Assembly (NCBI GenBank): GCA_902619805.1
Contig: CACNGC010000001.1
Coordinates: 1-64,000, forward strand
Origin: an uncultured SAR116 cluster alpha proteobacterium
GTDB lineage: Bacteria > Pseudomonadota > Alphaproteobacteria > Puniceispirillales > Marisalimonadaceae
Length of the DNA: 64,000 bases
Direction: 5' to 3'
Positions 1 through 64,000 of this stretch are shown piece after piece. How positions within the stretch are numbered: position 1 is the stretch's first letter; each line of letters opens with the position of its first letter. The position numbers and the translations under genes were made by a program. The notes under the pieces were generated by a model. The model had not been told where the DNA came from. It ran no database searches and saw only the letters and a list, made by a program, of their open reading frames with translations.

Positions 1-51
1 TATAAAAGCTAATCCCCAAAAGACAAATAATAATAAATTTTTTCTATTCAT
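1..51 (-). CDS. Start of a membrane or exported protein, cut by the window edge
   Basis: Reading the minus strand from the ATG at 51 gives an open frame of 17 residues (MNRKNLLLLFVFWGLAF) that continues past the window edge. A charged N-terminus followed by an unbroken hydrophobic stretch is what a signal peptide or a first membrane helix looks like. No strong ribosome binding site is visible. It would be divergent from the secreted protein at 150-518. Family cannot be assigned from so little sequence. Confidence 0.4.
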   Translation of the reverse strand, partial: MNRKNLLLFVFWGLAFI

Positions 52-149
52 TTTTTTTATTTTTGGTAAATTTAAATAAAAAGTATAATAGGATATTTTT
101 TAATAATTTAAAATATTTTGTACTAATACAGTTTCAATATGGAAGTCTA

Positions 150-518
150 ATGAAAATTTTTTATTATACACTTTTTTTACTGTTCGCCTCACATAGTAGT
201 TATGCTCTTGAATACTCATGCATAGACAAAAAACATGGTAATTTGTCTAAAATGACTATAGATGGGGAGTCTGTAAAATATGAAGATCAAAACGGTGAAC
301 CGTTAGAATACAAAATAGTAGAGAATTCTGAAATTGCATTAATGGCTATTAGTAAGGTTTCGGCAGAAGAAAATCCAATACTTAATTACGTATTTATAAT
401 TAAAGATAAATCATTGGCATTCAATGCTAATTTAAGATCCATAAATGACAATTATAATGAAATATTTACAAAAAATAAAATTTTAAAATGTATTGGGAAT
501 AATGACAAAAAAAATTAA
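150..518 (+). CDS. Small secreted hypothetical protein
   Basis: A 122-residue protein with a clear Sec signal peptide: MKIF, a hydrophobic core, and a likely cleavage after SSYA (about residue 19). The mature part is polar and carries two cysteines, near residue 24 and residue 114, which could form one disulfide. I prefer the ATG at 150 over the upstream in-frame ATG at 63 because GGAAG lies just before it and because it puts the signal peptide at the N-terminus. No family is recognised. It precedes a CsaA-like gene but no functional link is evident. Confidence 0.65.
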   Translation: MKIFYYTLFLLFASHSSYALEYSCIDKKHGNLSKMTIDGESVKYEDQNGEPLEYKIVENSEIALMAISKVSAEENPILNYVFIIKDKSLAFNANLRSINDNYNEIFTKNKILKCIGNNDKKN

Positions 519-550
519 ATTAAAAAGATAATTCTAGTTAAATAAAATTA

Positions 551-898
551 ATGGTTAAAATGAATAAAGATCAAATCTCTATTAATGACTTTACAAAGTT
601 AAATCTTGTTTTAGGAACAATTTTAGAAGCTTCCCAGAATGTAAAAGCAAAAAAACCTGCATATATTTTAAAAATTGATTTTGGAAAAACCATTGGGGTA
701 AAACAAACTTCAGCTCAGATTACTAATTATTCATTACAAGAATTAATAAATAGACAAGTTGTAGCTGTCATCAACCTGCCTTCAAAAAAAATTGCCGGTT
801 TCACCTCTGAAGTACTTATACTTGGCGCAATTTCAGGTGAAGATGTTCATTTGCTTCGTCCAGATATTAAACTCGAAAATGGTACATTAATTGGCTAG
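551..898 (+). CDS. csaA: CsaA-like tRNA-binding domain protein
   Basis: The 115-residue protein matches the stand-alone tRNA-binding (OB-fold) family typified by CsaA: an N-terminal 'DFTKLNLVLGTI' strand, a central 'KPAYILKIDFG' strand, 'TSAQITNYS', and the closing 'VLILGA' segment. Members bind tRNA-like structures and CsaA has been described as an export-related chaperone in Bacillus; the role in alphaproteobacteria is not well established. Length is usual for the family. An alternative start is the ATG at 560. The next gene overlaps its end, so the two are probably co-transcribed. Confidence 0.8.
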   Translation: MVKMNKDQISINDFTKLNLVLGTILEASQNVKAKKPAYILKIDFGKTIGVKQTSAQITNYSLQELINRQVVAVINLPSKKIAGFTSEVLILGAISGEDVHLLRPDIKLENGTLIG

Positions 899-1814
899 AG
901 AAAAAAAAGATATTTCTGAAATGCTAGGAATTATTCCTAGTTTGCACACACCTTTTAATGAAAATAACGAAATTGATATAGTTAGCCTAAGGAAACTGAT
1001 TGATCATACTGTAGCAACTGGATGTGCTGGTATGCTTGTTGGCGCTGTTGCAGGAGAAAATGGAAGTCTTTCCTTTGACGAAAAAAATATTCTATTAAAC
1101 GAATGTGTAACTTATAATAATAATAGAATTCCAATCATTATAAGTTGCACGGCAAAAAATCAAATTGAAAGAATTGAGTTATCCAAAAACGCAAAAGAAT
1201 TAGGAGCTGATTGGATATTATGTCAAGCACCCGAAAATATTTTTGGTAATGAATTATTAAAATACTTTTATGAAATCGCTGAAGTTGGGCCTGATAATCT
1301 TATGATACAAGATTTATCATGGACAGATTATGGTATGAGTGATGATGATATAATTTTATTAAATAAAAACGTTAAAAAATTTAAAAGTTTGAAAATTGAA
1401 GTTCTTAATTCTGGTCCAAAATATACAAAAGTTTTCAATATTACTAACAACCAGTTACATCTGAGTGGTGGATGGGCCATTATGGGTATGATTGAAACTT
1501 TGAATAGAGGGGTGCATGCTCTAATTCCTTCAACTATGGAGGTTATTTATAACAAAATCTATAATTTTTATATAGAAAATAAAATAGAAGACTCTAGAAG
1601 ATTATTTTCTCAAATTTTACCAATTTTATCTTTTACTCACCAACACATAGATATATCAATTAAATTTTCAAAAATGTTAAGAGTTGAAGAAGGAATTTTT
1701 AGTACAAGTATCTGTCGAAAACCAATAAAGAACTTCGACAAATTTCAGTTAGAAGAAGCTAGTTTACATATAAGCAAAGTATTGAAATTACAAAACCATT
1801 TAAAAAATAACTAA
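891..1814 (+). CDS. DapA/NanA-family aldolase or lyase with altered active site
   Basis: A 307-residue TIM-barrel protein of the dihydrodipicolinate synthase/N-acetylneuraminate lyase superfamily, with 'IIPSLHTPFNENNEID', 'GAVAGENGSLSFDEK' (equivalent of the GTTGE loop) and a lysine in 'LKIEVLNSGP' that can be the Schiff-base residue. The usual YNVP tyrosine motif is replaced by 'IQDLSW', so it is unlikely to be a true DapA. The TTG at 891 overlaps the csaA stop; the ATG at 921 is an alternative. The substrate is probably a 2-oxo acid aldol, but this is inference. A strong terminator follows. Confidence 0.75.
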   Translation: MAREKKDISEMLGIIPSLHTPFNENNEIDIVSLRKLIDHTVATGCAGMLVGAVAGENGSLSFDEKNILLNECVTYNNNRIPIIISCTAKNQIERIELSKNAKELGADWILCQAPENIFGNELLKYFYEIAEVGPDNLMIQDLSWTDYGMSDDDIILLNKNVKKFKSLKIEVLNSGPKYTKVFNITNNQLHLSGGWAIMGMIETLNRGVHALIPSTMEVIYNKIYNFYIENKIEDSRRLFSQILPILSFTHQHIDISIKFSKMLRVEEGIFSTSICRKPIKNFDKFQLEEASLHISKVLKLQNHLKNN

Positions 1815-1876
1815 ACTTTTTTTCATTAAGTCGTTTAATAATTTATAAAGTAATTATTATATATTCCTCCTTATTT

Positions 1877-1906
1877 AAATAGAGACCTAAGCGTCTCTAT
1901 TTTTTT
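1877..1906 (+). terminator. Rho-independent terminator
   Basis: A perfect 10-bp stem (1877-1886 with 1893-1902) around a 6-base loop is followed by a run of T to 1906. It ends the csaA/DapA-family transcript before the separately transcribed DMT transporter gene. Confidence 0.85.
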
Positions 1907-1965
1907 GTTGTTATAAGTCTTTATTAACAATATACAGTGATTCTGATTTTCATATCGAGTTATTT

Positions 1966-2838
1966 ATGCAAAACAATGTTCTTTTTGGAATTACCCTTAT
2001 GGTTATTACAACGTTTATGTTTTCAAGCATGGATGGGGTTTCTAGATATTTAGCTGAAAAGAATAATGTTTTTACACTTGTTACAATGCGTTACTGGTTT
2101 ATAGCTTTTGTAATGATAGTAACATGTTTGTTCATAAAAAATCGTATATCAGATATTTTAAATACTAATCAACCTTATATTCAATTCTCTAGGGGTGTAA
2201 TTCTTTCTCTAAATAATTGCTTAGTTGTTTATACCTTCACTTTGTTGGGGTTAGTTGAGACACATGCAATTATTGCATGTTACCCATTGATAGTTGCAGG
2301 TTTATCAGTTCCTTTTCTTGGTGAAAGATTTGGCTGGAGGAGGTGGATGGCAATTTTTACAGGTTTCATCGGCGTAATCATTATTTTAAGACCAAATACA
2401 AATGTAATTACAGAAGGGTCTATCTTTGCAATAGTTGGAGCTATAATGTTTGCTGTTTATCTTATTTTAACTAGATATGTTTCCAGATCTGATACAGCAA
2501 TAACAAGTTTTTTTTGGACGGGTATTGGTGGCACAGTAACAATGAGTTTAATAAGTCTTTTTATATGGGATAATATATTAAAAGAAGATTATTTATGGCT
2601 TCTTTTAATGTGTATATTAAGTGCAGGTTCTCATTTTATGATGGTAAAAACCTTACAAGTTGCAGAAGCTTCGGTTGTACAACCTTTTTCTTATCTTCAA
2701 TTAGTATTTGGATCAATTATTGGTGTAACAATTTTTTCTGAAAGTATAGATCTAATGATTATTGTAGGTGCATTGGTAGTTATAGGATCAGGACTTTTTA
2801 CAACATGGCGTGAATATAAAATTAAAAACAATATTTAA
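1966..2838 (+). CDS. EamA/DMT-family transporter
   Basis: The 290-residue protein has about ten hydrophobic helices arranged as two EamA repeats, the usual length and layout of drug/metabolite transporters. Recognisable features are 'FMFSSMDGVSRYLAE' near the N-terminus, 'FLGERFGWRRWMAIFTGF' closing the first repeat, and 'VVQPFSYLQLVFGSIIG' in the second repeat. It acts in the inner membrane and probably exports or imports a small metabolite; the substrate cannot be read from sequence. It follows a terminator, so it has its own promoter. Confidence 0.85.
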   Translation: MQNNVLFGITLMVITTFMFSSMDGVSRYLAEKNNVFTLVTMRYWFIAFVMIVTCLFIKNRISDILNTNQPYIQFSRGVILSLNNCLVVYTFTLLGLVETHAIIACYPLIVAGLSVPFLGERFGWRRWMAIFTGFIGVIIILRPNTNVITEGSIFAIVGAIMFAVYLILTRYVSRSDTAITSFFWTGIGGTVTMSLISLFIWDNILKEDYLWLLLMCILSAGSHFMMVKTLQVAEASVVQPFSYLQLVFGSIIGVTIFSESIDLMIIVGALVVIGSGLFTTWREYKIKNNI

Positions 2839-2902
2839 TATATAAACTTTTTGACAAATCTTTTATTTAATGGATTCATTAAGATCTATAAAAGGTTTAA
2901 TT

Positions 2903-4042
2903 ATGTCAATTGAATTTAACGGAAAGACTTCAGTTAAACATCCAATACCAGAAACAATGAAAGCATGGGTTTTAGGAGATCCGGGCGAACTGTCTTTAAT
3001 TGACAAGCCTATTGTTATGCCAGGCAAAGCAGAAGTGCTCATTAAAATTGATGCGGTGGCAATCTGCGCTACAGATCTCGATTTCATTAGTCATGGTCCA
3101 CCAGCTTTAATAGAGGGTGGTTTACCATTTAATAAAAATTTTACACCTGGACATGAGTACATGGGAACTGTTGTAGCATTAGGCCCCTCGGTAGATGAAT
3201 TTCAAATTGGTGACAGGGTGACTGTAGAAATACACGCTGGTTGCGGTCAGTGCAAAAGATGTAGAATGGGAATGTATACCTCATGTCATAATTATGGTCT
3301 AAATTATGGAAATGTTAATAAAGGCCACAGAGCAAATGGCTTTACAACAGATGGTGGCTTTAAACAATATGCTGTGAATAATATAAATGCACTTATAAAA
3401 GTTCCAGACAGTATGACTGATGAAGAAGCAACCTTAGTGGTTACAGCAGGAACAACAATGTATGGTCTTACCGAATTAGGTGGTTTAATCGCTGGTGAAA
3501 GTATGGTTGTAATAGGCCCTGGCCCCATTGGCTTATTAGGTGTTGCTGTAGCTAAAGCTTTAGGTGCAGGACCAGTCATATTAAATGGTACAAGAGATAG
3601 TAGGCTAGAAATAGGAAAAAAGCTTGGTGCTGATTATACTTTGAATGTGAAAAATGAAAAAGATATAGTGCAAAGTGTAAAAAACATTGTTGGAGAAAAA
3701 GGTGCCGACTATGTAATTGAGTGTGCAGGAACAAAAGAAGACTTAAACGATGCAATTATGATGACAAACAGAGGTGGAAAAATATGTCTCGCTGCCTTTC
3801 CTCATAAACCAGTAGAAATTAATATTCCACATATGGTTATTAATAATATTTACATGTTTGGAATAAGAGGTGAGGGTAAAAGTGCTACTCATAGAGCTAT
3901 GCAATTCATGAAAGAAAAAAGATTTAACGCAAAATTAGTTCATACTCATACCTTTAATTTAGCTAATCTTCCTACTGCTTTAAAATATGCAAGAGAGAGA
4001 ATAGATGATGCAATAAAAATTGTCATTAAGCCATGGGATTAA
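2903..4042 (+). CDS. Zinc-dependent medium-chain alcohol dehydrogenase
   Basis: A 379-residue MDR-family dehydrogenase. Catalytic zinc ligands are Cys55 (ICATD) and His84-Glu85 (PGHEYMG); the structural zinc lobe has Cys114, 117, 120 and 128. A Rossmann motif 'VVIGPGPIGLLGVAVAKALG' binds NAD(P). The family includes threonine, sorbitol and alcohol dehydrogenases; the substrate is not determined here. I choose the ATG at 2903, which has AAAGG about eight bases upstream, over the in-frame ATG at 2870. The small gene at 4080 follows after 37 bases and is likely in the same operon. Confidence 0.85.
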   Translation: MSIEFNGKTSVKHPIPETMKAWVLGDPGELSLIDKPIVMPGKAEVLIKIDAVAICATDLDFISHGPPALIEGGLPFNKNFTPGHEYMGTVVALGPSVDEFQIGDRVTVEIHAGCGQCKRCRMGMYTSCHNYGLNYGNVNKGHRANGFTTDGGFKQYAVNNINALIKVPDSMTDEEATLVVTAGTTMYGLTELGGLIAGESMVVIGPGPIGLLGVAVAKALGAGPVILNGTRDSRLEIGKKLGADYTLNVKNEKDIVQSVKNIVGEKGADYVIECAGTKEDLNDAIMMTNRGGKICLAAFPHKPVEINIPHMVINNIYMFGIRGEGKSATHRAMQFMKEKRFNAKLVHTHTFNLANLPTALKYARERIDDAIKIVIKPWD

Positions 4043-4079
4043 TTCAATTTGATTTTATATATTTCTTTAGGAGTAAAAA

Positions 4080-4400
4080 ATGTGGGCTGTTACAAAATCA
4101 ATTAAATTTCAAAATAAGCTTGCGAAAGAAGCAATTCTTAACGCTTTAAGAGCTAAAAGCAAAAATTTATTTTTAGAAGGTATGGTTCTCAGATGTTTTA
4201 TGCACGTCACTGAAAACTCTATTGAGCTTTTTCATATCTTTGAAAATAAAGAATATGTAAATAAGGCAAGATCTTCATGGACAAATCAATTTTGGCAAGA
4301 CATTCGAGAAATGGGAGGTACAGTTTCCGGATTGGAAGGAGAATGTGAAGTTGAGTATTCACCTAAATTAGATCTTAATGATTTTAACAAGATAGAATAA
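4080..4400 (+). CDS. Small ABM-like protein of unknown function
   Basis: A 106-residue soluble protein with a good ribosome binding site (TTTAGGAG) before its ATG. The size and alternating strand/helix pattern ('KEAILNALRAKS', 'SIELFHIFENKEY', 'WTNQFWQDIREM') suggest a ferredoxin-like dimeric alpha-beta barrel such as an antibiotic-biosynthesis-monooxygenase fold, but no diagnostic motif is visible. It lies directly downstream of the alcohol dehydrogenase and probably shares its transcript; a role with that enzyme is inference only. Confidence 0.65.
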   Translation: MWAVTKSIKFQNKLAKEAILNALRAKSKNLFLEGMVLRCFMHVTENSIELFHIFENKEYVNKARSSWTNQFWQDIREMGGTVSGLEGECEVEYSPKLDLNDFNKIE

Positions 4401-4444
4401 TACTAAATTTAAGATATGGCATGTTATTTGCAGATAACTAATGA

Positions 4445-4514
4445 AGGGAATAGCTTTTGAAATCTCCACGATTATCCTAAATAAGGTAAATAATTAGAGC
4501 TATTCCCTATTTTT
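4445..4514 (+). terminator. Long-range hairpin followed by T-run
   Basis: An 11-bp perfect inverted repeat (4445-4455 with 4498-4508) encloses 42 bases and is followed by a T-rich tail (4510-4515). It sits between the convergent ADH operon and hpt. It may be a terminator with an internal minor hairpin, or a short structured RNA; the loop is longer than usual for a terminator. Confidence 0.5.
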
Positions 4515-5053
4515 TACTGAACTACTTTACCAATGAAGGGTAAATGCCTGTTATCTTGAGCATAATCAATCCCATAACCAACTACAAACTCATCTGGAAT
4601 ATCAAAACCAACCCATTTACTTTCAATATCAGTTTCCCTGCGTGAAAACTTATTCAATAGGCAGCAAACTTCTAAACTTTTTGGCTTTCTACTTTTAAGT
4701 AACTTTATAACTTGGTTTAGTGTATGACCAGTATCAATAATATCTTCTACTAATAGCACATCTAAGTTTTTTATATCTGTATTTAAATCTGTTAATATTC
4801 GAATATTATTTGAAGATTGCATTGAGTTTCCATAGCTAGAAGCAGTCATAAAATCAACTTCAACTGGTATTTTTAGCTCCCGAACTAAATCTGCGATGAA
4901 TACAAAAGAGCCTCTTAACAATCCAACAACCAATAGTTTATTTGTATTTTTGTAAAAAAGGTTTACCTCTTTACCTAATTCAATAATTCTTTTTTTTATT
5001 TCTTTTTCTGCAATTAATGTATCTACAGTATAAGGCTTTATATTTTTATTCAT
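4514..5053 (-). CDS. hpt: Hypoxanthine phosphoribosyltransferase
   Basis: A 179-residue type I phosphoribosyltransferase that converts hypoxanthine or guanine plus PRPP to IMP or GMP (purine salvage, cytoplasm). The PRPP loop 'VEDIIDTGHT' is at residues 102-111, and 'LVVGLLRGSFVFIADLVREL' is the family's N-terminal core. 'WVGFDIPDEFVVGYGIDY' near the C-terminus is the purine-binding region typical of hypoxanthine-type enzymes. Length is normal. It is a single-gene unit on the minus strand. Confidence 0.93.
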   Translation of the reverse strand: MNKNIKPYTVDTLIAEKEIKKRIIELGKEVNLFYKNTNKLLVVGLLRGSFVFIADLVRELKIPVEVDFMTASSYGNSMQSSNNIRILTDLNTDIKNLDVLLVEDIIDTGHTLNQVIKLLKSRKPKSLEVCCLLNKFSRRETDIESKWVGFDIPDEFVVGYGIDYAQDNRHLPFIGKVVQ

Positions 5054-5149
5054 TCTAATTACTCGTGGTAACTTTATTAAAACGCAATATACTTTATAAT
5101 AATAATTGGTATAAAAAAATAAAATTATTCATTTGGTAAGGAGTAACAA

Positions 5150-5536
5150 TTGTTAATATTAATAGCTGCAGCCATTTTAAGCTTCATGATGTTTTTCCCC
5201 ATAGTTGTAGCAACTTCAGTTTTTAAAGTCCTAGACGAAAAACAATCATCTAAATTTCTAAGAATTTTCTTTCCTAAATATTATCTGTTTGGTTTTGTTT
5301 TGAGCTTAATTGGTCTTATTCTTTCTATATATTATGAAAATAAAATCTCAATATTAATTTTTTTACTTATTATAATTGGATTTATTTTCTCAAGACAAGT
5401 TTTAATGCCAATGATAAATAAAGCTAAAGATTTGAATAATGAAAACAAATTTAATAAATTACATAAAGTTTCAGTTTTTATAAATTTTCTGCAGATAATA
5501 GGATGTATATTTTTGTTAGTAATTTATCTGAAATAA
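5150..5536 (+). CDS. DUF4149-like integral membrane protein
   Basis: A 128-residue protein with four hydrophobic helices (about 1-25, 44-62, 66-85 and 105-127). The 'FFPIVVATSVFKVLDE' and 'FSRQVLMPMINK' segments resemble the DUF4149/TMEM205-like family of small membrane proteins, whose function is unknown. The start is TTG at 5150, supported by AAGGAG seven bases before it. It lies between divergent hpt and pobA; the short gap to pobA allows co-transcription. Confidence 0.65.
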   Translation: MLILIAAAILSFMMFFPIVVATSVFKVLDEKQSSKFLRIFFPKYYLFGFVLSLIGLILSIYYENKISILIFLLIIIGFIFSRQVLMPMINKAKDLNNENKFNKLHKVSVFINFLQIIGCIFLLVIYLK

Positions 5537-5558
5537 TAATGAATTAAGGGCAAATTCA

Positions 5559-6728
5559 ATGAGGACAAATGTTGTAATAGTTGGAGGTGGTCCATCAGGG
5601 TTGCTTTTATCAAGACTTTTGACAGTTGATGGGATTGATAATGTGGTTCTTGAAAAACAATCTGAAGAACATGTCACAGGTAGAATCAGGGCTGGTGTTT
5701 TAGAAAATGGTACAATTGAAATGCTTGAGAAAGCAGGTGTTTCAAATAGACTTAAAAAAGAAGGCTTTAATCACGATGGCATACAACTCTCATTCAAAAA
5801 TCATGGATTTAGAATTAATTTAAAACAATTAACTAATAAACATGTAACAGTTTATGGACAAACTGAAATAACAAAAGATTTATACAGAATAATTAAAAAA
5901 GAAAATGTTAGCATAATCAACAACGCAGAAGACGTTCTGCCTCAAGCTATTGACACTGATAAACCATTTGTAACATTTAAAAAGAATGGTGTAGAGAAAA
6001 AAATTATGTGTGACTTAGTTGTAGGATGTGATGGATTTCATGGAATAAGTAGAAGTATAATTCCAAAATCAATAATTAAAACTTATGAGAGAACATATCC
6101 TTTCGGATGGTTGGGGATTTTGTCAGAAACACCACCTGTAAGTGATGAATTAATTTATGCAAATCATGGTAATGGTTTTGCCTTGGCCTCAATGAGAAAC
6201 GATAATTTAAGTAGATATTATATACAGACTTCGTTAGATGAAAAAATAGAGAATTGGTCAGACAAAAAATTTTGGGATGAATTAAAAAAGAGACTTCCAA
6301 CTGAAGCATCAGATACAATTATAACCGGAAGTTCCATTGAAAAATCTATAGCACCACTTAGGTCTTTTGTTTGTGAGCCAATGAGTTGGGAAAAATTATT
6401 TTTAGTTGGAGATGCCGCACATATCGTGCCCCCTACTGGAGCGAAAGGGTTAAACTTAGCAGTTTCAGATGTATATTATTTGCACAATGCTCTGAAAAAT
6501 TATTATAAATTTCACACAAATGATGATTTAAAAATGTATTCAAATAATGCCCTTTCTAGAGTTTGGAAAGCTATTAGATTTAGTTGGTGGATGACTACAA
6601 CTTTTCATAAATTTCCTGATCAATCTTCGTTTGATCAACGAATTCAAGATTCTGAAATAGAATATTTAGAAAATTCTATTGCATCCCAGAGAGTTTTAGC
6701 TGAAAATTATGTTGGTTTACCTTACTAA
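5559..6728 (+). CDS. pobA: 4-hydroxybenzoate 3-monooxygenase
   Basis: A 389-residue FAD-dependent aromatic hydroxylase that converts 4-hydroxybenzoate to protocatechuate with NAD(P)H and oxygen. It has the N-terminal FAD motif VGGGPSG, the PobA-specific 'RIRAGVLE' at 42-49, and the second FAD motif 'GDAAHIVPPTGAKGLNLA' near residues 284-301. Length matches PobA (about 390). TAAGGG eight bases upstream supports the start. It is followed by pcaH and pcaG, the next step of the protocatechuate pathway. No pobR-type regulator is adjacent. Confidence 0.93.
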   Translation: MRTNVVIVGGGPSGLLLSRLLTVDGIDNVVLEKQSEEHVTGRIRAGVLENGTIEMLEKAGVSNRLKKEGFNHDGIQLSFKNHGFRINLKQLTNKHVTVYGQTEITKDLYRIIKKENVSIINNAEDVLPQAIDTDKPFVTFKKNGVEKKIMCDLVVGCDGFHGISRSIIPKSIIKTYERTYPFGWLGILSETPPVSDELIYANHGNGFALASMRNDNLSRYYIQTSLDEKIENWSDKKFWDELKKRLPTEASDTIITGSSIEKSIAPLRSFVCEPMSWEKLFLVGDAAHIVPPTGAKGLNLAVSDVYYLHNALKNYYKFHTNDDLKMYSNNALSRVWKAIRFSWWMTTTFHKFPDQSSFDQRIQDSEIEYLENSIASQRVLAENYVGLPY

Positions 6729-6766
6729 AACTAATAAATTGCATTTCTCAAAACTTAGGTAAAAGT

Positions 6767-7492
6767 ATGAATGTTAAATCATTAGTAAAAAGAAATTATA
6801 AAAAACAACCAGAAATAGATTTTCCGGATTATAAATCTAGTATTTTCAGAGCTCCTAAGAATAAAAAAATTTCAATACCATCCAATAACTCTGAAATTTT
6901 CGGGCCAATATTTAATCAAAAAATAATAGGAAAGTTAGATAATGACCTTACATTAAATTCTTCCAAAAACAAAATGTCCCCGATTGGTCATAAAATTATT
7001 GTCTATGGGACTGTTATTGATCAATTTTCTAACCCAATCAAAGGTGCGTTAATAGAAATTTGGCAAGCTAATGCTGCTGGTAAATATTTACATCAGGACG
7101 ATATAAATCCTGCACCAATTGATCCTAATTTTTCAGGTTGTGGACGTTCATTAACTTCTTCAGATGGCTCTTACGAATTTTTAACTATTCAACCTGGACC
7201 TTACCCTTATCCAAATCGTGGGATAGAGTGGAGACCAATGCATATTCATTTTTCAATATTTGGGAAAAGCTTTGGACAAAGGTTAATCACACAAATGTAT
7301 TTTGAAGGTGATCCACTTATAAACCTATGTCCAATGGTAAACTCTATTGCAGATGAGAGAGCAAAAAAGAGTTTAGTTGGAAAATTAGATACTTCTAGAT
7401 CAAAAAGTCCAAACATATTAGCTTATAAATTTGATATTGTATTAAGAGGAGTAAAACAAACATACTTTGAAAATAGACATGAGGGTCTTTAA
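6767..7492 (+). CDS. pcaH: Protocatechuate 3,4-dioxygenase beta subunit
   Basis: A 241-residue intradiol dioxygenase subunit. The four non-haem Fe(III) ligands expected from the Pseudomonas enzyme are present: Tyr107, Tyr146, His159 and His161 (within 'GPYPYPNRGIEWRPMHIHF'). The enzyme opens the protocatechuate ring to 3-carboxy-cis,cis-muconate. It acts as a heteromer with PcaG, encoded immediately downstream. Length is normal for PcaH. Confidence 0.94.
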   Translation: MNVKSLVKRNYKKQPEIDFPDYKSSIFRAPKNKKISIPSNNSEIFGPIFNQKIIGKLDNDLTLNSSKNKMSPIGHKIIVYGTVIDQFSNPIKGALIEIWQANAAGKYLHQDDINPAPIDPNFSGCGRSLTSSDGSYEFLTIQPGPYPYPNRGIEWRPMHIHFSIFGKSFGQRLITQMYFEGDPLINLCPMVNSIADERAKKSLVGKLDTSRSKSPNILAYKFDIVLRGVKQTYFENRHEGL

Positions 7493-7493
7493 C

Positions 7494-8075
7494 TTGAAAA
7501 ACTATAATAAAATTCTTGATGAAACTCCTTTTCAAACAGCTGGCCCATTTCTTCATATAGGTTGCATGCCAAATAAAATAAAAATAAATAATTTATATAA
7601 AAATGATTTGGGTGAGGTGCCATTTAAAAATAAAAATGAAATAGAAATGATAACTATCGAAGGTTCAGTCTTTGATGGAAATGGTATTACATTAGACGAC
7701 GTGATGCTAGAAACTTGGCAATGTGACGAAAATAGTCAATTTTTTGAAGACAATGGGTTTGCACGATTTATTCCAGATAAATTAACAAAAAAATTTAAGT
7801 TATTTACAGTAAAGCCAGGACAAGTTAAAAATCTAGATAGTAAAAATCAAAGTCCACATATTTGTTTATCAATTTCATCTAGAGGTCTTAATATGACTTT
7901 AAATACAAGAATATACTTTGAAGGTGATGATTTGATAAACGATCCTATTTTATCTATGATAAAAAATAATAAAGGAAATATTGACAGCCTTGTAGCAAAA
8001 AAGATTAAAAAAAATGTCTATGCTTTTGATGTATTTTTACAAGGTGATAAAGAAACAGTTTTTTTTGATATATAA
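7494..8075 (+). CDS. pcaG: Protocatechuate 3,4-dioxygenase alpha subunit
   Basis: About 193 residues, with the typical PcaG opening 'LDETPFQTAGPFLHIG' and the 'YFEGDDLINDPILSMI' segment shared with intradiol dioxygenases. As expected for the alpha subunit, it lacks the Tyr/Tyr/His/His iron site. I favour the TTG at 7494 because GAGGG (7481-7485) sits eight bases before it and it begins just after the pcaH stop; in-frame alternatives are ATG 7479 and TTG 7467, both overlapping pcaH. Confidence 0.9.
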   Translation: MKNYNKILDETPFQTAGPFLHIGCMPNKIKINNLYKNDLGEVPFKNKNEIEMITIEGSVFDGNGITLDDVMLETWQCDENSQFFEDNGFARFIPDKLTKKFKLFTVKPGQVKNLDSKNQSPHICLSISSRGLNMTLNTRIYFEGDDLINDPILSMIKNNKGNIDSLVAKKIKKNVYAFDVFLQGDKETVFFDI

Positions 8076-8100
8076 ATCTAATTTAAAGTGGAGAAGTTAA

Positions 8101-8283
8101 TTGGGTAGATCTAATTTTATGATGAATTACTACAAAAATTATAAAGAAGAATTAGAAGAAATTGATGAAAGGAGTAAATCATTTAAACCAAAGCCATGGT
8201 GGGCCTATGGATTATTCTATTGTTATTTAATTTTTTATGGATATATCTTTTGGATGGAGCCTTTGGCTATTCCTGTACAATAA
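8101..8283 (+). CDS. Small single-pass membrane protein
   Basis: A 60-residue protein with an acidic, charged N-terminal half and one aromatic-rich hydrophobic segment (about 38-54, 'WAYGLFYCYLIFYGYIFW'). GGAGAAG precedes a TTG start at 8101; ATG codons at 8119 and 8122 are alternatives. It is placed 25 bases after pcaG and 29 before the cNMP-binding gene, so it is likely part of that transcript. No family is recognised. Confidence 0.5.
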   Translation: MGRSNFMMNYYKNYKEELEEIDERSKSFKPKPWWAYGLFYCYLIFYGYIFWMEPLAIPVQ

Positions 8284-8312
8284 TTGAATCATAATATTTA
8301 AAGGAATATTTG

Positions 8313-8789
8313 ATGCAAGAAAATGGTAAATCAGTAATTTGGGAACCCGGTGAAATAATTTACGAAGTAGGAAGTGATCCAAAAGAAGCATATTTAATTT
8401 TAGAGGGATATGTCAATATTGAAACAAAGGATGGATTAAAACTGAATAGACTAGGTATGGGGGAGATATTTGGAGAGACCTCAATTTTGCTCAATGTTCC
8501 AAGAACTGTAACTGCTAAGGTATGTACTCATAAATTAGTTACAAAAATAATACCTAAATCTTACTTTAAAGAAATCGTTAAATCTAATGTCATTTTGGGA
8601 GCTTTAATAAGAAAAACTCAACTGAGGCTCTTAGATTCAAATAGACAAAGTAACGAATTAGCCAATGAAATTTCTAACCTTTTGGATCAGTTAGACTCAA
8701 AGAACCCACCTAAGAAAAATGAACTTGAAGAGAGAATGAAAAAAATTAGAACTAAAATTAATGTAATTAAGAACTCAGTAGATGATTAA
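8313..8789 (+). CDS. Cyclic-nucleotide-binding (Crp-like) domain protein without HTH
   Basis: About 158 residues. Residues 8-105 form a cNMP-binding beta-roll: 'GEIIYEVGSDPKEAYLILEG', then 'GEIFGETSILLNVPRTVTA', which carries the phosphate-binding-cassette pattern GE..LL..PRTVTA. The C-terminal 50 residues are a charged, coiled-coil-like tail rather than a helix-turn-helix, so DNA binding is unlikely. AAGGA supports the ATG at 8313. The ligand (cAMP, cGMP or neither) is unknown. It may sense a nucleotide and act through protein contact. Confidence 0.8.
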   Translation: MQENGKSVIWEPGEIIYEVGSDPKEAYLILEGYVNIETKDGLKLNRLGMGEIFGETSILLNVPRTVTAKVCTHKLVTKIIPKSYFKEIVKSNVILGALIRKTQLRLLDSNRQSNELANEISNLLDQLDSKNPPKKNELEERMKKIRTKINVIKNSVDD

Positions 8790-8792
8790 ATT

Positions 8793-10409
8793 TTAATTTA
8801 AACTAAACTCTTTATAATTATTATTTTTAATGTTTTCACATACATCTCTATATCTGGGGAGTCCGCCAGCATAAGGCATAAAAACTTGTGGTTTACCAGG
8901 AATGTTTGCACCTTTATACCATGAATGTTTTACGGTAGGTAGTAAAGTTTTATTTGCAACATTGTTAACTTCATTTCCCCATTCTTCTGCTGACTTAGCA
9001 TCAGTCTCAATTGTGGAATACTCTTTTTTATTCATGAAATCTATACAATCCCTAATCCATTCAACATGTTGCTCAATTGCTATAGGCATGTTTGTTAGAA
9101 CTGACGGACTGCCTGGTCCTGTTATTGTGAACATATTAGGGAAACCTGGTACTTGAAGACCTAAAAATGTTTTTGGTCCTTCTTTCCATGCTTCCTGCAG
9201 TTTAAAATTATTTTTCCCAATGATATTCATATTTAGAAGTGGTCCGGTCATCGCATCAAAACCTGTAGCAAAAACAATAATATCTAAATCAAAATGTTCT
9301 TTTTCGGTTTGAATTCCCTTTTCATCTATATGTGTTATAGGATTACTTCGAAGATCAACAAGATTAATATTGTCTCTATTATAGGTTTCAAAATAATTAG
9401 TATCTATTGGTGGGCGTTTACCTGCATATGGGTGATCAATGTCTGATAAGATTGCTGCAAATTTTTTATTTGAAACAGTCTCATTAATTTTATTTTTTAT
9501 AAAATCTGAGGCTGTTTTATTAGCTTCTACGTTAGTAACCAAATCACTAAATGATCCCCTGAACTGTAAACCTCCTTTTTCCCATGCTTTTTCGTAAATC
9601 TCTTGCATTTCTTGTTCTTGAACATCAGCAACAAGACGATCTGATATTTCAAAAGGGTGTCCATTAGGTGTCTTTTTAAGTAATTCTCTGTAATACTTAA
9701 ATCTCTCTTTAACATGGATTTTGAAATTTTTAGTTAAAGGTTTATTTCTCGCAGGTACACTATAATTTGCCGTTCTTTGGAAAACTGTTAAATGCTTAGC
9801 CTCTTCAGCTATAACTGGCACTGCTTGTATTCCTGTAGAACCAGTTCCAATTTGACCAACTTTTTTACCAACAAATGATACATCATTTTTTGGCCAATTG
9901 CCTGTATGGTAATATTTACCTTTAAAATTTTCTAATCCTTTAATTTTGGGAATATTTGCATTTGACAAACATCCAACTGCTGTAATTAAAAATTTAGACC
10001 TAAAATTAATTTTATTGTTAGTTGTAATTTTCCAACAAACTTTACCTTCATTATATTGAGCACTTGTTACTTTATGGTTGAATAAAATATCTTTTTTAAG
10101 ATCAAATTTGTCAGCAACAAAATTCATATATCTTCTAATCTCAGCATGACCTGGATATCGCTCTGACCATGTCCATTCTTTTAGTAATTCGTCTGAAAAA
10201 TAATAAGAGTAGGCGTGGCTTTCAGTGTCACATCTTGCTCCTGGATAACGATTCCAATACCATGTACCACCAACGTCATCTCCTGTTTCTACAACAAGAC
10301 AATTCATACCAAGTTGATCTCTAAGACATATCAATTGATATAATCCTGAAAACCCAGCACCTACAATTATGACGTCATATTCTGTACTATTTAAGTTAAT
10401 TTGGTTCAT
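8793..10409 (-). CDS. Flavin-containing Baeyer-Villiger-type monooxygenase
   Basis: A 538-residue NADPH- and FAD-dependent monooxygenase. It has the N-terminal GAGFSG motif (17-22), the Baeyer-Villiger fingerprint F162-x-G-x3-H-x3-W-P173 ('FKGKYYHTGNWP'), the NADPH motif 'GTGSTGIQ', and 'KRPPIDTNYF', which carries the conserved catalytic arginine. This is the cyclohexanone/phenylacetone monooxygenase type, converting ketones to esters or lactones. The actual ketone is unknown. It is transcribed alone, convergent with the cNMP-binding gene. Confidence 0.88.
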   Translation of the reverse strand: MNQINLNSTEYDVIIVGAGFSGLYQLICLRDQLGMNCLVVETGDDVGGTWYWNRYPGARCDTESHAYSYYFSDELLKEWTWSERYPGHAEIRRYMNFVADKFDLKKDILFNHKVTSAQYNEGKVCWKITTNNKINFRSKFLITAVGCLSNANIPKIKGLENFKGKYYHTGNWPKNDVSFVGKKVGQIGTGSTGIQAVPVIAEEAKHLTVFQRTANYSVPARNKPLTKNFKIHVKERFKYYRELLKKTPNGHPFEISDRLVADVQEQEMQEIYEKAWEKGGLQFRGSFSDLVTNVEANKTASDFIKNKINETVSNKKFAAILSDIDHPYAGKRPPIDTNYFETYNRDNINLVDLRSNPITHIDEKGIQTEKEHFDLDIIVFATGFDAMTGPLLNMNIIGKNNFKLQEAWKEGPKTFLGLQVPGFPNMFTITGPGSPSVLTNMPIAIEQHVEWIRDCIDFMNKKEYSTIETDAKSAEEWGNEVNNVANKTLLPTVKHSWYKGANIPGKPQVFMPYAGGLPRYRDVCENIKNNNYKEFSLN

Positions 10410-10516
10410 TAAAATGTCTCTTATAATAAATTGAATATTTTAAATGAAAAAAATATAAACAGTCAAGAAAACTTAGTGTATAAATAGCTCATTAAATAAT
10501 TTTGGTTTATATTATT

Positions 10517-11530
10517 ATGGATCCAGTTACTCAAGGCGCATTTGGAGCAATTTTTGCTCAAACAATCTCAGAAAAGAAAAAAATTTTATTAGGGTCAATA
10601 GTTGGTTGTTGTGCAGGTTTAGCTCCTGACTTAGACATTTTCATTAGATCTGCCTCAGATCCTTTACTAAAATTAGAATATCATAGACAATTTACTCATT
10701 CCTTAGTTTTTATACCAATAGGTGCTTTGATTGTAACTTTCTTTTCAAGAATATTTTTCAAAAAGTATTTAAGTTGGGGTGAAACTTACTTTTTTAGTCT
10801 TCTTGGTTTTGCCACACATGGACTATTAGATGCTTGTACAAGTTACGGAACACAGCTTTTATGGCCATTTTCTGATGAAAGAATTTCGTGGAATTATATA
10901 TCAGTTGTTGATCCTTTTTTAACTATACCGGTAATTTTGGCTATAATTTTTGCAATCATAATGAAAAATAAATATTTAACCTTATTTGGAATACTTTATA
11001 TTTTAATTTATTTAACCTTTGGTGCAATCCAAGAAAATCGTGCTGAATTTGTTGGTAAATCTATTGCTAATCTCAGGGGTCATGAAATTAAAGATCTAAC
11101 AGCAAAACCAAGTCTGGGAAATTTGTTTTTATGGAAAACAATCTATGAGGATAGTGGTTTTTATTATGTTGATGCAGTAAGATTATTTGCTAATTCAGAA
11201 TACTGTCAAGGAACAAAAATTAAGAAACTAGATCTTTTAGATGATTTTTCAGAACTTGATAAGAAAAGTCAACAATACAAAGATATAAAAAGATTTAATT
11301 GGTTTTCTCAAGGTTATCTAGGAAAAGGAATTGATAAGAATATAATAACAGATGTAAGGTATTCAGCAGTTCCTAATGAGGTTGATGGTTTGTGGGGGAT
11401 TAGGATAAACTCAAATAAACCTGTTTCTGATCATATTGATTGGGTTGTAAATAGAAGAAATTATGTAGAAAAATGGAAGAGATTTTTTGATTTGCTCTTA
11501 GGAAAAAATTGTAAAGATTTAATTAATTAA
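10517..11530 (+). CDS. YdjM/DUF457-family membrane metal-dependent hydrolase
   Basis: A 337-residue protein opening 'MDPVTQGAFGAIFAQ' with 'APDLDIF' and 'EYHRQFTHSLVFIP': Asp and His positions typical of the YdjM/YfhO-like LexA-regulated or phospholipase-like membrane hydrolase family. Four or five hydrophobic segments lie in the N-terminal 180 residues, followed by a soluble C-terminal half. I use the ATG at 10517 because it starts at the conserved family N-terminus. The substrate is unknown. It overlaps the convergent PrpD remnant by eight bases. Confidence 0.75.
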   Translation: MDPVTQGAFGAIFAQTISEKKKILLGSIVGCCAGLAPDLDIFIRSASDPLLKLEYHRQFTHSLVFIPIGALIVTFFSRIFFKKYLSWGETYFFSLLGFATHGLLDACTSYGTQLLWPFSDERISWNYISVVDPFLTIPVILAIIFAIIMKNKYLTLFGILYILIYLTFGAIQENRAEFVGKSIANLRGHEIKDLTAKPSLGNLFLWKTIYEDSGFYYVDAVRLFANSEYCQGTKIKKLDLLDDFSELDKKSQQYKDIKRFNWFSQGYLGKGIDKNIITDVRYSAVPNEVDGLWGIRINSNKPVSDHIDWVVNRRNYVEKWKRFFDLLLGKNCKDLIN

Positions 11531-12903
11531 AGTTGACCTCATCTAAACTATTTAGATTTTTAGATTTAAAAATATTTTTAATAAAATTATATAGTTTTTC
11601 AATTTCAGCAGACTTTACATTTGCAAATTTTAAATTATCTTCAAATTTTTTTCTAACTTCATTTGTGCTAAGAGGATCACGCTTGCCGCCTCTTAAACAT
11701 TCTTGTGACGAAAAATAAATTGTTCCATCTTTCATAATTATTTTTATCTTACCTGTGTAATTTCTTGGATATTCGTCATTTGGATTAATTTCATAATTTA
11801 CTTTAGATGCCAATTTTATCACTTCTAGATTTTTTAAACATTTATCAGTAAACTCATTTAAGCCTGCAGATCCATTTATTAATCCTATTGAAATACAATA
11901 TGGAACAGAAAATTTTGCGCCATAAGGAGTGGATGGATTTTGTTTTTCTTCTAATGGCTCCCACAATCTGTGGACTGTTCCTTCACCAACGCTAGCAATG
12001 ATTTTATCTATGTTTTCAAGATTATCAATTTTAGCTTTTAGTTTTATGGCACAATCAATAAAAGGTTGTGCCATTGTTCCACAAGCGTAAGGCTTTAAAG
12101 CCAAGTTTTTTTGATTCCCATCTGTTTCCTAAATCTGAAATTATATGTGAAAAATCTGGTTCAATATTATTTTTAGCAAAACTGTTAAATACACCGTGTT
12201 GACCTTCAAATACTGTTCTTGGTCCTAAAAACCCAGATTTTGCAAAATTAGCAGATTGCCATCCACAACCAGCAGCCCATCCTGGATGAAGACGTTTTGT
12301 AGATGTTCCTTCAGCTAAATACTCAATTATTCCAGAAGCCATACTTCCTACAATACCTAATCCTGAACTCATTTCATCTATTGTATTTCCAAGTAAAGAT
12401 GAAACACCTATTGATGAGCCAAAAGCTCCAAAAATTGCTGTCGGGTGAAAACCTTGCCTATGAACTGCTGTAGGTGCAACCAAAGCTAGTCTACAAATTA
12501 GTTCTGATCCTACAACCAACCCTTTTAGAAATTTTTGTCCATCTAAATTTATAGCTTGTGCTGAAGATAATATTGCCGGGACCATAACTGAACCTACGTG
12601 TACAGGTGTTCCTTCAAAAGTGTCATCAAAGTCTTCACCATGTATAGCTGTGCCATTAATTATAGACGCGTTAAATGGATTTACCTTTTTATTGTGTCCA
12701 ACTAATGTGCAATCTCCATTCTCTTTAAGTGCATTCATAAGGCTTTTTATATATTGCTGATTTTTTGCGGAAACCATTAGTCCAAAAGAGTCCATTACAA
12801 CGAGTTGCAATTTATTCACTACTTCTTGAGGTATGTCATTTATATTAAGGTTATGAACCCATTCTGAAAATGTTTCAGCAAGAGAAGTTTCAATTTTATT
12901 CAT
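11523..12903 (-). pseudogene. MmgE/PrpD-family gene split by a frameshift
   Basis: Two overlapping minus-strand frames together give one MmgE/PrpD protein. The upstream frame (start ATG at 12903, RBS region before it) carries 'NGTAIHGEDFDDTFEGTPVH' and 'FHPTAIFGAFGS', then runs out of frame; the downstream frame continues with 'ALKPYACGTMAQPFIDCAI' to a normal C-terminus. The break falls at a seven-base homopolymer, T on the plus strand at 12106-12112; removal of one base would restore the reading frame. It may be a true pseudogene, a slippage site or a sequencing error. Family members are cis-aconitate decarboxylase, 2-methylcitrate dehydratase and relatives. It is the last gene of the Tct operon. 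Confidence 0.8.
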
Positions 12904-12923
12904 TTTACTACATTTAATAAAAA

Positions 12924-14396
12924 TTATTTCTTTGAGAAGTACCTTGTCCAAAAAGGAGATGATAAGCTTAAGAATGTAAGTATAAAAAATAATAACACAA
13001 CAGGACTTTCTAATAATGCAAAGAAGTTATTATCATGTATAATCATCGATTGAGAAAAGCTCTCTTCAACTAATTTTCCAAGGATTAGTCCCATAACAAG
13101 TGGGGCTGCTGAAAAACCATGTCGATCCATAAAATAACCTACTAGTCCAGCAGTTAACATTACCCAGACATCAAACATTGACGATGCAAAAGAATAAGAA
13201 CCGATCATGGAGAATATAAAAACTGCTGGCCAAAGAAGTTTCTTAGGTATGAAAGCAACTAAGGAAAAGAATTTTGCACCGACTAAGCCAATAAATAAAA
13301 ATCCTAAATTAGCTATTAACATAGCACCAAAAATTGCATATACGAATTCTGGAGTTTCACTAATCAGGTAAGGACCAGGCCTAAAACCATGCATAATAAG
13401 TGCAGCCAGTATGAGAGCTGTTGATCCACTTCCAGGAATTCCTAAGGCTAATGTTGGTACCATAGCACCGCCAGCGGCTGCATTGTTAGCTGCTTCTGGT
13501 CCTACTATTCCTTCAGGAGAACCTTTGCCAAACTTATCCTTGTCCTTAGACCATCTTCTAGCTTCATTGTAACCTATAATTGCAGCTACAGTAGAACCTT
13601 CAGCTGGAAGTATTCCTATAAATGTGCCAATTCCGGAAGATCTAAGTATTGTGTATTTCAATTTCTTCAATTCAAACAAGGAGGGTAATCTCAATGCTTT
13701 TGCTTGTATTCTCTCAACAACAGCATTTAATTTTTCTGATTGTTTAAAAAGTTCACTGACAGCAAACAGACCAATAAGAACAGGTACAAAATGTATTCCT
13801 TCTTCAAGATCTGGGATATCAAATGTAAATCTTTCTACACCAGTAGTAAGATGAATTCCTATAGTTCCAATTAATACCCCAACAAGACCTGAAATAAGAT
13901 TTCTTAAAGAAGACTTTCCACTCATAGATGCAAGCATCGAAAGAGCAAAAACAGCAAGTCCAAAATACTCTGCAGGTCCAAATTCTAAAGCTAGCTTTGC
14001 TAAAAGAGGTGCTGCAAATATAAAAATTATTAAACTAAAAATTCCACCAAAAACACTTGATACGGCAGCTAAACCAAGAGCTCTTCCAGGTTCACCATTT
14101 TTTGCCATTGGGTATCCATCCAGAGCAGTTGCAACGGCTGGTGGAGCACCTGGAGCATTTATTAAAATAGCTGTGATAGAGCCTCCAAAAGTTCCGGCAC
14201 AGTAAAGAGCAGCCATCATAGCTATTGCGGCAACTGGATCTAAAGAAATTGTGAAAGGAATAAGAAGTGCAATTGCCATAGGAGAACTTAACCCAGGTAG
14301 GGCTCCTACTAAAACACCTATTAAGACACCTGATAGGATTAAAAGAATATTCTGAAATTCTAATAATAATCCAATACCTTTTATTATGTCTTCCAA
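12924..14396 (-). CDS. tctA: Tripartite tricarboxylate transporter, large permease (TctA)
   Basis: A 490-residue, roughly twelve-helix inner-membrane protein of the TctA family. The conserved 'GVLVGALPGLSSPMAIALL' near the N-terminus and the mirrored 'GIGTFIGILPAEGSTVAA' and 'LGIPGSGSTALILAALI' segments are family signatures. It is the transport channel for a carboxylate delivered by TctC. The start is TTG at 14396 with AAAGGG upstream. It lies 13 bases after tctB and is followed by the frameshifted PrpD gene, whose substrate may be the transported acid. Confidence 0.9.
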   Translation of the reverse strand: MEDIIKGIGLLLEFQNILLILSGVLIGVLVGALPGLSSPMAIALLIPFTISLDPVAAIAMMAALYCAGTFGGSITAILINAPGAPPAVATALDGYPMAKNGEPGRALGLAAVSSVFGGIFSLIIFIFAAPLLAKLALEFGPAEYFGLAVFALSMLASMSGKSSLRNLISGLVGVLIGTIGIHLTTGVERFTFDIPDLEEGIHFVPVLIGLFAVSELFKQSEKLNAVVERIQAKALRLPSLFELKKLKYTILRSSGIGTFIGILPAEGSTVAAIIGYNEARRWSKDKDKFGKGSPEGIVGPEAANNAAAGGAMVPTLALGIPGSGSTALILAALIMHGFRPGPYLISETPEFVYAIFGAMLIANLGFLFIGLVGAKFFSLVAFIPKKLLWPAVFIFSMIGSYSFASSMFDVWVMLTAGLVGYFMDRHGFSAAPLVMGLILGKLVEESFSQSMIIHDNNFFALLESPVVLLFFILTFLSLSSPFWTRYFSKK

Positions 14397-14409
14397 ACTT
14401 TAACCCTTT

Positions 14410-14928
14410 CTACTTCTGAATAAGATCTAATAGCCCAGGTTCAAAATGAACGCCAAGAATTACATTGAATAAAACAATTACAAATAATGGAAATCCAATG
14501 ACATATGAGATTAATACTTTTAATCTTCTTTCACCCCAATAAATTGGCAATGAGATACTCACTGCTATTATTGTAAGAGCAGCTCCTAAAATTTGTGAGG
14601 AAGCTATTATAGTTGATAAAATTATCATAGTTCCAATGGTCGAAATTTCCACTGGTTTTTTTCTTGATGAATCAATATCTTTTCCACTTTTTTTTAAAAA
14701 AAGATGTTCAAAAGGTATTATTAATACCATCCCTAAGATTATAATAAGTAATATCTGAGGAAACATTTCAGGGGGGATATTATTTGAAAATAAGTCAGGA
14801 ACTTTTTCAAATTTTGTTGTTTCAAACCATAAAAAAGCAATTATTAAAGTTAATAAGATTGCAATAATCGTGTCGTTTTTATTTAATAATGCACCCAAAC
14901 CTTTGGGTGCATTTTTATTATTTTTCAT
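14410..14928 (-). CDS. tctB: Tripartite tricarboxylate transporter, small membrane subunit (TctB)
   Basis: A 172-residue protein with four hydrophobic helices, starting about residues 20, 52, 93 and 146, the length and topology of TctB. 'FSNNIPPEMFPQILLIIILG' is the conserved PxxxP-type family segment. It sits between TctC and TctA as in other Tct operons. A perfect inverted repeat lies within its first codons (14891-14910). Confidence 0.85.
   Translation of the reverse strand: MKNNKNAPKGLGALLNKNDTIIAILLTLIIAFLWFETTKFEKVPDLFSNNIPPEMFPQILLIIILGMVLIIPFEHLFLKKSGKDIDSSRKKPVEISTIGTMIILSTIIASSQILGAALTIIAVSISLPIYWGERRLKVLISYVIGFPLFVIVLFNVILGVHFEPGLLDLIQK
14891..14910 (-). promoter_or_regulatory. 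Perfect 9-bp inverted repeat at the start of tctB
   Basis: GCACCCAAA and its exact complement TTTGGGTGC are separated by two bases and lie 18 bases into the tctB coding sequence. In mRNA this is a tight hairpin just after the start codon. It could slow tctB translation or protect the 3' end of an abundant tctC message; it could also be an operator. The position is clear; the function is inferred. Confidence 0.4.
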
Positions 14929-14951
14929 TATTCAAAAAACCTATAATTTAA

Positions 14952-15947
14952 TTATTTAACTAAACCAAGTTCTTTGAGAGCAGAAGCTGCAACTTTATAC
15001 TCAGCTTTAAGTTGCTTGTCCCATACTTTTGTTCCAGCAACACTACTATCAACAGTTAATCCAGCCCCAGCAAGATAGGATGCAAAAACTTCATGTTTCA
15101 TAGCCTTAACCATAGCCTTTGAGATTTGATCTATAATTGGTTGAGGAGTAGAAGTTAATACAGCATAACCTCTAGTTGTTGAACATTTTGCCTTTATTCC
15201 TTTTTCAAAAGTAGTAGGAACATTTGGATAATCTTTAAGTCTATTTTCTGCCATAACCGCAAGTGCTTTAAAACTTCCATCTGCAACTTGATTAGCAGCT
15301 TCACTTACATTTGGTAGAGTAGCATCTATTTTACCTGCCATTAGTGCTTGTACCATTTGAGCACCTGAACCGAATGGAACCACTTTAAATTTAATTCCAG
15401 CCTCTTTTGCAAATTGAGCTAATCCAATATGTTCAGTTCCACCAATTTGTGCAACACCCCAGTTTAATGGTGCCTTCTTAGAAGCGGCAACGAGTTCTTC
15501 TAAAGTTTTGAATTTTCCTTTTCCTGATACAGTAATAAATGTTGGGTCATCCATCGCTCTGGCAACACCGACAATATCATCAATTTTCATATTAGATTTT
15601 CCTCTAGCCATTGTATAAAGATGAGATTGTGTTAGTGCCATAATTGTATAACCGTCAGCTGGCTTTGTTAAGACATAGTTCTGAGCTTTTGCTCCAGAGC
15701 CACCTCTTTTAGCAACGATAGAAATGTCAGTACCTAAATTACGTCTGGTTCTAATTGAGACCATTCTAGCAGTTGTATCTGTTCCACCACCATATTTTGC
15801 ATGAATAACCAATTCAATTGGCTTATTAGGATATTTGTCAGCACTAGCAATAGATACTAAACCAAATGTACTTATCCCAGCTATTGCGGCAACGCCTAAA
15901 CTAGCCTTAACTATATTCCGTCTAAAAGAATTTTTAAGTATTTTCAT
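14952..15947 (-). CDS. tctC: Tripartite tricarboxylate transporter, periplasmic binding protein (TctC)
   Basis: A 331-residue Bug/TctC-family solute receptor. It has an export signal with paired Arg ('NSFRRNIVKASLGVAAIAGI', so possibly Tat-like), cleavage near 'ASADKYPNKPIELVIHAKYG', and the family's 'GGGTDTTAR' and 'VPTTFEKGI' segments. It binds a carboxylate in the periplasm for TctAB. GGAGG five bases before the ATG at 15947 fixes the start. The signal contains Arg-Arg but not the full twin-arginine consensus. Confidence 0.9.
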   Translation of the reverse strand: MKILKNSFRRNIVKASLGVAAIAGISTFGLVSIASADKYPNKPIELVIHAKYGGGTDTTARMVSIRTRRNLGTDISIVAKRGGSGAKAQNYVLTKPADGYTIMALTQSHLYTMARGKSNMKIDDIVGVARAMDDPTFITVSGKGKFKTLEELVAASKKAPLNWGVAQIGGTEHIGLAQFAKEAGIKFKVVPFGSGAQMVQALMAGKIDATLPNVSEAANQVADGSFKALAVMAENRLKDYPNVPTTFEKGIKAKCSTTRGYAVLTSTPQPIIDQISKAMVKAMKHEVFASYLAGAGLTVDSSVAGTKVWDKQLKAEYKVAASALKELGLVK

Positions 15948-15967
15948 ATTTTCCTCCAATTAATATT

Positions 15968-15973
15968 ATTATA
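15968..15973 (-). promoter_or_regulatory. Candidate -10 element upstream of tctC
   Basis: The minus strand reads TATAAT, a perfect -10 consensus, about 20 bases before the tctC start; the -35 region is weak. It would let the Tct part of the operon be transcribed separately from the dioxygenase and enolase-family genes upstream. In an AT-rich genome such matches are common. Confidence 0.25.
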
Positions 15974-16027
15974 TCTTGCGATTGTTTTTTTAATAAATCA
16001 ATCTAAGTATTACAATTATTTTAAAAA

Positions 16028-16882
16028 CTACGCTGTAATTTCCATTTGTCCTTTTATTTGCGTTCGGTGCATTACTCTTCTTGTATTAGGATCAAAAGCA
16101 TCTCTTTTATGAATTACATTTAAATTTTTCCACATCAATAAATCTTCTTTTTCCCATTGTTGAGTCCAGGTAAATTTATCTTGTGTTGCGTGTTCCCAAA
16201 TTTCATCCAATAAATTTTCACTTTCTTCTAACTCTAAACCAACTATATATGCGTGTGGTCTTCGTCCTAGAAAAAGTAGTTTCATATTAGTATTTTTATC
16301 TGTGATTACCATGGGATGTCTTGCCCCTGGAGTGTCAGATGGGTTATCTACTTCTGAATAACCTTTTCTTAGCATTCCCGCGCTATTATGAGCAGAATCA
16401 TGTATCAAGATTTTGCCATCAATTTTGTCTTTTAGTCTTCTTGGTAATTCACTATATGCTAGTCCCATATTTGCAAAATGTGTATTACCTTGATTTTTAG
16501 GTACTTCAAGAGCATATAAAATCCCAGCCTTTGGAGGTAGTTGTAGGTAAGTCATATCTGCATGCCAGACTGCTTCACCATCTCCTAAATTACCTATAGG
16601 AGTACCTTGTTCATCTTTAACATTAGAAATTACATTAATTTCAGGAAATTCTGGCAAAAAGGTTTTGCCATATGGATTAGGGCCGGGAGGGTCGAGTTCA
16701 CCAAAATATTTACTAAAATTTATTAATTTATGATCATCTAAATTTTGTTTTTTAAATACTAAGACGAGCCTTTCATCCCAAGATTGATTTATGAAATTAA
16801 TTTGATCTTGAGTTAGTCTATTACTTATGTCCAAATCTATAATTTCGCCACCCAAGCTTTTTACACTATGAATTAATTTCAT
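16028..16882 (-). CDS. TauD/TfdA-family Fe(II)/2-oxoglutarate dioxygenase
   Basis: A 284-residue dioxygenase with the iron triad His107-x-Asp109 ('VWHADMTY') and distal His258 ('NVIHKRDAF'), and a C-terminal Arg ('RRVMHRTQIKG') that binds 2-oxoglutarate. Family members hydroxylate taurine, 2,4-D-like acids, alkyl sulfates and other small acids, often releasing sulfite or an aldehyde. It lies 12 bases from the enolase-superfamily gene and upstream of TctCBA, so it probably modifies the imported carboxylate. The exact substrate is unknown. Confidence 0.87.
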   Translation of the reverse strand: MKLIHSVKSLGGEIIDLDISNRLTQDQINFINQSWDERLVLVFKKQNLDDHKLINFSKYFGELDPPGPNPYGKTFLPEFPEINVISNVKDEQGTPIGNLGDGEAVWHADMTYLQLPPKAGILYALEVPKNQGNTHFANMGLAYSELPRRLKDKIDGKILIHDSAHNSAGMLRKGYSEVDNPSDTPGARHPMVITDKNTNMKLLFLGRRPHAYIVGLELEESENLLDEIWEHATQDKFTWTQQWEKEDLLMWKNLNVIHKRDAFDPNTRRVMHRTQIKGQMEITA

Positions 16883-16894
16883 TACATATTTTTC

Positions 16895-17998
16895 CTATTT
16901 AATTAATTTATAAATGTCTTCTTTACAAATACTGTATTTTTCTAATTTATCCATGTCAATTTCAAGTTTCCAATTTTCCGATATCAATAGAAAACCATTC
17001 TTAAATTTTAGGGGATTTGATAAAATTCTTGCTTTTGGATCAATTTTTAAAAATCCGTTATATTCTCCAGCATTATCAATTAGGTTGTTTGCAATTCTAG
17101 CTTCCATCCAACAATTAATTTCGGTACCAAGCCCGTCACCAAGTACAATTTTTAATCCTGATTTATGTGCAAATTTTATAGCTTCAGTTAATTTTGTAAT
17201 AGATAAAAATCTTTTTAACTTAAGTTTGCATAATCCTACTCCCTTTATTTTAGAAGCTTTTTCAATGTCCTTAATACTACAAATAGGTTCGTCCAACATA
17301 ATAGGGATCTGTGATAGATGAGCCACAGCAGCGTTTGCATCCCAATCATTAGCATCACATGGCTGTTCAAATAATTCTATGAAATCAGGCTTTAATCCTT
17401 GAACAAATTTACAACCGTCTTGTTTTGTGTAGCCCCTATTAGCATCTATTCTCAGGTTAGCCCTCCCATTTAAATAAGTTTGGATGTTATTTATTTTTTT
17501 AATATCAGCATTAACGTCCTTTCCAACTTTAATTTTAATTGTTGTAAATCCTTGTTCAGTTACTTTGTCCAATTCATCTTTAATTTCAGTCTCTTCCTCT
17601 GCGTTAAATGAAGTTAATAATTTTAGTTTTAATGAACTCTTATTATTTAAAACATCATTTTTTTCTAGCATCTCGATAGCAGTGTAGATTGCACTTGAAG
17701 CAACAATACTAATAGAAGAATGAGATAAAATGATTTCTTTTGCATCGTATAAGTTTTTATTTAAAATTAGCTTTGATATAATTCTAGCAAATGTCCAGCC
17801 ACCATCTCTAGTTTCATTACTAGAGCCTGGTGATATGTGTTGTTCACCCCATCCCTCATTACCTAGATCATCTAAAATATGAACTAACAATGGTTCGAAA
17901 GAATAGAAAGTATTGTAGGATAACTTATAAGGCTTTATTAGAGGCACATTTAGTCTATAAATTGTAACTTTAGAAATAATATTATTTCTATCAATCAT
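16895..17998 (-). CDS. Mandelate racemase/muconate lactonizing enzyme family protein
   Basis: A 367-residue enolase-superfamily enzyme. The N-terminal capping domain is followed by a barrel with K155-x-K157 ('IKIKVG'), metal ligands Asp185 ('RIDANRGY'), Glu211 ('ELFEQP') and Asp236 ('IMLDEP'), and a second lysine pair near residue 260 ('KLKLKR'). This two-lysine layout fits cycloisomerases and dipeptide or acid-sugar epimerases. GAGGA supports the start. It is the first gene of the minus-strand operon that includes the dioxygenase and the Tct transporter. Confidence 0.85.
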   Translation of the reverse strand: MIDRNNIISKVTIYRLNVPLIKPYKLSYNTFYSFEPLLVHILDDLGNEGWGEQHISPGSSNETRDGGWTFARIISKLILNKNLYDAKEIILSHSSISIVASSAIYTAIEMLEKNDVLNNKSSLKLKLLTSFNAEEETEIKDELDKVTEQGFTTIKIKVGKDVNADIKKINNIQTYLNGRANLRIDANRGYTKQDGCKFVQGLKPDFIELFEQPCDANDWDANAAVAHLSQIPIMLDEPICSIKDIEKASKIKGVGLCKLKLKRFLSITKLTEAIKFAHKSGLKIVLGDGLGTEINCWMEARIANNLIDNAGEYNGFLKIDPKARILSNPLKFKNGFLLISENWKLEIDMDKLEKYSICKEDIYKLIK

Positions 17999-18094
17999 AA
18001 AAAAATCCTCATAGTTTTCTTAATAAATATATTAACAATAAGAAAAAATTATATAATATATATTTCATCAATAATTTCTTATAAAGGAGTGCAA

Positions 18095-18625
18095 ATGCCA
18101 ATTTACAGTTTAGGTGAAAAAAAACCTCAATTACCTGAAAATGACTTTTTTTGGGTTGCGCCAGATGCACACGTTATAGGAAATGTCATTCTAGGAAAAG
18201 ATGTTGGGGTATGGTTTGGATCAGTTTTAAGAGGTGATAATGACGTCATTAAGATTGGTGAAGAAACAAATATACAAGAAAACACAATAATTCACGTCGA
18301 TCCTGATTGCCCTGTCACAATAGGTAATAATTGTACAATTGGTCATAATGCAATTATTCACGGTTGTACAATAGGTAATAATTCTCTTGTTGGTATGGGT
18401 GCAACAATTCTTAATAATGCTAAGATAGGAAATAATTGCCTTGTAGGTGCTGGTGCCCTCGTTACTGAAAATAAAGAATTTCCTGACGGTTGGTTAATTG
18501 TTGGTTCACCGGCTAAAGCTGTAAGAGAATTAAGTCAAGAGATGATTGATAATATGACAAGGTCATCAAAGCATTACGTTGCAAACTTCAAAAAGTTTGC
18601 AAAAGAGATGAAAGAGATTAAATAA
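18095..18625 (+). CDS. Gamma-class carbonic anhydrase-like hexapeptide protein
   Basis: A 176-residue left-handed beta-helix protein. Hexapeptide repeats run through 'APDAHVIGNVILGKDVGVWF', 'NIQENTIIHVD', 'IGHNAIIHGCTIG' and 'VGMGATILNNAKIG'. The zinc histidines of the gamma-CA family (YrdA/PaaY type) are present in 'IIHVD', 'IGHNAIIH'. It may hydrate CO2 or be a related thioesterase-like or acetyltransferase-like protein. AAGGAG before the ATG at 18095 decides the start over the GTG at 18089. Confidence 0.85.
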   Translation: MPIYSLGEKKPQLPENDFFWVAPDAHVIGNVILGKDVGVWFGSVLRGDNDVIKIGEETNIQENTIIHVDPDCPVTIGNNCTIGHNAIIHGCTIGNNSLVGMGATILNNAKIGNNCLVGAGALVTENKEFPDGWLIVGSPAKAVRELSQEMIDNMTRSSKHYVANFKKFAKEMKEIK

Positions 18626-19829
18626 CCTTATCGTCTTTTAAATTCTCAATTTCATCTTTAGTATAACCTAAACCTGTTAATATTTCACTATTATGCTCTC
18701 CGAGTTTAGGCGCTCTTTTTATGTTCGCAGGTGTTTTGGAAAACTTCCAAGGAGTGCCGTGCACTTTCATATTCTTGTTTAGTTCTGGGTACCATACCTC
18801 GGTTACATAATTGTTTTCTTTTATATTTGGGTCTTTTGATGCTTCAAGCATTGTATTAACGTGGGTAGATATCATATCAGCTTTTCTCAAGACTGATATC
18901 CAATTATCTCTGGTATCGGTTGAGAATAATTCAGCAAGTTTATCTAAAATTTCAGTTTTCTTTATTTCAGATTCAAATGCCAAACCGAGGTCAATAAGAC
19001 CATTTTCTGTAAGAATGTCAAAAAAGTTAAGAGCTTTCATTGCTTCTTGCCAGTCATCTGAATCAAGTTGAAGTGCAAAAGGTTTACCATTAATATCATT
19101 AAAACATGCAGCAATACCTGGTCTTTCTCTTGTTCCATTAATTCTAGCTCCAGTGATTGGTGGCCTGTTACTCCACATTGCTGTAGTCATAGTCCAACCA
19201 AGAAGTCTAAAAGCGCTCCCAACTAAAGAAGTTTCTAATTTTTGACCTTTTCCTGTTTTTTGAGCATTTATATATGCAGCTAAAATTCCTCCGAAAGTTA
19301 GAATTGCACAGCTTTCATCTGCAACTGAGGCTACTCCAGTTTTTAAATTGTTTCCAGGTATTGAATATGCTTCAGCGATACCACTCAAAGCTTGTCCAAC
19401 AGCATCAGTTCCTGGTAAATGTCCGTCTGGTGCGTCAGGTCCATAAGCAGAAACAGAGGCATAAACTATTTTAGGATTAATTTTGCTAAGAGTTTCATAA
19501 TCAAAATTAAGTTTTTCAGCAACGCCTGGTCTAAAATTTTGACCAAACACATCAGCATCTTTAATTAAACTGTGAAGTATTTTTTGCCCGTTTTCTGATT
19601 TAAGATTGAGAGTTAAACTTTTAACACCTCTATTATTAGTCTCAAAAAATGATCCAACTTCACCTTCTAAAAAACCAGAGTTACGATTATTATCACCTTT
19701 ACCTGGTGTTTCAATTTTAATTACTTCAGCACCAAGATCTGCCATTAACATGTAGGGAACAGTTCCAGCTTGTGCCGTTGAACACGCAACTATTTTTAAC
19801 CCAGAAAGAGCTCCATTTATCTCATTCAT
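18618..19829 (-). CDS. CaiB/BaiF (class III) CoA-transferase
   Basis: A 403-residue family III CoA-transferase, moving CoA from one carboxylic acid to another. It opens with 'LSGLKIVACSTAQAGTVPYM' and has 'GAEVIKIETPGKGD', 'LKSENGQKILHSLI' and the catalytic Asp in 'PGTDAVGQALSGIAE'. It lies nine bases from the enoyl-CoA hydratase gene and is convergent with, and overlaps, the carbonic anhydrase gene by eight bases. It likely activates an acid whose CoA ester is hydrated by the neighbour. Confidence 0.88.
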   Translation of the reverse strand: MNEINGALSGLKIVACSTAQAGTVPYMLMADLGAEVIKIETPGKGDNNRNSGFLEGEVGSFFETNNRGVKSLTLNLKSENGQKILHSLIKDADVFGQNFRPGVAEKLNFDYETLSKINPKIVYASVSAYGPDAPDGHLPGTDAVGQALSGIAEAYSIPGNNLKTGVASVADESCAILTFGGILAAYINAQKTGKGQKLETSLVGSAFRLLGWTMTTAMWSNRPPITGARINGTRERPGIAACFNDINGKPFALQLDSDDWQEAMKALNFFDILTENGLIDLGLAFESEIKKTEILDKLAELFSTDTRDNWISVLRKADMISTHVNTMLEASKDPNIKENNYVTEVWYPELNKNMKVHGTPWKFSKTPANIKRAPKLGEHNSEILTGLGYTKDEIENLKDDKVI

Positions 19830-19837
19830 TTTGACCT

Positions 19838-20647
19838 CTAATTTTCCTTTAATTTTGGCATATTGTATCTATCTTCAGGTTTAAGCCAACCTTTGAAGTT
19901 TGGCTTTCTTTTTTCTGCAAAGGCTCTTCTACTTTCCATTCTATCCTCAGTGTCGCCATGAAGATGTAGTTTTTCAGCAAGATCTGCAATGTTAGGATTA
20001 ATTTTTGGTGCCATATGCTTCATCATATAAAGTGTGTTTACTCTTGCAGCAGGAGGGAGTGATAGCAGATGCTCTGCTATTGAATAAGCTTCACTCATAA
20101 GATCTTTAGCTTCAACTAAACGATTAATGAAACCAACTTGATGCATCCTTTCAGCAGAAATTCTATATCCGAAAGCCATTTCAGTTGCTACTGGATGTGG
20201 AAGATTGCCATAATGTCCATGGTTATAACCGCCAAGAAGCCATCTTTTAGCTTCTGACATTTCAAAAATTGCTTCTTTTACAGCAACTCTAAGATCTGTT
20301 CTCTCAACTAACATAAATCCACCACCCATTGCATATCCATTAACTGCTGCTATGACTGGTTTTTGAAGAGCACCTGTTTGAAATGGGTCAACTAAATTTT
20401 CTTCTACAAATTCTTTTGGGGAACCTGGGATGCCTCTGTCAATAGACTCTTTCATGTCTTCGCCTGCACAAAAACCTCTTCCAGTTCCTGTTAAAATTGC
20501 TACTTCTAGATCTTTATCCTCATGAAATCTATTGAACGCTTCTGCCATTCCTTTTCTTATAACGGTACTTAAAGCATTTAACCTTTCTGGACGATTTAAT
20601 CTGATAGTAATTATTTGGCCGTTAATTTCAGTTTCAACAAAACTCAT
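19838..20647 (-). CDS. Enoyl-CoA hydratase/isomerase family protein
   Basis: A 269-residue crotonase-fold protein. The oxyanion-hole region 'GTGRGFCAGEDMKES' and 'NGYAMGGGFMLVERTDLRVA' are clear. The second catalytic Glu region is altered ('AKRWLLGGYNHGHYGNLPH'), so it may not be a simple short-chain hydratase. GGAGC seven bases before the ATG at 20647 decides the start. It pairs with the downstream CoA-transferase in a two-gene operon divergent from frmA. Confidence 0.85.
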   Translation of the reverse strand: MSFVETEINGQIITIRLNRPERLNALSTVIRKGMAEAFNRFHEDKDLEVAILTGTGRGFCAGEDMKESIDRGIPGSPKEFVEENLVDPFQTGALQKPVIAAVNGYAMGGGFMLVERTDLRVAVKEAIFEMSEAKRWLLGGYNHGHYGNLPHPVATEMAFGYRISAERMHQVGFINRLVEAKDLMSEAYSIAEHLLSLPPAARVNTLYMMKHMAPKINPNIADLAEKLHLHGDTEDRMESRRAFAEKRKPNFKGWLKPEDRYNMPKLKEN

Positions 20648-20769
20648 AAAGATGCTCCTAATATCTAAATCTTTTAAACCTAATTTATATACTAAAAAAT
20701 CTTGCAAGTCATGGATATTAAATCATAATAAATTTTAGATTTTATAAAATTCTTGTTTGGGGGAGCATA

Positions 20770-21879
20770 ATGAAAACTAAAGCCGCAGTTGCTGTTGAAG
20801 CAGGAAAACCACTCGAAATTATGGATGTGGATTTGGAAAGACCTCGTTCTGGAGAAGTTTTAGTCGAAATTAAAGCAACAGGTATATGTCATACTGATGA
20901 GTTTACACTTTCTGGCGATGATCCTGAAGGACTTTTCCCAGCAATATTAGGGCATGAAGGAGCAGGAGTAGTTAGAGAAGTGGGCAAAGGTGTAACATCT
21001 CTGAAAGAAGGTGATCATGTAATTCCTCTTTATACTCCTGAATGCAGAGAATGTGATTATTGTTTGCATCCAAAGACTAATTTATGTCAGGCCATAAGAG
21101 TTACCCAAGGTAAAGGAGTTATGCCCGACGGCACTAGTAGATTTTCTATAAATGGAAAACCAATATTGCACTATATGGGAACATCTACCTTTTCAAACTA
21201 CACCGTAGTTCCTGAAATTGCACTTGCTAAAGTAAACAAAAAAGCTCCTTTTGATAAAATTTGTTACATTGGTTGCGGTGTAACTACAGGTATAGGCGCC
21301 GTTATCAACACTGCAAAAGCAACTGCAGGTTGTAATGCAGTGGTGTTTGGTTTAGGAGGCATTGGGCTCAACGTCATTCAAGGTTTGAGGATGATAGGAG
21401 CCAATATAATTGTTGGTGTGGACATGAATAACAAAAAAGAGTCTTGGGGTAAAAAGTTCGGTATGACACATTTTGTTAATCCGTCAGAGATAGAAGGTGA
21501 CTTGGTAAATTACTTGGTTGAACTTACAGGTGGTGGTGCAGACTACTCTTTTGAATGTATTGGGAATGTGAACGTAATGAGACAAGCTTTAGAGTGCGCA
21601 CATAAAGGCTGGGGAGAAAGTATAATAATTGGAGTTGCTGGAGCGGGGCAAGAAATTAAAACTAGACCTTTCCAACTAGTTACAGGCAGAAGTTGGAAAG
21701 GTACAGCTTTTGGAGGAGCAAGAGGAAGAACCGATGTTCCTAAAATTGTGGAGTGGTATCTTCAAGGAAAAATTGATATTGATCCAATGATTACTCATAA
21801 CTTAAAACTAGAAGATATTAACAAAGGTTTTGATTTGATGCATGCAGGTGAATCAATAAGATCAGTTGTAGTGTTTTAA
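20770..21879 (+). CDS. frmA: S-(hydroxymethyl)glutathione dehydrogenase (class III alcohol dehydrogenase)
   Basis: A 369-residue zinc dehydrogenase of formaldehyde detoxification. Catalytic zinc ligands are Cys40 ('[12 protein letters not shown]') and His62-Glu63; the structural zinc has Cys92, 95, 98 and 106. The '[17 protein letters not shown]' and '[16 protein letters not shown]' segments are characteristic of class III enzymes. It oxidises S-hydroxymethylglutathione to S-formylglutathione. GGGGGAG precedes the ATG. Its stop overlaps the start of the hydrolase gene that takes the next step. Confidence 0.94.
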
Positions 21880-22703
21880 TGAAAAACATATCTGAAGCAT
21901 TTTCATTTGAGGGCAAACAATTAGTTTGTAGTCATCAGTCTCTGGTTAATAATTGTGAAATGACTTTTGCAGTTTTTATCCCTCCAAAAATAAAAAACCC
22001 TCCAGTAGTGTGGTATCTATCTGGTTTGACTTGTAGTCATTTAAACGTAATGGAAAAAGGCGAGTATAGAAAAAAAGCAGCTGAATTAGGCATGGCAATT
22101 ATCTGCCCTGACACTAGTCCTAGGGGAGAAGATATACCTGACGAAAACGGCAATTGGCAATTTGGTAGCGGGGCTGGTTTTTATTTAGATGCAACAAAAT
22201 TTCCCTACGACAAAAACTATAATATGTATAGTTATATAGTTGATGAACTTCCAAGTGTTATTGAAAAATATTTTGATTTTGATATGTCTAGACAAAGTAT
22301 TTTCGGTCATTCAATGGGTGGACACGGAGCTATTGTAATGGCTTTGAGAAATCCAAAGAAGTATAAAAGTTGTTCAGCATTTGCCCCGATTGTCGAACCA
22401 TCGACAGCCAGTTGGTCTAGCGAGGCTTTTAAAAAATACATTGGTTTAGACCAAAATAATTGGCAAATGTATGATAGTGTAGCTTTAGTCAAAAAGGGTT
22501 ATCATTTTCCTGAAATTCTTGTTGACCAAGGAGATGCCGATAGCTTTTTAGAAGAGGGTTTAAGGCCATGGCTATTAGAGGATGCTTGTAAAAACACAAA
22601 CATTAATTTAAAACTCAGAATGCAACCAAATTATGATCATTCATATTATTTTATTTCAACTTTTATGACCGATCATTTAATTTGGCATAGACAGAGAATA
22701 TAA
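21879..22703 (+). CDS. fghA: S-formylglutathione hydrolase
   Basis: A 274-residue alpha/beta hydrolase (esterase D family) that releases formate and glutathione from S-formylglutathione. The nucleophile is Ser145 in GHSMGG; 'VVWYLSGLTCSHLNVMEKGE' and 'CPDTSPRG' are family signatures, and the C-terminal 'YDHSYYFISTFM' holds the catalytic His. The ATG shares its A with the frmA stop (TAATG), so translation is coupled. Together they turn formaldehyde into formate. Confidence 0.94.
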   Translation: MKNISEAFSFEGKQLVCSHQSLVNNCEMTFAVFIPPKIKNPPVVWYLSGLTCSHLNVMEKGEYRKKAAELGMAIICPDTSPRGEDIPDENGNWQFGSGAGFYLDATKFPYDKNYNMYSYIVDELPSVIEKYFDFDMSRQSIFGHSMGGHGAIVMALRNPKKYKSCSAFAPIVEPSTASWSSEAFKKYIGLDQNNWQMYDSVALVKKGYHFPEILVDQGDADSFLEEGLRPWLLEDACKNTNINLKLRMQPNYDHSYYFISTFMTDHLIWHRQRI

Positions 22704-22705
22704 AG

Positions 22706-23122
22706 TTACTTTTGTGGAATAGAATAAGTAAGCGAAGCGTGGGCAACAGGCTCGTCAATATCTTCTGAATAAATTAAAACATCTCCAACACTTAAAGTTT
22801 TACCTAATTTTAAAATTCTGGCTTTACTAGTTAAATTTTTCTCATTTGGTTTTCTTAAAAAATTTATTGAACAATTAGTTGTAACAGTAAGGCTTTTAGG
22901 ACCTATAATGCTTAAAGTTGCTAAATAAAAGGTTACATCTGCCAATAAAAACATTGTAGGACCTGAAACTGTTGCCCCTGGTCTCAAATGTTCTTCAGTT
23001 ATATACATTAACATTGAAAAAGATTGATCATTTACCTCTAATATCTTGAAGTTTTTGCTTACTTGAGGAAATTCTTTATTTAAAAATTTATCAAGGCTTT
23101 CTTTTGTCATCAACTGTTGCAT
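22706..23122 (-). CDS. PaaI-type hotdog thioesterase
   Basis: A 138-residue hotdog-fold protein. 'ATVSGPTMFLLADVTFYLAT' is the central helix with the Asp typical of PaaI/YigI-type thioesterases, and 'TVTTNCSINFLRKP' is the strand after it. It probably hydrolyses an acyl-CoA released in the neighbouring catabolic genes. It lies five bases from the PcaB-like gene on the same strand. Confidence 0.8.
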   Translation of the reverse strand: MQQLMTKESLDKFLNKEFPQVSKNFKILEVNDQSFSMLMYITEEHLRPGATVSGPTMFLLADVTFYLATLSIIGPKSLTVTTNCSINFLRKPNEKNLTSKARILKLGKTLSVGDVLIYSEDIDEPVAHASLTYSIPQK

Positions 23123-23126
23123 TATA

Positions 23127-24482
23127 TTAGGGTAACTTTCTTTTATCTAAAAGTCTCTGTGCCATAGTAGGAGCTGCCCCTAAGTAATTAGATGGATCTA
23201 TAATTTTTAACAAATCTTGCTCATTAAATAAGTCAGAGATTTCTTTATTTTTTAATAAAGTATCTAAGAATGATATGTTTTTTTTGATTGATTCTCTACA
23301 ACAGTCATAAACTAAATCGTGTGCAATTTGTCTTCCCATCTTGGGTGCAAGGGCCATCATAACAGACTCTGCAACTATTAATCCATTGGTTTTATAAATA
23401 TTATCTTTCATTTTTTCAGGTGAAACTTCTAAACCTTCCAAAAGATATTTAGCTGAGTTGAAAGATGAAGAAGCAACCAAAAAGGCATTAGGTAATGCAT
23501 GCCATTCTACATGCCATTGACCTGTAGCTCTTTCATGGTCAAGGACCATAGCATCTAGCATAGAAGAATGATGTTCTCTTAATAGTTTTGAACAAGCCAG
23601 CATTACCTCAGAAGAAATGGGATTTCTTTTTTGAGGCATTGTCGAAGAAGAACCCCGTCCGTGAAGATAAGGTTCAGCTACTTCTTGTGTTTCTGTTTGC
23701 ATCATTAACATCACATCATAAGCTATTTTACCAAGAGATGCAGCGACCATTGCAAGCCAACCAGTTACCTCACAAAAATTATCTCTAATAGAATGCCAAC
23801 TAACGTCAGGTACATTCAGATCCAACTCTTCTGCAAGAGTTGACTGTGTTTTGAGGCCATCATTTTCTCCTAAAGAAGCAAGCGTTCCTGCTGCTCCAAA
23901 AAATGAAACATTGAAAATGCGTTTCTTCATTTCTTCCAGTCTTTTGTGATGCCTATCTATTCCAGATAACCAAGTAGATGCCTTGTAACCAAACGATATA
24001 GGCAAAGCATGTTGCAAATGTGTTCTACCAGCCATAGGTGTTTTAATATGACGCTCAACAATTCTTTCTAAAGCATCTGAAATTGATTTTAGGTCTTTAG
24101 ATAATAATTCAAGACCCTTTCTAATTTGTAGAACATCTGCTGTGTCCATAATATCTTGTGTTGTAGCGCCCCAATGACAAAATTGTCCAAAGTTGCCTTC
24201 AACTTTTTCACTTAGTTGTTCTACTAGTGGAAGAATTGGATATCCAACTATAGATGTCCTTTTTTCTAGTTTTTCCCAATCAATAATGTCTACCTTTGCT
24301 GCTTGAGTTATTTTTTTCCCAGCTTCTTTTGGTATAATATTTAACTTAGACTGTGATCTTGCTAAAGCCGCTTCTACATCTAAATATAACTGTGTAGTAC
24401 CCTCATCAGAAAATAATAAATGCATTTCTTTAGTACCGAACATTTCTCCCCATATTTTTGAATTTGTAACTAATGCAGGCAT
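23127..24482 (-). CDS. pcaB: 3-carboxy-cis,cis-muconate cycloisomerase-like lyase
   Basis: A 451-residue member of the fumarase/aspartase/adenylosuccinate lyase superfamily. The signature loop is 'GSSTMPQKRNPISSEVM'. 'DHERATGQWHVEWHALP' is the segment that marks PcaB rather than argininosuccinate or adenylosuccinate lyase. It would lactonise the product of PcaHG (pobA-pcaHG are about 16 kb away). A related lyase with another substrate is possible because no pcaC or pcaD is adjacent. The length is normal. Confidence 0.75.
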   Translation of the reverse strand: MPALVTNSKIWGEMFGTKEMHLLFSDEGTTQLYLDVEAALARSQSKLNIIPKEAGKKITQAAKVDIIDWEKLEKRTSIVGYPILPLVEQLSEKVEGNFGQFCHWGATTQDIMDTADVLQIRKGLELLSKDLKSISDALERIVERHIKTPMAGRTHLQHALPISFGYKASTWLSGIDRHHKRLEEMKKRIFNVSFFGAAGTLASLGENDGLKTQSTLAEELDLNVPDVSWHSIRDNFCEVTGWLAMVAASLGKIAYDVMLMMQTETQEVAEPYLHGRGSSSTMPQKRNPISSEVMLACSKLLREHHSSMLDAMVLDHERATGQWHVEWHALPNAFLVASSSFNSAKYLLEGLEVSPEKMKDNIYKTNGLIVAESVMMALAPKMGRQIAHDLVYDCCRESIKKNISFLDTLLKNKEISDLFNEQDLLKIIDPSNYLGAAPTMAQRLLDKRKLP

Positions 24483-24498
24483 TTATATTCCCTATAAT

Positions 24499-25290
24499 TT
24501 AATTTTGATACCAAGATGCAGTTCTTTTCTCAAGAAAACTATTTAGACCCTCTTTTGCTTCATCAGTCATCCTTTTTTGAGAATGTTCAAAAACAAGTTC
24601 GTCAAATTTTTCATCTGATAACATTAAACCACTTTCAATTAAAGCTCTTCTTTTTGTAGCTTCTAAAGCATCTGGAGCGCACATTAACAAGTCCTCAATA
24701 ACAGGTTGAACAGCATTTTCAAGCTCACCCGTTTTACAAACTTGGTGAACTAAACCCATTTCCCTGGCCTGACTGGCACTAAAACGCTCACATGTAAGAG
24801 CATATCTTCTAACATTTCTTACCCCAATACTAGCATTCAAATGAGGTATTATTATTCCTGCCATTACACCCCATTTAGCTTCAGAAATAGAAAAGATAGC
24901 ATCTTCACTAGCTATTACTACGTCAGCGGCTGCGGCAATTCCAGTTCCACCTCCAAAGCATCCTCCATGGATCAAGGCGATTGTTGGCTTAGGGAACTTT
25001 GTAAGACCTTGGATCGCTGAAGCTGTTTTTCTTGAAACCTCTATATTTTCTTTTTGACTGAGTTTACCAATTTCTTTAAGCCATTGTAAGTCAGCACCTG
25101 CTTGAAAATGTTTTCCATTGCCTTTAATGAGAACTATTCTTACAGAATTATTTTTATATAAAGATTCAAAGCTTTTGATTAACTCAATAATCATATCTCC
25201 ATTATATGCATTATTTCTTTCTGGACGGTTTAAAATAACTTCAGCAATTCCTCTTTCATTTACGCTTGTTAATACAATATTTTCACTCAT
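24499..25290 (-). CDS. Enoyl-CoA hydratase/isomerase family protein
   Basis: A 263-residue crotonase-family enzyme. 'GNGKHFQAGADLQWLKE' and 'HGGCFGGGTGIAAAADVVIA' form the oxyanion hole, and 'ISEAKWGVMAGIIIPHL' carries the catalytic Glu of methylglutaconyl-CoA hydratase-like members. GAAGGA before the ATG at 25290 supports that start rather than the ATG or alternative codon 24 bases upstream. It is on the same strand as the PcaB-like and thioesterase genes, probably one operon. Confidence 0.85.
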   Translation of the reverse strand: MSENIVLTSVNERGIAEVILNRPERNNAYNGDMIIELIKSFESLYKNNSVRIVLIKGNGKHFQAGADLQWLKEIGKLSQKENIEVSRKTASAIQGLTKFPKPTIALIHGGCFGGGTGIAAAADVVIASEDAIFSISEAKWGVMAGIIIPHLNASIGVRNVRRYALTCERFSASQAREMGLVHQVCKTGELENAVQPVIEDLLMCAPDALEATKRRALIESGLMLSDEKFDELVFEHSQKRMTDEAKEGLNSFLEKRTASWYQN

Positions 25291-25327
25291 TACTGATCCT
25301 TCTATTTTTATCACTTGAAATACAATT

Positions 25328-25672
25328 TTAATTTACAAGATCTAGTGCAGTTATTGATGCATCTTGAATTGAGAATGCCCTAAGTCTTATAAAAACATTA
25401 AATTTATTTTGTAAAATTTTACCAATTCTTTTTAAACATTTATCTCTTTTGTCAATATTTCTAGTCTCTTTATCTCTAAACTTCAATTCACCAAATATTT
25501 TATAATTTGAGCAAATTATTTTACTCTTAACCCATATAATTTGACAGTTGTTTTTTTTAGCCTCTAACTCTTCTTGAATAATATCTATTATGCTTTTTTC
25601 TATTGCTTTAACCGCAGAAATTTCAAAAATATTTTCTAAGGTTTCATCTATATGTAAAATTAAAGAAGGCAT
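25328..25672 (-). CDS. Tautomerase-superfamily protein, 5-carboxymethyl-2-hydroxymuconate isomerase-like
   Basis: A 114-residue protein that begins Met-Pro, giving the N-terminal Pro1 catalytic base of the tautomerase superfamily after Met removal. 'MPSLILHIDETLEN', the spacing to 'RLRAFSIQD', and the length fit the 5-carboxymethyl-2-hydroxymuconate delta-isomerase (CHMI) branch, although identity looks low. AGGA lies before the ATG. It is the first gene of the minus-strand enoyl-CoA hydratase/PcaB-like operon, which fits a role in aromatic ring-fission product isomerisation. Confidence 0.5.
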   Translation of the reverse strand: MPSLILHIDETLENIFEISAVKAIEKSIIDIIQEELEAKKNNCQIIWVKSKIICSNYKIFGELKFRDKETRNIDKRDKCLKRIGKILQNKFNVFIRLRAFSIQDASITALDLVN

Positions 25673-25769
25673 ATCAAAGTTCCTATCACATAAATATTTT
25701 ATTAATTGATATTAATATAATTTTTATATTTAATGGTTTCAAATATTCTTAAAAATAAAGGTTTGGCAA

Positions 25770-26627
25770 ATGGAGAATGAAGCGCTTGATATTAATCATT
25801 TAAATAAATGGTTAGGTAATATAGAGACTGTAACAGATTACCTTACACCAATTGTTGAACAGAGGTACAGAGCGACATTAAATATTGATCCGGGTGATCC
25901 CAAAATTGGGGAGGACGCAACCTCTGGTTTACATTGGATGTTAGGTTGGGATTTAAAAAAAAATGATGAACTTGGAGTGGACTCTCATCCAGCTAGAGGT
26001 GATTTTTTGCCTCCAGTCCCACTTCCAAGAAGAATGTGGGCAGGCAGTCAGATCAAAGTAATAAAACCTCTAAGAGTAGGTGATAAAGTAATAAAAAAAT
26101 CTAAGGTAGCTGACATAAAGCTAAAGGAAGGTAGAACAGGACAGCTTTGCTTTGTTACTGCAGAGTATGAATTTTTAGTTAATGAAGAGGTAAGATTGCA
26201 TGAACTTCATAATATTGTTTATAGAGATGTAACTAAAGCAGGTGGTGGTTCTGGTGTGTCAGACACAATTCCAGAAGATGCAGACTATACAGAAACTATT
26301 TTTATGCATCCAACAATTTTGTTCCGTTATTCAGCAATTGGTTTTGTAGGTCATAGGATACATTACGACTATCCATATACTAAAAATGAAGAGAACTATC
26401 CTGATTTGATTGTTCATGGTCCTTTGCAAGCTACTTTTTTATTAAGAGCAGCTGAAAAGCTTAAAGGTAAGACTGTAACATCATTTAGTCATAAAGTTAT
26501 GGCTCCTGTTTTTGCAAATAGTGATTATATCATTGGCGCAAAAGAAAACACTAATGGAAGTGTTAGTTGTTGGGGTGCAGTAAAGGGTTCAGGAATGACA
26601 ATGCAAGCTGAAGCATGTTTTGAATAG
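25770..26627 (+). CDS. HTD2-type MaoC dehydratase (mesaconyl-C4-CoA hydratase-like)
   Basis: A 285-residue double-hotdog hydratase. The N-terminal hotdog has 'LHWMLGWDLKKNDELG' and 'DFLPPVPLPRRMWAG'; the catalytic hotdog has 'RYSAIGFVGHRIHYDYPY' and 'LIVHGPLQA', the Asp/His hydratase motif of the type-2 (HTD2) group. This group includes mesaconyl-C4-CoA (3-methylfumaryl-CoA) hydratase and itaconyl-CoA hydratase. It starts a run of plus-strand genes that together fit C5-dicarboxyl-CoA chemistry. Confidence 0.82.
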   Translation: MENEALDINHLNKWLGNIETVTDYLTPIVEQRYRATLNIDPGDPKIGEDATSGLHWMLGWDLKKNDELGVDSHPARGDFLPPVPLPRRMWAGSQIKVIKPLRVGDKVIKKSKVADIKLKEGRTGQLCFVTAEYEFLVNEEVRLHELHNIVYRDVTKAGGGSGVSDTIPEDADYTETIFMHPTILFRYSAIGFVGHRIHYDYPYTKNEENYPDLIVHGPLQATFLLRAAEKLKGKTVTSFSHKVMAPVFANSDYIIGAKENTNGSVSCWGAVKGSGMTMQAEACFE

Positions 26628-26647
26628 TTCTAGGGAAAGGATATATT

Positions 26648-27967
26648 ATGTCAATTACAAAATTATTTGGTGATTATGGATTTAATACTAAATCAGACAG
26701 TTTCAACGATGAAATGAAATTTTTTGCCAAAATGTCTATACTTGATTGGTGTGGAGTGGCTTATGCAGCAAAACAAGAACCGGTTTCAAAAATAGTTTCT
26801 GAAATGGTTAAAGAAGAAAATGGCATTAATCAAGCACGAGTAATTTCAACTGGAGATAACGTTTCATCAAGAGGCGCAGCTTTAGCTAATGGTGCTACAG
26901 GTCACGCATTAGATTATGATGACACTCATTTTCTTTTTGTTGGTCACCCAACGTCAAGTGCATTACCAACTGCTTTAGCCTTAGGCGAAGAATTAGAATT
27001 ATCCATAGAAGATTTATTACTTGCGTATATGACTGGAGTTGAAGTCTCCACTAGAATTGGTCATATCTTAGGCTATTCCCATTATAATGCAGGTTTCCAT
27101 CAAACTGCTACAAGTGGATCATTTGGTGCAACAATTGTTGCATCAAAATTACTAAATTTGAGCGAGGACCAGACGATAAATGCGCTTGGTTTGGTCTCAA
27201 CAAGAGCATCTGGAATTAAGTCCCAATTTGGTACTATGGGTAAACCGTATCACGCAGGAATGGCAGCATCAAATGGTATTGAAGCTGCCAAATTATCTAA
27301 ACTTGGGTTTGTATCAAGAGAAGATGGTATTGAGTGTGATCAAGGTTTTTTTCAAACTCATGGTTGGGATAAAAAAACTCCCACAAGAGCTGTAGAAAAC
27401 TTAGGAACAGAGTTTCTGTTTCCTGAAATTAAGTATAAATTTCATGCCTGTTGTCATGGTCTACATTCTTTCCTGGAAGCGCTTGATGAATTAAAACAAG
27501 AAAACAACTTTAACCCTGAATCAATTGAAGAGATAGCAATTGAAATTAACCCTTCTTGGCTCAAAGTTTGTAATATTGAAGAGCCTAAAACTGGTTTGGA
27601 ATCAAAATTTTCTTATAAATTAACAGCAGCCATGTCAATTTATGACAAAGATACAGCCGACTTAAAGACGTACAACGATGATATTTGTTTTGATGAAAAA
27701 ATAAATAATGTTAGGGATAAGGTAAGGGTCATACCTAATGATAAATTAACTAATACTCAGTCTTCAATTACTATTAAAGATGGAACTAGAGATATAAAAA
27801 ATAAACATGACTTATCAGACAAGATTGATCAAAATATTTTAGAAAATAAAATTGTTAACAAATCTGCGTCATTGCTATCAAAAAATAAATCTCATGAAAT
27901 TTCCAAAATGTTAAACGCACCTTCAGAAAATAAAGTTGCCTCTTTAGTAGATTGTTTGGTTAGCTAA
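26648..27967 (+). CDS. MmgE/PrpD family protein
   Basis: A 439-residue MmgE/PrpD protein. 'GHALDYDDTHFLFVGHP' is the family active-site segment, and 'AGFHQTATSGSFGA' and 'YKFHACCHGLHSFLEAL' follow in order. Family members are 2-methylcitrate dehydratase, cis-aconitate decarboxylase (which makes itaconate) and iminodisuccinate epimerase. The exact reaction cannot be settled from sequence, but its position among CoA-transferase, hydratase and CitE-type lyase genes suits a tri- or dicarboxylic acid. AAAGGA supports the start. Confidence 0.85.
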   Translation: MSITKLFGDYGFNTKSDSFNDEMKFFAKMSILDWCGVAYAAKQEPVSKIVSEMVKEENGINQARVISTGDNVSSRGAALANGATGHALDYDDTHFLFVGHPTSSALPTALALGEELELSIEDLLLAYMTGVEVSTRIGHILGYSHYNAGFHQTATSGSFGATIVASKLLNLSEDQTINALGLVSTRASGIKSQFGTMGKPYHAGMAASNGIEAAKLSKLGFVSREDGIECDQGFFQTHGWDKKTPTRAVENLGTEFLFPEIKYKFHACCHGLHSFLEALDELKQENNFNPESIEEIAIEINPSWLKVCNIEEPKTGLESKFSYKLTAAMSIYDKDTADLKTYNDDICFDEKINNVRDKVRVIPNDKLTNTQSSITIKDGTRDIKNKHDLSDKIDQNILENKIVNKSASLLSKNKSHEISKMLNAPSENKVASLVDCLVS

Positions 27968-29121
27968 TGGAAAGACAAAATTCTGGAAAGGATTTAGAGG
28001 GCTTATTAGTCGTAACAGTTGAGCAAGCTGTAGCAGCCCCTTACACATCGTGTAGATTGGCGGATGCAGGTGCTAGAGTTATAAAAGTTGAGAGACCTGA
28101 GGGTGATTTTGCCAGAAACTACGATAGCAATGCACTTGGAAATAGCGCCTATTTTGTGTGGTTGAATAGAGGAAAAGAGTCAATTGCTTTAGATCTTAAA
28201 AACCGTGAAGATTTTAACATTTTTGAGAATATTATTTCAAAATCCGATATTTTAATCCAAAATTTAGTACCAGGTGCATTTGACCGTCTTGGTTTAAATT
28301 TAGATGAATTAAGAAAAAAATATCCATCTTTAATTACATGTTTCATTTCTGGGTTTGGAGACGAAGGCCCATATAAAAACCAAAAAGCTTATGATATGTT
28401 AATTCAAGCAGAAACTGGTGTTATTGATATAACTGGTCTTCCAGATAAAGACGGGGTTGACGGAAGAGCAAAGGTTGGCCCGTCAGTCTGTGATATATCT
28501 GCAGGAATGACAGCTTATCAGGCAATTTTGCAAGCTCTGATCAAGAGAAGTATTAGTGGAAGAGGCAGGCACATTTCAGTTTCTATGTTTAATTCACTCG
28601 CAGATTGGATGAACCCTTTCTACCTTGGTTATGTTTATAATAACAAAATTCCAAAAAGAAACGGTATGACCCACCCAATAATCGTTCCCTATGGTGCATA
28701 TAATTGTAAAGATAATTTGACAATTTTAATTGCTATACAAAATGATAGAGAGTGGGTGAAACTATGTAAAATAGTATTAGATGACGAAACAATGGTTAAT
28801 GACCCTCGCTTTAAAACTAACTCAGATCGTGTCACTAATCGAGAATTAACAGAAAAAATTATTCAAGATAAATTTATTACTTTTGAACGTGAGGAGTTAA
28901 TTGAAAAACTCGAAGAAGCAAGCGTAGCTTACGGAAGAATATCTGACATGGAACAATTAAAAAACCATCCTCAAAACAATTTTTTAGAAATTGAAACTAA
29001 AAATGGGAAAGTTAAAGTTTTAGGCCCAGGCGCAATACATGACAACTTTATACCAGAAGTAAATAAAATGCCTGAATTAGATGAGCATGGAAAAAAAATT
29101 AGAGCTGAATTTAGTTCTTAA
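27967..29121 (+). CDS. CaiB/BaiF (class III) CoA-transferase
   Basis: A 384-residue family III CoA-transferase. Signatures include 'VVTVEQAVAAPYTSCRLADA', 'GARVIKVERPEGDFAR', 'LKNREDFNIFENIISKSD' and the catalytic Asp in 'KAYDMLIQAETGVI'. Its ATG overlaps the PrpD stop (TAATG), so translation is coupled. With the hydratases and the lyase it could activate a C5 dicarboxylate, or move CoA between the C1 and C4 carboxylates as Mct does; sequence alone does not decide. Confidence 0.87.
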   Translation: MERQNSGKDLEGLLVVTVEQAVAAPYTSCRLADAGARVIKVERPEGDFARNYDSNALGNSAYFVWLNRGKESIALDLKNREDFNIFENIISKSDILIQNLVPGAFDRLGLNLDELRKKYPSLITCFISGFGDEGPYKNQKAYDMLIQAETGVIDITGLPDKDGVDGRAKVGPSVCDISAGMTAYQAILQALIKRSISGRGRHISVSMFNSLADWMNPFYLGYVYNNKIPKRNGMTHPIIVPYGAYNCKDNLTILIAIQNDREWVKLCKIVLDDETMVNDPRFKTNSDRVTNRELTEKIIQDKFITFEREELIEKLEEASVAYGRISDMEQLKNHPQNNFLEIETKNGKVKVLGPGAIHDNFIPEVNKMPELDEHGKKIRAEFSS

Positions 29122-29139
29122 AAAAAATAGGAGATAAAT

Positions 29140-29952
29140 TTGAGAAGTATTTTATTTTTACCAACGGATAAAATTGAAAGGTTGCCAAAGGCTATAGGAT
29201 CTGGAGCTGATAAAGTCATTTTTGATTTAGAAGATGGTTTGGCTCACGAAAACAAAGCTGTTGGAAGATCTAATTTTGTAGATCTAGCTAATAGAAACTA
29301 TGAAGGTCAAGCAGAAAAGCTTTTATTGCGCATCAACGCTTTAGATACTGAAGAATATCAACATGATATAACAATGTTAAGATCTTTACCTTCTCTTCCA
29401 TACTCTATTGCTATTCCTAAAATAGAGTCTGCTGATGAATGTAGGACTTTTTTAAAAGATCTTGGAACTAATATATTAATTTTACCTCAAATTGAAACGC
29501 CGCGTGGTATCGCAACTATTGAAAGTTGGGATTGTTCAAACATAGAGTTTTCTGGAATTGGATTTGGGTCAGCAGATTATTGTGCATCTACCGGTGGTGA
29601 TATGGGTAAAGCCAGTTTAGCGTATGGAAGGGGTAAAATTATTAATGCTGCCGCATTATACAACACACTTGCTCTTGATGGTGTATGGTTAGATTTCAGA
29701 GATCCTGATGGATGTAGAGAAGAGACTTTATACGTCAAAACTATGGGTTTCAAAGGACGTTTTGCTATACATCCAGATCAGATTAAACCTATTCACGATG
29801 CTTACAGACCTACTACAGAAGAACTTGAATGGGCAAAAGGTGTTTTAGAGGAAGCTAAAACAGCAGGTTCTGGTGCTTTTAAATATCAAGGCAAAATGGT
29901 TGATGCACCTGTGTTAGCGGTTGCAAGACTGATTATATTAAGGGAGGATTAA
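29140..29952 (+). CDS. CitE/HpcH-family CoA-ester lyase (citramalyl/malyl-CoA lyase-like)
   Basis: A 270-residue TIM-barrel lyase. 'RSILFLPTDKIERLPKA', 'ADKVIFDLEDGLAHENKA' (metal-binding Asp/Glu), 'LLLRINALDT' and 'FAIHPDQI' are the CitE/HpcH family blocks. Such enzymes cleave citramalyl-CoA to acetyl-CoA and pyruvate or malyl-CoA to acetyl-CoA and glyoxylate. The start is TTG at 29140 with TAGGAG before it. It is the carbon-carbon cleaving step of this cluster. Confidence 0.87.
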   Translation: MRSILFLPTDKIERLPKAIGSGADKVIFDLEDGLAHENKAVGRSNFVDLANRNYEGQAEKLLLRINALDTEEYQHDITMLRSLPSLPYSIAIPKIESADECRTFLKDLGTNILILPQIETPRGIATIESWDCSNIEFSGIGFGSADYCASTGGDMGKASLAYGRGKIINAAALYNTLALDGVWLDFRDPDGCREETLYVKTMGFKGRFAIHPDQIKPIHDAYRPTTEELEWAKGVLEEAKTAGSGAFKYQGKMVDAPVLAVARLIILRED

Positions 29953-30492
29953 ATGGATGAAAATTCTTATGGAATTAAAAAAATAGGACCCCAAAGGTAT
30001 AGAGAAGATCCAGGTAGATATTTTGAAGATTTTCAAGTAAAAGACGTTTATGAGCATTGGCCAGGAAGAACGGTAAGCGAAGCTGATAATATATGGTTTA
30101 CAAATTTAACTATGAACACTCATCCAATTCACTTTGATGCAAATTACGCCTCTAAATCTGAGTTTGGAAAATATTTAGTTAATTCCGCTTTTACTTTAGC
30201 GCTTGTAACAGGGATGTGTGTTAGCGGTACTAGCCAAAAAGCAATAGCCAACTTGGGATGGGAAGAAATAAAAATACCTGCTCCAGTGTTTGTTGGAGAT
30301 ACATTATACTCTGAGACAGAAGTTTTAGACAAAAGAGAATCAAAATCAAGACCCACACAGGGTATTGTAAAGGTAAGACACATTGGTAAAAATCAAGACA
30401 AAATTGTTGTAATGGATATGGTAAGATCTTTCCTGGTTGCTAAACGTGGGCATAGTGTAGTTGATGATATTATTAAAGAAGCAGCTAATTAG
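29953..30492 (+). CDS. MaoC-family dehydratase (mesaconyl-CoA hydratase-like)
   Basis: A 179-residue single-hotdog hydratase. 'GRTVSEADNIWFTNLTMNTH' with 'PIHFD' gives the Asp-His hydratase motif, and 'FVGDTLYSETEVLDKRES' is the second family block. Long MaoC enzymes such as Mch of the 3-hydroxypropionate bi-cycle are larger, so this is a shorter relative. It begins immediately after the lyase stop with GGGAGG inside the lyase end, so it is tightly coupled to the lyase. Confidence 0.85.
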   Translation: MDENSYGIKKIGPQRYREDPGRYFEDFQVKDVYEHWPGRTVSEADNIWFTNLTMNTHPIHFDANYASKSEFGKYLVNSAFTLALVTGMCVSGTSQKAIANLGWEEIKIPAPVFVGDTLYSETEVLDKRESKSRPTQGIVKVRHIGKNQDKIVVMDMVRSFLVAKRGHSVVDDIIKEAAN

Positions 30493-30503
30493 AGAATAAT
30501 AAT

Positions 30504-31709
30504 ATGGATTTACCTTTATCTGGAGTTAGGGTAATTGCTTTTGAGCAATATGGAGCGGGACCATTTGGCACTCAATATTTAGCTGATTTAGGAGCAGACG
30601 TAATTAAAGTTGAACCAGCAGGTACAAGTGGTGATTATTTAAGAGCAATTGGTCCTTATTTTATAGATGGTGAAGATAGAAATTCTGCTTCCAGTATTTT
30701 TTTTCAAGCTCTCAATAGAAATAAAAAAAGTATAACTTTAGATATACTCTCAAATGATGGGAAAAAAATTCTTCAAAAATTAGTTGAGAATGCTGACGCA
30801 GTCGCGAACAATTTAAGAGGGGATGTTCCAGAAAAAATTGGAATTACTTATGATCAGCTTAAACAATATAATAAAGCAATTGTTTCAGCACATTGTTCTG
30901 CATATGGAAGAGAGGGGCCAAGAAAAAATTGGCCAGGATATGATTATCTAATGCAAGCTGAAGCCGGTTATTTTTCACTCACTGGGGAACCTAAAGGATC
31001 TCCAGCAAGATTTGGCCTTTCAATTGTAGATTATATGTCTGGGCTGACCATGTCATTTGGACTTGTAAGTGCTATACTATCCGCAAGGTCCACTGGTATT
31101 GGAAGGGATGTAGATGTTAATTTATTTGATACGGCCATGTTTAATCAAAGTTATATGGCAGCTTGGACACTTAATACTGATTTTAAAAGTGAGAGATTAG
31201 ATAGATCAGCTCATCCAATTTTAGTTCCATGTCAACTGTATAAAACTAAAGATGGTTGGATCTATTTGATGTGTAACAAGGAGAGCTTTTGGCCTGTTTT
31301 ATGTAAAAAATTAGGTAGGGGAGATCTAATTGACAATTCCAAGTATGTTGACTTTTCATCTAGGCAAAAACATAGAGATGAAATAACTAAAATTCTTGAT
31401 GAAGAATTAATGAAAAAAAACACCTCTGAATGGCTAAATGAATTTGGTGGTATTGTCCCGGCTGCCCCTATTTTAAATTTAAAAGAGTCTCTTGAAAATC
31501 CATTTTTAAAAGATAGAAAAAATATTCAAAAATTAAAAACAAAGAGGGGAGTTGATATTAGTCTATTAAAAACACCTGTTCATGTTTCAGATAACAATTT
31601 CCAAGATAAAACTGCTCCGGAGCTAGGTGAAGACACAGATAATGTCCTAAAGGAGGTTGGTTTCACTGTTCAGCAAATTAGCAGTTTTAGAGATAAAGGC
31701 ATAATCTAA
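30504..31709 (+). CDS. CaiB/BaiF (class III) CoA-transferase
   Basis: A 401-residue family III CoA-transferase, distinct from the one at 27967. 'LSGVRVIAFEQYGAGPFGTQ', 'GADVIKVEPAGTSGDYLR' and the catalytic Asp in 'PGYDYLMQAEAGYFSLTG' are present. It is the last gene of the catabolic run, 11 bases after the MaoC gene, and precedes the TRAP transporter. Two different CoA-transferases suggest two activation or transfer steps, or alternative donors. Confidence 0.88.
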   Translation: MDLPLSGVRVIAFEQYGAGPFGTQYLADLGADVIKVEPAGTSGDYLRAIGPYFIDGEDRNSASSIFFQALNRNKKSITLDILSNDGKKILQKLVENADAVANNLRGDVPEKIGITYDQLKQYNKAIVSAHCSAYGREGPRKNWPGYDYLMQAEAGYFSLTGEPKGSPARFGLSIVDYMSGLTMSFGLVSAILSARSTGIGRDVDVNLFDTAMFNQSYMAAWTLNTDFKSERLDRSAHPILVPCQLYKTKDGWIYLMCNKESFWPVLCKKLGRGDLIDNSKYVDFSSRQKHRDEITKILDEELMKKNTSEWLNEFGGIVPAAPILNLKESLENPFLKDRKNIQKLKTKRGVDISLLKTPVHVSDNNFQDKTAPELGEDTDNVLKEVGFTVQQISSFRDKGII

Positions 31710-31759
31710 CTTAATTACATAACATATTAACTAATTTATAGGATTTATTGCAATTAAAG

Positions 31760-31787
31760 GTTTACCTCAAAAGGATTACGTTATAGT
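31760..31787 (+). promoter_or_regulatory. Candidate promoter of the TRAP operon
   Basis: GTTTAC (31760-31765) and TATAGT (31782-31787), 16 bases apart, lie about 30 bases before dctP. They resemble -35 and -10 boxes. Support is weak because the region is AT-rich, but a separate promoter is expected since the binding protein is usually highly expressed. Confidence 0.3.
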
Positions 31788-31817
31788 TTGTGATTCTAAA
31801 TATTTGGAGGAAATTTA

Positions 31818-32987
31818 ATGAAATTAAATAAACTATCATTGTTAGGTGCTGCTAGTGCTGTTGCCCTAACTTTTGCGGCTGGAACCAATTTAGCTTTAGC
31901 TGATGGACATGCTGTAAAACCAATTAAAATGCGTTGGGCTTCTGACCATTCTGGTCCGCCACACCCAGCCGCTATCGCAGAAATGTTTTTTGCAGAGCAG
32001 GTTGAGAAAAAGATTCCTGGAAGTAAAGTTCAAATTTATTGGGCTAAGTCACTTTATAACGTTCCAAAAGGAACTCAAGCTCTTACAAAAGGTAATCTTG
32101 AGATGATGACTGGTCAATTTGGAAAGACTTCTAGTGTTGAGCCATATGCAAATACTATTGTTGGTGCTGGAAAATTAACATCTCCTGGCGCTATCAATGG
32201 CCTTGATGGAACAAAAACTTTTGCTCAATTAAAGAAAGTTTTTAATGACAAGCACGGGATAACTATTTTTGGTTCTGGACATTTAAGTATGTACATGGGT
32301 GCTGGTGCTGTTAAAAGTAGAATGTTAGTTCCTGGTGACTTTGCTGGTAAGAAAGTTAGAAGTATGGGACCTGCTGAAAATGCATTGTTAGGTGCTTTAG
32401 GTGCAAACCCAACTACAATGGCTTTTGGTGATGTTCCACCGGCTCTTCAAACTGGAGTTATTGATGGACTGCTAACAAGTTTAGGTGGATTTAATGCTAC
32501 CAAAGAACAAGCTCCATATTTTACTGTTGCTGGTATCAATGGTATCGTTGGTGACTATTACTGGATTGGTGCATCTAACAAGTGGTGGGCTACTCTTGAT
32601 AAAAAACAACAGGCTGCTTTAACAGATATTATTATGAATGATTTTATTCCTTACCAAAAGGCTATTAACTTTTGTAATGATAAAAGATTAGTTGATAAGT
32701 TCAAAACAACTGATAAAAGTGCTCCTGGAATTTATGTAATGAGCCCTTCAGAAGCTGGAGTTCTTCAAGCAAAAGAAGGCGGTGCTACAAATAATTGGAT
32801 TAAAACTAAAGTTGATGCAACTGGAGACAAGATGGTTGACCAGTTTACAGCTGAAGCAAAAGCCTTAGTTGCGGCTAATCCAATGGGATCAAGTGCTTTA
32901 GAAAAGACTGACTGTTCTGCATTTGCTTCAGACTTTGCTAAGTTCGCTAAAGGAACAGCTTTATACAAGAAAAAGTCTAGAAAATAA
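31818..32987 (+). CDS. dctP: TRAP transporter solute-binding protein (DctP family)
   Basis: A 389-residue periplasmic receptor. A signal peptide of about 28 residues ends 'NLALADG'; the mature part starts 'HAVKPIKMRWASDHSG'. 'GKKVRSMGPAENALLGALGA' and 'GDVPPALQTGVIDGLLT' are the DctP-family blocks, with the Arg that binds the substrate carboxylate in 'KVRSMG'. TTTGGAGG precedes the ATG. It delivers an organic acid to DctQM. A terminator-like hairpin separates it from dctQ. Confidence 0.92.
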   Translation: MKLNKLSLLGAASAVALTFAAGTNLALADGHAVKPIKMRWASDHSGPPHPAAIAEMFFAEQVEKKIPGSKVQIYWAKSLYNVPKGTQALTKGNLEMMTGQFGKTSSVEPYANTIVGAGKLTSPGAINGLDGTKTFAQLKKVFNDKHGITIFGSGHLSMYMGAGAVKSRMLVPGDFAGKKVRSMGPAENALLGALGANPTTMAFGDVPPALQTGVIDGLLTSLGGFNATKEQAPYFTVAGINGIVGDYYWIGASNKWWATLDKKQQAALTDIIMNDFIPYQKAINFCNDKRLVDKFKTTDKSAPGIYVMSPSEAGVLQAKEGGATNNWIKTKVDATGDKMVDQFTAEAKALVAANPMGSSALEKTDCSAFASDFAKFAKGTALYKKKSRK

Positions 32988-32997
32988 TTTTTTTAAG

Positions 32998-33025
32998 AAG
33001 GCCTGGCACATGTCAGGCCTTTTTA
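32998..33025 (+). terminator. Terminator/attenuator between dctP and dctQ
   Basis: An 8-bp GC-rich stem (32998-33005 with 33014-33021) around an 8-base loop is followed by a T tract to 33024. Its place inside the operon suggests partial termination, so the binding protein would be made in excess of the membrane subunits. Confidence 0.75.
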
Positions 33026-33039
33026 TTTAGTTAATTATC

Positions 33040-33591
33040 ATGGATAATTTTTACAAAATCTCAAACAAAATTCAGTCATTAATTACTGCTGTATTAGGCA
33101 GATGTTCTGCATTGCTAATGATAGCTGTTACACTCTTTGCGTTAGCTGAAATTATTAGAAGATATGTCTTTGGTGTTGTTTTTGAATGGGGTCAAGATGC
33201 AGTTATTTATATGATGGTTTCTTCAGTTGCATTTTATATTTGTGTAACTCAGATCAACAGGAATCATCTTGTGATGAGTGCTGTTTTACAACTTTTAAAT
33301 ACAAAAGGATTTCATAGAACAGTAGGTTTTTGTAAGGTTTTTGTATCTTTATTCGTTTCTGTATTTACCGGTTCTTTGACATATACTGCCTATTCAACGA
33401 TCGAATATTCAATACAGATTGGTGAAAGAACTGAAAGTTTATTTTTCTTTATGTGGCCATTTTATTTTATACTGGCTTTGGGTATGGGTTTAATGTCTTT
33501 AGTGGCCTTTCTTCAATTTATTGAAGATGTACATAGTTACATAAAGGGTGATCATTTTACCGCAGAAGTTGAAGCTGCGACAGATGTCTAA
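33040..33591 (+). CDS. dctQ: TRAP transporter small permease (DctQ family)
   Basis: A 183-residue protein with four hydrophobic helices. 'EIIRRYVFGVVFEWGQD' (the R-R-Y-x-F-x5-W-G segment) is the DctQ-family signature. It forms the membrane complex with DctM, encoded 24 bases downstream. No strong RBS is visible; the terminator just upstream implies read-through or a second promoter. Confidence 0.9.
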   Translation: MDNFYKISNKIQSLITAVLGRCSALLMIAVTLFALAEIIRRYVFGVVFEWGQDAVIYMMVSSVAFYICVTQINRNHLVMSAVLQLLNTKGFHRTVGFCKVFVSLFVSVFTGSLTYTAYSTIEYSIQIGERTESLFFFMWPFYFILALGMGLMSLVAFLQFIEDVHSYIKGDHFTAEVEAATDV

Positions 33592-33615
33592 TATTAACAA
33601 TATGGGAAACTAATT

Positions 33616-34899
33616 ATGTGGGCTTTAGGAGGATCTTTATTCAGTCTATTATTTGCTGGTGCCCCAATAGGCATAGCTTTAGCTGGTGCTACAGCTCTTC
33701 TAGTGCTCTTCGACGATTTTTTAACATATAGTACTTTATTTGAAGCTTTCTTTAGCTTTCTAACTAAATATACATTAGTAGCTATTCCATTTTTCATTTT
33801 TGCTGGTTTTTTAATGGAAAAAACAGGTTTAGTTGCAAGTCTTTTTAAATTTGCTGATTCAATAATTGGATGGGTTCCAGGTGGCTTTGCTTATGCAACA
33901 TTGCTTGCTGCTGTTTTGTTTGGAGCAATTTCTGGTTCATCCACAGCAATGGCTGCTGCAATGAGTGTTATAGCTTATCCAGAGCTAATTAAAAGAGGGT
34001 ATCCTAAATGGATGGCAGCGGGAGTTATTGCATCTGCAGGTGGTATAGCCCTTCTTATCCCACCAAGTATAACTTTAATTCTTTTTGGTGTCATAACAGA
34101 AATGTCCATAGTTGATTTGTTTTTCGCAGGTATAATTCCTGGATTGATGTTGGCTATGAGTGATGCAGTTATAATTGTTAGTGTATCTCTTTTTATTAAT
34201 TTACCTCGAGGGAAATTTGATTTGTGTGAAGTTTGGAGGTCTTTTAAAGAATCTCTACCTGCTTTATTAATGCCTGTAATTATTTTAGGTGGTTTATATG
34301 GAGGTTTGTTCACGCCTACTGAAGCAGGTGCGGCTGCAGCTAGTTATGCTCTTTTTTATGGATTAATCTTTAAAAGAAAAACATTTACGAAAGAATTAAT
34401 GCCAACAACTCTAAGAACTATGAACCTAACTGCAGTTGTGTTCTTTCTATTAGGTTGTGTTGGAATCTTCCAATTTTATCTTGCAAATATGGGTTGGCCT
34501 CAAATGATTGCTGAATGGGCTGGTGAATTGGGCCTGAGTAAAATAGGTTTTCTATTTGCACTTATGGGATCGTTATTGTTCTTATCCATGTTTCTAACAG
34601 GTGTAGCTATTTTAGTCTTAACAGTACCTATATATTTCCCTGTTGCATTGGCTCTAGGTGTAGATCCTATTCATTTAGGAATTTTAACAGCATTATGCAT
34701 AGAAATAGGAAGTGTTATCCCACCCGTTGGTTTAAATTTGTTTGCTGTTAGTGGAGTTACTGGTTTACCAGTTACAACCGTTATAAAAGGATCATTTCCT
34801 TTCTGTATTTCTGACACAGTTGTATTAATCATAGTGCTTCTATTCCCAGCTTTAGCACTTACACTTCCAGAACTCTTAGTTGAATCTCACTTTAATTAA
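33616..34899 (+). CDS. dctM: TRAP transporter large permease (DctM family)
   Basis: A 427-residue, about twelve-helix inner-membrane protein. 'TLVAIPFFIFAGFLMEKTGL', 'GAISGSSTAMAAAMSVIAYP', 'LLIPPSITLILFGVITE' and 'GSVIPPVGLNLFAVSGV' are classic DctM motifs. It uses the sodium or proton gradient to carry the substrate from DctP. It overlaps the convergent amidase gene by four bases. Confidence 0.93.
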   Translation: MWALGGSLFSLLFAGAPIGIALAGATALLVLFDDFLTYSTLFEAFFSFLTKYTLVAIPFFIFAGFLMEKTGLVASLFKFADSIIGWVPGGFAYATLLAAVLFGAISGSSTAMAAAMSVIAYPELIKRGYPKWMAAGVIASAGGIALLIPPSITLILFGVITEMSIVDLFFAGIIPGLMLAMSDAVIIVSVSLFINLPRGKFDLCEVWRSFKESLPALLMPVIILGGLYGGLFTPTEAGAAAASYALFYGLIFKRKTFTKELMPTTLRTMNLTAVVFFLLGCVGIFQFYLANMGWPQMIAEWAGELGLSKIGFLFALMGSLLFLSMFLTGVAILVLTVPIYFPVALALGVDPIHLGILTALCIEIGSVIPPVGLNLFAVSGVTGLPVTTVIKGSFPFCISDTVVLIIVLLFPALALTLPELLVESHFN

Positions 34900-36170
34900 A
34901 GTTCTAAGAAGGCTTTTGCATAATTTAAAAGCTGATCGTCTTCCCCAAACCTGACAACAAGTTGGCATCCAATTGGTAATTCTTGTTTACCCTTAAATAG
35001 GGGCAGGGTAATACATGGATTTCCGTTTAGAGACCAAGTTGTATTAAATATCGGTGATCCTGTATATTCTAATCCTTTTAATGCTTCGCCAGGTGCACTA
35101 GGAGTAATTATTAAATCAGTCTCGTCAAATACAACGTCTATTTGATTTTTTAAAATTGACAAGTCTTTTAAAGCTAACTGGTAATTTTTATTACTCACTT
35201 GATATCCATCATTAAGCCTGCCGTTCCTTAATTGGTCACTTAATTGGTCATAATAATTGAATCTTTCGTGAGATATTGATCTTTTAAATTCATATCCACT
35301 TATATCTAAATGAAGTGCATCAGATTTTGAAATAAGGTTATCAATTTCTAAATCAATTACATTTAATTTATCTGAACGAAGTAAATTAAGAAAATGCTCA
35401 AAAGCTTCCTTTGTAGAATCATCAGTTTTATCCCAGTGTGGTGTTCTAACAAATCCAATTTTAATTTTGCTTAAACCTACTTTTTGTAATGATACTAAGT
35501 CTTCTTCGAGAAGGATTGATCGAAAAAGTGCAATATCTTCTACTGACCTTGACATCAATCCTAAAGTATCGATTGATGGAGAATTTGGTAGAATGCCTGA
35601 TTTATCAAAATCACCATAAGATGGTTTATACCCAATAACTCCACAGTAAGCAGCAGGTCTTATTACCGACCCAGTAGTTTGTGTACCAAAACAAACAGGT
35701 GCCATCATAGATGCTACAGCTGCAGCCGATCCAGAACTTGAGCCTCCAGGTGTGAAATCTTTATTATGTGGGTTTGTTGTTAATCCAGGAGCTCTATGTC
35801 CTAGTTCAGTAGATACAGTTTTGCCAATAAAAATACATCCTGATTGTTTTGCAACAGCTACCGAAGCAGCGTCTCTCATAGGAACATTATTTTGATAAAA
35901 ATTAGTTCCAAATCCAGTGGGTGTATTACTCGCATCAATTATATCTTTAATTCCGAATGGAATTCCAAGTTGTGATTTATCATTTTCATTATCTAACTGC
36001 TTAGCTTTTTTAAGAGCTTTATCTTCATCCAAGTATATCCAAGCTTTTACAAGATCTTCTTTTTCATGAATTCTTTCGAAACAACTTTGCACCCACTCAT
36101 ACCTTGATAACTTATTATTACTAATTAGTTTAATTGCATCAGTTGCAGTTAATTCAAAAGGATTTGTCAT
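34896..36170 (-). CDS. Amidase-signature family hydrolase
   Basis: A 424-residue amidase. The Ser-Ser-Lys triad is visible: Lys75 in 'PFGIKD', the cis-Ser in 'PGGSSSGSAA' (144-146) and the nucleophile Ser168 in 'TQTTGSVIRPA'. It hydrolyses an amide to acid plus ammonia; the substrate is unknown, and it is not GatA because gatB and gatC are absent. It is on the opposite strand to the flanking TRAP and PrpD genes. Confidence 0.88.
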   Translation of the reverse strand: MTNPFELTATDAIKLISNNKLSRYEWVQSCFERIHEKEDLVKAWIYLDEDKALKKAKQLDNENDKSQLGIPFGIKDIIDASNTPTGFGTNFYQNNVPMRDAASVAVAKQSGCIFIGKTVSTELGHRAPGLTTNPHNKDFTPGGSSSGSAAAVASMMAPVCFGTQTTGSVIRPAAYCGVIGYKPSYGDFDKSGILPNSPSIDTLGLMSRSVEDIALFRSILLEEDLVSLQKVGLSKIKIGFVRTPHWDKTDDSTKEAFEHFLNLLRSDKLNVIDLEIDNLISKSDALHLDISGYEFKRSISHERFNYYDQLSDQLRNGRLNDGYQVSNKNYQLALKDLSILKNQIDVVFDETDLIITPSAPGEALKGLEYTGSPIFNTTWSLNGNPCITLPLFKGKQELPIGCQLVVRFGEDDQLLNYAKAFLEL

Positions 36171-36276
36171 GGTGTTTTCTCATATGATTTTAATAGCGAT
36201 ATCTTAATGATTATTTTTTAGTTTTGTAAAATGAAATTTTAGTTTAACCTTTTCAATATATTTTGGGGAGAAATAA

Positions 36277-37659
36277 ATGGAAAATATGACCGAAAAGTTC
36301 GCTGAGTTTTGTGCCGAAATTAGATACGAAAATTTATCTCCAGACGTTATAAAAAGAACAAAATTGTTAATTCTTGATACTGTTGGAATAATAATACGAG
36401 CAAGACACGATGCAGAATCAACTGCTAGTTTAGTCGCAGCAATCGATAGATTAGAAATGAGTAATGGAAGTTGCCAAGTTTTCTCAGACAAAAACAGTTA
36501 CTCTCCAAGTGCAGCCGCTCTTCTTAATGGAACTTTAGCTCATTCTCTTGATTTTGATGACACTCATGCAGAAGCCTCTTTACATTCCAGTGCCCCAATA
36601 CTTTCTGCTGCCTTGGCTGCAGCACAAATGAATAAATCATCAGGACAAGAGTTAATTACAGCATGTGTTGCTGGTTATGAAATACAAATTAGACTTGGAT
36701 TAGCTGGAGGCTCATCGGCGCATTATAAAAAAGGATTTCATCCAACCGCCACATGCGGTGTGTTTGGCGCTGTAGCTTCAGCAGGTTACCTTATGGGCTT
36801 AACAAAAGATCAGTTTGTTTCTGCGTTTGGAATAGCCTTAAGTCAATCAGCTGGATCTATGCAATTTTTAACAGATGGTTCTTGGACAAAAAGATCGCAT
36901 GTAGGACAAGCAGCTCAGAATGGTCTAAATTGTGCGACAATGGCAGCGGAAGGTTTCAAAGGTCCTTCTCAAGCTTTTGAAGGTCAGTGGGGTTATTTAC
37001 ATGCATATGCTTCAGGAGGAGATTTAAATAAAGCATTGGATGGTTTAGGAAGTAAATTTGAAACACTAAACTTAGGAGTAAAACCTTATCCTTCTTGTAG
37101 ATATAGTCATGCCGCGATTGATGGTATAATAGATCTAAAAAAAGAGTTGGATTTTTCCATTGATGATTTAGATGATATTGATATCGGTCTGTCCGAAACA
37201 GCATTGAATATAATTGGTTATCCATTAGAGGATAAACAAAATCCAAAAAGTATTGTTGATGGACAATTTTCAATGCCTTTTTGTGCAGCCGTTGCGGTCA
37301 AAAGTGGTGGATTAAAGTGGGACGATTATAAAGATCATTTAAATAATAATGAAACACTCGCATTATGTAACAAAGTTAAAGTAACCCCAGACAAAGATGC
37401 TGAGAACTGTTGTCCAGAATTTATGAGTGCAAAGGTAAAAATGGTGGTAAAAGGAAAGACTTATGAAAAGTTTGTAAAGATTCCAAAAGGAGAACCAGAA
37501 AACTTTATGAAAGACGAAGAATTTATATCAAAGTTTAAAGGTTTAACAGAACCATATTTATCAAATGATAGAGTTAACCAGTTGACAGATTTAATGCTTA
37601 AAATTGATCAAGCAAATAATGTCAATTCAATATTTGAGTATAGTCAGATAGATCTATAA
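36277..37659 (+). CDS. MmgE/PrpD family protein
   Basis: A 460-residue MmgE/PrpD protein. 'NGTLAHSLDFDDTHAEASLH' is the active-site segment and 'KGFHPTATCGVFGAVASAGY' and 'KPYPSCRYSHAAIDGI' follow. TTGGGGAG supports the start. It is divergent from the amidase and 23 bases before an acyl-CoA dehydrogenase gene, forming a two-gene unit. Its exact dehydratase, decarboxylase or epimerase role is unknown. It is one of three family members in this window. Confidence 0.86.
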   Translation: MENMTEKFAEFCAEIRYENLSPDVIKRTKLLILDTVGIIIRARHDAESTASLVAAIDRLEMSNGSCQVFSDKNSYSPSAAALLNGTLAHSLDFDDTHAEASLHSSAPILSAALAAAQMNKSSGQELITACVAGYEIQIRLGLAGGSSAHYKKGFHPTATCGVFGAVASAGYLMGLTKDQFVSAFGIALSQSAGSMQFLTDGSWTKRSHVGQAAQNGLNCATMAAEGFKGPSQAFEGQWGYLHAYASGGDLNKALDGLGSKFETLNLGVKPYPSCRYSHAAIDGIIDLKKELDFSIDDLDDIDIGLSETALNIIGYPLEDKQNPKSIVDGQFSMPFCAAVAVKSGGLKWDDYKDHLNNNETLALCNKVKVTPDKDAENCCPEFMSAKVKMVVKGKTYEKFVKIPKGEPENFMKDEEFISKFKGLTEPYLSNDRVNQLTDLMLKIDQANNVNSIFEYSQIDL

Positions 37660-37681
37660 TCATTAATTTTAGGAGATTTTA

Positions 37682-38854
37682 ATGAATGAACATAAAATAA
37701 TAGAAGTTGAAAATGAAAAATCAGATTCTGAAGATAATTTAATAATAGAATCTGTAAATAAATTCTTAGAAAAAGACGTTAAGCCTTATGTGAAAGAATT
37801 TGAGTCACAAGATAAATATCCACAAGATATTGCTGATAAAATGGCAGATTTAGGTCTCTTTGGTGCTACAATTTCTCCTGAGTATGGTGGTTTAGGTTTG
37901 TCAGCAGTTACTTACTCAAAAATAGTAGAAAATGTGTCTGCTGTATGGATGTCAGTTTCTGGTATCTTTAATTCTCATCTTATAATGTGTGCTGCTGTAG
38001 AAAGATTTGGCACTGAAGAGATGAAGAGATATTATCTTCCTAAGTTTGCAACTGGAGAGATAAGAGGTGGTATAGCACTGACGGAACCAGATTGTGGTAC
38101 TGACCTTCAATCAATAAAAACCAAAGCAAAAAAAATTGGGAATGAATATATTATTGATGGTACAAAAACATGGATTACAAATTCAGTTCAAGGAACTATT
38201 TTAGCTGTTTTAGTAAAAACTGACCCAGATATAACACCAGCTCATAAAGGTATGAGTTTAATTCTTGTTGAAAAGAAAGATGGATTTGTATCAAGAAAAC
38301 TCAAAAAATTGGGTTACAGGGGAATTGATACAGGAGAAGTTCAGCTTGAAAATGTAAAAGTACCTATTTCTAACTTGATCGGCGAAACAGAAGGTAAAGG
38401 TCTTAAACAAATTTTGGCCGGCCTTGAATTAGGAAGAATTAATGTAGCTGCACGTGGCGTCGGTGTGGCAAGGGCCTCTCTCGAAGATTCAATAGAATAT
38501 GCAAAAATAAGGAAGACATTTGGAAAACCAATTAGTGAACACCAAGCAATTCAAATTAAATTAGCCGAGATGGCAACGAAACTTGAAGCTTCCAGATTAT
38601 TAACTGAACAAGCTGCAAAGGCATATGATTCTGGTAATAGATCAGATTTACAAGCTGGAATGGCAAAGCTTTTTGCTACTGAAACAGCTTTGTTTAACTC
38701 AACAGAAGCAATGAGAATTCATGGTGGATTTGGGTATTCACCGGAGTATAACATTGAGAGATATTATAGGGATGCTCCTTTGTTGGCTATTGGTGAGGGA
38801 ACTAATGAGCTTCAAAAATTAATAATTGCTAAGCAACTTGTTTCAGACGATTAA
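37682..38854 (+). CDS. Acyl-CoA dehydrogenase
   Basis: A 390-residue FAD-dependent acyl-CoA dehydrogenase. 'GGIALTEPDCGTDLQSIKT' binds FAD, 'WITNSVQGT' follows, 'RKTFGKPISEHQAIQIKLAE' is the C-terminal domain signature, and the catalytic Glu is in 'LLAIGEGTNELQK'. TAGGAG supports the start. Neighbours suggest a dicarboxyl- or branched-chain acyl-CoA substrate, such as a methylsuccinyl- or glutaryl-type thioester, but this is inference. Confidence 0.9.
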   Translation: MNEHKIIEVENEKSDSEDNLIIESVNKFLEKDVKPYVKEFESQDKYPQDIADKMADLGLFGATISPEYGGLGLSAVTYSKIVENVSAVWMSVSGIFNSHLIMCAAVERFGTEEMKRYYLPKFATGEIRGGIALTEPDCGTDLQSIKTKAKKIGNEYIIDGTKTWITNSVQGTILAVLVKTDPDITPAHKGMSLILVEKKDGFVSRKLKKLGYRGIDTGEVQLENVKVPISNLIGETEGKGLKQILAGLELGRINVAARGVGVARASLEDSIEYAKIRKTFGKPISEHQAIQIKLAEMATKLEASRLLTEQAAKAYDSGNRSDLQAGMAKLFATETALFNSTEAMRIHGGFGYSPEYNIERYYRDAPLLAIGEGTNELQKLIIAKQLVSDD

Positions 38855-38876
38855 TTTATATTAAACAATATAAATT
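38853..38876. terminator. Candidate bidirectional hairpin between convergent genes
   Basis: A perfect 10-bp A/T-only stem (38853-38862 with 38867-38876) with a 4-base loop overlaps the end of the azlD gene and the stop of the acyl-CoA dehydrogenase gene. The stem is weak in energy because it has no G-C pairs. Confidence 0.3.
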
Positions 38877-39208
38877 GCAAAACTGAACGAGACAACACCA
38901 GCAGCAAGTCCAACTATAGGCTTTTTTGAAAATAGTAAGAAAATTACTACTCCAATTAAAAAAGGAATTATTCTTTCTATTAATTGAGTCTCAGCTAATG
39001 CACCCGTTGGAAATATAATAATGCGTGTCATCAAGGCAGTTGTCATTGCAAACGCTATTGCATTAATCCATTTCGCAAAAAAACTATCCTTTTCTACTTT
39101 GCTTGATAAAACTACTCCTAAAAATCTCCAAACAAAAATTCCTGAACTAGCGACTAAAAGCATTAACCATGGCATTAACTCAGGGATAATTAATGAATTT
39201 TCATACAT
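38861..39208 (-). CDS. azlD: AzlD-family branched-chain amino acid transport protein
   Basis: A 115-residue protein with four hydrophobic helices. The 'GALAETQLIERIIPFLIGVV' and 'KKPIVGLAAGVVSFSF' segments resemble AzlD, the small partner of AzlC in branched-chain amino acid export. It overlaps azlC by eight bases, so it is translationally coupled to it. Confidence 0.8.
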   Translation of the reverse strand: MYENSLIIPELMPWLMLLVASSGIFVWRFLGVVLSSKVEKDSFFAKWINAIAFAMTTALMTRIIIFPTGALAETQLIERIIPFLIGVVIFLLFSKKPIVGLAAGVVSFSFAIYIV

Positions 39209-39917
39209 TTATTTTATCCTTATTAAAATAATAACTAATCATCAATCCTGTTGAACCACCAATTAATCCAGCAATTATCAAACTCCAATCACCAATATAG
39301 GGATATAAAATAGGACCAATTATTCCACCGGTGAAAACGGCTAATCTATAGTGAATCTCAACAGCTCTTAGCATTAATATAGTTAAATATAAAGGCATGA
39401 TGAAAACAGGAATAGATACAACATCGCTTGGCAAAAAATCGTATAATTTATAACCAATCACTGTAGCTGACGATGTAAATATAACTAGAGCTAAACTGAG
39501 ACCTTGAAAAAATTTGAATAAATCTTTTTCATCTATTTCACTGTTTACTTTAGTCAATTCTGCCCAGCCAGTAGGGCTAATTAGGTGTGCCCAAAATAGT
39601 TTTTTAATAAGTGAAAATTTATGTTGATTAATATTCATCAACGTTAACCCAGATAGAACTAAAAAAAATTGTCTCATATTTGCTAATAATACAGTGGTAA
39701 ATAATAAGAACATTGGAGTACCAACTGAAAAAAGAGAAACAAAGATCACCATTCCTGGCATACTCCACAAGATTAATAGTGACCCAAGACAAAGATATAG
39801 ATCAAGTCCTGCCTCTCCAGCAAAAACACCAAAGCCAAACATAGCAGCACTCATACCTATTCCAGGAAAGCCAAAACCTGTAAGAATTCCTTTTTTTAAA
39901 GCGTTATTTTTTTCCAT
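39201..39917 (-). CDS. azlC: AzlC-family branched-chain amino acid exporter
   Basis: A 238-residue inner-membrane protein. 'FPGIGMSAAMFGFGVFAGEA' matches the conserved N-terminal block of AzlC, and 'TVLLANMRQFFLVLSGLTLM' the second block. It usually exports branched-chain amino acids together with AzlD. It begins 20 bases after the RidA gene on the same strand; RidA clears reactive enamines made in amino acid metabolism, so a shared role is plausible. Confidence 0.83.
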   Translation of the reverse strand: MEKNNALKKGILTGFGFPGIGMSAAMFGFGVFAGEAGLDLYLCLGSLLILWSMPGMVIFVSLFSVGTPMFLLFTTVLLANMRQFFLVLSGLTLMNINQHKFSLIKKLFWAHLISPTGWAELTKVNSEIDEKDLFKFFQGLSLALVIFTSSATVIGYKLYDFLPSDVVSIPVFIMPLYLTILMLRAVEIHYRLAVFTGGIIGPILYPYIGDWSLIIAGLIGGSTGLMISYYFNKDKINV

Positions 39918-39937
39918 TATAAAATTATTTTTCTAAT

Positions 39938-40324
39938 TTATATTTTTGCGATAAGGTCTATTTCTACTGATGCTCCAACTGCTAGACCTGTAACACCAAT
40001 ACATGTTCGAGCTGGAAGTTTATCTTCTTTGAAATAAAATTTATATATTTTATTAACTTTATCGAAATCTTGAAAATTTACTAAGTATACTCTTACAAAA
40101 GTTACTCTCTCTAGAGAAGAATCGCAATTATCCAAAACATTAATTAGATTTTTCATTACTTGATGGGTTTGTTCTTCTACATCATTACTTACTAGTACAT
40201 CTGGATTTTCTGGTAATGTTGGCATCTGTCCAGTAATAAAAATAAATTCTCCTGCTTTAACAGCGTGACTAAAAGGACCAACTCTTTCAGGTCCATTTGC
40301 AAATACTAAATGTTCAATATCCAA
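39938..40324 (-). CDS. RidA (YjgF/YER057c/UK114) family protein
   Basis: A 128-residue Rid-family deaminase-like protein. 'GPFSHAVKAGEFIFITGQMP' and 'KLPARTCIGVTGLAVGASVE' are the family blocks, the second with the Arg that contacts the imine carboxylate. The start is TTG at 40324, with GGAG before it on the minus strand. It hydrolyses reactive imines or enamines, or performs a related deamination. It heads the azlCD operon. Confidence 0.87.
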   Translation of the reverse strand: MDIEHLVFANGPERVGPFSHAVKAGEFIFITGQMPTLPENPDVLVSNDVEEQTHQVMKNLINVLDNCDSSLERVTFVRVYLVNFQDFDKVNKIYKFYFKEDKLPARTCIGVTGLAVGASVEIDLIAKI

Positions 40325-40401
40325 TCGATTACTCCAATAAAGATTAATGTTGTCAAAAAGGTTAATTCAAATAAACTTTGCATTAACAGGGGGAATTTTC
40401 A

Positions 40402-41163
40402 ATGAGATTTACAAACAAAACTGTGTTTATTACTGGAGCTGCAGGTGGCATTGGTCGTCAAACTGGACTTAGTTTTGCTAGAGAGGGTGCTAATGTAGCC
40501 GTTTCAGATTTAGATTTTGATATGGCAAGTAGAGTAGCTAAAGAAATAAAATCTGCTGGTGGTAAAGCTGAACCGTTTAAATTAGATGTAACAAATCAAA
40601 ACGAGACTATTGAAAACATGAAAAATGCATATGAACATTTTGGAAGCTTAGATATTGCTTTTTGTAATGCTGGAATAAGGGAGATTGTGTCTCCGTTAGA
40701 ATTGTCTATTGACGAATGGAGAAAGGTTATTGATATAAATGTTACTGGGGTTTTTATAACTGCACAAACATTTGCTAAGCACTGCATCGACAAAAAAATA
40801 AAGGGTAATATAGTAATTACTTCTTCGACTTTAAGTGTAACAGCAGCACCTAATAGGTGTGCTTACACTGCCTCAAAACACGCTACTGCTGGAATATCTA
40901 AGCAATTAGCTATAGATCTAGCAAAGTATGACATAAGAGTAAATGCTGTCGGGCCAGGAGTTATTAGAACACCATTAACAGAAAGATATTTTCAAGATGA
41001 AAAAGCTTCTCAAAAAGTAAAGAACTTGCACGCAATGAAACGTTGGGGAGAACCTAATGAGATTTCTAGTGCAGTTTTATATCTTGCAAGTGATGAAGCA
41101 AGTTTTTGTACTGGAACAAATTTAATCGTTGATGGTGGATGGACAGCTGGAAAAGATTGGTAG
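40402..41163 (+). CDS. Short-chain dehydrogenase/reductase
   Basis: A 253-residue classical SDR. 'FITGAAGGIGRQTGLSFA' is the TGxxxGxG NAD(P) motif, 'FCNAGI' the NAG motif, Ser in 'VITSSTLSV', and Tyr-x3-Lys in 'YTASKHATAG'. The Asp after the second strand ('SDLDFD') suggests NAD(H) preference. It has GGGGGAA upstream. Its stop abuts the end of the convergent alpha/beta hydrolase gene. Substrate unknown. Confidence 0.9.
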   Translation: MRFTNKTVFITGAAGGIGRQTGLSFAREGANVAVSDLDFDMASRVAKEIKSAGGKAEPFKLDVTNQNETIENMKNAYEHFGSLDIAFCNAGIREIVSPLELSIDEWRKVIDINVTGVFITAQTFAKHCIDKKIKGNIVITSSTLSVTAAPNRCAYTASKHATAGISKQLAIDLAKYDIRVNAVGPGVIRTPLTERYFQDEKASQKVKNLHAMKRWGEPNEISSAVLYLASDEASFCTGTNLIVDGGWTAGKDW

Positions 41164-42003
41164 TTAACTAATTTTATTTAAGACTGGATGTAGATATTTT
41201 AAAAACTCTTTTGGATTTTCACTCATTGGAAAATGACCTACATTTTTCATTTTGGTCATTTCTATACCTATAGTGTTTGCAAGAGATTTTGTTTCCTCTG
41301 GTGTTGCTGAGTAATCATATTCACCAGTTAATAAATAAATTGGACATTTTGAATTGTCAATTTTTTTTATTTCATTGCCGATATTTCCATCAAATTTATA
41401 AAAAAATAAGTCGCCTTTAAAAATTCCAGGTCCACCCTGCATGTAATGCCACATTGTCTCAAACTTATGACTTTCAGGACTTGTTGGTGCCATTAAGCCA
41501 TAGGCAATACCTCCGCAGACTTCCCCTCCATGTACATCTTGTCGATGTAACCAACTAATGTCGTAGTAAGGATCTAGATGACCAGCACTTTGTAGCCCTA
41601 TTAAAGCTCTAAATTTCTCTGGAAAATTTATTGCTAAATGAAGAATAATTCTTCCTCCTATAGAACAACCCATTACAACTGGTTTTATTAATTCAAGACC
41701 ATCTATAAAACTCATAATTTGGGAAATATAAAAATCAGTAGATAATTTATAATTTTGAATTTTTGCATTTTCGGGTGGTGATGATTTCCCATGCCATGGC
41801 ATATCAAATACAATTACCCTAAATCTTTCTAGGATTTTTTTATCATTTAAAAGAGCTCTATATTGTCTTCCATCGGACCCTGCTGTATGTAAGCATAATA
41901 GAGGAACACCCTGACCTGCTTCTTCCCAGTATATTCTATAGTCAAGACCGTCAATTTTAAATTTCCCATATTGACCAGAAATAGGTTCTTTTTCAATTTT
42001 CAT
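41164..42003 (-). CDS. Alpha/beta hydrolase
   Basis: A 279-residue alpha/beta-hydrolase-fold enzyme. 'PLLCLHTAGSDGRQYRALL' forms the oxyanion hole, the nucleophile Ser is in 'GCSIGG', the acid is in 'TGEYDYSA' and the His in 'NVGHFPMSENP'. GAGGGA precedes the ATG. It overlaps the SCP2-like small gene by 11 bases. Members include 3-oxoadipate enol-lactonase (PcaD) and many esterases; without a pca neighbour the substrate stays open. Confidence 0.87.
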   Translation of the reverse strand: MKIEKEPISGQYGKFKIDGLDYRIYWEEAGQGVPLLCLHTAGSDGRQYRALLNDKKILERFRVIVFDMPWHGKSSPPENAKIQNYKLSTDFYISQIMSFIDGLELIKPVVMGCSIGGRIILHLAINFPEKFRALIGLQSAGHLDPYYDISWLHRQDVHGGEVCGGIAYGLMAPTSPESHKFETMWHYMQGGPGIFKGDLFFYKFDGNIGNEIKKIDNSKCPIYLLTGEYDYSATPEETKSLANTIGIEMTKMKNVGHFPMSENPKEFLKYLHPVLNKIS

Positions 42004-42370
42004 TTTTATTTCCCTCTGGTCTCAGGGAGGCTAGAAGTAATTTAAAGTATAGCAAGTGAGACATTAAAGGATAAAGATCTCCTTCAAATTTTAAAACATT
42101 TCTTCGAAGCATTGCTATAATATCGTGTGATCCAGGTTTAGGAGTATGTTGTAAAAACATCAACCACTCATTCTTAGGTGCAGTTAATTTGAAAACAAAA
42201 CTTGGCATTACAAAAGGTCCTTCTTCTACATTTTGTACAATGCCTTTTTCAATATTTATTAAATACTCATTCTCGATGGTACTAATCATAAAAGTTGTAT
42301 TCAGATATTGCGCCATCCTACTAAGAGAGTCTCTTACACTATTCTTTACTAAAAGATTTTCAAACATCAT
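41993..42370 (-). CDS. Small SCP2-like protein coupled to the hydrolase
   Basis: A 125-residue soluble protein. 'VFKLTAPKNEWLMFLQHTPK' and 'GSHDIIAMLRRNVLKFEGDL' resemble the lipid-binding SCP-2/sterol-carrier-like fold, with 'PLMSHLLYFKLLLASLRPEG' as the final helix. This is a tentative fold call. It overlaps the downstream hydrolase by 11 bases. A role as a hydrophobic-substrate carrier for the hydrolase is inference. Two tandem ATGs (42370, 42367) are possible starts. Confidence 0.5.
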   Translation of the reverse strand: MMFENLLVKNSVRDSLSRMAQYLNTTFMISTIENEYLINIEKGIVQNVEEGPFVMPSFVFKLTAPKNEWLMFLQHTPKPGSHDIIAMLRRNVLKFEGDLYPLMSHLLYFKLLLASLRPEGNKNEN

Positions 42371-42462
42371 ATAATTTTATATAAACTTATAAATCCATAA
42401 AGTATAAAATTTTTTAAGTTTATATTAATAATTTTGTTACAAAAATAACAGAAAATTTCCAT

Positions 42463-42666
42463 ATGAAAATATTTTTACTTAAAATTTTTTTGTGGCTAAT
42501 TTTATTACTGGGGATCATAATCTTCTTTACCCCATTACCAGGTGGAATAATCATCATTTCAATCTCAGTTCTTTACCTTGCTAGAAATTCTAGGTTTGCA
42601 AGGAGGTTCATGATAAGATTAAATTTAATAAAATTTGTTAAAAAATTTAAAATTAACAAATTATGA
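42463..42666 (+). CDS. Small PGPGW-like membrane protein
   Basis: A 67-residue protein with one long hydrophobic hairpin (about 5-40) containing 'FFTPLPGG' in the middle, then a basic tail rich in Arg and Lys. This resembles the PGPGW family of short membrane proteins of unknown function. It is 42 bases before the TPP enzyme gene. Confidence 0.5.
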   Translation: MKIFLLKIFLWLILLLGIIIFFTPLPGGIIIISISVLYLARNSRFARRFMIRLNLIKFVKKFKINKL

Positions 42667-42708
42667 TTTTTAAAAATTTAATTATTAAAAGATTTATTGG
42701 AGTTTTAA

Positions 42709-44256
42709 ATGAATGGCGCTGAAAGTTTAGTGGGTACTTTATTACAAGGTAATGTTGACGTCTGTTTTACCAATCCTGGAACATCAGAAATGCATTTCGT
42801 TGCAGCTTTAGATAAATATCAAAATATGAGAAGCATCTTATGTCTTTTTGAAGGATGCGCTACTGGTGCTGCTGATGGTTACTTTAGAATGAAAAGAACA
42901 CCTGCATCAACTTTACTACATTTAGGTCCAGGTTTAGCCAATGGGCTTGCAAATCTGCATAATGCAAAAAAAGCTAATTCAGGAATTGTAAATATAGTAG
43001 GCGAACATGCTCTTGATCATATAAAATTAAATGCTCCGTTAACCTCAGATATCGAAGGAATAGCAGGTCCGGTTTCCCATTGGGTAAAAACAAGTAAATC
43101 CTCAAAATATGTTGCAAAGGATGGTTCTGAGGCTATAAGGCAAGCAAATGTGAAACCTGGCCAAATTGCAACTTTAATTTTACCTGGTGATACTGCATGG
43201 AATGAAGGAAATAAAATTGAGACTACTGAGTTAAAAATGGAATCTAACATTGTTTCTTCTAAATTAGTAGACGAAGCAATCTTAGAACTTGAAAATGCCA
43301 AAAATCCTTTGATACTTGTTGGTGGAAAGGCTTTAGAAGAAAATAACCTTATTAAATTAGCCAAAATAGCCGACAAAATAGGTTGTCCAATAAAAACTGA
43401 TTGGTTTAATGCTCGTTTAGATAAAGGTGCGGGGAGAATTAATTCTGTAAGAATACCATATGTGGTAGATAAAGCGGTTGAAGTTCTAAAAGACTTTGAC
43501 GCCATAATAATAATAGGAGCAAGACGACCAGTTGCTTTTTTTGCATATCCAAATAAGCCTGGAGTTTTAACACAAGATACTACAAAATTTTTCGAATTAG
43601 CTTCTATATCAGATGATATCACTACAGTTGTTGAAGAATTATCAGATAAAATTGGAATAACAAATAATACTCCTAGTATTATCTCAAAATTTGATATTCC
43701 GGATATTCCTAAAGGTCCAATTAACACAATGTCATTAGGAATGGTTTTAGGTGCATTAATCCCAGAAAATGCAATCATAGTTGATGAATCTGTAACTACT
43801 GGAAGAGAATTTTTTTATCAAACTGCAGGATCACATCCTCATACGTGGTTAAATAATTGTGGTGGATCAATAGGATTTGGTATGCCTGTAGCAATTGGAG
43901 CGGCAATATCATCTCCTGATCAAAAAGTTATTTCTTTAGAAGGTGATGGAAGTGCGATGTATACAGTTCAGTCTTTATGGACTATGGCAAGAGAAAATTT
44001 AGATATAGTAGTTCTAATTTTTGCTAACCAAAGTTACAAAATTTTACAAGGTGAATTAACTAATGTAGGAGTTGATAATCCAGGAAAGTCAGCATTGGAA
44101 ATGTTATCTTTAAAAGACCCAGCCTTAAATTGGGTCTCAATATCAAAAGGTATGGGAGTAGATGCTGTTCAAGTTGATAATATTGAAGATTTAGTGAAAT
44201 ATTTTAAACATGGGCTGAGAGAAAAAGGTCCTTTTCTAATCGAAGTTTTGATTTAA
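42709..44256 (+). CDS. Thiamine-diphosphate-dependent enzyme, acetolactate synthase-like
   Basis: A 515-residue TPP enzyme of the acetolactate synthase/benzoylformate decarboxylase group. The N-terminal domain has the catalytic Glu in 'LFEGCATGAADGYFRM', and the C-terminal TPP/Mg motif is 'LEGDGSAMYTVQSLWT' followed by 'NQSYKILQGEL'. It is shorter than true IlvB and has no small subunit nearby, so it is probably a catabolic 2-oxo acid decarboxylase or ligase. GGAG precedes the ATG. Confidence 0.87.
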   Translation: MNGAESLVGTLLQGNVDVCFTNPGTSEMHFVAALDKYQNMRSILCLFEGCATGAADGYFRMKRTPASTLLHLGPGLANGLANLHNAKKANSGIVNIVGEHALDHIKLNAPLTSDIEGIAGPVSHWVKTSKSSKYVAKDGSEAIRQANVKPGQIATLILPGDTAWNEGNKIETTELKMESNIVSSKLVDEAILELENAKNPLILVGGKALEENNLIKLAKIADKIGCPIKTDWFNARLDKGAGRINSVRIPYVVDKAVEVLKDFDAIIIIGARRPVAFFAYPNKPGVLTQDTTKFFELASISDDITTVVEELSDKIGITNNTPSIISKFDIPDIPKGPINTMSLGMVLGALIPENAIIVDESVTTGREFFYQTAGSHPHTWLNNCGGSIGFGMPVAIGAAISSPDQKVISLEGDGSAMYTVQSLWTMARENLDIVVLIFANQSYKILQGELTNVGVDNPGKSALEMLSLKDPALNWVSISKGMGVDAVQVDNIEDLVKYFKHGLREKGPFLIEVLI

Positions 44257-44357
44257 ATAATTTTTAATGTAATAAAATTGAAATAAACATTTTTTATAAA
44301 GTTTAAGTTTTGAGCATTCATTTGTAAAATTGATGAATTTAAGGTAAGTTTTACTAA

Positions 44358-46490
44358 ATGAAACTCAAAACCTCAACCCCTGAGGCTAAATTGTCTTTTG
44401 ATCTTAGCACAAAAAAAATTATTAATGACCAAAACGACAGATATTTTGATAGAGAAATAAGCTGGTTGTCTTTTAACGAAAGGGTATTACTCCAAGTATA
44501 TGATAAGAAAATTCCTTATGGTGAAAGACTTAGATACATAACAATTTCTTCACAAAATTTAGACGAGTTTTACATGGTCCGAGTAGCTGGTTTACATCAG
44601 CTAATCAGTCAAGGTTTCAATACAGTTCCAGAAACTGGAATGAGGGCAGATGAATTATTAAAATCAGTACTCAATGCTTCCAAAGATTTAAAAAATAAAC
44701 AGCAAAAATGTTTGAAGTATTTGTTGAATGAAAAGGAAGATTGTGATGTTTCAATTTTGTTTGAAAATAAATGGACCAAAAATGAATTAGAGTGGCTTAA
44801 AGAATATTATGAACAAAATATTCTGCCTCTTCTAACTCCAACCACTTTAGATCCAGCACATCCTTTCCCTTTCATTCAAAATAAAGGCAAATGTGTATTA
44901 ATGGAGATGAAAGATACAAAAAATAATAATATAAACTGTGTAGTTTTACTTCCTGATAATATAGATAGATTTATAAGATTACCTGGTGAGCATCAGAGAT
45001 ATGCTATGCTAGAGACTTTAGTTACAAAGTTTGTTAATTTAATTTATCCTGAATATAATTTATTAAAATCAGGCATGTTTAGAGTACTAAGAGATGCTGA
45101 AATAGAAATAGATGATGAAGCTGATGATTTAATAGGGCAATTTGAAACCGCAATTAAAGCAAGAAAAAGAGGTGGTATTGTATCTTTAACCTTTTCTCAT
45201 GATTTATCTAAATCTGCTCAAAAACTGTTAACCAGGCAATTAAATATCCCTGACGATCATATATATGTTACGCAAGGATTTGTTGGGATTAATGACTTTA
45301 CTGAAATAATAAATAATCTTCCCAAACAAAATTTATTCAAACCGTACAAACCTAGAATGCCTCAAAGAATATTAGATTTTAAAGGAGATTGCTTCTCGGC
45401 AATAAAAAATAAAGAAATAATTGTTCATCATCCTTACGAAAGTTTTGATGTAGTTTTAAGCCTACTTCGACAGGCAGCAATTGATAGAAATGTTTTAACA
45501 ATAAGGCAAACTTTATATAGAACAACACCTGACTCACCAATAGTCGAAACTTTGGTAGCTGCTGCTGAGTCAGGTAAATCTGTTATTGCAGTTATTGAGT
45601 TAAAAGCTCGATTTGATGAAGAAAATAATGTCCAATTGGCTAGAGTATTAGAAAAAGCTGGTGCGCAAGTTGCTTACGGCCTAGTTGATTTAAAAGTACA
45701 TGCAAAATTATCTTTAATAACAAGAAAAGAGGGTAAAAAATTAGTTTCTTATGCTCATTGTGGAACTGGTAATTATCATCCACATACTGCTAAAATTTAT
45801 ACTGACTTTTCGTTATTCACTATCGATAAAAATATTTGTGAGGATGCTAGATCAGTCTTTAATTTTCTTACCAGTCATGTTCAACCAAAACGATTAAATA
45901 AGATGATAATTTCACCCAACTCTTCTTACGATTGGTTAATTGAGAAAATTGATAATGAAATACAAAATGCTAAAGAGGGTTTTGAAAGTGGAATTTGGAT
46001 TAAATGTAATGCGATTGTAGATCAAAAAATAATTGAAAAATTGTATGAAGCATCTAATGCAGGGGTAAAAATTCATTTGATGGTTAGGGGTATTTGTTGC
46101 CTACGCCCTAATGTTAAAGGAATGTCAGAAAACATTATAGTCACTGCAATTATTGGAAGATTTCTTGAACATGGAAGAATTTATGTTTTTGCAAATAAAG
46201 GAAAATTTCAGTCTGAAAGAAATTTAGTTTATATAGCATCTGCTGATATAATGCCTCGTAATTTATATCATAGAGTTGAGGCTTTTATACCTCTAGAAAA
46301 CAAAACAGTCCGAGGTCAAGTCCTAGACCAAGTATTACCTGCTCTAATAAACGACACAAAAAATACTTGGCAATTAGATAAAAATGGAGAATACTCCAAA
46401 AAACAAAATAAGGACAAAACATTTTGTGCGCACACTTATTTTATGAAAAACCCAAGTTTATCAGGTCAAGGAAGCTTAGCTAAAATATAA
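44358..46490 (+). CDS. ppk: Polyphosphate kinase 1
   Basis: A 710-residue PPK1, which reversibly makes polyphosphate from ATP. 'DREISWLSFNERVLLQVYDK' is the N-terminal signature; the phosphorylated His lies in 'YAHCGTGNYHPHTAKIYTDF' near residue 467, and 'SADIMPRNLYHRVE' near the C-terminus is the nucleotide-binding block. Length is typical. ppx follows two bases after the stop, so synthesis and degradation are encoded in one operon. Confidence 0.94.
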   Translation: MKLKTSTPEAKLSFDLSTKKIINDQNDRYFDREISWLSFNERVLLQVYDKKIPYGERLRYITISSQNLDEFYMVRVAGLHQLISQGFNTVPETGMRADELLKSVLNASKDLKNKQQKCLKYLLNEKEDCDVSILFENKWTKNELEWLKEYYEQNILPLLTPTTLDPAHPFPFIQNKGKCVLMEMKDTKNNNINCVVLLPDNIDRFIRLPGEHQRYAMLETLVTKFVNLIYPEYNLLKSGMFRVLRDAEIEIDDEADDLIGQFETAIKARKRGGIVSLTFSHDLSKSAQKLLTRQLNIPDDHIYVTQGFVGINDFTEIINNLPKQNLFKPYKPRMPQRILDFKGDCFSAIKNKEIIVHHPYESFDVVLSLLRQAAIDRNVLTIRQTLYRTTPDSPIVETLVAAAESGKSVIAVIELKARFDEENNVQLARVLEKAGAQVAYGLVDLKVHAKLSLITRKEGKKLVSYAHCGTGNYHPHTAKIYTDFSLFTIDKNICEDARSVFNFLTSHVQPKRLNKMIISPNSSYDWLIEKIDNEIQNAKEGFESGIWIKCNAIVDQKIIEKLYEASNAGVKIHLMVRGICCLRPNVKGMSENIIVTAIIGRFLEHGRIYVFANKGKFQSERNLVYIASADIMPRNLYHRVEAFIPLENKTVRGQVLDQVLPALINDTKNTWQLDKNGEYSKKQNKDKTFCAHTYFMKNPSLSGQGSLAKI

Positions 46491-46492
46491 GT

Positions 46493-47953
46493 ATGAATGA
46501 AGTAGCTTTAAGTTTTTATAGGAAGATAAATAAAGGTAAATTAGCAATAATCGATATTGGTTCTAATTCTATTAGACTTGTTATATATCCTCAAAATGGT
46601 AAATACCCTTTTCCATTATTTAATGAAAGAATAAATTGTAAACTCGGTGAGGGTTTGTCATTTAGCAAAAATATTTCAAGTCAATCAATTTCAAAAGCTT
46701 TGTCAGCTATAAAGCGTTTTGCTTATATAATAAAAACTATGTCTGTAAAACATCAATTAATTATAGCAACTGCAGCTGTTAGAAAAGCCAAAAATGCAAA
46801 AGAATTTTTACGTCCTGCAGAAAAACTTCTTAATCATAATATTAGAGTCTTGTCTGCTAAAGAGGAGGCTGATTATGCCTCTTTAGGAGTTCTTAGCAAC
46901 ATAAAAGTTGATAAAGGGCTTATAGCAGATTTAGGAGGAGGAAGTTTAGAACTTATTCTTATTCAAGATGGAAAAAAGATAAAATCAACGAGTATCGATA
47001 TTGGGCACTTATCTCAAATTACTAGTGAAGAAATCAGAAAAGAAATTAATAAAGTTGAATGGCTGACGAAATCCGAAGGTCTTACATTGTATGGAACAGG
47101 TGGAAGTTTTAGAGCTTTAGGATCTGCCTATATAAAGAATTATAATTATCCACTTTCATTATTGCATGGATTAAAATTCAATATCGAAAAAGGGATAATT
47201 CTTTTGGATCTAATGTCAGATGAAAACAAAGAAGTATTAGGTATACCTCCTGGTAGAATAGATACTATTTCAACTGCAGCAAATATAATAACTCACCTGA
47301 TTTTATTATCAAATGTAAAAAATATTATGATTAGTGGAACAAGTATAAGGGATGGATTGATAGCAGAATTAAATAAAGAAAATAGGATCAATCCAGATAA
47401 AGTTGCTTACTATAATGTACTTGCAAAAAACCAAAGATTTAATGGCATGCAAACTAAAATAAAAAAAATATTCAGTCCTATATTTCAAAAAATTGCAGAT
47501 AAAGATCTTGAAAGGGTATTTAAAATTAGTACTAATCTTTCAGATATTTCTTGGGACGAACAGCCAGATATGAGAGGTAATATTGCCGCAAACAAAATCT
47601 TATCACTACCAGTAAGAGATTTAACTCATATTGAGAGGGTATGGATGGCCAAAGTTGTTTATCACAGATATGTTGGTACTAAAGATAAACAACAAATTGA
47701 TAAAAGAATAACCAATTTACTTTCAGAAAAGCAAAAAATTTCATCGTATGCTATAGGTCTAGGATTAAGATTTATATATAATTTTAGCGCAGGATTACCA
47801 AAAAATTTGGATAATATTAAATTTAAGATTAAGAAAAATAAATTAACTTGTAAAATAAAATCTGAAGCCAAAGTGCTTATGGATAAAGAAAATGAACGAA
47901 GATTTAAAAATTTTGCTAATGCCTGTAATTTAAATTATGATATTATTTTCTAA
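46493..47953 (+). CDS. ppx: Exopolyphosphatase/GppA family phosphatase
   Basis: A 486-residue Ppx/GppA protein. 'LAIIDIGSNSIRLVIY' is the first phosphate-binding loop, 'ATAAVRKAKN' follows, and 'ADLGGGSLELILIQDGK' is the second; 'GIPPGRIDTISTAANII' is a family block. It removes terminal phosphate from polyphosphate, or pppGpp. It starts two bases after ppk. Confidence 0.92.
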   Translation: MNEVALSFYRKINKGKLAIIDIGSNSIRLVIYPQNGKYPFPLFNERINCKLGEGLSFSKNISSQSISKALSAIKRFAYIIKTMSVKHQLIIATAAVRKAKNAKEFLRPAEKLLNHNIRVLSAKEEADYASLGVLSNIKVDKGLIADLGGGSLELILIQDGKKIKSTSIDIGHLSQITSEEIRKEINKVEWLTKSEGLTLYGTGGSFRALGSAYIKNYNYPLSLLHGLKFNIEKGIILLDLMSDENKEVLGIPPGRIDTISTAANIITHLILLSNVKNIMISGTSIRDGLIAELNKENRINPDKVAYYNVLAKNQRFNGMQTKIKKIFSPIFQKIADKDLERVFKISTNLSDISWDEQPDMRGNIAANKILSLPVRDLTHIERVWMAKVVYHRYVGTKDKQQIDKRITNLLSEKQKISSYAIGLGLRFIYNFSAGLPKNLDNIKFKIKKNKLTCKIKSEAKVLMDKENERRFKNFANACNLNYDIIF

Positions 47954-48001
47954 TAATTCTTAATGTAATTTTTTTCATTTTTATAAAAAGGTAGAGAAAA
48001 G

Positions 48002-48820
48002 ATGAGTTTTATATCAGCACAATTACCTGATAATGAAGAAAGAAGAGCTGAAGCAGTTGAGAGAACTGGTCTAATAGATTCCAATCAAGCAAGCCTATTT
48101 AATATTTACTGTGAATTGGCTAAAGAAATAACTGGTTATGAAGCTGTTTTATTTCAATTGTTTGATAGTAAAGAAAGATGTTATTTAGCAGAAATTCAGC
48201 CTGAACAAGAAAAAACACAAAATTTAAGTAGACGCAGACCTAAAGATGGAAGTGTTTGTGCTCATGTTTTACTAGATACTAAACCATTAGTTGCATTTGA
48301 TGTTACAAAACATGAAATAACCAAAACACACAGTAATGAAAAGGGTGTAAAAAGTTACATAGGTTTTCCTATTATAGACCAAAACAATTACGCACTTGGT
48401 ATGGTTTGCATGATGACTTTTTCCAAAATAATAGAGTTGTCTCAAGATAAAATTGATTTAGTAGAAAAACTAATAAAAAAAGCTGCTCACCAGATAGATG
48501 TAATGACTGATCAAAAACTATTAACTTCTGATAGATTGATAAATGCTATAGACATTTTTTATCAAGAAACAGGTTTTAGCGATATAATAATATTTAAAAA
48601 TTTTATTCATGCTTGCAATAAAATGGAAATATCAAAAGATTTTGAAGAAATACTCTCTGATAATGGATTATTGAAAATTAACGACAATTTAAAGTTAGAA
48701 ATTACAGAAAAAGGAAAAACAATCCAAGATAAGATGGGGTTACACACAAAGATAATGAAAAACATTAAACTTGAAGGCAAACAAGCTAATGACCTTTTAG
48801 AAATGTTAGATGAATTGTAA
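48002..48820 (+). CDS. GAF domain protein
   Basis: A 272-residue protein whose N-terminal 175 residues form a GAF-like sensor domain: 'ERTGLIDSNQASLFNIYCEL', 'SVCAHVLLDTKPLVAFDVTK' and 'KSYIGFPIIDQNNYALGMVC'. The C-terminal 100 residues are helical and unassigned, with no kinase, cyclase or HTH motif. It probably senses a small ligand or redox state. AAAGG precedes the ATG. The next gene follows after 14 bases. Confidence 0.78.
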   Translation: MSFISAQLPDNEERRAEAVERTGLIDSNQASLFNIYCELAKEITGYEAVLFQLFDSKERCYLAEIQPEQEKTQNLSRRRPKDGSVCAHVLLDTKPLVAFDVTKHEITKTHSNEKGVKSYIGFPIIDQNNYALGMVCMMTFSKIIELSQDKIDLVEKLIKKAAHQIDVMTDQKLLTSDRLINAIDIFYQETGFSDIIIFKNFIHACNKMEISKDFEEILSDNGLLKINDNLKLEITEKGKTIQDKMGLHTKIMKNIKLEGKQANDLLEMLDEL

Positions 48821-48834
48821 TTAGTAGGTAGATC

Positions 48835-49164
48835 ATGTACGCAAAAGTCTTTCAATATAAATTTCCATCAGTTACTGAAGCTAAAGTTGCAGCTTCTTTT
48901 TGTTCGGATAATCTTGGAAAAAAAATTACTAAATATCATTTTCAATCTTTGAATATAATGATCGGTAAAGAAGGTGATTTATCAATTTTTATAAAATTTA
49001 ATACTATTGATAAATTAAAAAAATTTGAACAAGAGTCTAGTGAGTTTATTCAAGAACTTAAACAAACTTTTGTGTTTAAAGAAAATCAATATGCAGGTGT
49101 TTTTGTTTATAATTATGAGTCTGAAGCAACATCAGCTCAAATTAAAATGACTACTCCTGTTTAA
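48835..49164 (+). CDS. Small ferredoxin-like-fold protein
   Basis: A 109-residue protein. Strand and helix alternation ('YAKVFQYKFPSVTEAKVAAS', 'LNIMIGKEGDLSIFIKFN') suggests a small alpha-beta sandwich; no conserved family is recognised. It probably shares the GAF-protein transcript and is the last native-composition gene before the first tRNA-fMet fragment. Confidence 0.55.
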   Translation: MYAKVFQYKFPSVTEAKVAASFCSDNLGKKITKYHFQSLNIMIGKEGDLSIFIKFNTIDKLKKFEQESSEFIQELKQTFVFKENQYAGVFVYNYESEATSAQIKMTTPV

Positions 49165-49262
49165 TATAATTTAATAATCTTAGTGATGATTTTATTAATT
49201 ATTGAGAAAAAGGGAACTTTGCCTGACGAACATTTATCACTTTATTTATAACTCTGTAATCG

Positions 49263-49398
49263 TTATCAGGCTTCAAACACAAAAAACCCAAAAACCAAAG
49301 TCTTTGATGGTGATCTAAGTCATTGACTTTATTGATATAGTTGGTTGCAGGAGTAGGATTTGAACCTACGACCTTCAGGTTATTAGCCTAACGAGCTA
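49263..49398 (-). repeat. Block A: degenerate tRNA-fMet 3' fragment plus downstream flank
   Basis: On the minus strand 49341-49398 reads from the D-arm end through the anticodon arm, variable loop and T arm to ACC of an initiator tRNA. The 5' acceptor strand and most of the D arm are missing. The anticodon loop is altered (CAT has become AAT) and one anticodon stem base differs, so it cannot be a working tRNA. The 75 bases on its left are a diverged copy of the flank seen next to blocks B and C. The 430-base gap 49165-49595 holds only this block and AT-rich sequence. Confidence 0.8.
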
Positions 49399-49595
49399 AT
49401 CAATCATTCTTATTTGTAAATGCACCAATTACCTAATCAAGATTGAAATTTAGTTAAAGGGTGGTCTGCCAATTTATTTGGCAAATCTAACTTATTAAGC
49501 TATTTTTGTATTTTTTTGTGTTGAAGTATTTTTTTCTTGAATATTGTTTATCAACGATACTAACAACTTAGTTTGTAATTTTAAAAGGTGCTTTA

Positions 49596-51926
49596 ATGTC
49601 ACAGCAAAATGGCTCTTACGGCGAGTGGATACTTAAATATAGATTTCTAGTTTTAGGTCTTATTACAGCTGTAACCTTGCTTGCTGCCGTAGGAATCCAA
49701 TTTCTTTATTTTGACAATGATTACAGAGTGTTTTTTGGAAAAGAAAATCCTCAACTTAAAGCATTTGAAAAAATCCAGCAGACCTATACCAAGATAGATA
49801 ACGTTAACTTTGCTGTTGATCCAATTTCAGGCAAAGCTAATGCGCCTGAGGTGTTGGCCGCTGTTGAGGAGTTGACTGACATTGCATGGCAACTTCCTTT
49901 TTCCATCCGAGTTGATAGCCTGTCAAATCATCAGCATACCGAGGTTGAAGGTGATGATCTGATTGTGCGAGATTTATATACTGATGCAATGTCAATGAAC
50001 GCTAATGAACAAGCTTTGGTTGATCGTGTGAGTACGACTGAGCCGGCTCTGGCAGGAAAAATTCATGATAAGCAACATCGGGCCACATCCGTAAATGCAA
50101 CCATTCAGATGCCAGGTAAAAGCGCTGACGAGGTTGCCATTGTGGCAGCCGCTGCACGCGAAATGGCTGCCGAGATCGAAGCTAAACATAATGTCAAAAT
50201 TCGCTTGGGAGGTGTTATATTTCTGAATAACGCGTTTCTGGAATCATCAATGCTAGACATGGCAACATTGGTGCCGGCGATGTACTTGGTTATTTTAATT
50301 GTCGCTTATTTATTGCTTAGATCGATAATGGCAACATTTTTGGTGCTGTTTGTTGTTGTGCCAAGTATCATTGTAGCTATGGGCGCTGGTGGGTGGATGG
50401 GCATTGGCCTAACGCCTCCATCTGCCAGTGCACCAACCATTATCACCACCCTTGCGGTCGCCGACGCAATCCATTTATTGGTAAGTATGTTCAACCGGAT
50501 GCGGGCAGGGCATAGTCAACGCGACAGCTTGCTTTACAGTATACGAGTTAATGGTAAACCTATTTTTCTAACTAGTCTGACAACGGCTCTGGGTTTTCTG
50601 TCGATGAATTTTTCAGATTCCCCACCGTTTCACGACCTGGGTAATATAACAGCCATAGGTGTTATGGCTGCCTGGATATTTTCAATCGTTCTATTACCTA
50701 TTCTCATTAGCTTTGTTCCGCTGAAATCAAAAGCCACCTTGGCAAGGCTTGATGATAAAATGGGAAAGCTTGGTGTCTACGTCGCTTCGCGTTATAAGTC
50801 GGTTCTAACTGCCAGTGTTATTATCTCAGTTAGTATTCTGTCACTTATTCCACTCAATGAAATCAATGATGACTTTGTTAAATATTTTGACGAGTCAGTC
50901 CAGTATCGTCAAGATACCGACTGGATCAGTCGCAATCTAACTGGTGTCAATCAGGTGCAATTTAGTTTGCCTACTGGCGAACCCAATGGTATTAGCGATC
51001 CGGTCTTTATCGAAAAAGTATCTAATTTTACCGCCTGGGCGAATAATGAGCCTGTGGTAACACATGTACAATCTATTTCGGACACCTTCAAGCGTCTTAA
51101 TCGTGATCTGAACGCTGGTGACCCGGCTTTTTACCAGGTGCCTGATACGCGCGAACTTGCTGCCCAATATCTACTTTTATATGAGCTATCGTTGCCATTC
51201 GGTTTGGATTTGAACAATCAACTTGATATAAGCAAATCATCAACACAGGTCATTGTTACAATAGACGATATGACCACGAATGAACTTCGTGCTTGGATTG
51301 CTCGGGCTGAAAGCTACCTTGCGGATGAGCTTGATTTTAACCTGACAGCTGTCGGACCTACTGTGATGTTTGCCTATATTTCCGAACGTAATATTCAAAG
51401 TATGTTGCTAGGAACCCTTATTGCCGTTTTTCTGATTAGTGGTGTTATTCTAATTGCCTTACGTGATGTCCGGCTTGGAATCATCAGCTTGATACCTAAT
51501 TTGCTGCCTGCGGCACTCGCCTTTGGCCTTTGGGGTTTGCTTGTGGGGCAGGTCAATATGGCTGTCGCTGTTGTTGCGGGTATGGCGCTTGGCGTTGTGG
51601 TTGACGATAGTGTTCATTTTCTCAGCAAATATCAGATTGCTCGACGCGAATTAAAACTGTCTGCACATGATGCTGTCATTTCGGCTTTCAAAGGTGTTGG
51701 AACGGCACTCGTTGTTACAACTCTGATACTAACAGCTGGTTTTGCTATTCTGGCTCAATCAACCTTTGGCGTGAACAGCAATATGGCAATGTTAACAGGC
51801 ATAGCCCTTGTTATAGCTTTAATTGCCGATATGACTTTGCTCCCTGCTTTGCTGATTGCCCTTGATAAGGATAAAAAAGAAACTACACCAATAATAGGTG
51901 TTAAAGAAGCACCACAAAATGCTTAA
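49596..51926 (+). CDS. RND/MMPL-family exporter
   Basis: A 776-residue RND-superfamily permease with about twelve membrane helices: one at residues 15-35, a cluster near 215-370, and a mirrored cluster near 620-765, with two large periplasmic domains. 'ALGVVVDDSVHFLSKYQIAR' is the MMPL-type core carrying Asp residues for proton relay, mirrored by 'TLAVADAIHLLVSMFNRM'. Such exporters move lipids, hopanoids or other hydrophobic compounds. It has AAAGG before the ATG and much more G+C than the flanks. The LolA-like and barrel genes follow. Confidence 0.88.
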   Translation: MSQQNGSYGEWILKYRFLVLGLITAVTLLAAVGIQFLYFDNDYRVFFGKENPQLKAFEKIQQTYTKIDNVNFAVDPISGKANAPEVLAAVEELTDIAWQLPFSIRVDSLSNHQHTEVEGDDLIVRDLYTDAMSMNANEQALVDRVSTTEPALAGKIHDKQHRATSVNATIQMPGKSADEVAIVAAAAREMAAEIEAKHNVKIRLGGVIFLNNAFLESSMLDMATLVPAMYLVILIVAYLLLRSIMATFLVLFVVVPSIIVAMGAGGWMGIGLTPPSASAPTIITTLAVADAIHLLVSMFNRMRAGHSQRDSLLYSIRVNGKPIFLTSLTTALGFLSMNFSDSPPFHDLGNITAIGVMAAWIFSIVLLPILISFVPLKSKATLARLDDKMGKLGVYVASRYKSVLTASVIISVSILSLIPLNEINDDFVKYFDESVQYRQDTDWISRNLTGVNQVQFSLPTGEPNGISDPVFIEKVSNFTAWANNEPVVTHVQSISDTFKRLNRDLNAGDPAFYQVPDTRELAAQYLLLYELSLPFGLDLNNQLDISKSSTQVIVTIDDMTTNELRAWIARAESYLADELDFNLTAVGPTVMFAYISERNIQSMLLGTLIAVFLISGVILIALRDVRLGIISLIPNLLPAALAFGLWGLLVGQVNMAVAVVAGMALGVVVDDSVHFLSKYQIARRELKLSAHDAVISAFKGVGTALVVTTLILTAGFAILAQSTFGVNSNMAMLTGIALVIALIADMTLLPALLIALDKDKKETTPIIGVKEAPQNA

Positions 51927-51954
51927 GCTCATGATGTTGTCTAAGGAGATTAAA

Positions 51955-52740
51955 ATGAAACTCGGTACTGTAACCATGTTTGTCGCTATTGCCACTGCCG
52001 TTATGATAACAGCGGCATTTGCCTCGCCTGAAAAAGGACTAGAGATTGCGATTGAAGCCGATAGCCGCGACAAGGGGTTTGGTGATTCAACCGCACAGAT
52101 AACAATGATCCTAATGGACAAATATGGGCAATCAACTGAACGTACAATCCGTAATAGAACGTTTGAGGGTTATAATGAAGGTGATAAGTCTCTTGTGATA
52201 TTTGATAGTCCGGGCGATGTGCGCGGCACAGCTTTCCTTTCGCACACAAAAAAGGCTGATTCGGATGACCAATGGCTATATTTGCCAGCTCTGAAACGCG
52301 TTAAGCGTATCGCATCGTCAAATAAGGCAGGTCCTTTTATGGGTAGTGAATTTTCGTATGAAGATATCGCTAGTCAGGAAGTTGAAAAATACACCTATAA
52401 TTATCTGCGTGATGAAGAGTTGAATGGTCTTGAGTGTTTTGTTGTTGAATATGATCCGGTTGATCGCAAAAGTGGCTATAAGCGCCAGATTGTTTGGATG
52501 GATAAAGCTGAGTACCGCGTTCACAAAATTGATTTCTATGACCGCAAAGACGCACTTTTGAAAACCTTGACCTATGAAGATTATAATCAATATCTAGATA
52601 AATTCTGGCGGTCTAATCGTTTGGTTATGATTAATCACCAGACAGGCAAGAAAACGGAACTCGTGTTTGCCGATTGGAAGTTTCAGACCGGTATGACCGA
52701 ACGTGATTTTGAAAAATCCACATTGAAACGGACACGATGA
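51955..52740 (+). CDS. Outer-membrane lipoprotein-sorting (LolA-like) protein
   Basis: A 261-residue periplasmic protein with a signal peptide of about 22 residues. 'DDQWLYLPALKRVKRIASSN' and 'FMGSEFSYEDIASQEVEKY' are typical of the outer-membrane lipoprotein-sorting family that accompanies MMPL exporters. AAGGAG 7 bases before the ATG at 51955 decides the start; upstream in-frame codons overlap the permease. It probably carries a hydrophobic cargo across the periplasm. Its last codons overlap the start of the barrel gene. Confidence 0.82.
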   Translation: MKLGTVTMFVAIATAVMITAAFASPEKGLEIAIEADSRDKGFGDSTAQITMILMDKYGQSTERTIRNRTFEGYNEGDKSLVIFDSPGDVRGTAFLSHTKKADSDDQWLYLPALKRVKRIASSNKAGPFMGSEFSYEDIASQEVEKYTYNYLRDEELNGLECFVVEYDPVDRKSGYKRQIVWMDKAEYRVHKIDFYDRKDALLKTLTYEDYNQYLDKFWRSNRLVMINHQTGKKTELVFADWKFQTGMTERDFEKSTLKRTR

Positions 52741-53903
52741 TTACGTATTATGCTCGTTGCTTTGCTATTGTCCTTTTGTTAACACAACCGGCTTTTGCTG
52801 GTAAGGTTAATGGCACGCTTTCATCACGGCTAGATTTTTATCCTGATCATGCTGATGGTACGGCGTCAGAAGGACGCTCGGTGGAAGTAAAGATTGATGC
52901 CTTTCATGATTTTGACAAAAGTCGAATTGTGGGTGAATTCATTTTCCGTGGGGATAAAAAAGATAGTGGTCGCCGGATCACTGAAGCTCGACAGGCTTAT
53001 TTTCGCAGTCCCTTTGCCGGATTTGATTTTTTTGTTGGAAATCGTCAGGAATTTTGGGGTAAGGCAGAAAGTAAAAATGTTGTTGATGTTATTAATCAGT
53101 CCGATGCTGCAGCAAATGATGGTAAATCAGGTAAACTTGGGGCACCATCTATATCTGCTGAACGCTATCTAGATGTTGGTAACCTGCAGCTTTGGTATAT
53201 TTCTAGTTTTCGAGAAAAAACATTTAATGATAGTGACGCGCATCCAAGTAGTGGAGTTCCAGTCAGTTCTGCACAATATGCGCGTAAGAATGGCAAGGAT
53301 GCAGATGACTTTGCGGCACGCTTGTCTAGCTTTGCTGGAGATTGGGATCTAGCAGGAAGTGTTTTTTACGGTACCGCTCGTGATCCCATTTTGTCTGTCA
53401 ACAGTAATGGAAGCGCATTAAACCCACATTACGCTTTACAAAAATCAATAGGATTTGAAGCTCAATATACTGGCGATGTTACATTGCTCAAATGGGAAAG
53501 CCTTCATGGCACCCAAAGCAGCTTAATTGGCGCTCATGATTTTGCGGCGGCTGTTGCGGGGATTGAATATACTTATTACGGAGCATTTGAAACAATATGG
53601 GATATTGGCTTGATTGGTGAAATTCAACATGACGACCGTCCACAGGCCGCAGCTAATCAATTTGGTGTTGCGGGTGTAAGGCTTGTATTTAATGACATTG
53701 CAGACAGTAATTTTTTATTTTTGGCATCGTTGGATCGTAAAACGGATCAGTCCTTTGCCTCTTTGGAAGCGTCGCGACGGATCAATGATGTCACCAGTGT
53801 CAAATTGACCAGCCAGTTTTATAATGCACGCACAGCCACGTCTACATTTGGGCAGCTATCGGATGATGATGCAATCACTTTAACGTTAAATATATTTTTT
53901 TAG
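52737..53903 (+). CDS. Outer-membrane beta-barrel protein
   Basis: A 388-residue protein with a signal peptide (MITYYARC..., cleaved near 'QPAFAG'). The rest alternates hydrophobic and polar residues as amphipathic strands and ends in a C-terminal Phe, the outer-membrane targeting signature. It overlaps the LolA-like gene by four bases. The set of RND permease, periplasmic carrier and barrel resembles a dedicated hydrophobic-compound export route. The family itself is not recognised. Confidence 0.78.
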   Translation: MITYYARCFAIVLLLTQPAFAGKVNGTLSSRLDFYPDHADGTASEGRSVEVKIDAFHDFDKSRIVGEFIFRGDKKDSGRRITEARQAYFRSPFAGFDFFVGNRQEFWGKAESKNVVDVINQSDAAANDGKSGKLGAPSISAERYLDVGNLQLWYISSFREKTFNDSDAHPSSGVPVSSAQYARKNGKDADDFAARLSSFAGDWDLAGSVFYGTARDPILSVNSNGSALNPHYALQKSIGFEAQYTGDVTLLKWESLHGTQSSLIGAHDFAAAVAGIEYTYYGAFETIWDIGLIGEIQHDDRPQAAANQFGVAGVRLVFNDIADSNFLFLASLDRKTDQSFASLEASRRINDVTSVKLTSQFYNARTATSTFGQLSDDDAITLTLNIFF

Positions 53904-54179
53904 AACAATATGTATTTTAGTAAACTTCAATCAAAAAATAACTTACTGTTTTATGTTTAATATTTTCCTTAGCCATCATTATTCACACATATAATGTATC
54001 TTTTAAACCAATTTAATAACTGAAACCAACTTATTTACAAATAATTAAATAAGCCTATATTAATATCAAGTATTTACCCAGCCAAGTTTTTGTTATTCTT
54101 TTGTGATTATGCTTCAGATGGGTGTTAATTTTATGGAAAATCTGTCCCCTAATTGAGAGGGTTGGAGATCTAAACTAAT

Positions 54180-54572
54180 ATGCTAATTTTTTCACTCATA
54201 CTAATTATAATATTTGGAAATTTGGTTTATGCTTATCAATGTATTTTCCAAACACGCAAGTACATTGAGAAATATGGCTTCGGTGAAGGTAGTGCAATTA
54301 TGACAAGACTTGTTGGTACTTTTGCTGCCGGCTTTTCAGTAACCCTAGCTATTGCTTTATTCACTTCTATCGAAGGTGCTTGGCTACTATTTGTCTATGG
54401 TTTTGTGCAAGCATGTATTGGCGCTGTTGTTTGCTTTCAAACTATCCATAGTTATTGGGGTTCTGTTGATGGCGTAAAGACATCTGCTGAAGGGTACGTC
54501 GCCCCTGCTATAATAGCATTTTTAAACTTAATGGTGCTTGTTACTGGTTGGGATATTCTGTTTAAAATTTGA
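54180..54572 (+). CDS. Small multi-pass membrane protein
   Basis: A 130-residue protein with about four hydrophobic segments (1-18, 43-65, 68-92 and 108-128). 'GFGEGSAIMTRLVGTFAAGF' and 'WLLFVYGFVQACIGAVVCFQ' do not point to a known family for me. Its base composition is between that of the exporter operon and the host. The 276 bases before it hold nothing that I can recognise. Confidence 0.6.
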   Translation: MLIFSLILIIIFGNLVYAYQCIFQTRKYIEKYGFGEGSAIMTRLVGTFAAGFSVTLAIALFTSIEGAWLLFVYGFVQACIGAVVCFQTIHSYWGSVDGVKTSAEGYVAPAIIAFLNLMVLVTGWDILFKI

Positions 54573-54644
54573 TCGCTATATCGTAATGAATTTATTTAAA
54601 TACGTGATATGATAGATAAGTAATAATTAATTAGAGATATTTAA

Positions 54645-54926
54645 ATGAATGATAGCAAAGTACCTAATTGGCTTATAAATGCATCTAATAGAATAATTGA
54701 ACACATGAATGATGACCATTCTAATTCAATTGTATCAACATTAAATGCTCAACATGGCATTAAAGACAAAAATGCAAAAATGGAGAAGTTACAAGTTAAA
54801 GGATACTTTGCTTTATCAAATCAAAAATTATATTTTTTAGAATTTGAACAAGTTTGTAATTCTGCTGAAGAATATAAGGCAGAACTTATTAAGCATGCTA
54901 AGAAGTATAAACAATATGAATTATGA
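54645..54926 (+). CDS. DUF2470-like protein
   Basis: A 93-residue protein. 'IIEHMNDDHSNSIVSTLNAQ' is the signature of DUF2470, the C-terminal domain of HugZ-type haem oxygenases and some pyridoxamine-phosphate-oxidase-like proteins. Here the catalytic N-terminal domain is absent, so this is a stand-alone copy. Composition is like the host. It ends shortly before the int-like remnant at 54898-54975. Confidence 0.72.
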   Translation: MNDSKVPNWLINASNRIIEHMNDDHSNSIVSTLNAQHGIKDKNAKMEKLQVKGYFALSNQKLYFLEFEQVCNSAEEYKAELIKHAKKYKQYEL

Positions 54927-54975
54927 TCATTAAAATGGAATAAACCTGACGACTGGTTGGCACGATGGTTGGCAT
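54898..54975 (-). pseudogene. Possible N-terminal remnant of an integrase
   Basis: A 25-codon minus-strand frame begins 'MPTIVPTSRQVYS' 90 bases downstream of the tRNA-fMet fragment B and then stops. Tyrosine integrases often start just outside their tRNA attachment site. The same coding pattern, decayed ('IPTILPIRRK'), occurs next to block C. The identity is inferred from position and repeated occurrence, not from a catalytic domain. Confidence 0.3.
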
Positions 54976-54985
54976 GGTGAAACCC

Positions 54986-55117
54986 TTATCAGGCTTAAAA
55001 CGCAAAAAAACCCCAAAAACCGAAGTTCTTGATGTGCGTATAAGTTATTGATTTTATTGAATAAGTTGGTTGCGGGAGTAGGATTTGAACCTACGACCTT
55101 CAGGTTATGAGCCTGAC
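54986..55117 (-). repeat. Block B: tRNA-fMet 3' fragment plus flank
   Basis: 55067-55117 on the minus strand matches the 3' half of initiator tRNA, from the anticodon stem ('CAGGCTCATAACCTG') through the T arm to ACCA. The homology stops abruptly at 55117, and D arm and 5' acceptor are absent. The left flank (54986-55066) is shared with block C almost base for base in its first 30 positions. The 418-base gap 54927-55344 is filled by this block and by the repeats at 55153-55213. Confidence 0.85.
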
Positions 55118-55152
55118 TCTTTTCCGCAGAGATCTGCCATTATTTAAACATT

Positions 55153-55213
55153 GTTGGTATAGTGGTTGGTACGGTTTTTCTAACTTTATTCTGGTTGGTA
55201 CAGTGGTTGGTAC
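55153..55213. repeat. 12-bp-period direct repeats beside block B
   Basis: Two pairs of a GTTGGTAC-like motif with a 12-base period lie at 55153-55172 and 55193-55213; a related pair is at 54955-54975 on the other side of the tRNA fragment. Their position on both sides of an att-like core resembles integrase arm-binding sites. The left pair also codes for VPT in the integrase-like remnant. Function is inferred. Confidence 0.5.
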
Positions 55214-55344
55214 AGATTGACATTTTTTAAGTTTTTTAAGTTGTTGAACTTACTAAAAAAGAGATAAAAGTGGTAAGTTTTATTAAAAGTAATAACGTGT
55301 TCCATGCATAAGTAAGAGAGGAATATGTTGGATCAGTATCTAAA

Positions 55345-56079
55345 TTATTTAAAATCAAATGGTGGTAACTCTTTTATACTTTTTTTTAGAGCCTCTCCCC
55401 AACTATTTGATATTTTTTCAAAATAAGGATCATTCTTTTCAAATCTTATTTGATTATTCAATTCAAGATCATCTTTTTTTAAGGTACAGACATCTATTGG
55501 CATGCCTACTGAAACATTAGCCTTCATAGTACTATCAAATGAAACTAAAAGTAGTTTTATTGCATCACCGAAGTTTGAGTCTTTTTCTAGTGCTCTAACA
55601 ATAATTGGTTTGCCATATTTTGTTTCTCCAATTTGAAAAAAAGATTGATCTTCAGATGCTTCTATAAAGTTACCCTCAGGATATATTAAAAATAACCTAT
55701 GTTCTTGACCTGCAATTTGACCACCTAAAATTAATGTGGAGGAATATGGATTTTCACCTACTTGACCATCAAAAGAGTATTCATTAGATATATTTCTTAA
55801 AATTTTTCCAACAATTCTTGCAACTTGAAACATTGATTTAGTTTTAAGAATATTATCGTTATCATTATTGGGATTATCTATAGCTTCATTTATGAGATTG
55901 ATAGTAGCCTGGGATGTGGCTAAATTTCCGGAAGTTAATAAAACTACACTTCTTTCGTTTTTATTCGACCAAAAAAACATTTTTTTATTTGTATTAACAT
56001 TATCAATTCCCGCGTTAGTTAAAGTATCTGACATGAATACTAAACCTTGATTTAATTTTAATCCTACACAATAAGTCAT
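55345..56079 (-). CDS. anbu: Anbu proteasome-like Ntn-hydrolase
   Basis: A 244-residue protein of the Anbu (ancestral beta subunit) family. It begins MTYCVG, so Met removal exposes Thr as the N-terminal nucleophile; 'FMSDTLTNAGIDN' and 'NKKMFF' provide the Asp and Lys of the proteasomal active site. Anbu forms open-ring or helical oligomers in known structures, but its physiological substrate is not established. It is the last gene of an operon with an amidoligase and a transglutaminase. 13 bases separate it from the transglutaminase. Confidence 0.9.
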   Translation of the reverse strand: MTYCVGLKLNQGLVFMSDTLTNAGIDNVNTNKKMFFWSNKNERSVVLLTSGNLATSQATINLINEAIDNPNNDNDNILKTKSMFQVARIVGKILRNISNEYSFDGQVGENPYSSTLILGGQIAGQEHRLFLIYPEGNFIEASEDQSFFQIGETKYGKPIIVRALEKDSNFGDAIKLLLVSFDSTMKANVSVGMPIDVCTLKKDDLELNNQIRFEKNDPYFEKISNSWGEALKKSIKELPPFDFK

Positions 56080-56091
56080 TATGCACCTTGA

Positions 56092-56901
56092 TTATTGATT
56101 TAAAATATCAATTGATAATTCTAAATTTTGATTTTCAATAAAATATCCATTTATAACACCTTTTACAGGTACTACATCATTATAATCGAAACCTTTTGCT
56201 ATTTCTACATATCTGTCATCTGGAGAAATACCATTAGATATATCAAAACCTATCCAACCAAGATTTTCTATAAATACTTCAGCCCAAGCATGCATGGAAA
56301 GATTATGAGTATCTTGTATGGGTTTAAATAATCCACTAACATATCTACAAGGCAGATTATTCATTCGGACTATAGATAAAAATATATGAGTGTGATCCTG
56401 ACAAACACCAAACTCTTTTTTAAATGCATTTTCAGCTGTCGTTTTATAATCTGTTTTTCCTTTTTTATATTTAATTTTAGACTTTATTTTAAATGAGAGT
56501 TCATGAAGACTTCCTATCAAATCCTCGAAATTCAAAATGTTTTCTTTGTAAAACTTTGATAGATATTCACCAGGTTTCGTAAGGTAAGTTTTATCAATGT
56601 AACACCAAAGTGGAAGATCTTTTTTTGAGATTTCTTTTAATCCAAAGTTAGACTTTGTTTCAACCTTACCAAAAATATTATATTCAATTTTTTTAGAGTT
56701 ATTGTGTATACTAACCAAATCTATTAGATTACCAAATTGATCAATAGAATTAAGTTCCTTACTTCCACCCTCAATATTAATTTTCCAATCTAAAATTTTT
56801 TGACTTTCATTACTTTGAGGGGTTAAAAGTAGCTTATTAAACCCAAAATTAATCGTTCCATCAATTTCATATATAATTTTTTGTGTTATTTTTAAAATCA
56901 T
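56092..56901 (-). CDS. Transglutaminase-like cysteine protease family protein
   Basis: A 269-residue protein with a bacterial transglutaminase N-terminal domain, then the papain-like core: Cys in 'KKEFGVCQDHTHIFLS', His in 'SMHAWAEVFIENLGWI' and Asp in 'FDISNGISPDDRY'. Such enzymes hydrolyse or form isopeptide-type bonds. In alpha-E/ATP-grasp operons it is proposed to process the peptide made by the amidoligase. It lies four bases from the alpha-E gene. Confidence 0.9.
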   Translation of the reverse strand: MILKITQKIIYEIDGTINFGFNKLLLTPQSNESQKILDWKINIEGGSKELNSIDQFGNLIDLVSIHNNSKKIEYNIFGKVETKSNFGLKEISKKDLPLWCYIDKTYLTKPGEYLSKFYKENILNFEDLIGSLHELSFKIKSKIKYKKGKTDYKTTAENAFKKEFGVCQDHTHIFLSIVRMNNLPCRYVSGLFKPIQDTHNLSMHAWAEVFIENLGWIGFDISNGISPDDRYVEIAKGFDYNDVVPVKGVINGYFIENQNLELSIDILNQ

Positions 56902-56905
56902 ACTA

Positions 56906-57832
56906 TTACTGGAAATTAAATTCTTCCTCTATATTTGCAGCTAATGTCATATTTAATTTAAATAGACTATCCAAAAATGAATGATTATTAAAATTTCTAC
57001 TTTTTTGTTTAATTTTTTTTTGAATACTTAGAGCGTTTTGGTAACTTTTATTTTTTGGAAAGTTTTTTTTATGTATTGACCTTAAATTTTTAATAGTTTC
57101 GTTAACACAAAACATTAGTGATTTAGGCATATCTTTATCTGATATTAAAAAATAAGAGACTTTATTAGCTTTAATTTCATTTTGATTTTTCCACATAAAT
57201 GATCTGTATGAAGAAATACTTCTCAAAATCATCTCTAATTGAAAATTATCGTAACCTTCAAATCTAATTTTTTTTTCGTCTAATAGAAGATAATATCTTG
57301 TATTCAAAATTCTTACAGTATTATCAAATCTCTCAATAAATGTTCCTAAATAGCAGAAATTTAAAATTTCATTTTTCAACATGCTTCTTTCTAAAAAGCC
57401 AAAAATCAGAGCAATTTTTTCTCTTGTATTTTTTATGATTGTTTGAATTTTACTTTCATTTATTTTTTTATTGAGTTCTTCATTTAAATATAACCAACAA
57501 GTGTTTATGGCCTCCCAAACCTCCGATGTAATTGATACTCTTGATCTTCTTGCATTTTCTCTAGCTTTATCAAAAAGTATTAAAATATTATTAAAATTCT
57601 TAGGATCTTTTAACATGAAGTTAATTATATTAAGACTATCTAAGGAGTTATTTTTCTTTAAAAAATGATGTCTTATAGAATTAGTCCTTAAAATTGCATC
57701 CCATTCATTATTCAAATTACTAGACGATAAAAGGTACAATTGGAAACCACTCTCAATCATACACAATGTATTTTCAACTCTCTCAATATATCTAAACATC
57801 CAAAATAAAGAGTCGGCTGTACTTCCTAGCAT
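56906..57832 (-). CDS. Alpha-E (DUF403) domain protein
   Basis: A 308-residue all-helical protein. 'MLGSTADSLFWMFRYIERVE' is the N-terminal signature of the alpha-E family, and 'ARENARRSRVSITSEVWEAI' is the central block. Alpha-E proteins always occur with circularly permuted ATP-grasp enzymes. Its ATG shares bases with the ATP-grasp stop (TAATG), so translation is coupled; the upstream alternative codon at 57850 is rejected for that reason. Confidence 0.92.
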   Translation of the reverse strand: MLGSTADSLFWMFRYIERVENTLCMIESGFQLYLLSSSNLNNEWDAILRTNSIRHHFLKKNNSLDSLNIINFMLKDPKNFNNILILFDKARENARRSRVSITSEVWEAINTCWLYLNEELNKKINESKIQTIIKNTREKIALIFGFLERSMLKNEILNFCYLGTFIERFDNTVRILNTRYYLLLDEKKIRFEGYDNFQLEMILRSISSYRSFMWKNQNEIKANKVSYFLISDKDMPKSLMFCVNETIKNLRSIHKKNFPKNKSYQNALSIQKKIKQKSRNFNNHSFLDSLFKLNMTLAANIEEEFNFQ

Positions 57833-59256
57833 TATGAACTCAATATCCAAGTATCTTTAGTACCACCACCTTGACTAGAGTTAACAACAAGAGAACCTTT
57901 TTTTAAAGCAACTCTGGTAAGGCCACCACTTATAACTGTAACCTTTTCTTGTGCTAATAATGCAAAACACCTAAGGTCCACATGTCTTGGAGTTAGACCT
58001 TTTTTTGTATAAATAGGACATGTAGATAGAGATAAAGTTGGTTGAGCAATATAACTGTAAGGATTTTTTTTAATTTTATTTTTAAATTTTGATATTTCAG
58101 TTTTGCTTGCTAGTGGCCCTACTAGCATCCCATAACCACCTGAGCCGTGAACTTCTTTAACGACTAATTTATTCAAATTGTCTAATACATATTTCAATTC
58201 ATCTTTTATACGGCACTTGAATGTTTTTACATTTTTTAAAATTGGTTTTTGACCCAAATAAAATTTAATTATGTCAGGAATATACGAATAAATTGATTTA
58301 TCATCTGAAATTCCTGTACCAGGAGCATTTGCGATTGTAACGTTTTTATTTCTGTATACCTCCATTAGACCTGGAACACCTAAAAAACTATCTTCTTTAA
58401 ATGTTAATGGATCTAAAAAGATATCATCTATTCTTCTATAAATTACATCTACTCTTTTCCAACCATTTATGGTTTTCATGTTTAAATATTTATTAATTAC
58501 ACGAAGATCCTTTCCTTCTACTAATTCAACACCAAGCTTATCTGCTAAAAAAGCATGTTCAAAAAACGCAGAATTATATATACCAGGAGTTAGCAAAACT
58601 ATGTTTGGGTTTATTTTTGATTTTTTTGGTGAGGACTTCTTTAAAATTTCAGATAAGTATTTGGCATAGTTTCTATTTTCAGATACTTTATATCTTGAAA
58701 TTAGCTCAGGAAATAATTTTATCATGGTATCTCTATTCTCTATCATATAAGAAGCTCCAGACGGGACTCTAACATTATCCTCTAGTACATAAAAATTATC
58801 TGAATTTGTTTTAATTAAATCTATGCCAGAGATATGATTGTATGTTTTGTTTGGAGGAGTAAATCCTATAATCTGCTTCAAAAAAGCAGTATTATTTTGA
58901 ATTAGATCAACAGGTATCACACCATGTTTTATTATCTCTTGTTGGCCATAAATATCAGTGAGAAAAAAATTAATAGCCAAAACTCTTTGTGTTATCCCTC
59001 TAACCAATTTATCCCATTCCTTGGAGTTGATTATTCTTGGGATTATATCAAACGGTATTAGATTCTCTTTTTTGTCACTAGAATAAACTTTAAATGATAC
59101 ACCTGTATTTTCAAAAAATTTCATTGCATCAGAATTTATTTTTGTTAATTCATCATTATCCTGGTTTTTATACCAACTGATAAACTTTTTGTAATTGGTC
59201 CTTACAGAGTTTTCATTTATAAAAGCCTCGTCATATGTTTTTGTAAAATAAGTCAT
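57832..59256 (-). CDS. Circularly permuted ATP-grasp amidoligase
   Basis: A 474-residue circularly permuted type-2 ATP-grasp protein. 'YVLEDNVRVPSGASYMIENR', 'VIYRRIDDIFLDP', 'VKEVHGSGGYGMLVGP', 'DLRCFALL' and the terminal 'SSQGGGTKDTW' are its ATP/Mg and substrate blocks. It is predicted to join an amino acid or acid to an amine with ATP. It is the first gene of the four-gene Anbu operon. The 557 bases upstream hold block C and AT-rich sequence. Confidence 0.92.
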   Translation of the reverse strand: MTYFTKTYDEAFINENSVRTNYKKFISWYKNQDNDELTKINSDAMKFFENTGVSFKVYSSDKKENLIPFDIIPRIINSKEWDKLVRGITQRVLAINFFLTDIYGQQEIIKHGVIPVDLIQNNTAFLKQIIGFTPPNKTYNHISGIDLIKTNSDNFYVLEDNVRVPSGASYMIENRDTMIKLFPELISRYKVSENRNYAKYLSEILKKSSPKKSKINPNIVLLTPGIYNSAFFEHAFLADKLGVELVEGKDLRVINKYLNMKTINGWKRVDVIYRRIDDIFLDPLTFKEDSFLGVPGLMEVYRNKNVTIANAPGTGISDDKSIYSYIPDIIKFYLGQKPILKNVKTFKCRIKDELKYVLDNLNKLVVKEVHGSGGYGMLVGPLASKTEISKFKNKIKKNPYSYIAQPTLSLSTCPIYTKKGLTPRHVDLRCFALLAQEKVTVISGGLTRVALKKGSLVVNSSQGGGTKDTWILSS

Positions 59257-59478
59257 ACTTAGTTTCCTAATAATACAATTTAAGTAGAATAATCCTTAAA
59301 AAACCTACATCAAGATTATTTACGGAGTAATTATAAATTATTAAATTAAAGACCTAAAATGCCTAAAAAGTTGTCTTTTAAAATGAAAAATTAAAATTTT
59401 AAATTTTAAAATCACCGCAGGTTAGTATAGTTTTTTCACTTTCTTCTGATTGGTAAGATGGTTGGTATAGCCAAACCC

Positions 59479-59609
59479 TTATCAGGCTTAAAACGCAAAA
59501 AAACCCCAAAAACAATGTTTTTGAGGATCTTGTAACTTATCGATTTTATTGAATAATTGGTTGCGGGGGTAGGATTTGAACCTACGACCTTCACGTTATG
59601 AGCCTGACA
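59479..59609 (-). repeat. Block C: tRNA-fMet 3' fragment plus flank
   Basis: 59558-59609 on the minus strand matches the initiator tRNA 3' half down to the anticodon arm, with one anticodon-stem mismatch. Its flank (59479-59557) is close to block B's. The adjacent right side carries a different direct repeat (ATTTTTGCC twice, 59609-59629), unlike the right side of block B. A decayed copy of the integrase-like start lies to its left (about 59446-59478). Confidence 0.82.
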
Positions 59610-59813
59610 TTTTTGCCCCATTTTTGCCTGTATATATAGGTTTTTGTTTGCAGTTAGCCACATAGTTAGACACTTATAATCAATTTTGATCACAGTATTT
59701 AACCTGTCATTTTTAATCAAATTTCACTAATGAAATGTAAAGTTAATTTAATATAAATGTAAAATTTATTTAATGATTAGTTATTAATGTAATTTATTTT
59801 ATGAGGTAAAAAC

Positions 59814-60140
59814 ATGAATTTTGAAACTATAAAAGGGGCTTTCATAAAACATTATGAAGGTGACTTACAACCATTTATTGAACTTTTTTCAAAAGATTTA
59901 CACTGTGAGTCCATACATAAATCAAGTATGGGAAATAAAGTTAAAAATTACGATGAATTTGTAAATATGATTAACGACGTAAAATGGGCTAGTGAACCTG
60001 TAATACAATGCATATTGGAAACACCCAATACTGTTGTAAAGACTGTTGATGGAATTGATCCTAATTTTACATATCTTGAAATTGATCACATTCAAGATGG
60101 TAAAATAGTCAAACATATTTATGGGAAAGTTCCAAAATAA
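59814..60140 (+). CDS. NTF2/SnoaL-like protein
   Basis: A 108-residue protein. 'NFETIKGAFIKHYEGDLQPF' and 'NYDEFVNMINDVKW', then the closing 'YLEIDHIQDGKIVKHIYG' strand pair, fit a cone-shaped NTF2/SnoaL fold. ATGAGGT is six to eight bases before the ATG. It could be a small enzyme or ligand-binding protein; no catalytic residues are clear. Confidence 0.65.
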   Translation: MNFETIKGAFIKHYEGDLQPFIELFSKDLHCESIHKSSMGNKVKNYDEFVNMINDVKWASEPVIQCILETPNTVVKTVDGIDPNFTYLEIDHIQDGKIVKHIYGKVPK

Positions 60141-60231
60141 ATCATTGAATTATAAAATAACTAAAAATCCTTTTATAAAATTAAAAAATGAGATTATTGA
60201 ACTTCCAATTTTGATTAGAAAGATTAAAACT

Positions 60232-60525
60232 ATGAAAACAAAAATATCCGTAATTAGATTCAAACCTAAACCTGATTGTTTTGACGAATTTTTAAAAAAT
60301 GTAAAAGAACGTTCGAAAGAAAGGGCATTGTCAACACCGCCTACTCATTATTTAATGACTACACCTGATGAAGTGGTAGCAATTGTTTTAAGAACAGAAA
60401 CTGAGTTATCTGAAAGCTCAACCAGAGGTGTTAATTGGTTAGATACTCAAAGACATCTTCTTTTAGAGTATAACGAAGAAGATAGACATTCCATTCCCTT
60501 GACTGGGAATTTAGTCGAATACTAG
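60232..60525 (+). CDS. Small ABM-like protein
   Basis: A 97-residue protein. I start it at the ATG at 60232 because the 37 residues before it are basic, low-complexity and overlap the previous gene. 'KISVIRFKPKPDCFDEFLKN' followed by 'VVAIVLRTETELSESSTRG' suggests a dimeric alpha-beta barrel. Function unknown. It converges with the small membrane gene by a four-base overlap. Confidence 0.55.
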   Translation: MKTKISVIRFKPKPDCFDEFLKNVKERSKERALSTPPTHYLMTTPDEVVAIVLRTETELSESSTRGVNWLDTQRHLLLEYNEEDRHSIPLTGNLVEY

Positions 60526-60749
60526 TTTTTGACGATAGTTGCAGTTGCATATGCAGCAAATAAAATTGAAAAGCCTAAATAAGGCATAATATTTACAAAA
60601 TTAGCTAAAAGAAATTCCAAGTTTTTGCCTGTAAGGTCTTTTAATACCCAAATACATACAACCAAGATTAAAAAATTTAAAATCCAAATTTTTTGTTTTC
60701 TTAACTCTAAAATTAATTTATTTCTAATAATATAATTAATTAAGGCCAT
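60522..60749 (-). CDS. Small two-helix membrane protein
   Basis: A 75-residue protein with two hydrophobic segments (about 20-37 and 48-70). It contains no motif that I recognise. It is downstream of the hairpin that follows the choice-of-anchor gene, so it may have its own promoter. Confidence 0.45.
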   Translation of the reverse strand: MALINYIIRNKLILELRKQKIWILNFLILVVCIWVLKDLTGKNLEFLLANFVNIMPYLGFSILFAAYATATIVKN

Positions 60750-60773
60750 TAAATTTTTTCTTGAAAATTGTTA

Positions 60774-60801
60774 GGTCAGGAATTTAAAATTATTCCTGAC
60801 C
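60774..60801 (-). terminator. Terminator-like hairpin after the choice-of-anchor I gene
   Basis: A 10-bp perfect inverted repeat (60774-60783 with 60792-60801) lies 28 bases past the stop of the minus-strand secreted-protein gene. The minus-strand tail after it is AT-rich but lacks an immediate T-run, so termination is likely but not certain. Confidence 0.5.
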
Positions 60802-60828
60802 AAATAAAATAGGATAAAATTTAATAAT

Positions 60829-62322
60829 CTAATTATTAATTTCATAGAGACCAATTGTACCTGTCATTTCATATGCAACAGCAAGTAGAGGCTTCCCAGT
60901 AGGACTATCACTTGACGAGATAAATTCCAATCCCTCGGGAGAATTGTGATTTTCATTAGGCATTATATAACTCACCATATGTGGGTCAGATGGAAGCGTG
61001 ATGTCATATGCAAAGATAGCGTTATTTCTCTCCATCCCTATGAATGCGTACGTTCTTCCATTAATCTTACCTATTGCAAGAGCCTCAGGCTCTGGACCTT
61101 TGTCATCTGAACGATCATCAATTTTGGTAGGACCATTAGCATTAAACATTTCTGGAGAACGCTTAGAAATTATGTTTTCGAATGCGTTTCCACTGTCAAA
61201 AACTAGAGTCCCATCATCTTTCCAAATGGAAAATGATCTTCCGCCATAGGCATATATTATATCATGATCTCCATCGCCGTCCGTGTCACCAAGTGTTTTT
61301 GTGGTTTTTAAGCGTCCAAGGTTTTCTTTCTTTTGTAACTCATTAGCATTTGGAAACATTGTTTTATCAAGTTTTAATTTGCCAACGCGAGTTTCTTCAG
61401 AAAAACCGTCATAGTCTTTAGCGTCACCTTCATTTGCAGTAACTAAATATGTACTACCTTTTGTCTCGTAGGATACGATTGCATCTGGTTGATACATCAT
61501 TAAAACTGGCCACCGTTTCATATTTATTCCACCATCCTTATTTGAAACATCATGGGAAGTTCTAGATACGTTTTTGAAGCCAAGTCCACTCACATTAATA
61601 ACCTTTGCAGAGGCTATATCAATTGTAGCTATGGCATTGTTTTCTTGAAGAGTTGCATAAGCCTTTTTACCGTCTGGAGCAAATGTTATATATTCTGGTT
61701 CAGCATCTTCTGCAAAACTTGAATCTGGTTTAACAATTCTTGCACCTGCTGGCATTTTAATATTTTTAAGCGTTATCTGCTTTACATTTGCATTTTGTAC
61801 ACCGCTAGACAGATCTATAAGTGTAAAACTACCTTCTGGATCAATTTTGTAATCATCAGAGGGTTCACCTTCATTAGCAGTTAATAAATATCTACCATCA
61901 GGTGAGAATGCAATATTATCAGGCAAAGCTCCAGTTTTATACTCTGCCAGTTTTTCCCCATTACTATTGAATATTTGAACATTGCCTGGGACATCTGCTT
62001 TTTTTTCTTTTATCGACGCTGCAATTAAATCTCTGTGAACTGCTACTGCTGTAACATTACCACCTGACAAATCAAAAGGTGCTATTTTTTTTAAATTGAA
62101 AGGATCACTTATTGAAATTCTTTCTATAGTGCCAGTCTCAGAAGCTGTGACTAAAAGACTTCTAGATTGGGAGTGATAGCGTATCATTTCTGCGTAACCC
62201 TCACCTTTTCCAATTTGAAAGGATGATATTTGATTAATTTCCATGGCTTTTGTAGAAATTGAACTTGTAAGTATAATAACTGAAGAAGTTACTAAAATTT
62301 TTAACATATTTTTATTAAACAT
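60829..62322 (-). CDS. Secreted choice-of-anchor I family beta-propeller protein
   Basis: A 497-residue protein with a signal peptide (about 1-26). Repeated 'FSPDGRYLLTANEGEPSDDY', 'FAPDGKKAYATLQENNAIAT', 'STYLVTANEGDAKDYDGFSE' and 'GPEPEALAIGKINGRTYAFI' blocks form a propeller with Asp/Glu metal sites; these are hallmarks of the choice-of-anchor I family often annotated as alkaline phosphatase-like. AAGGAGA precedes the ATG. It probably acts in the periplasm, perhaps on phosphoesters, which fits the phnM neighbour. Confidence 0.85.
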   Translation of the reverse strand: MFNKNMLKILVTSSVIILTSSISTKAMEINQISSFQIGKGEGYAEMIRYHSQSRSLLVTASETGTIERISISDPFNLKKIAPFDLSGGNVTAVAVHRDLIAASIKEKKADVPGNVQIFNSNGEKLAEYKTGALPDNIAFSPDGRYLLTANEGEPSDDYKIDPEGSFTLIDLSSGVQNANVKQITLKNIKMPAGARIVKPDSSFAEDAEPEYITFAPDGKKAYATLQENNAIATIDIASAKVINVSGLGFKNVSRTSHDVSNKDGGINMKRWPVLMMYQPDAIVSYETKGSTYLVTANEGDAKDYDGFSEETRVGKLKLDKTMFPNANELQKKENLGRLKTTKTLGDTDGDGDHDIIYAYGGRSFSIWKDDGTLVFDSGNAFENIISKRSPEMFNANGPTKIDDRSDDKGPEPEALAIGKINGRTYAFIGMERNNAIFAYDITLPSDPHMVSYIMPNENHNSPEGLEFISSSDSPTGKPLLAVAYEMTGTIGLYEINN

Positions 62323-62446
62323 AAATCTCTCCTTTTTTTAGTAAGAATACTCTTAACTTTTTTACTGAATTGTTAATTTAAAATTACAATTTAATGAAGT
62401 TTACATTGGCTAATATTACGCTGTAGTATATTCAGTAATTTTAAGT

Positions 62447-63493
62447 CTATTTAAAATATTTTTCTTTAAATTTTAAAGCAACAGAAACTAGTAATATTAG
62501 TATAGGCACTTCAACAAGAGGACCAATAACAGTTGCGAAAGCCTCTTTTGATGCAAGGCCAAAAGTGGCAATTGAAACTGCAATAGCTAATTCAAAATTA
62601 TTTGAAGCTGCTGTGAATGATAAAGAAGTAGCCGTTGGATAATTAATATTAGCAAACCTACTGATACTAAAACTAATAAAAAACATAATTAGAAAATATA
62701 TGACTAGAGGAATTGATATTGTTAAAACATCCAAAGGCAGTTTCAAAATTTCATTTCCTTTTAGAGTAAACATAATAATAATTGTAAATAACAGCGCAAT
62801 TAAAGTAATAGGACTTATTCTAGGAAGAAAATTGTTCTCGTACCATTCTTCACCATATCTTTTAACTAATAATGATCTTGTCACAAAACCTGCTAAAAAT
62901 GGAATACCAAGATAAATTAGAACAATTTTGGAGATGTATAATATTGAGATATCAATAATTTGTCCACTATATCCAAAAAATTCCGGCAAAATTTTTAAAA
63001 AAAACCACGCATAAGGCGCAAAGAAGATAATTTGAAAAATTGAATTAAAGGCAACTAATCCTGCTACATATTCTGAACTTCCTCTAGCCAACTCATTCCA
63101 AACAAGAACCATTGCTATACATCTAGCTAGACCAATTAGTATGACACCAGTCATATATTCAGGCTTATCAGAAAGAAAAATAAGAGCTAAAAAAAACATT
63201 AATGCAGGGCCTATTATCCAATTTTGAAATAAAGATAAAGCTAAAACTTTCCTATCTTTAAAAACTTCAATTATTTTTTCATATTTTACTTTTGCTAGAG
63301 GTGGATACATCATTAAAATAAGCCCTATTGCAATAGGAATATTTGTATTACTGTAAGTTATTGAATCAAGAAATTTAGGCATATTTAAAAAAACATTACC
63401 AATAACTATACCTATAATCATTGCAAGAAATATCCATAGAGTTAGGTATTTATCTAAAAATGATAGATTTAATTTTTTATGTTTTGGATACAT
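62447..63493 (-). CDS. acr3: ACR3-family arsenite efflux transporter
   Basis: A 348-residue, ten-helix membrane protein of the ACR3 family. '[18 protein letters not shown]' carries Cys125, the conserved thiol that binds As(III), and '[20 protein letters not shown]' is the second family signature. It extrudes arsenite. It lies seven bases from phnM and is transcribed with it, which links arsenic export to phosphorus-limited conditions. Confidence 0.92.
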
Positions 63494-63500
63494 CTTTTAT

Positions 63501-64000
63501 TTAAGCAACTTCTCGACCACTTGCCCATACTTTTCTAATGATTGGTAAATCCTTTTTAATACTTAATCTAACCAAATCTGCTTTTAAACCTTCTTTAATC
63601 ATCCCTCTATCATTTAAGCCTGTAACTTTACAGGGGTTAGCAGTTACTGCAGCGATACTTTTGGGTAAATTATTAGATTTTATGCCCCACATTACGGCTG
63701 CCATCATCAATGATGAAGGCACATAATCAGAACTTAAAATATCTAGAAGGTTTTTATCAATAAGTGATTGAGCTGAAACATTACCTGAATGAGATCCTCC
63801 TCTTACTAAATTTGGTGCTCCCATTATTATTTTTATGTTACTGCTTTTACACTTTGTTGCTGCTTCAAGAGTGGTTGGAAACTCAGCTAAATTTATACCT
63901 TGTGAACAACTCTCTTCCACATCAGAAATTGTAGTATCATCATGACTGGCCAATACTGCATTTAATCTTTTACTAAATTTTATTGTTTCATTTTTATGTT
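63501..64000 (-). CDS. phnM: PhnM-like alpha-D-ribose 1-methylphosphonate 5-triphosphate diphosphatase, 3' part
   Basis: The frame is open to the window edge, so only the C-terminal 166 or so residues are present. 'VLASHDDTTISDVEESCSQG', 'NLAEFPTTLEAATKCKSSN' and 'VRGGSHSGNVSA' are PhnM signatures (amidohydrolase metal-binding His/Asp). It acts in the C-P lyase route of phosphonate use. The remaining phn genes, if present, lie beyond the window. acr3 follows. Confidence 0.92.
   Translation of the reverse strand, partial: HKNETIKFSKRLNAVLASHDDTTISDVEESCSQGINLAEFPTTLEAATKCKSSNIKIIMGAPNLVRGGSHSGNVSAQSLIDKNLLDILSSDYVPSSLMMAAVMWGIKSNNLPKSIAAVTANPCKVTGLNDRGMIKEGLKADLVRLSIKKDLPIIRKVWASGREVA

Follow-up and report, generated by a model that had tools for sequence, protein, structure and literature searches.

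The window (the whole 64,000-nucleotide stretch of DNA analysed here) contains three blocks derived from the initiator tRNA, tRNA-fMet, and two gene cassettes that end in the second and third of these blocks. The blocks lie at 49263-49398, 54986-55117 and 59479-59609, all in one orientation (tRNA sense on the minus strand), and each runs from the anticodon arm of tRNA-fMet to CCA and then into a downstream flank common to all three, which confirmed the three direct blocks of the original prediction. The features of the locus are given below, where the labels A, B, B1 and B2 refer to the viral contigs described further on.

49208..49267, minus strand: flank to the left of block 1, resembling the left-hand arm of type-B viral contigs, with TTTATCAC repeats (class B2)
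49263..49398, minus strand: block 1 (tRNA-fMet 3' part, downstream flank and core), the putative ancestral stray attachment block
49380..49392, minus strand: block 1 core (TTATTAGCCTAAC), forming the left junction of cassette 1 (homology to cassette 1 of G002 begins at 49380)
49380..55117, no strand: cassette 1 with its terminal block 2; 99.2% identical over 5744 bp to G002 (L079:10149-4406)
49596..51926, plus strand: MMPL/RND-type transporter, 776 aa (PF03176)
51898..52740, plus strand: LolA-like outer-membrane lipoprotein-sorting protein, 280 aa (PF17131)
52737..53903, plus strand: 388-aa ORF, no family found
54180..54572, plus strand: 130-aa ORF, no family found
54645..54926, plus strand: DUF2470 protein, 93 aa (PF10615)
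54954..54977, plus strand: pair of type-A-like arm repeats (TGGTTGGCACGA and TGGTTGGCATGG) to the left of block 2
54986..55117, minus strand: block 2 (tRNA-fMet 3' part, hairpin and T run), which closes cassette 1 on the right
55100..55116, no strand: core TCAGGTTATGAGCCTGA, anticodon stem-loop
55117..59609, no strand: cassette 2 with its terminal block 3; copies in G034 and G021
55151..55215, plus strand: four type-A arm repeats, at 55151, 55163, 55192 and 55204
55345..56079, minus strand: proteasome-related protein, 244 aa (PF00227)
56092..56901, minus strand: transglutaminase-like protein, 269 aa (PF01841, PF08379)
56906..57850, minus strand: Alpha-E protein, 314 aa (PF04168)
57832..59256, minus strand: circularly permuted ATP-grasp protein, 474 aa (PF14403)
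59447..59470, plus strand: pair of type-A-like arm repeats (TGATTGGTAAGA and TGGTTGGTATAG) to the left of block 3
59479..59609, minus strand: block 3, right end of cassette 2
59609..59708, minus strand: flank to the right of block 3, resembling the right-hand arm of type-B viral contigs (class B1, TTAGCCAC)

The cassette genes are ordinary cellular genes. Pfam placed none of the window cassettes' ORFs in a mobility or phage family, PADLOC detected no defence genes in the cassettes, and models built from the integrases of this analysis found no integrase in either one. Searches of the nine cassette ORFs with Pfam, PADLOC and NCBIfam (and of two of them with PHROGs) likewise revealed no integrase of their own and no packaging or capsid-interference genes.

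The part common to the three blocks extends from TTATCAGGCTT to the anticodon stem GAGCCTGAC. Block 2 is 88% identical to block 3 (E 2e-43) and 85% identical to block 1 (E 3e-36), and a fourth copy in the window's assembly (C13:14941-15064) is 82% identical to block 2. At the Rfam gathering score, block 2 was the sole window fragment called as a tRNA (41.1 bits), and ARAGORN found no tRNA in the window. Pattern searches of the assembly (90.9% complete) for an intact tRNA-fMet with up to three mismatches turned up only the three fragments, and a D-arm plus anticodon-arm pattern gave no tRNA-fMet match, in agreement with the earlier claim that the window lacks an intact tRNA-fMet. When compared with shuffled sequences, the flank hairpin and T run had fold z-scores of -2.76 in block 2 and -1.91 in block 3, and the hairpin of block 1 was no better than the shuffles (z -0.30). 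We infer that the hairpin may act as a transcription terminator.

The block was matched in 35 of 40 genus genomes and in 48 of 58 family genomes, where weak matches may reflect the tRNA only. Exact matches to the flank occurred in five named records, four from the SAR116 cluster and one from an unclassified alphaproteobacterium. A pattern spanning tRNA-fMet from D arm to anticodon had one match in 21 of the 40 genus genomes and none in the other 19. An intact tRNA-fMet was present in 20 of the fetched loci; 15 of these carried same-orientation fragments on the 3' side of the tRNA, four had no other block, and the fragments in G003 were oppositely oriented. These 15 arrays support the prediction of repeated site-specific insertion at tRNA-fMet-type sites. 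By Rfam, 23S and 5S rRNA genes preceded the intact tRNA-fMet at 6/6 loci, including that of G034; a 16S gene was seen at one of these, and the other five partly read N.

Block-to-block segments (n = 55) measured 0.9-9.8 kb, with a median of 2.6 kb; they were cut from chosen loci, not from every block match, and gaps of at least 16 kb were excluded. Nine of 94 block matches stopped short of the model's core end, 13 of the 55 segments were bounded on one side or both by such an incomplete block (which affects families F1, F2, F4 and F5), and two segments from G002 were bounded by fragments of elongator tRNA-Met. Junctions invisible to the block model, e.g., integrase 3' ends, fuse units. Six recurring families, matching nearly end to end, made up 18 of the 55 segments. 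A full integrase was encoded in a single segment, that of G002, by a count that used models from this analysis's integrases and covered full genes only, leaving fragments elsewhere uncounted.

The 428 bases to the left of block 1 served as an orthology probe and were found full-length in 8 of the 40 genus genomes, the window's own among them; the 32 genomes without the full-length flank are uninformative on presence or absence. All seven relatives with the probe (G016, G022, G028, G031, G034, G035 and G037) had one block and neither cassette at the orthologous locus. In these empty sites, the left flank (97.9-98.4% identity) was followed within ~131 bases (i.e., one block) by the window's right flank (94.6-95.1% identity), and a 3.4-kb stretch of each of the seven sites contained no match to cassette 1 or 2. 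The lone block at the empty site of G034 matches the left side of block 1, and the fetched empty sites have the right flank of block 3 in common. The comparison of relatives that had been proposed as a check thus revealed that the cassettes are not fixed. In G034, ~92 kb of the same contig separate the empty site (C1:722135) from the intact tRNA-fMet (C1:629974), and the landing site is therefore a stray block, which revises the earlier idea of integration into one tRNA-fMet gene.

Both cassettes recur in relatives. Cassette 1 is 99.2% identical between the window genome and G002, a pair with 85% ppk identity. In G002, the left end of cassette 1 adjoins a gene for a 318-aa tyrosine integrase at its 3' end, a stretch that has only the core in common with block 1, and joining to such a core-only partner argues against long homology. 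Cassette 2 is found core to core in the tRNA-fMet array of G034 (96.5%), and a further copy in G021 (97.7%) reaches the contig end; the left neighbourhood of block 3 resembles that of G034's cassette-2 block. Because ppk identity between the window genome and G034 is already 94%, the excess over the core genome is small for this pair. Given their long ORFs and their recurrence in relatives at 96-99% identity, the cassettes look like recently moved integrase-less cargo and do not fit the earlier description as decayed integrative elements.

A 39-base block-flank pattern matched 39 IMG/VR contigs. The block reached the core end in 38 of these and was cut by the contig end in the other one, and no tRNA 5' half was found to the right of the core in any of the 39 wherever that side was readable. 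Judged by sequence, the block of the viral contigs is apparently an attP. In L195 and L224, the block was nevertheless called as a short tRNA-Met by ARAGORN. An integrase-like ORF was present in 31 of the 39 contigs, and all four contigs whose other proteins we scanned (L205, L210, L221 and L223) encoded phage-type proteins (virion structural, tail-fibre, DNA-ejection, and RecE-like or replication). These viral contigs presumably infect the SAR116-type group. Searches of named phage and plasmid collections with the block and its flanks gave no record with at least 80% query coverage, and the matches listed (20 of 67; 5 of 373) covered the tRNA part of the query. For the cassette-2 ATP-grasp protein, two pattern matches in viral contigs were obtained and neither was confirmed; for the 318-aa integrase there was one pattern match, and tblastn confirmed none.

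The viral contigs fell into classes by the repeats that flank the block. Type A comprised 12 contigs, 11 of which had two left and four right repeats; the right-hand repeats were at +33, +45, +74 and +86 in these 11, and the left pair was at -37 and -25 in ten and at -38 and -26 in one. In L221, two arm repeats were found at the standard threshold and six with a looser motif. Class B1 comprised 14 contigs with TTAGCCAC repeats and class B2 comprised 11 with TTTATCAC repeats, leaving two unclassed. Exact end patterns of types D, E and C matched no viral contig.

The same kinds of repeat flank the blocks of the window. Seven window matches to TGGTTGGTAYRG-like repeats were found with at most one mismatch (0.68 expected by chance), beside blocks 2 and 3 except for one at 18387. 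The right-hand repeats of block 2 are at +33, +45, +74 and +86 from 55117, the spacing of the type-A viral contigs. Flank identities agreed with these assignments: the left flank of block 2 is 95% identical to viral contig L221 and its right flank 86% identical to type-A L216 (shuffled maximum 64%), and the left flank of block 3 is 75% identical to type-A L224 (shuffled maximum 65%). The right flank of block 3 is 82% identical to L214 (shuffled maximum 66%), and the left flank of block 1 is 96.7% identical to L190, compared with 65% for the best type A and a shuffled maximum of 68%. The right flank of block 1, which forms the left end of cassette 1, resembled neither phage type (61% versus a shuffled maximum of 64%). 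Cassette 2 therefore resembles type A at both ends, and the outer flanks of the locus resemble type B, so the ancestral junction looks to have been of class B2 at its left side and of class B1 at its right; it may have been the boundary between two older insertions.

Across the fetched loci, all 56 type-A repeats within 400 bp of 85 blocks were in one orientation; the 808,461 bases of these loci held 85 type-A matches, 18 of them more than 400 bp from a block. The ends of classifiable segments tended to agree, with 11 of 19 concordant versus 6.7 expected (p 0.0012), a p value that is optimistic because 8 of the 19 were discordant, 36 of the 55 segments lacked a class for at least one end, and segments that recur are non-independent. 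For this run the motif list had been narrowed beforehand, and L215 and L220, otherwise unclassed, were labelled B3 by hand. A dispersed-repeat explanation of the blocks was also considered and rejected, because the units terminate at the core and the arm repeats show an orientation.

Among the 24 classed viral-contig integrases (seven A, ten B1 and seven B2), arm class followed the integrase N-terminus. B1 and B2 integrases were 53% identical over alignment columns 1-75 and 89% identical over columns 101-404, and type A and type B were 28-30% and 61% identical over the same columns; within classes, the corresponding values were 96% and 91% (B1), 95% and 94% (B2) and 83% and 98% (A). In lambda-type integrases, the N-terminal domain binds the arm sites, and an N-terminal arm-binding domain that tracks arm sequence would fit these alignments. 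The nearest neighbour of type-B integrases was of the same class in 19/19 cases by the N-terminus and in 18/19 by the rest of the protein. The association between integrase and arm can therefore be explained by descent alone, and a domain swap between B1 and B2 integrases is not supported. The type-A phage integrase had only weak matches (23-27%), in five of the 40 genus genomes; a helper prophage accompanying the arrays was therefore not observed.

We consider it roughly 70% probable that phage-type attachment sites delimit a small array of integrase-less cargo cassettes at this locus. Each unit would run from core to core and consist of arm repeats, cargo genes, arm repeats and a ~131-bp block ending in the core, the block being made of the tRNA-fMet 3' part and a flank with hairpin and T run. 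A tyrosine integrase would recombine cores inside the anticodon loop, which is 7 bases long. When the target is the tRNA-fMet gene downstream of the rRNA operon, an incoming block would rebuild the tRNA 3' end; in the window, the target would have been a stray block from an older junction, which two cassettes entered. We observed that the cassettes vary in presence, that their junctions fall at the core, that units recur in different settings and that viral contigs carry the block with matching arms, and insertion of the cassettes at the core as units is well supported. Phage integrases probably act on the cassettes in trans and would catalyse their insertion, with a free circle as the likely intermediate. 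SAR116-type bacteria thus appear to trade gene cassettes via sites also used by phages. More tentatively, and at somewhat less than even odds, SAR116 bacteria and temperate phages may have one recombination currency, in which the tRNA-fMet core and class-specific arms form the address and the matching phage integrase moves the cassette. If so, cargo would spread without a mobility gene, and arm class would set which phages can move a cassette.

The 318-aa integrase could instead be the main engine, its resident gene acting as an integron-like platform at whose 3' end cassettes dock. This protein matches PF00589 (the integrases also match phrog_1), its stop codon lies within the core and is followed by a cassette in G002, G035 and G023, and its C-terminal remnants (~140 bp ending in the core) form junctions elsewhere. 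However, close near-full-length homologues were found in only 7 of 40 genomes (five intact and two broken) and the best match in the window's own assembly had at most 40% identity, yet the block is in 35 of 40. Furthermore, no type-A arms follow the gene in G017 and G032, and the core is unrecognisable in G032. We regard a resident engine as unlikely. Still less probable is that homologous recombination between blocks shuffles the intervals with no integrase active now. Blocks of ~130 bp, 82-97% alike among those compared, would suffice for occasional exchange, but the junction partner of cassette 1 in G002 has only the core in common with block 1, and ends to the right of the core switch at the core in many classes. 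Under our preferred reading of integrase-less cassettes, homologous exchange between blocks may add noise. The original prediction of a stack of once autonomous elements, each inserted into the tRNA gene and decayed in place, agrees with the tandem, direct blocks and with outer flanks that resemble phage arms, but is scarcely credible given the empty orthologous site in 7/7 relatives, cassette ORFs without a mobility or phage family by Pfam, and units that recur elsewhere in relatives.

How does the array of integrase-less cassettes relate to known systems? PICI-like phage satellites have their own integrase and packaging or capsid-interference genes, features that the nine cassette ORFs lack by Pfam, PADLOC and NCBIfam. 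CIMEs consist of two att sites around integrase-less DNA and are ICE-derived and mobilised in cis by accretion. The window likewise has two att sites flanking integrase-less DNA, and tandem accretion would be common to both; in contrast to CIMEs and tandem ICEs, the cargo here is one to several genes, with many arm classes and with arms common to viral contigs. By sequence, the site fits a tRNA attachment site of a tyrosine integrase, with an anticodon stem-loop core and arm-type repeats.

CALINs and tycheposons are named among elements that need helpers in the relevant passages of PMC11389934, where integrons and CALINs, like the arrays here, are integrase-less cassette arrays potentially movable by an integrase located elsewhere; in the present arrays, by contrast, arm repeats accompany a core derived from a tRNA. 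Tycheposons, known from second-hand accounts in parts of PMC10872708 and PMC11389934, are tRNA-bounded cargo elements of marine bacteria of 4-200 kb (as quoted in PMC10872708), compared with 0.9-9.8 kb for our segments. They are bounded by a tRNA and carry a tyrosine recombinase, whereas the window contains no intact tRNA and no cassette integrase, and most segments have no recombinase, a full integrase being encoded in one of the 55.

Of the known kinds, the additive flexible genomic island comes closest. As described in sections of PMC4119200, PMC7771536 and PMC10872708, cassettes enter such islands of Alteromonas, Ca. Actinomarinales and Ca. Methylopumilus at a tRNA and leave partial tRNA repeats. 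The arrays here likewise show insertion at a tRNA and partial copies of that tRNA at the cassette ends, as at 15 of the 20 intact tRNA-fMet loci, and have cassettes present or absent at one location (seven empty sites versus two cassettes in the window). They differ in that the target at the window is a tRNA fragment and not a gene, insertion also occurring in stray blocks away from the tRNA, and in that the repeat has a downstream flank and arm repeats class-matched to the attachment sites of viral contigs; those sections of the three papers describe no arm repeats. Among the titles found on SAR116 islands and on tRNA-fMet, none concerned such a system. How integrase-less cassettes enter the additive islands of ocean bacteria is left unexplained in the parts of PMC4119200, PMC7771536, PMC10872708 and PMC11389934 that concern them. 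Here, the cassette ends match viral-contig attachment sites in arm sequence and spacing, and a candidate helper can therefore be named. If this is correct, a phage-linked route would feed ordinary genes into SAR116-type marine bacteria directly behind the rRNA operon.

Four loci fetched from the genus genomes (L071, L085, L092 and L095) contained matches at 77-81% to the DUF2470 end of cassette 1 (window 54624-54974), whereas the transporter genes of the same cassette had no match in these four loci. Cassette 1 may be made up of two fused units.

The right flank of the locus, beyond the third tRNA-fMet block, holds a short ORF:

window 60121-60525, 134-aa ORF, right of block 3

We found DNA relatives of this ORF at 72-76% in six fetched loci, lying between array blocks in four of them (L066, L082, L096 and L100) but not in L084 or L098. 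Because these four relatives sit inside arrays, the sequence flanking block 3 on the right may, like them, be cargo of an old cassette. Among the blocks, two carried C runs within the tRNA part (L079:4406-4543 and L084:6067-6190). An additional class of right ends was marked by TTTAGCTATAA repeats (L085:4819, L071:12932, L076:1077 and others), which were often accompanied by a copy in inverted orientation; this class had no match in the viral contigs.

The gene for the 318-aa tyrosine integrase of G002, in the locus holding the cassette 1 copy (L079), is adjoined by two tRNA-Met 3' fragments, which we take to be of elongator type:

L079 11196-11271, tRNA-Met 3' fragment
L079 14178-14257, tRNA-Met 3' fragment

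A fragment of the same type was also present upstream of the integrase gene in L136, L137, L138, L140 and L141. Elsewhere, integrase C-terminal remnants of ~140 bp had similar left boundaries and terminated at or near the core:

L142:8942
L077:6317
L077:16615
L145:7955
L147:3558

Finally, in the window's own assembly (G000), five of the eight PF00589 matches were within ~0.9 kb of a tRNA match:

G000 contigs C1, C5, C6, C10 and C12, PF00589 match near a tRNA match
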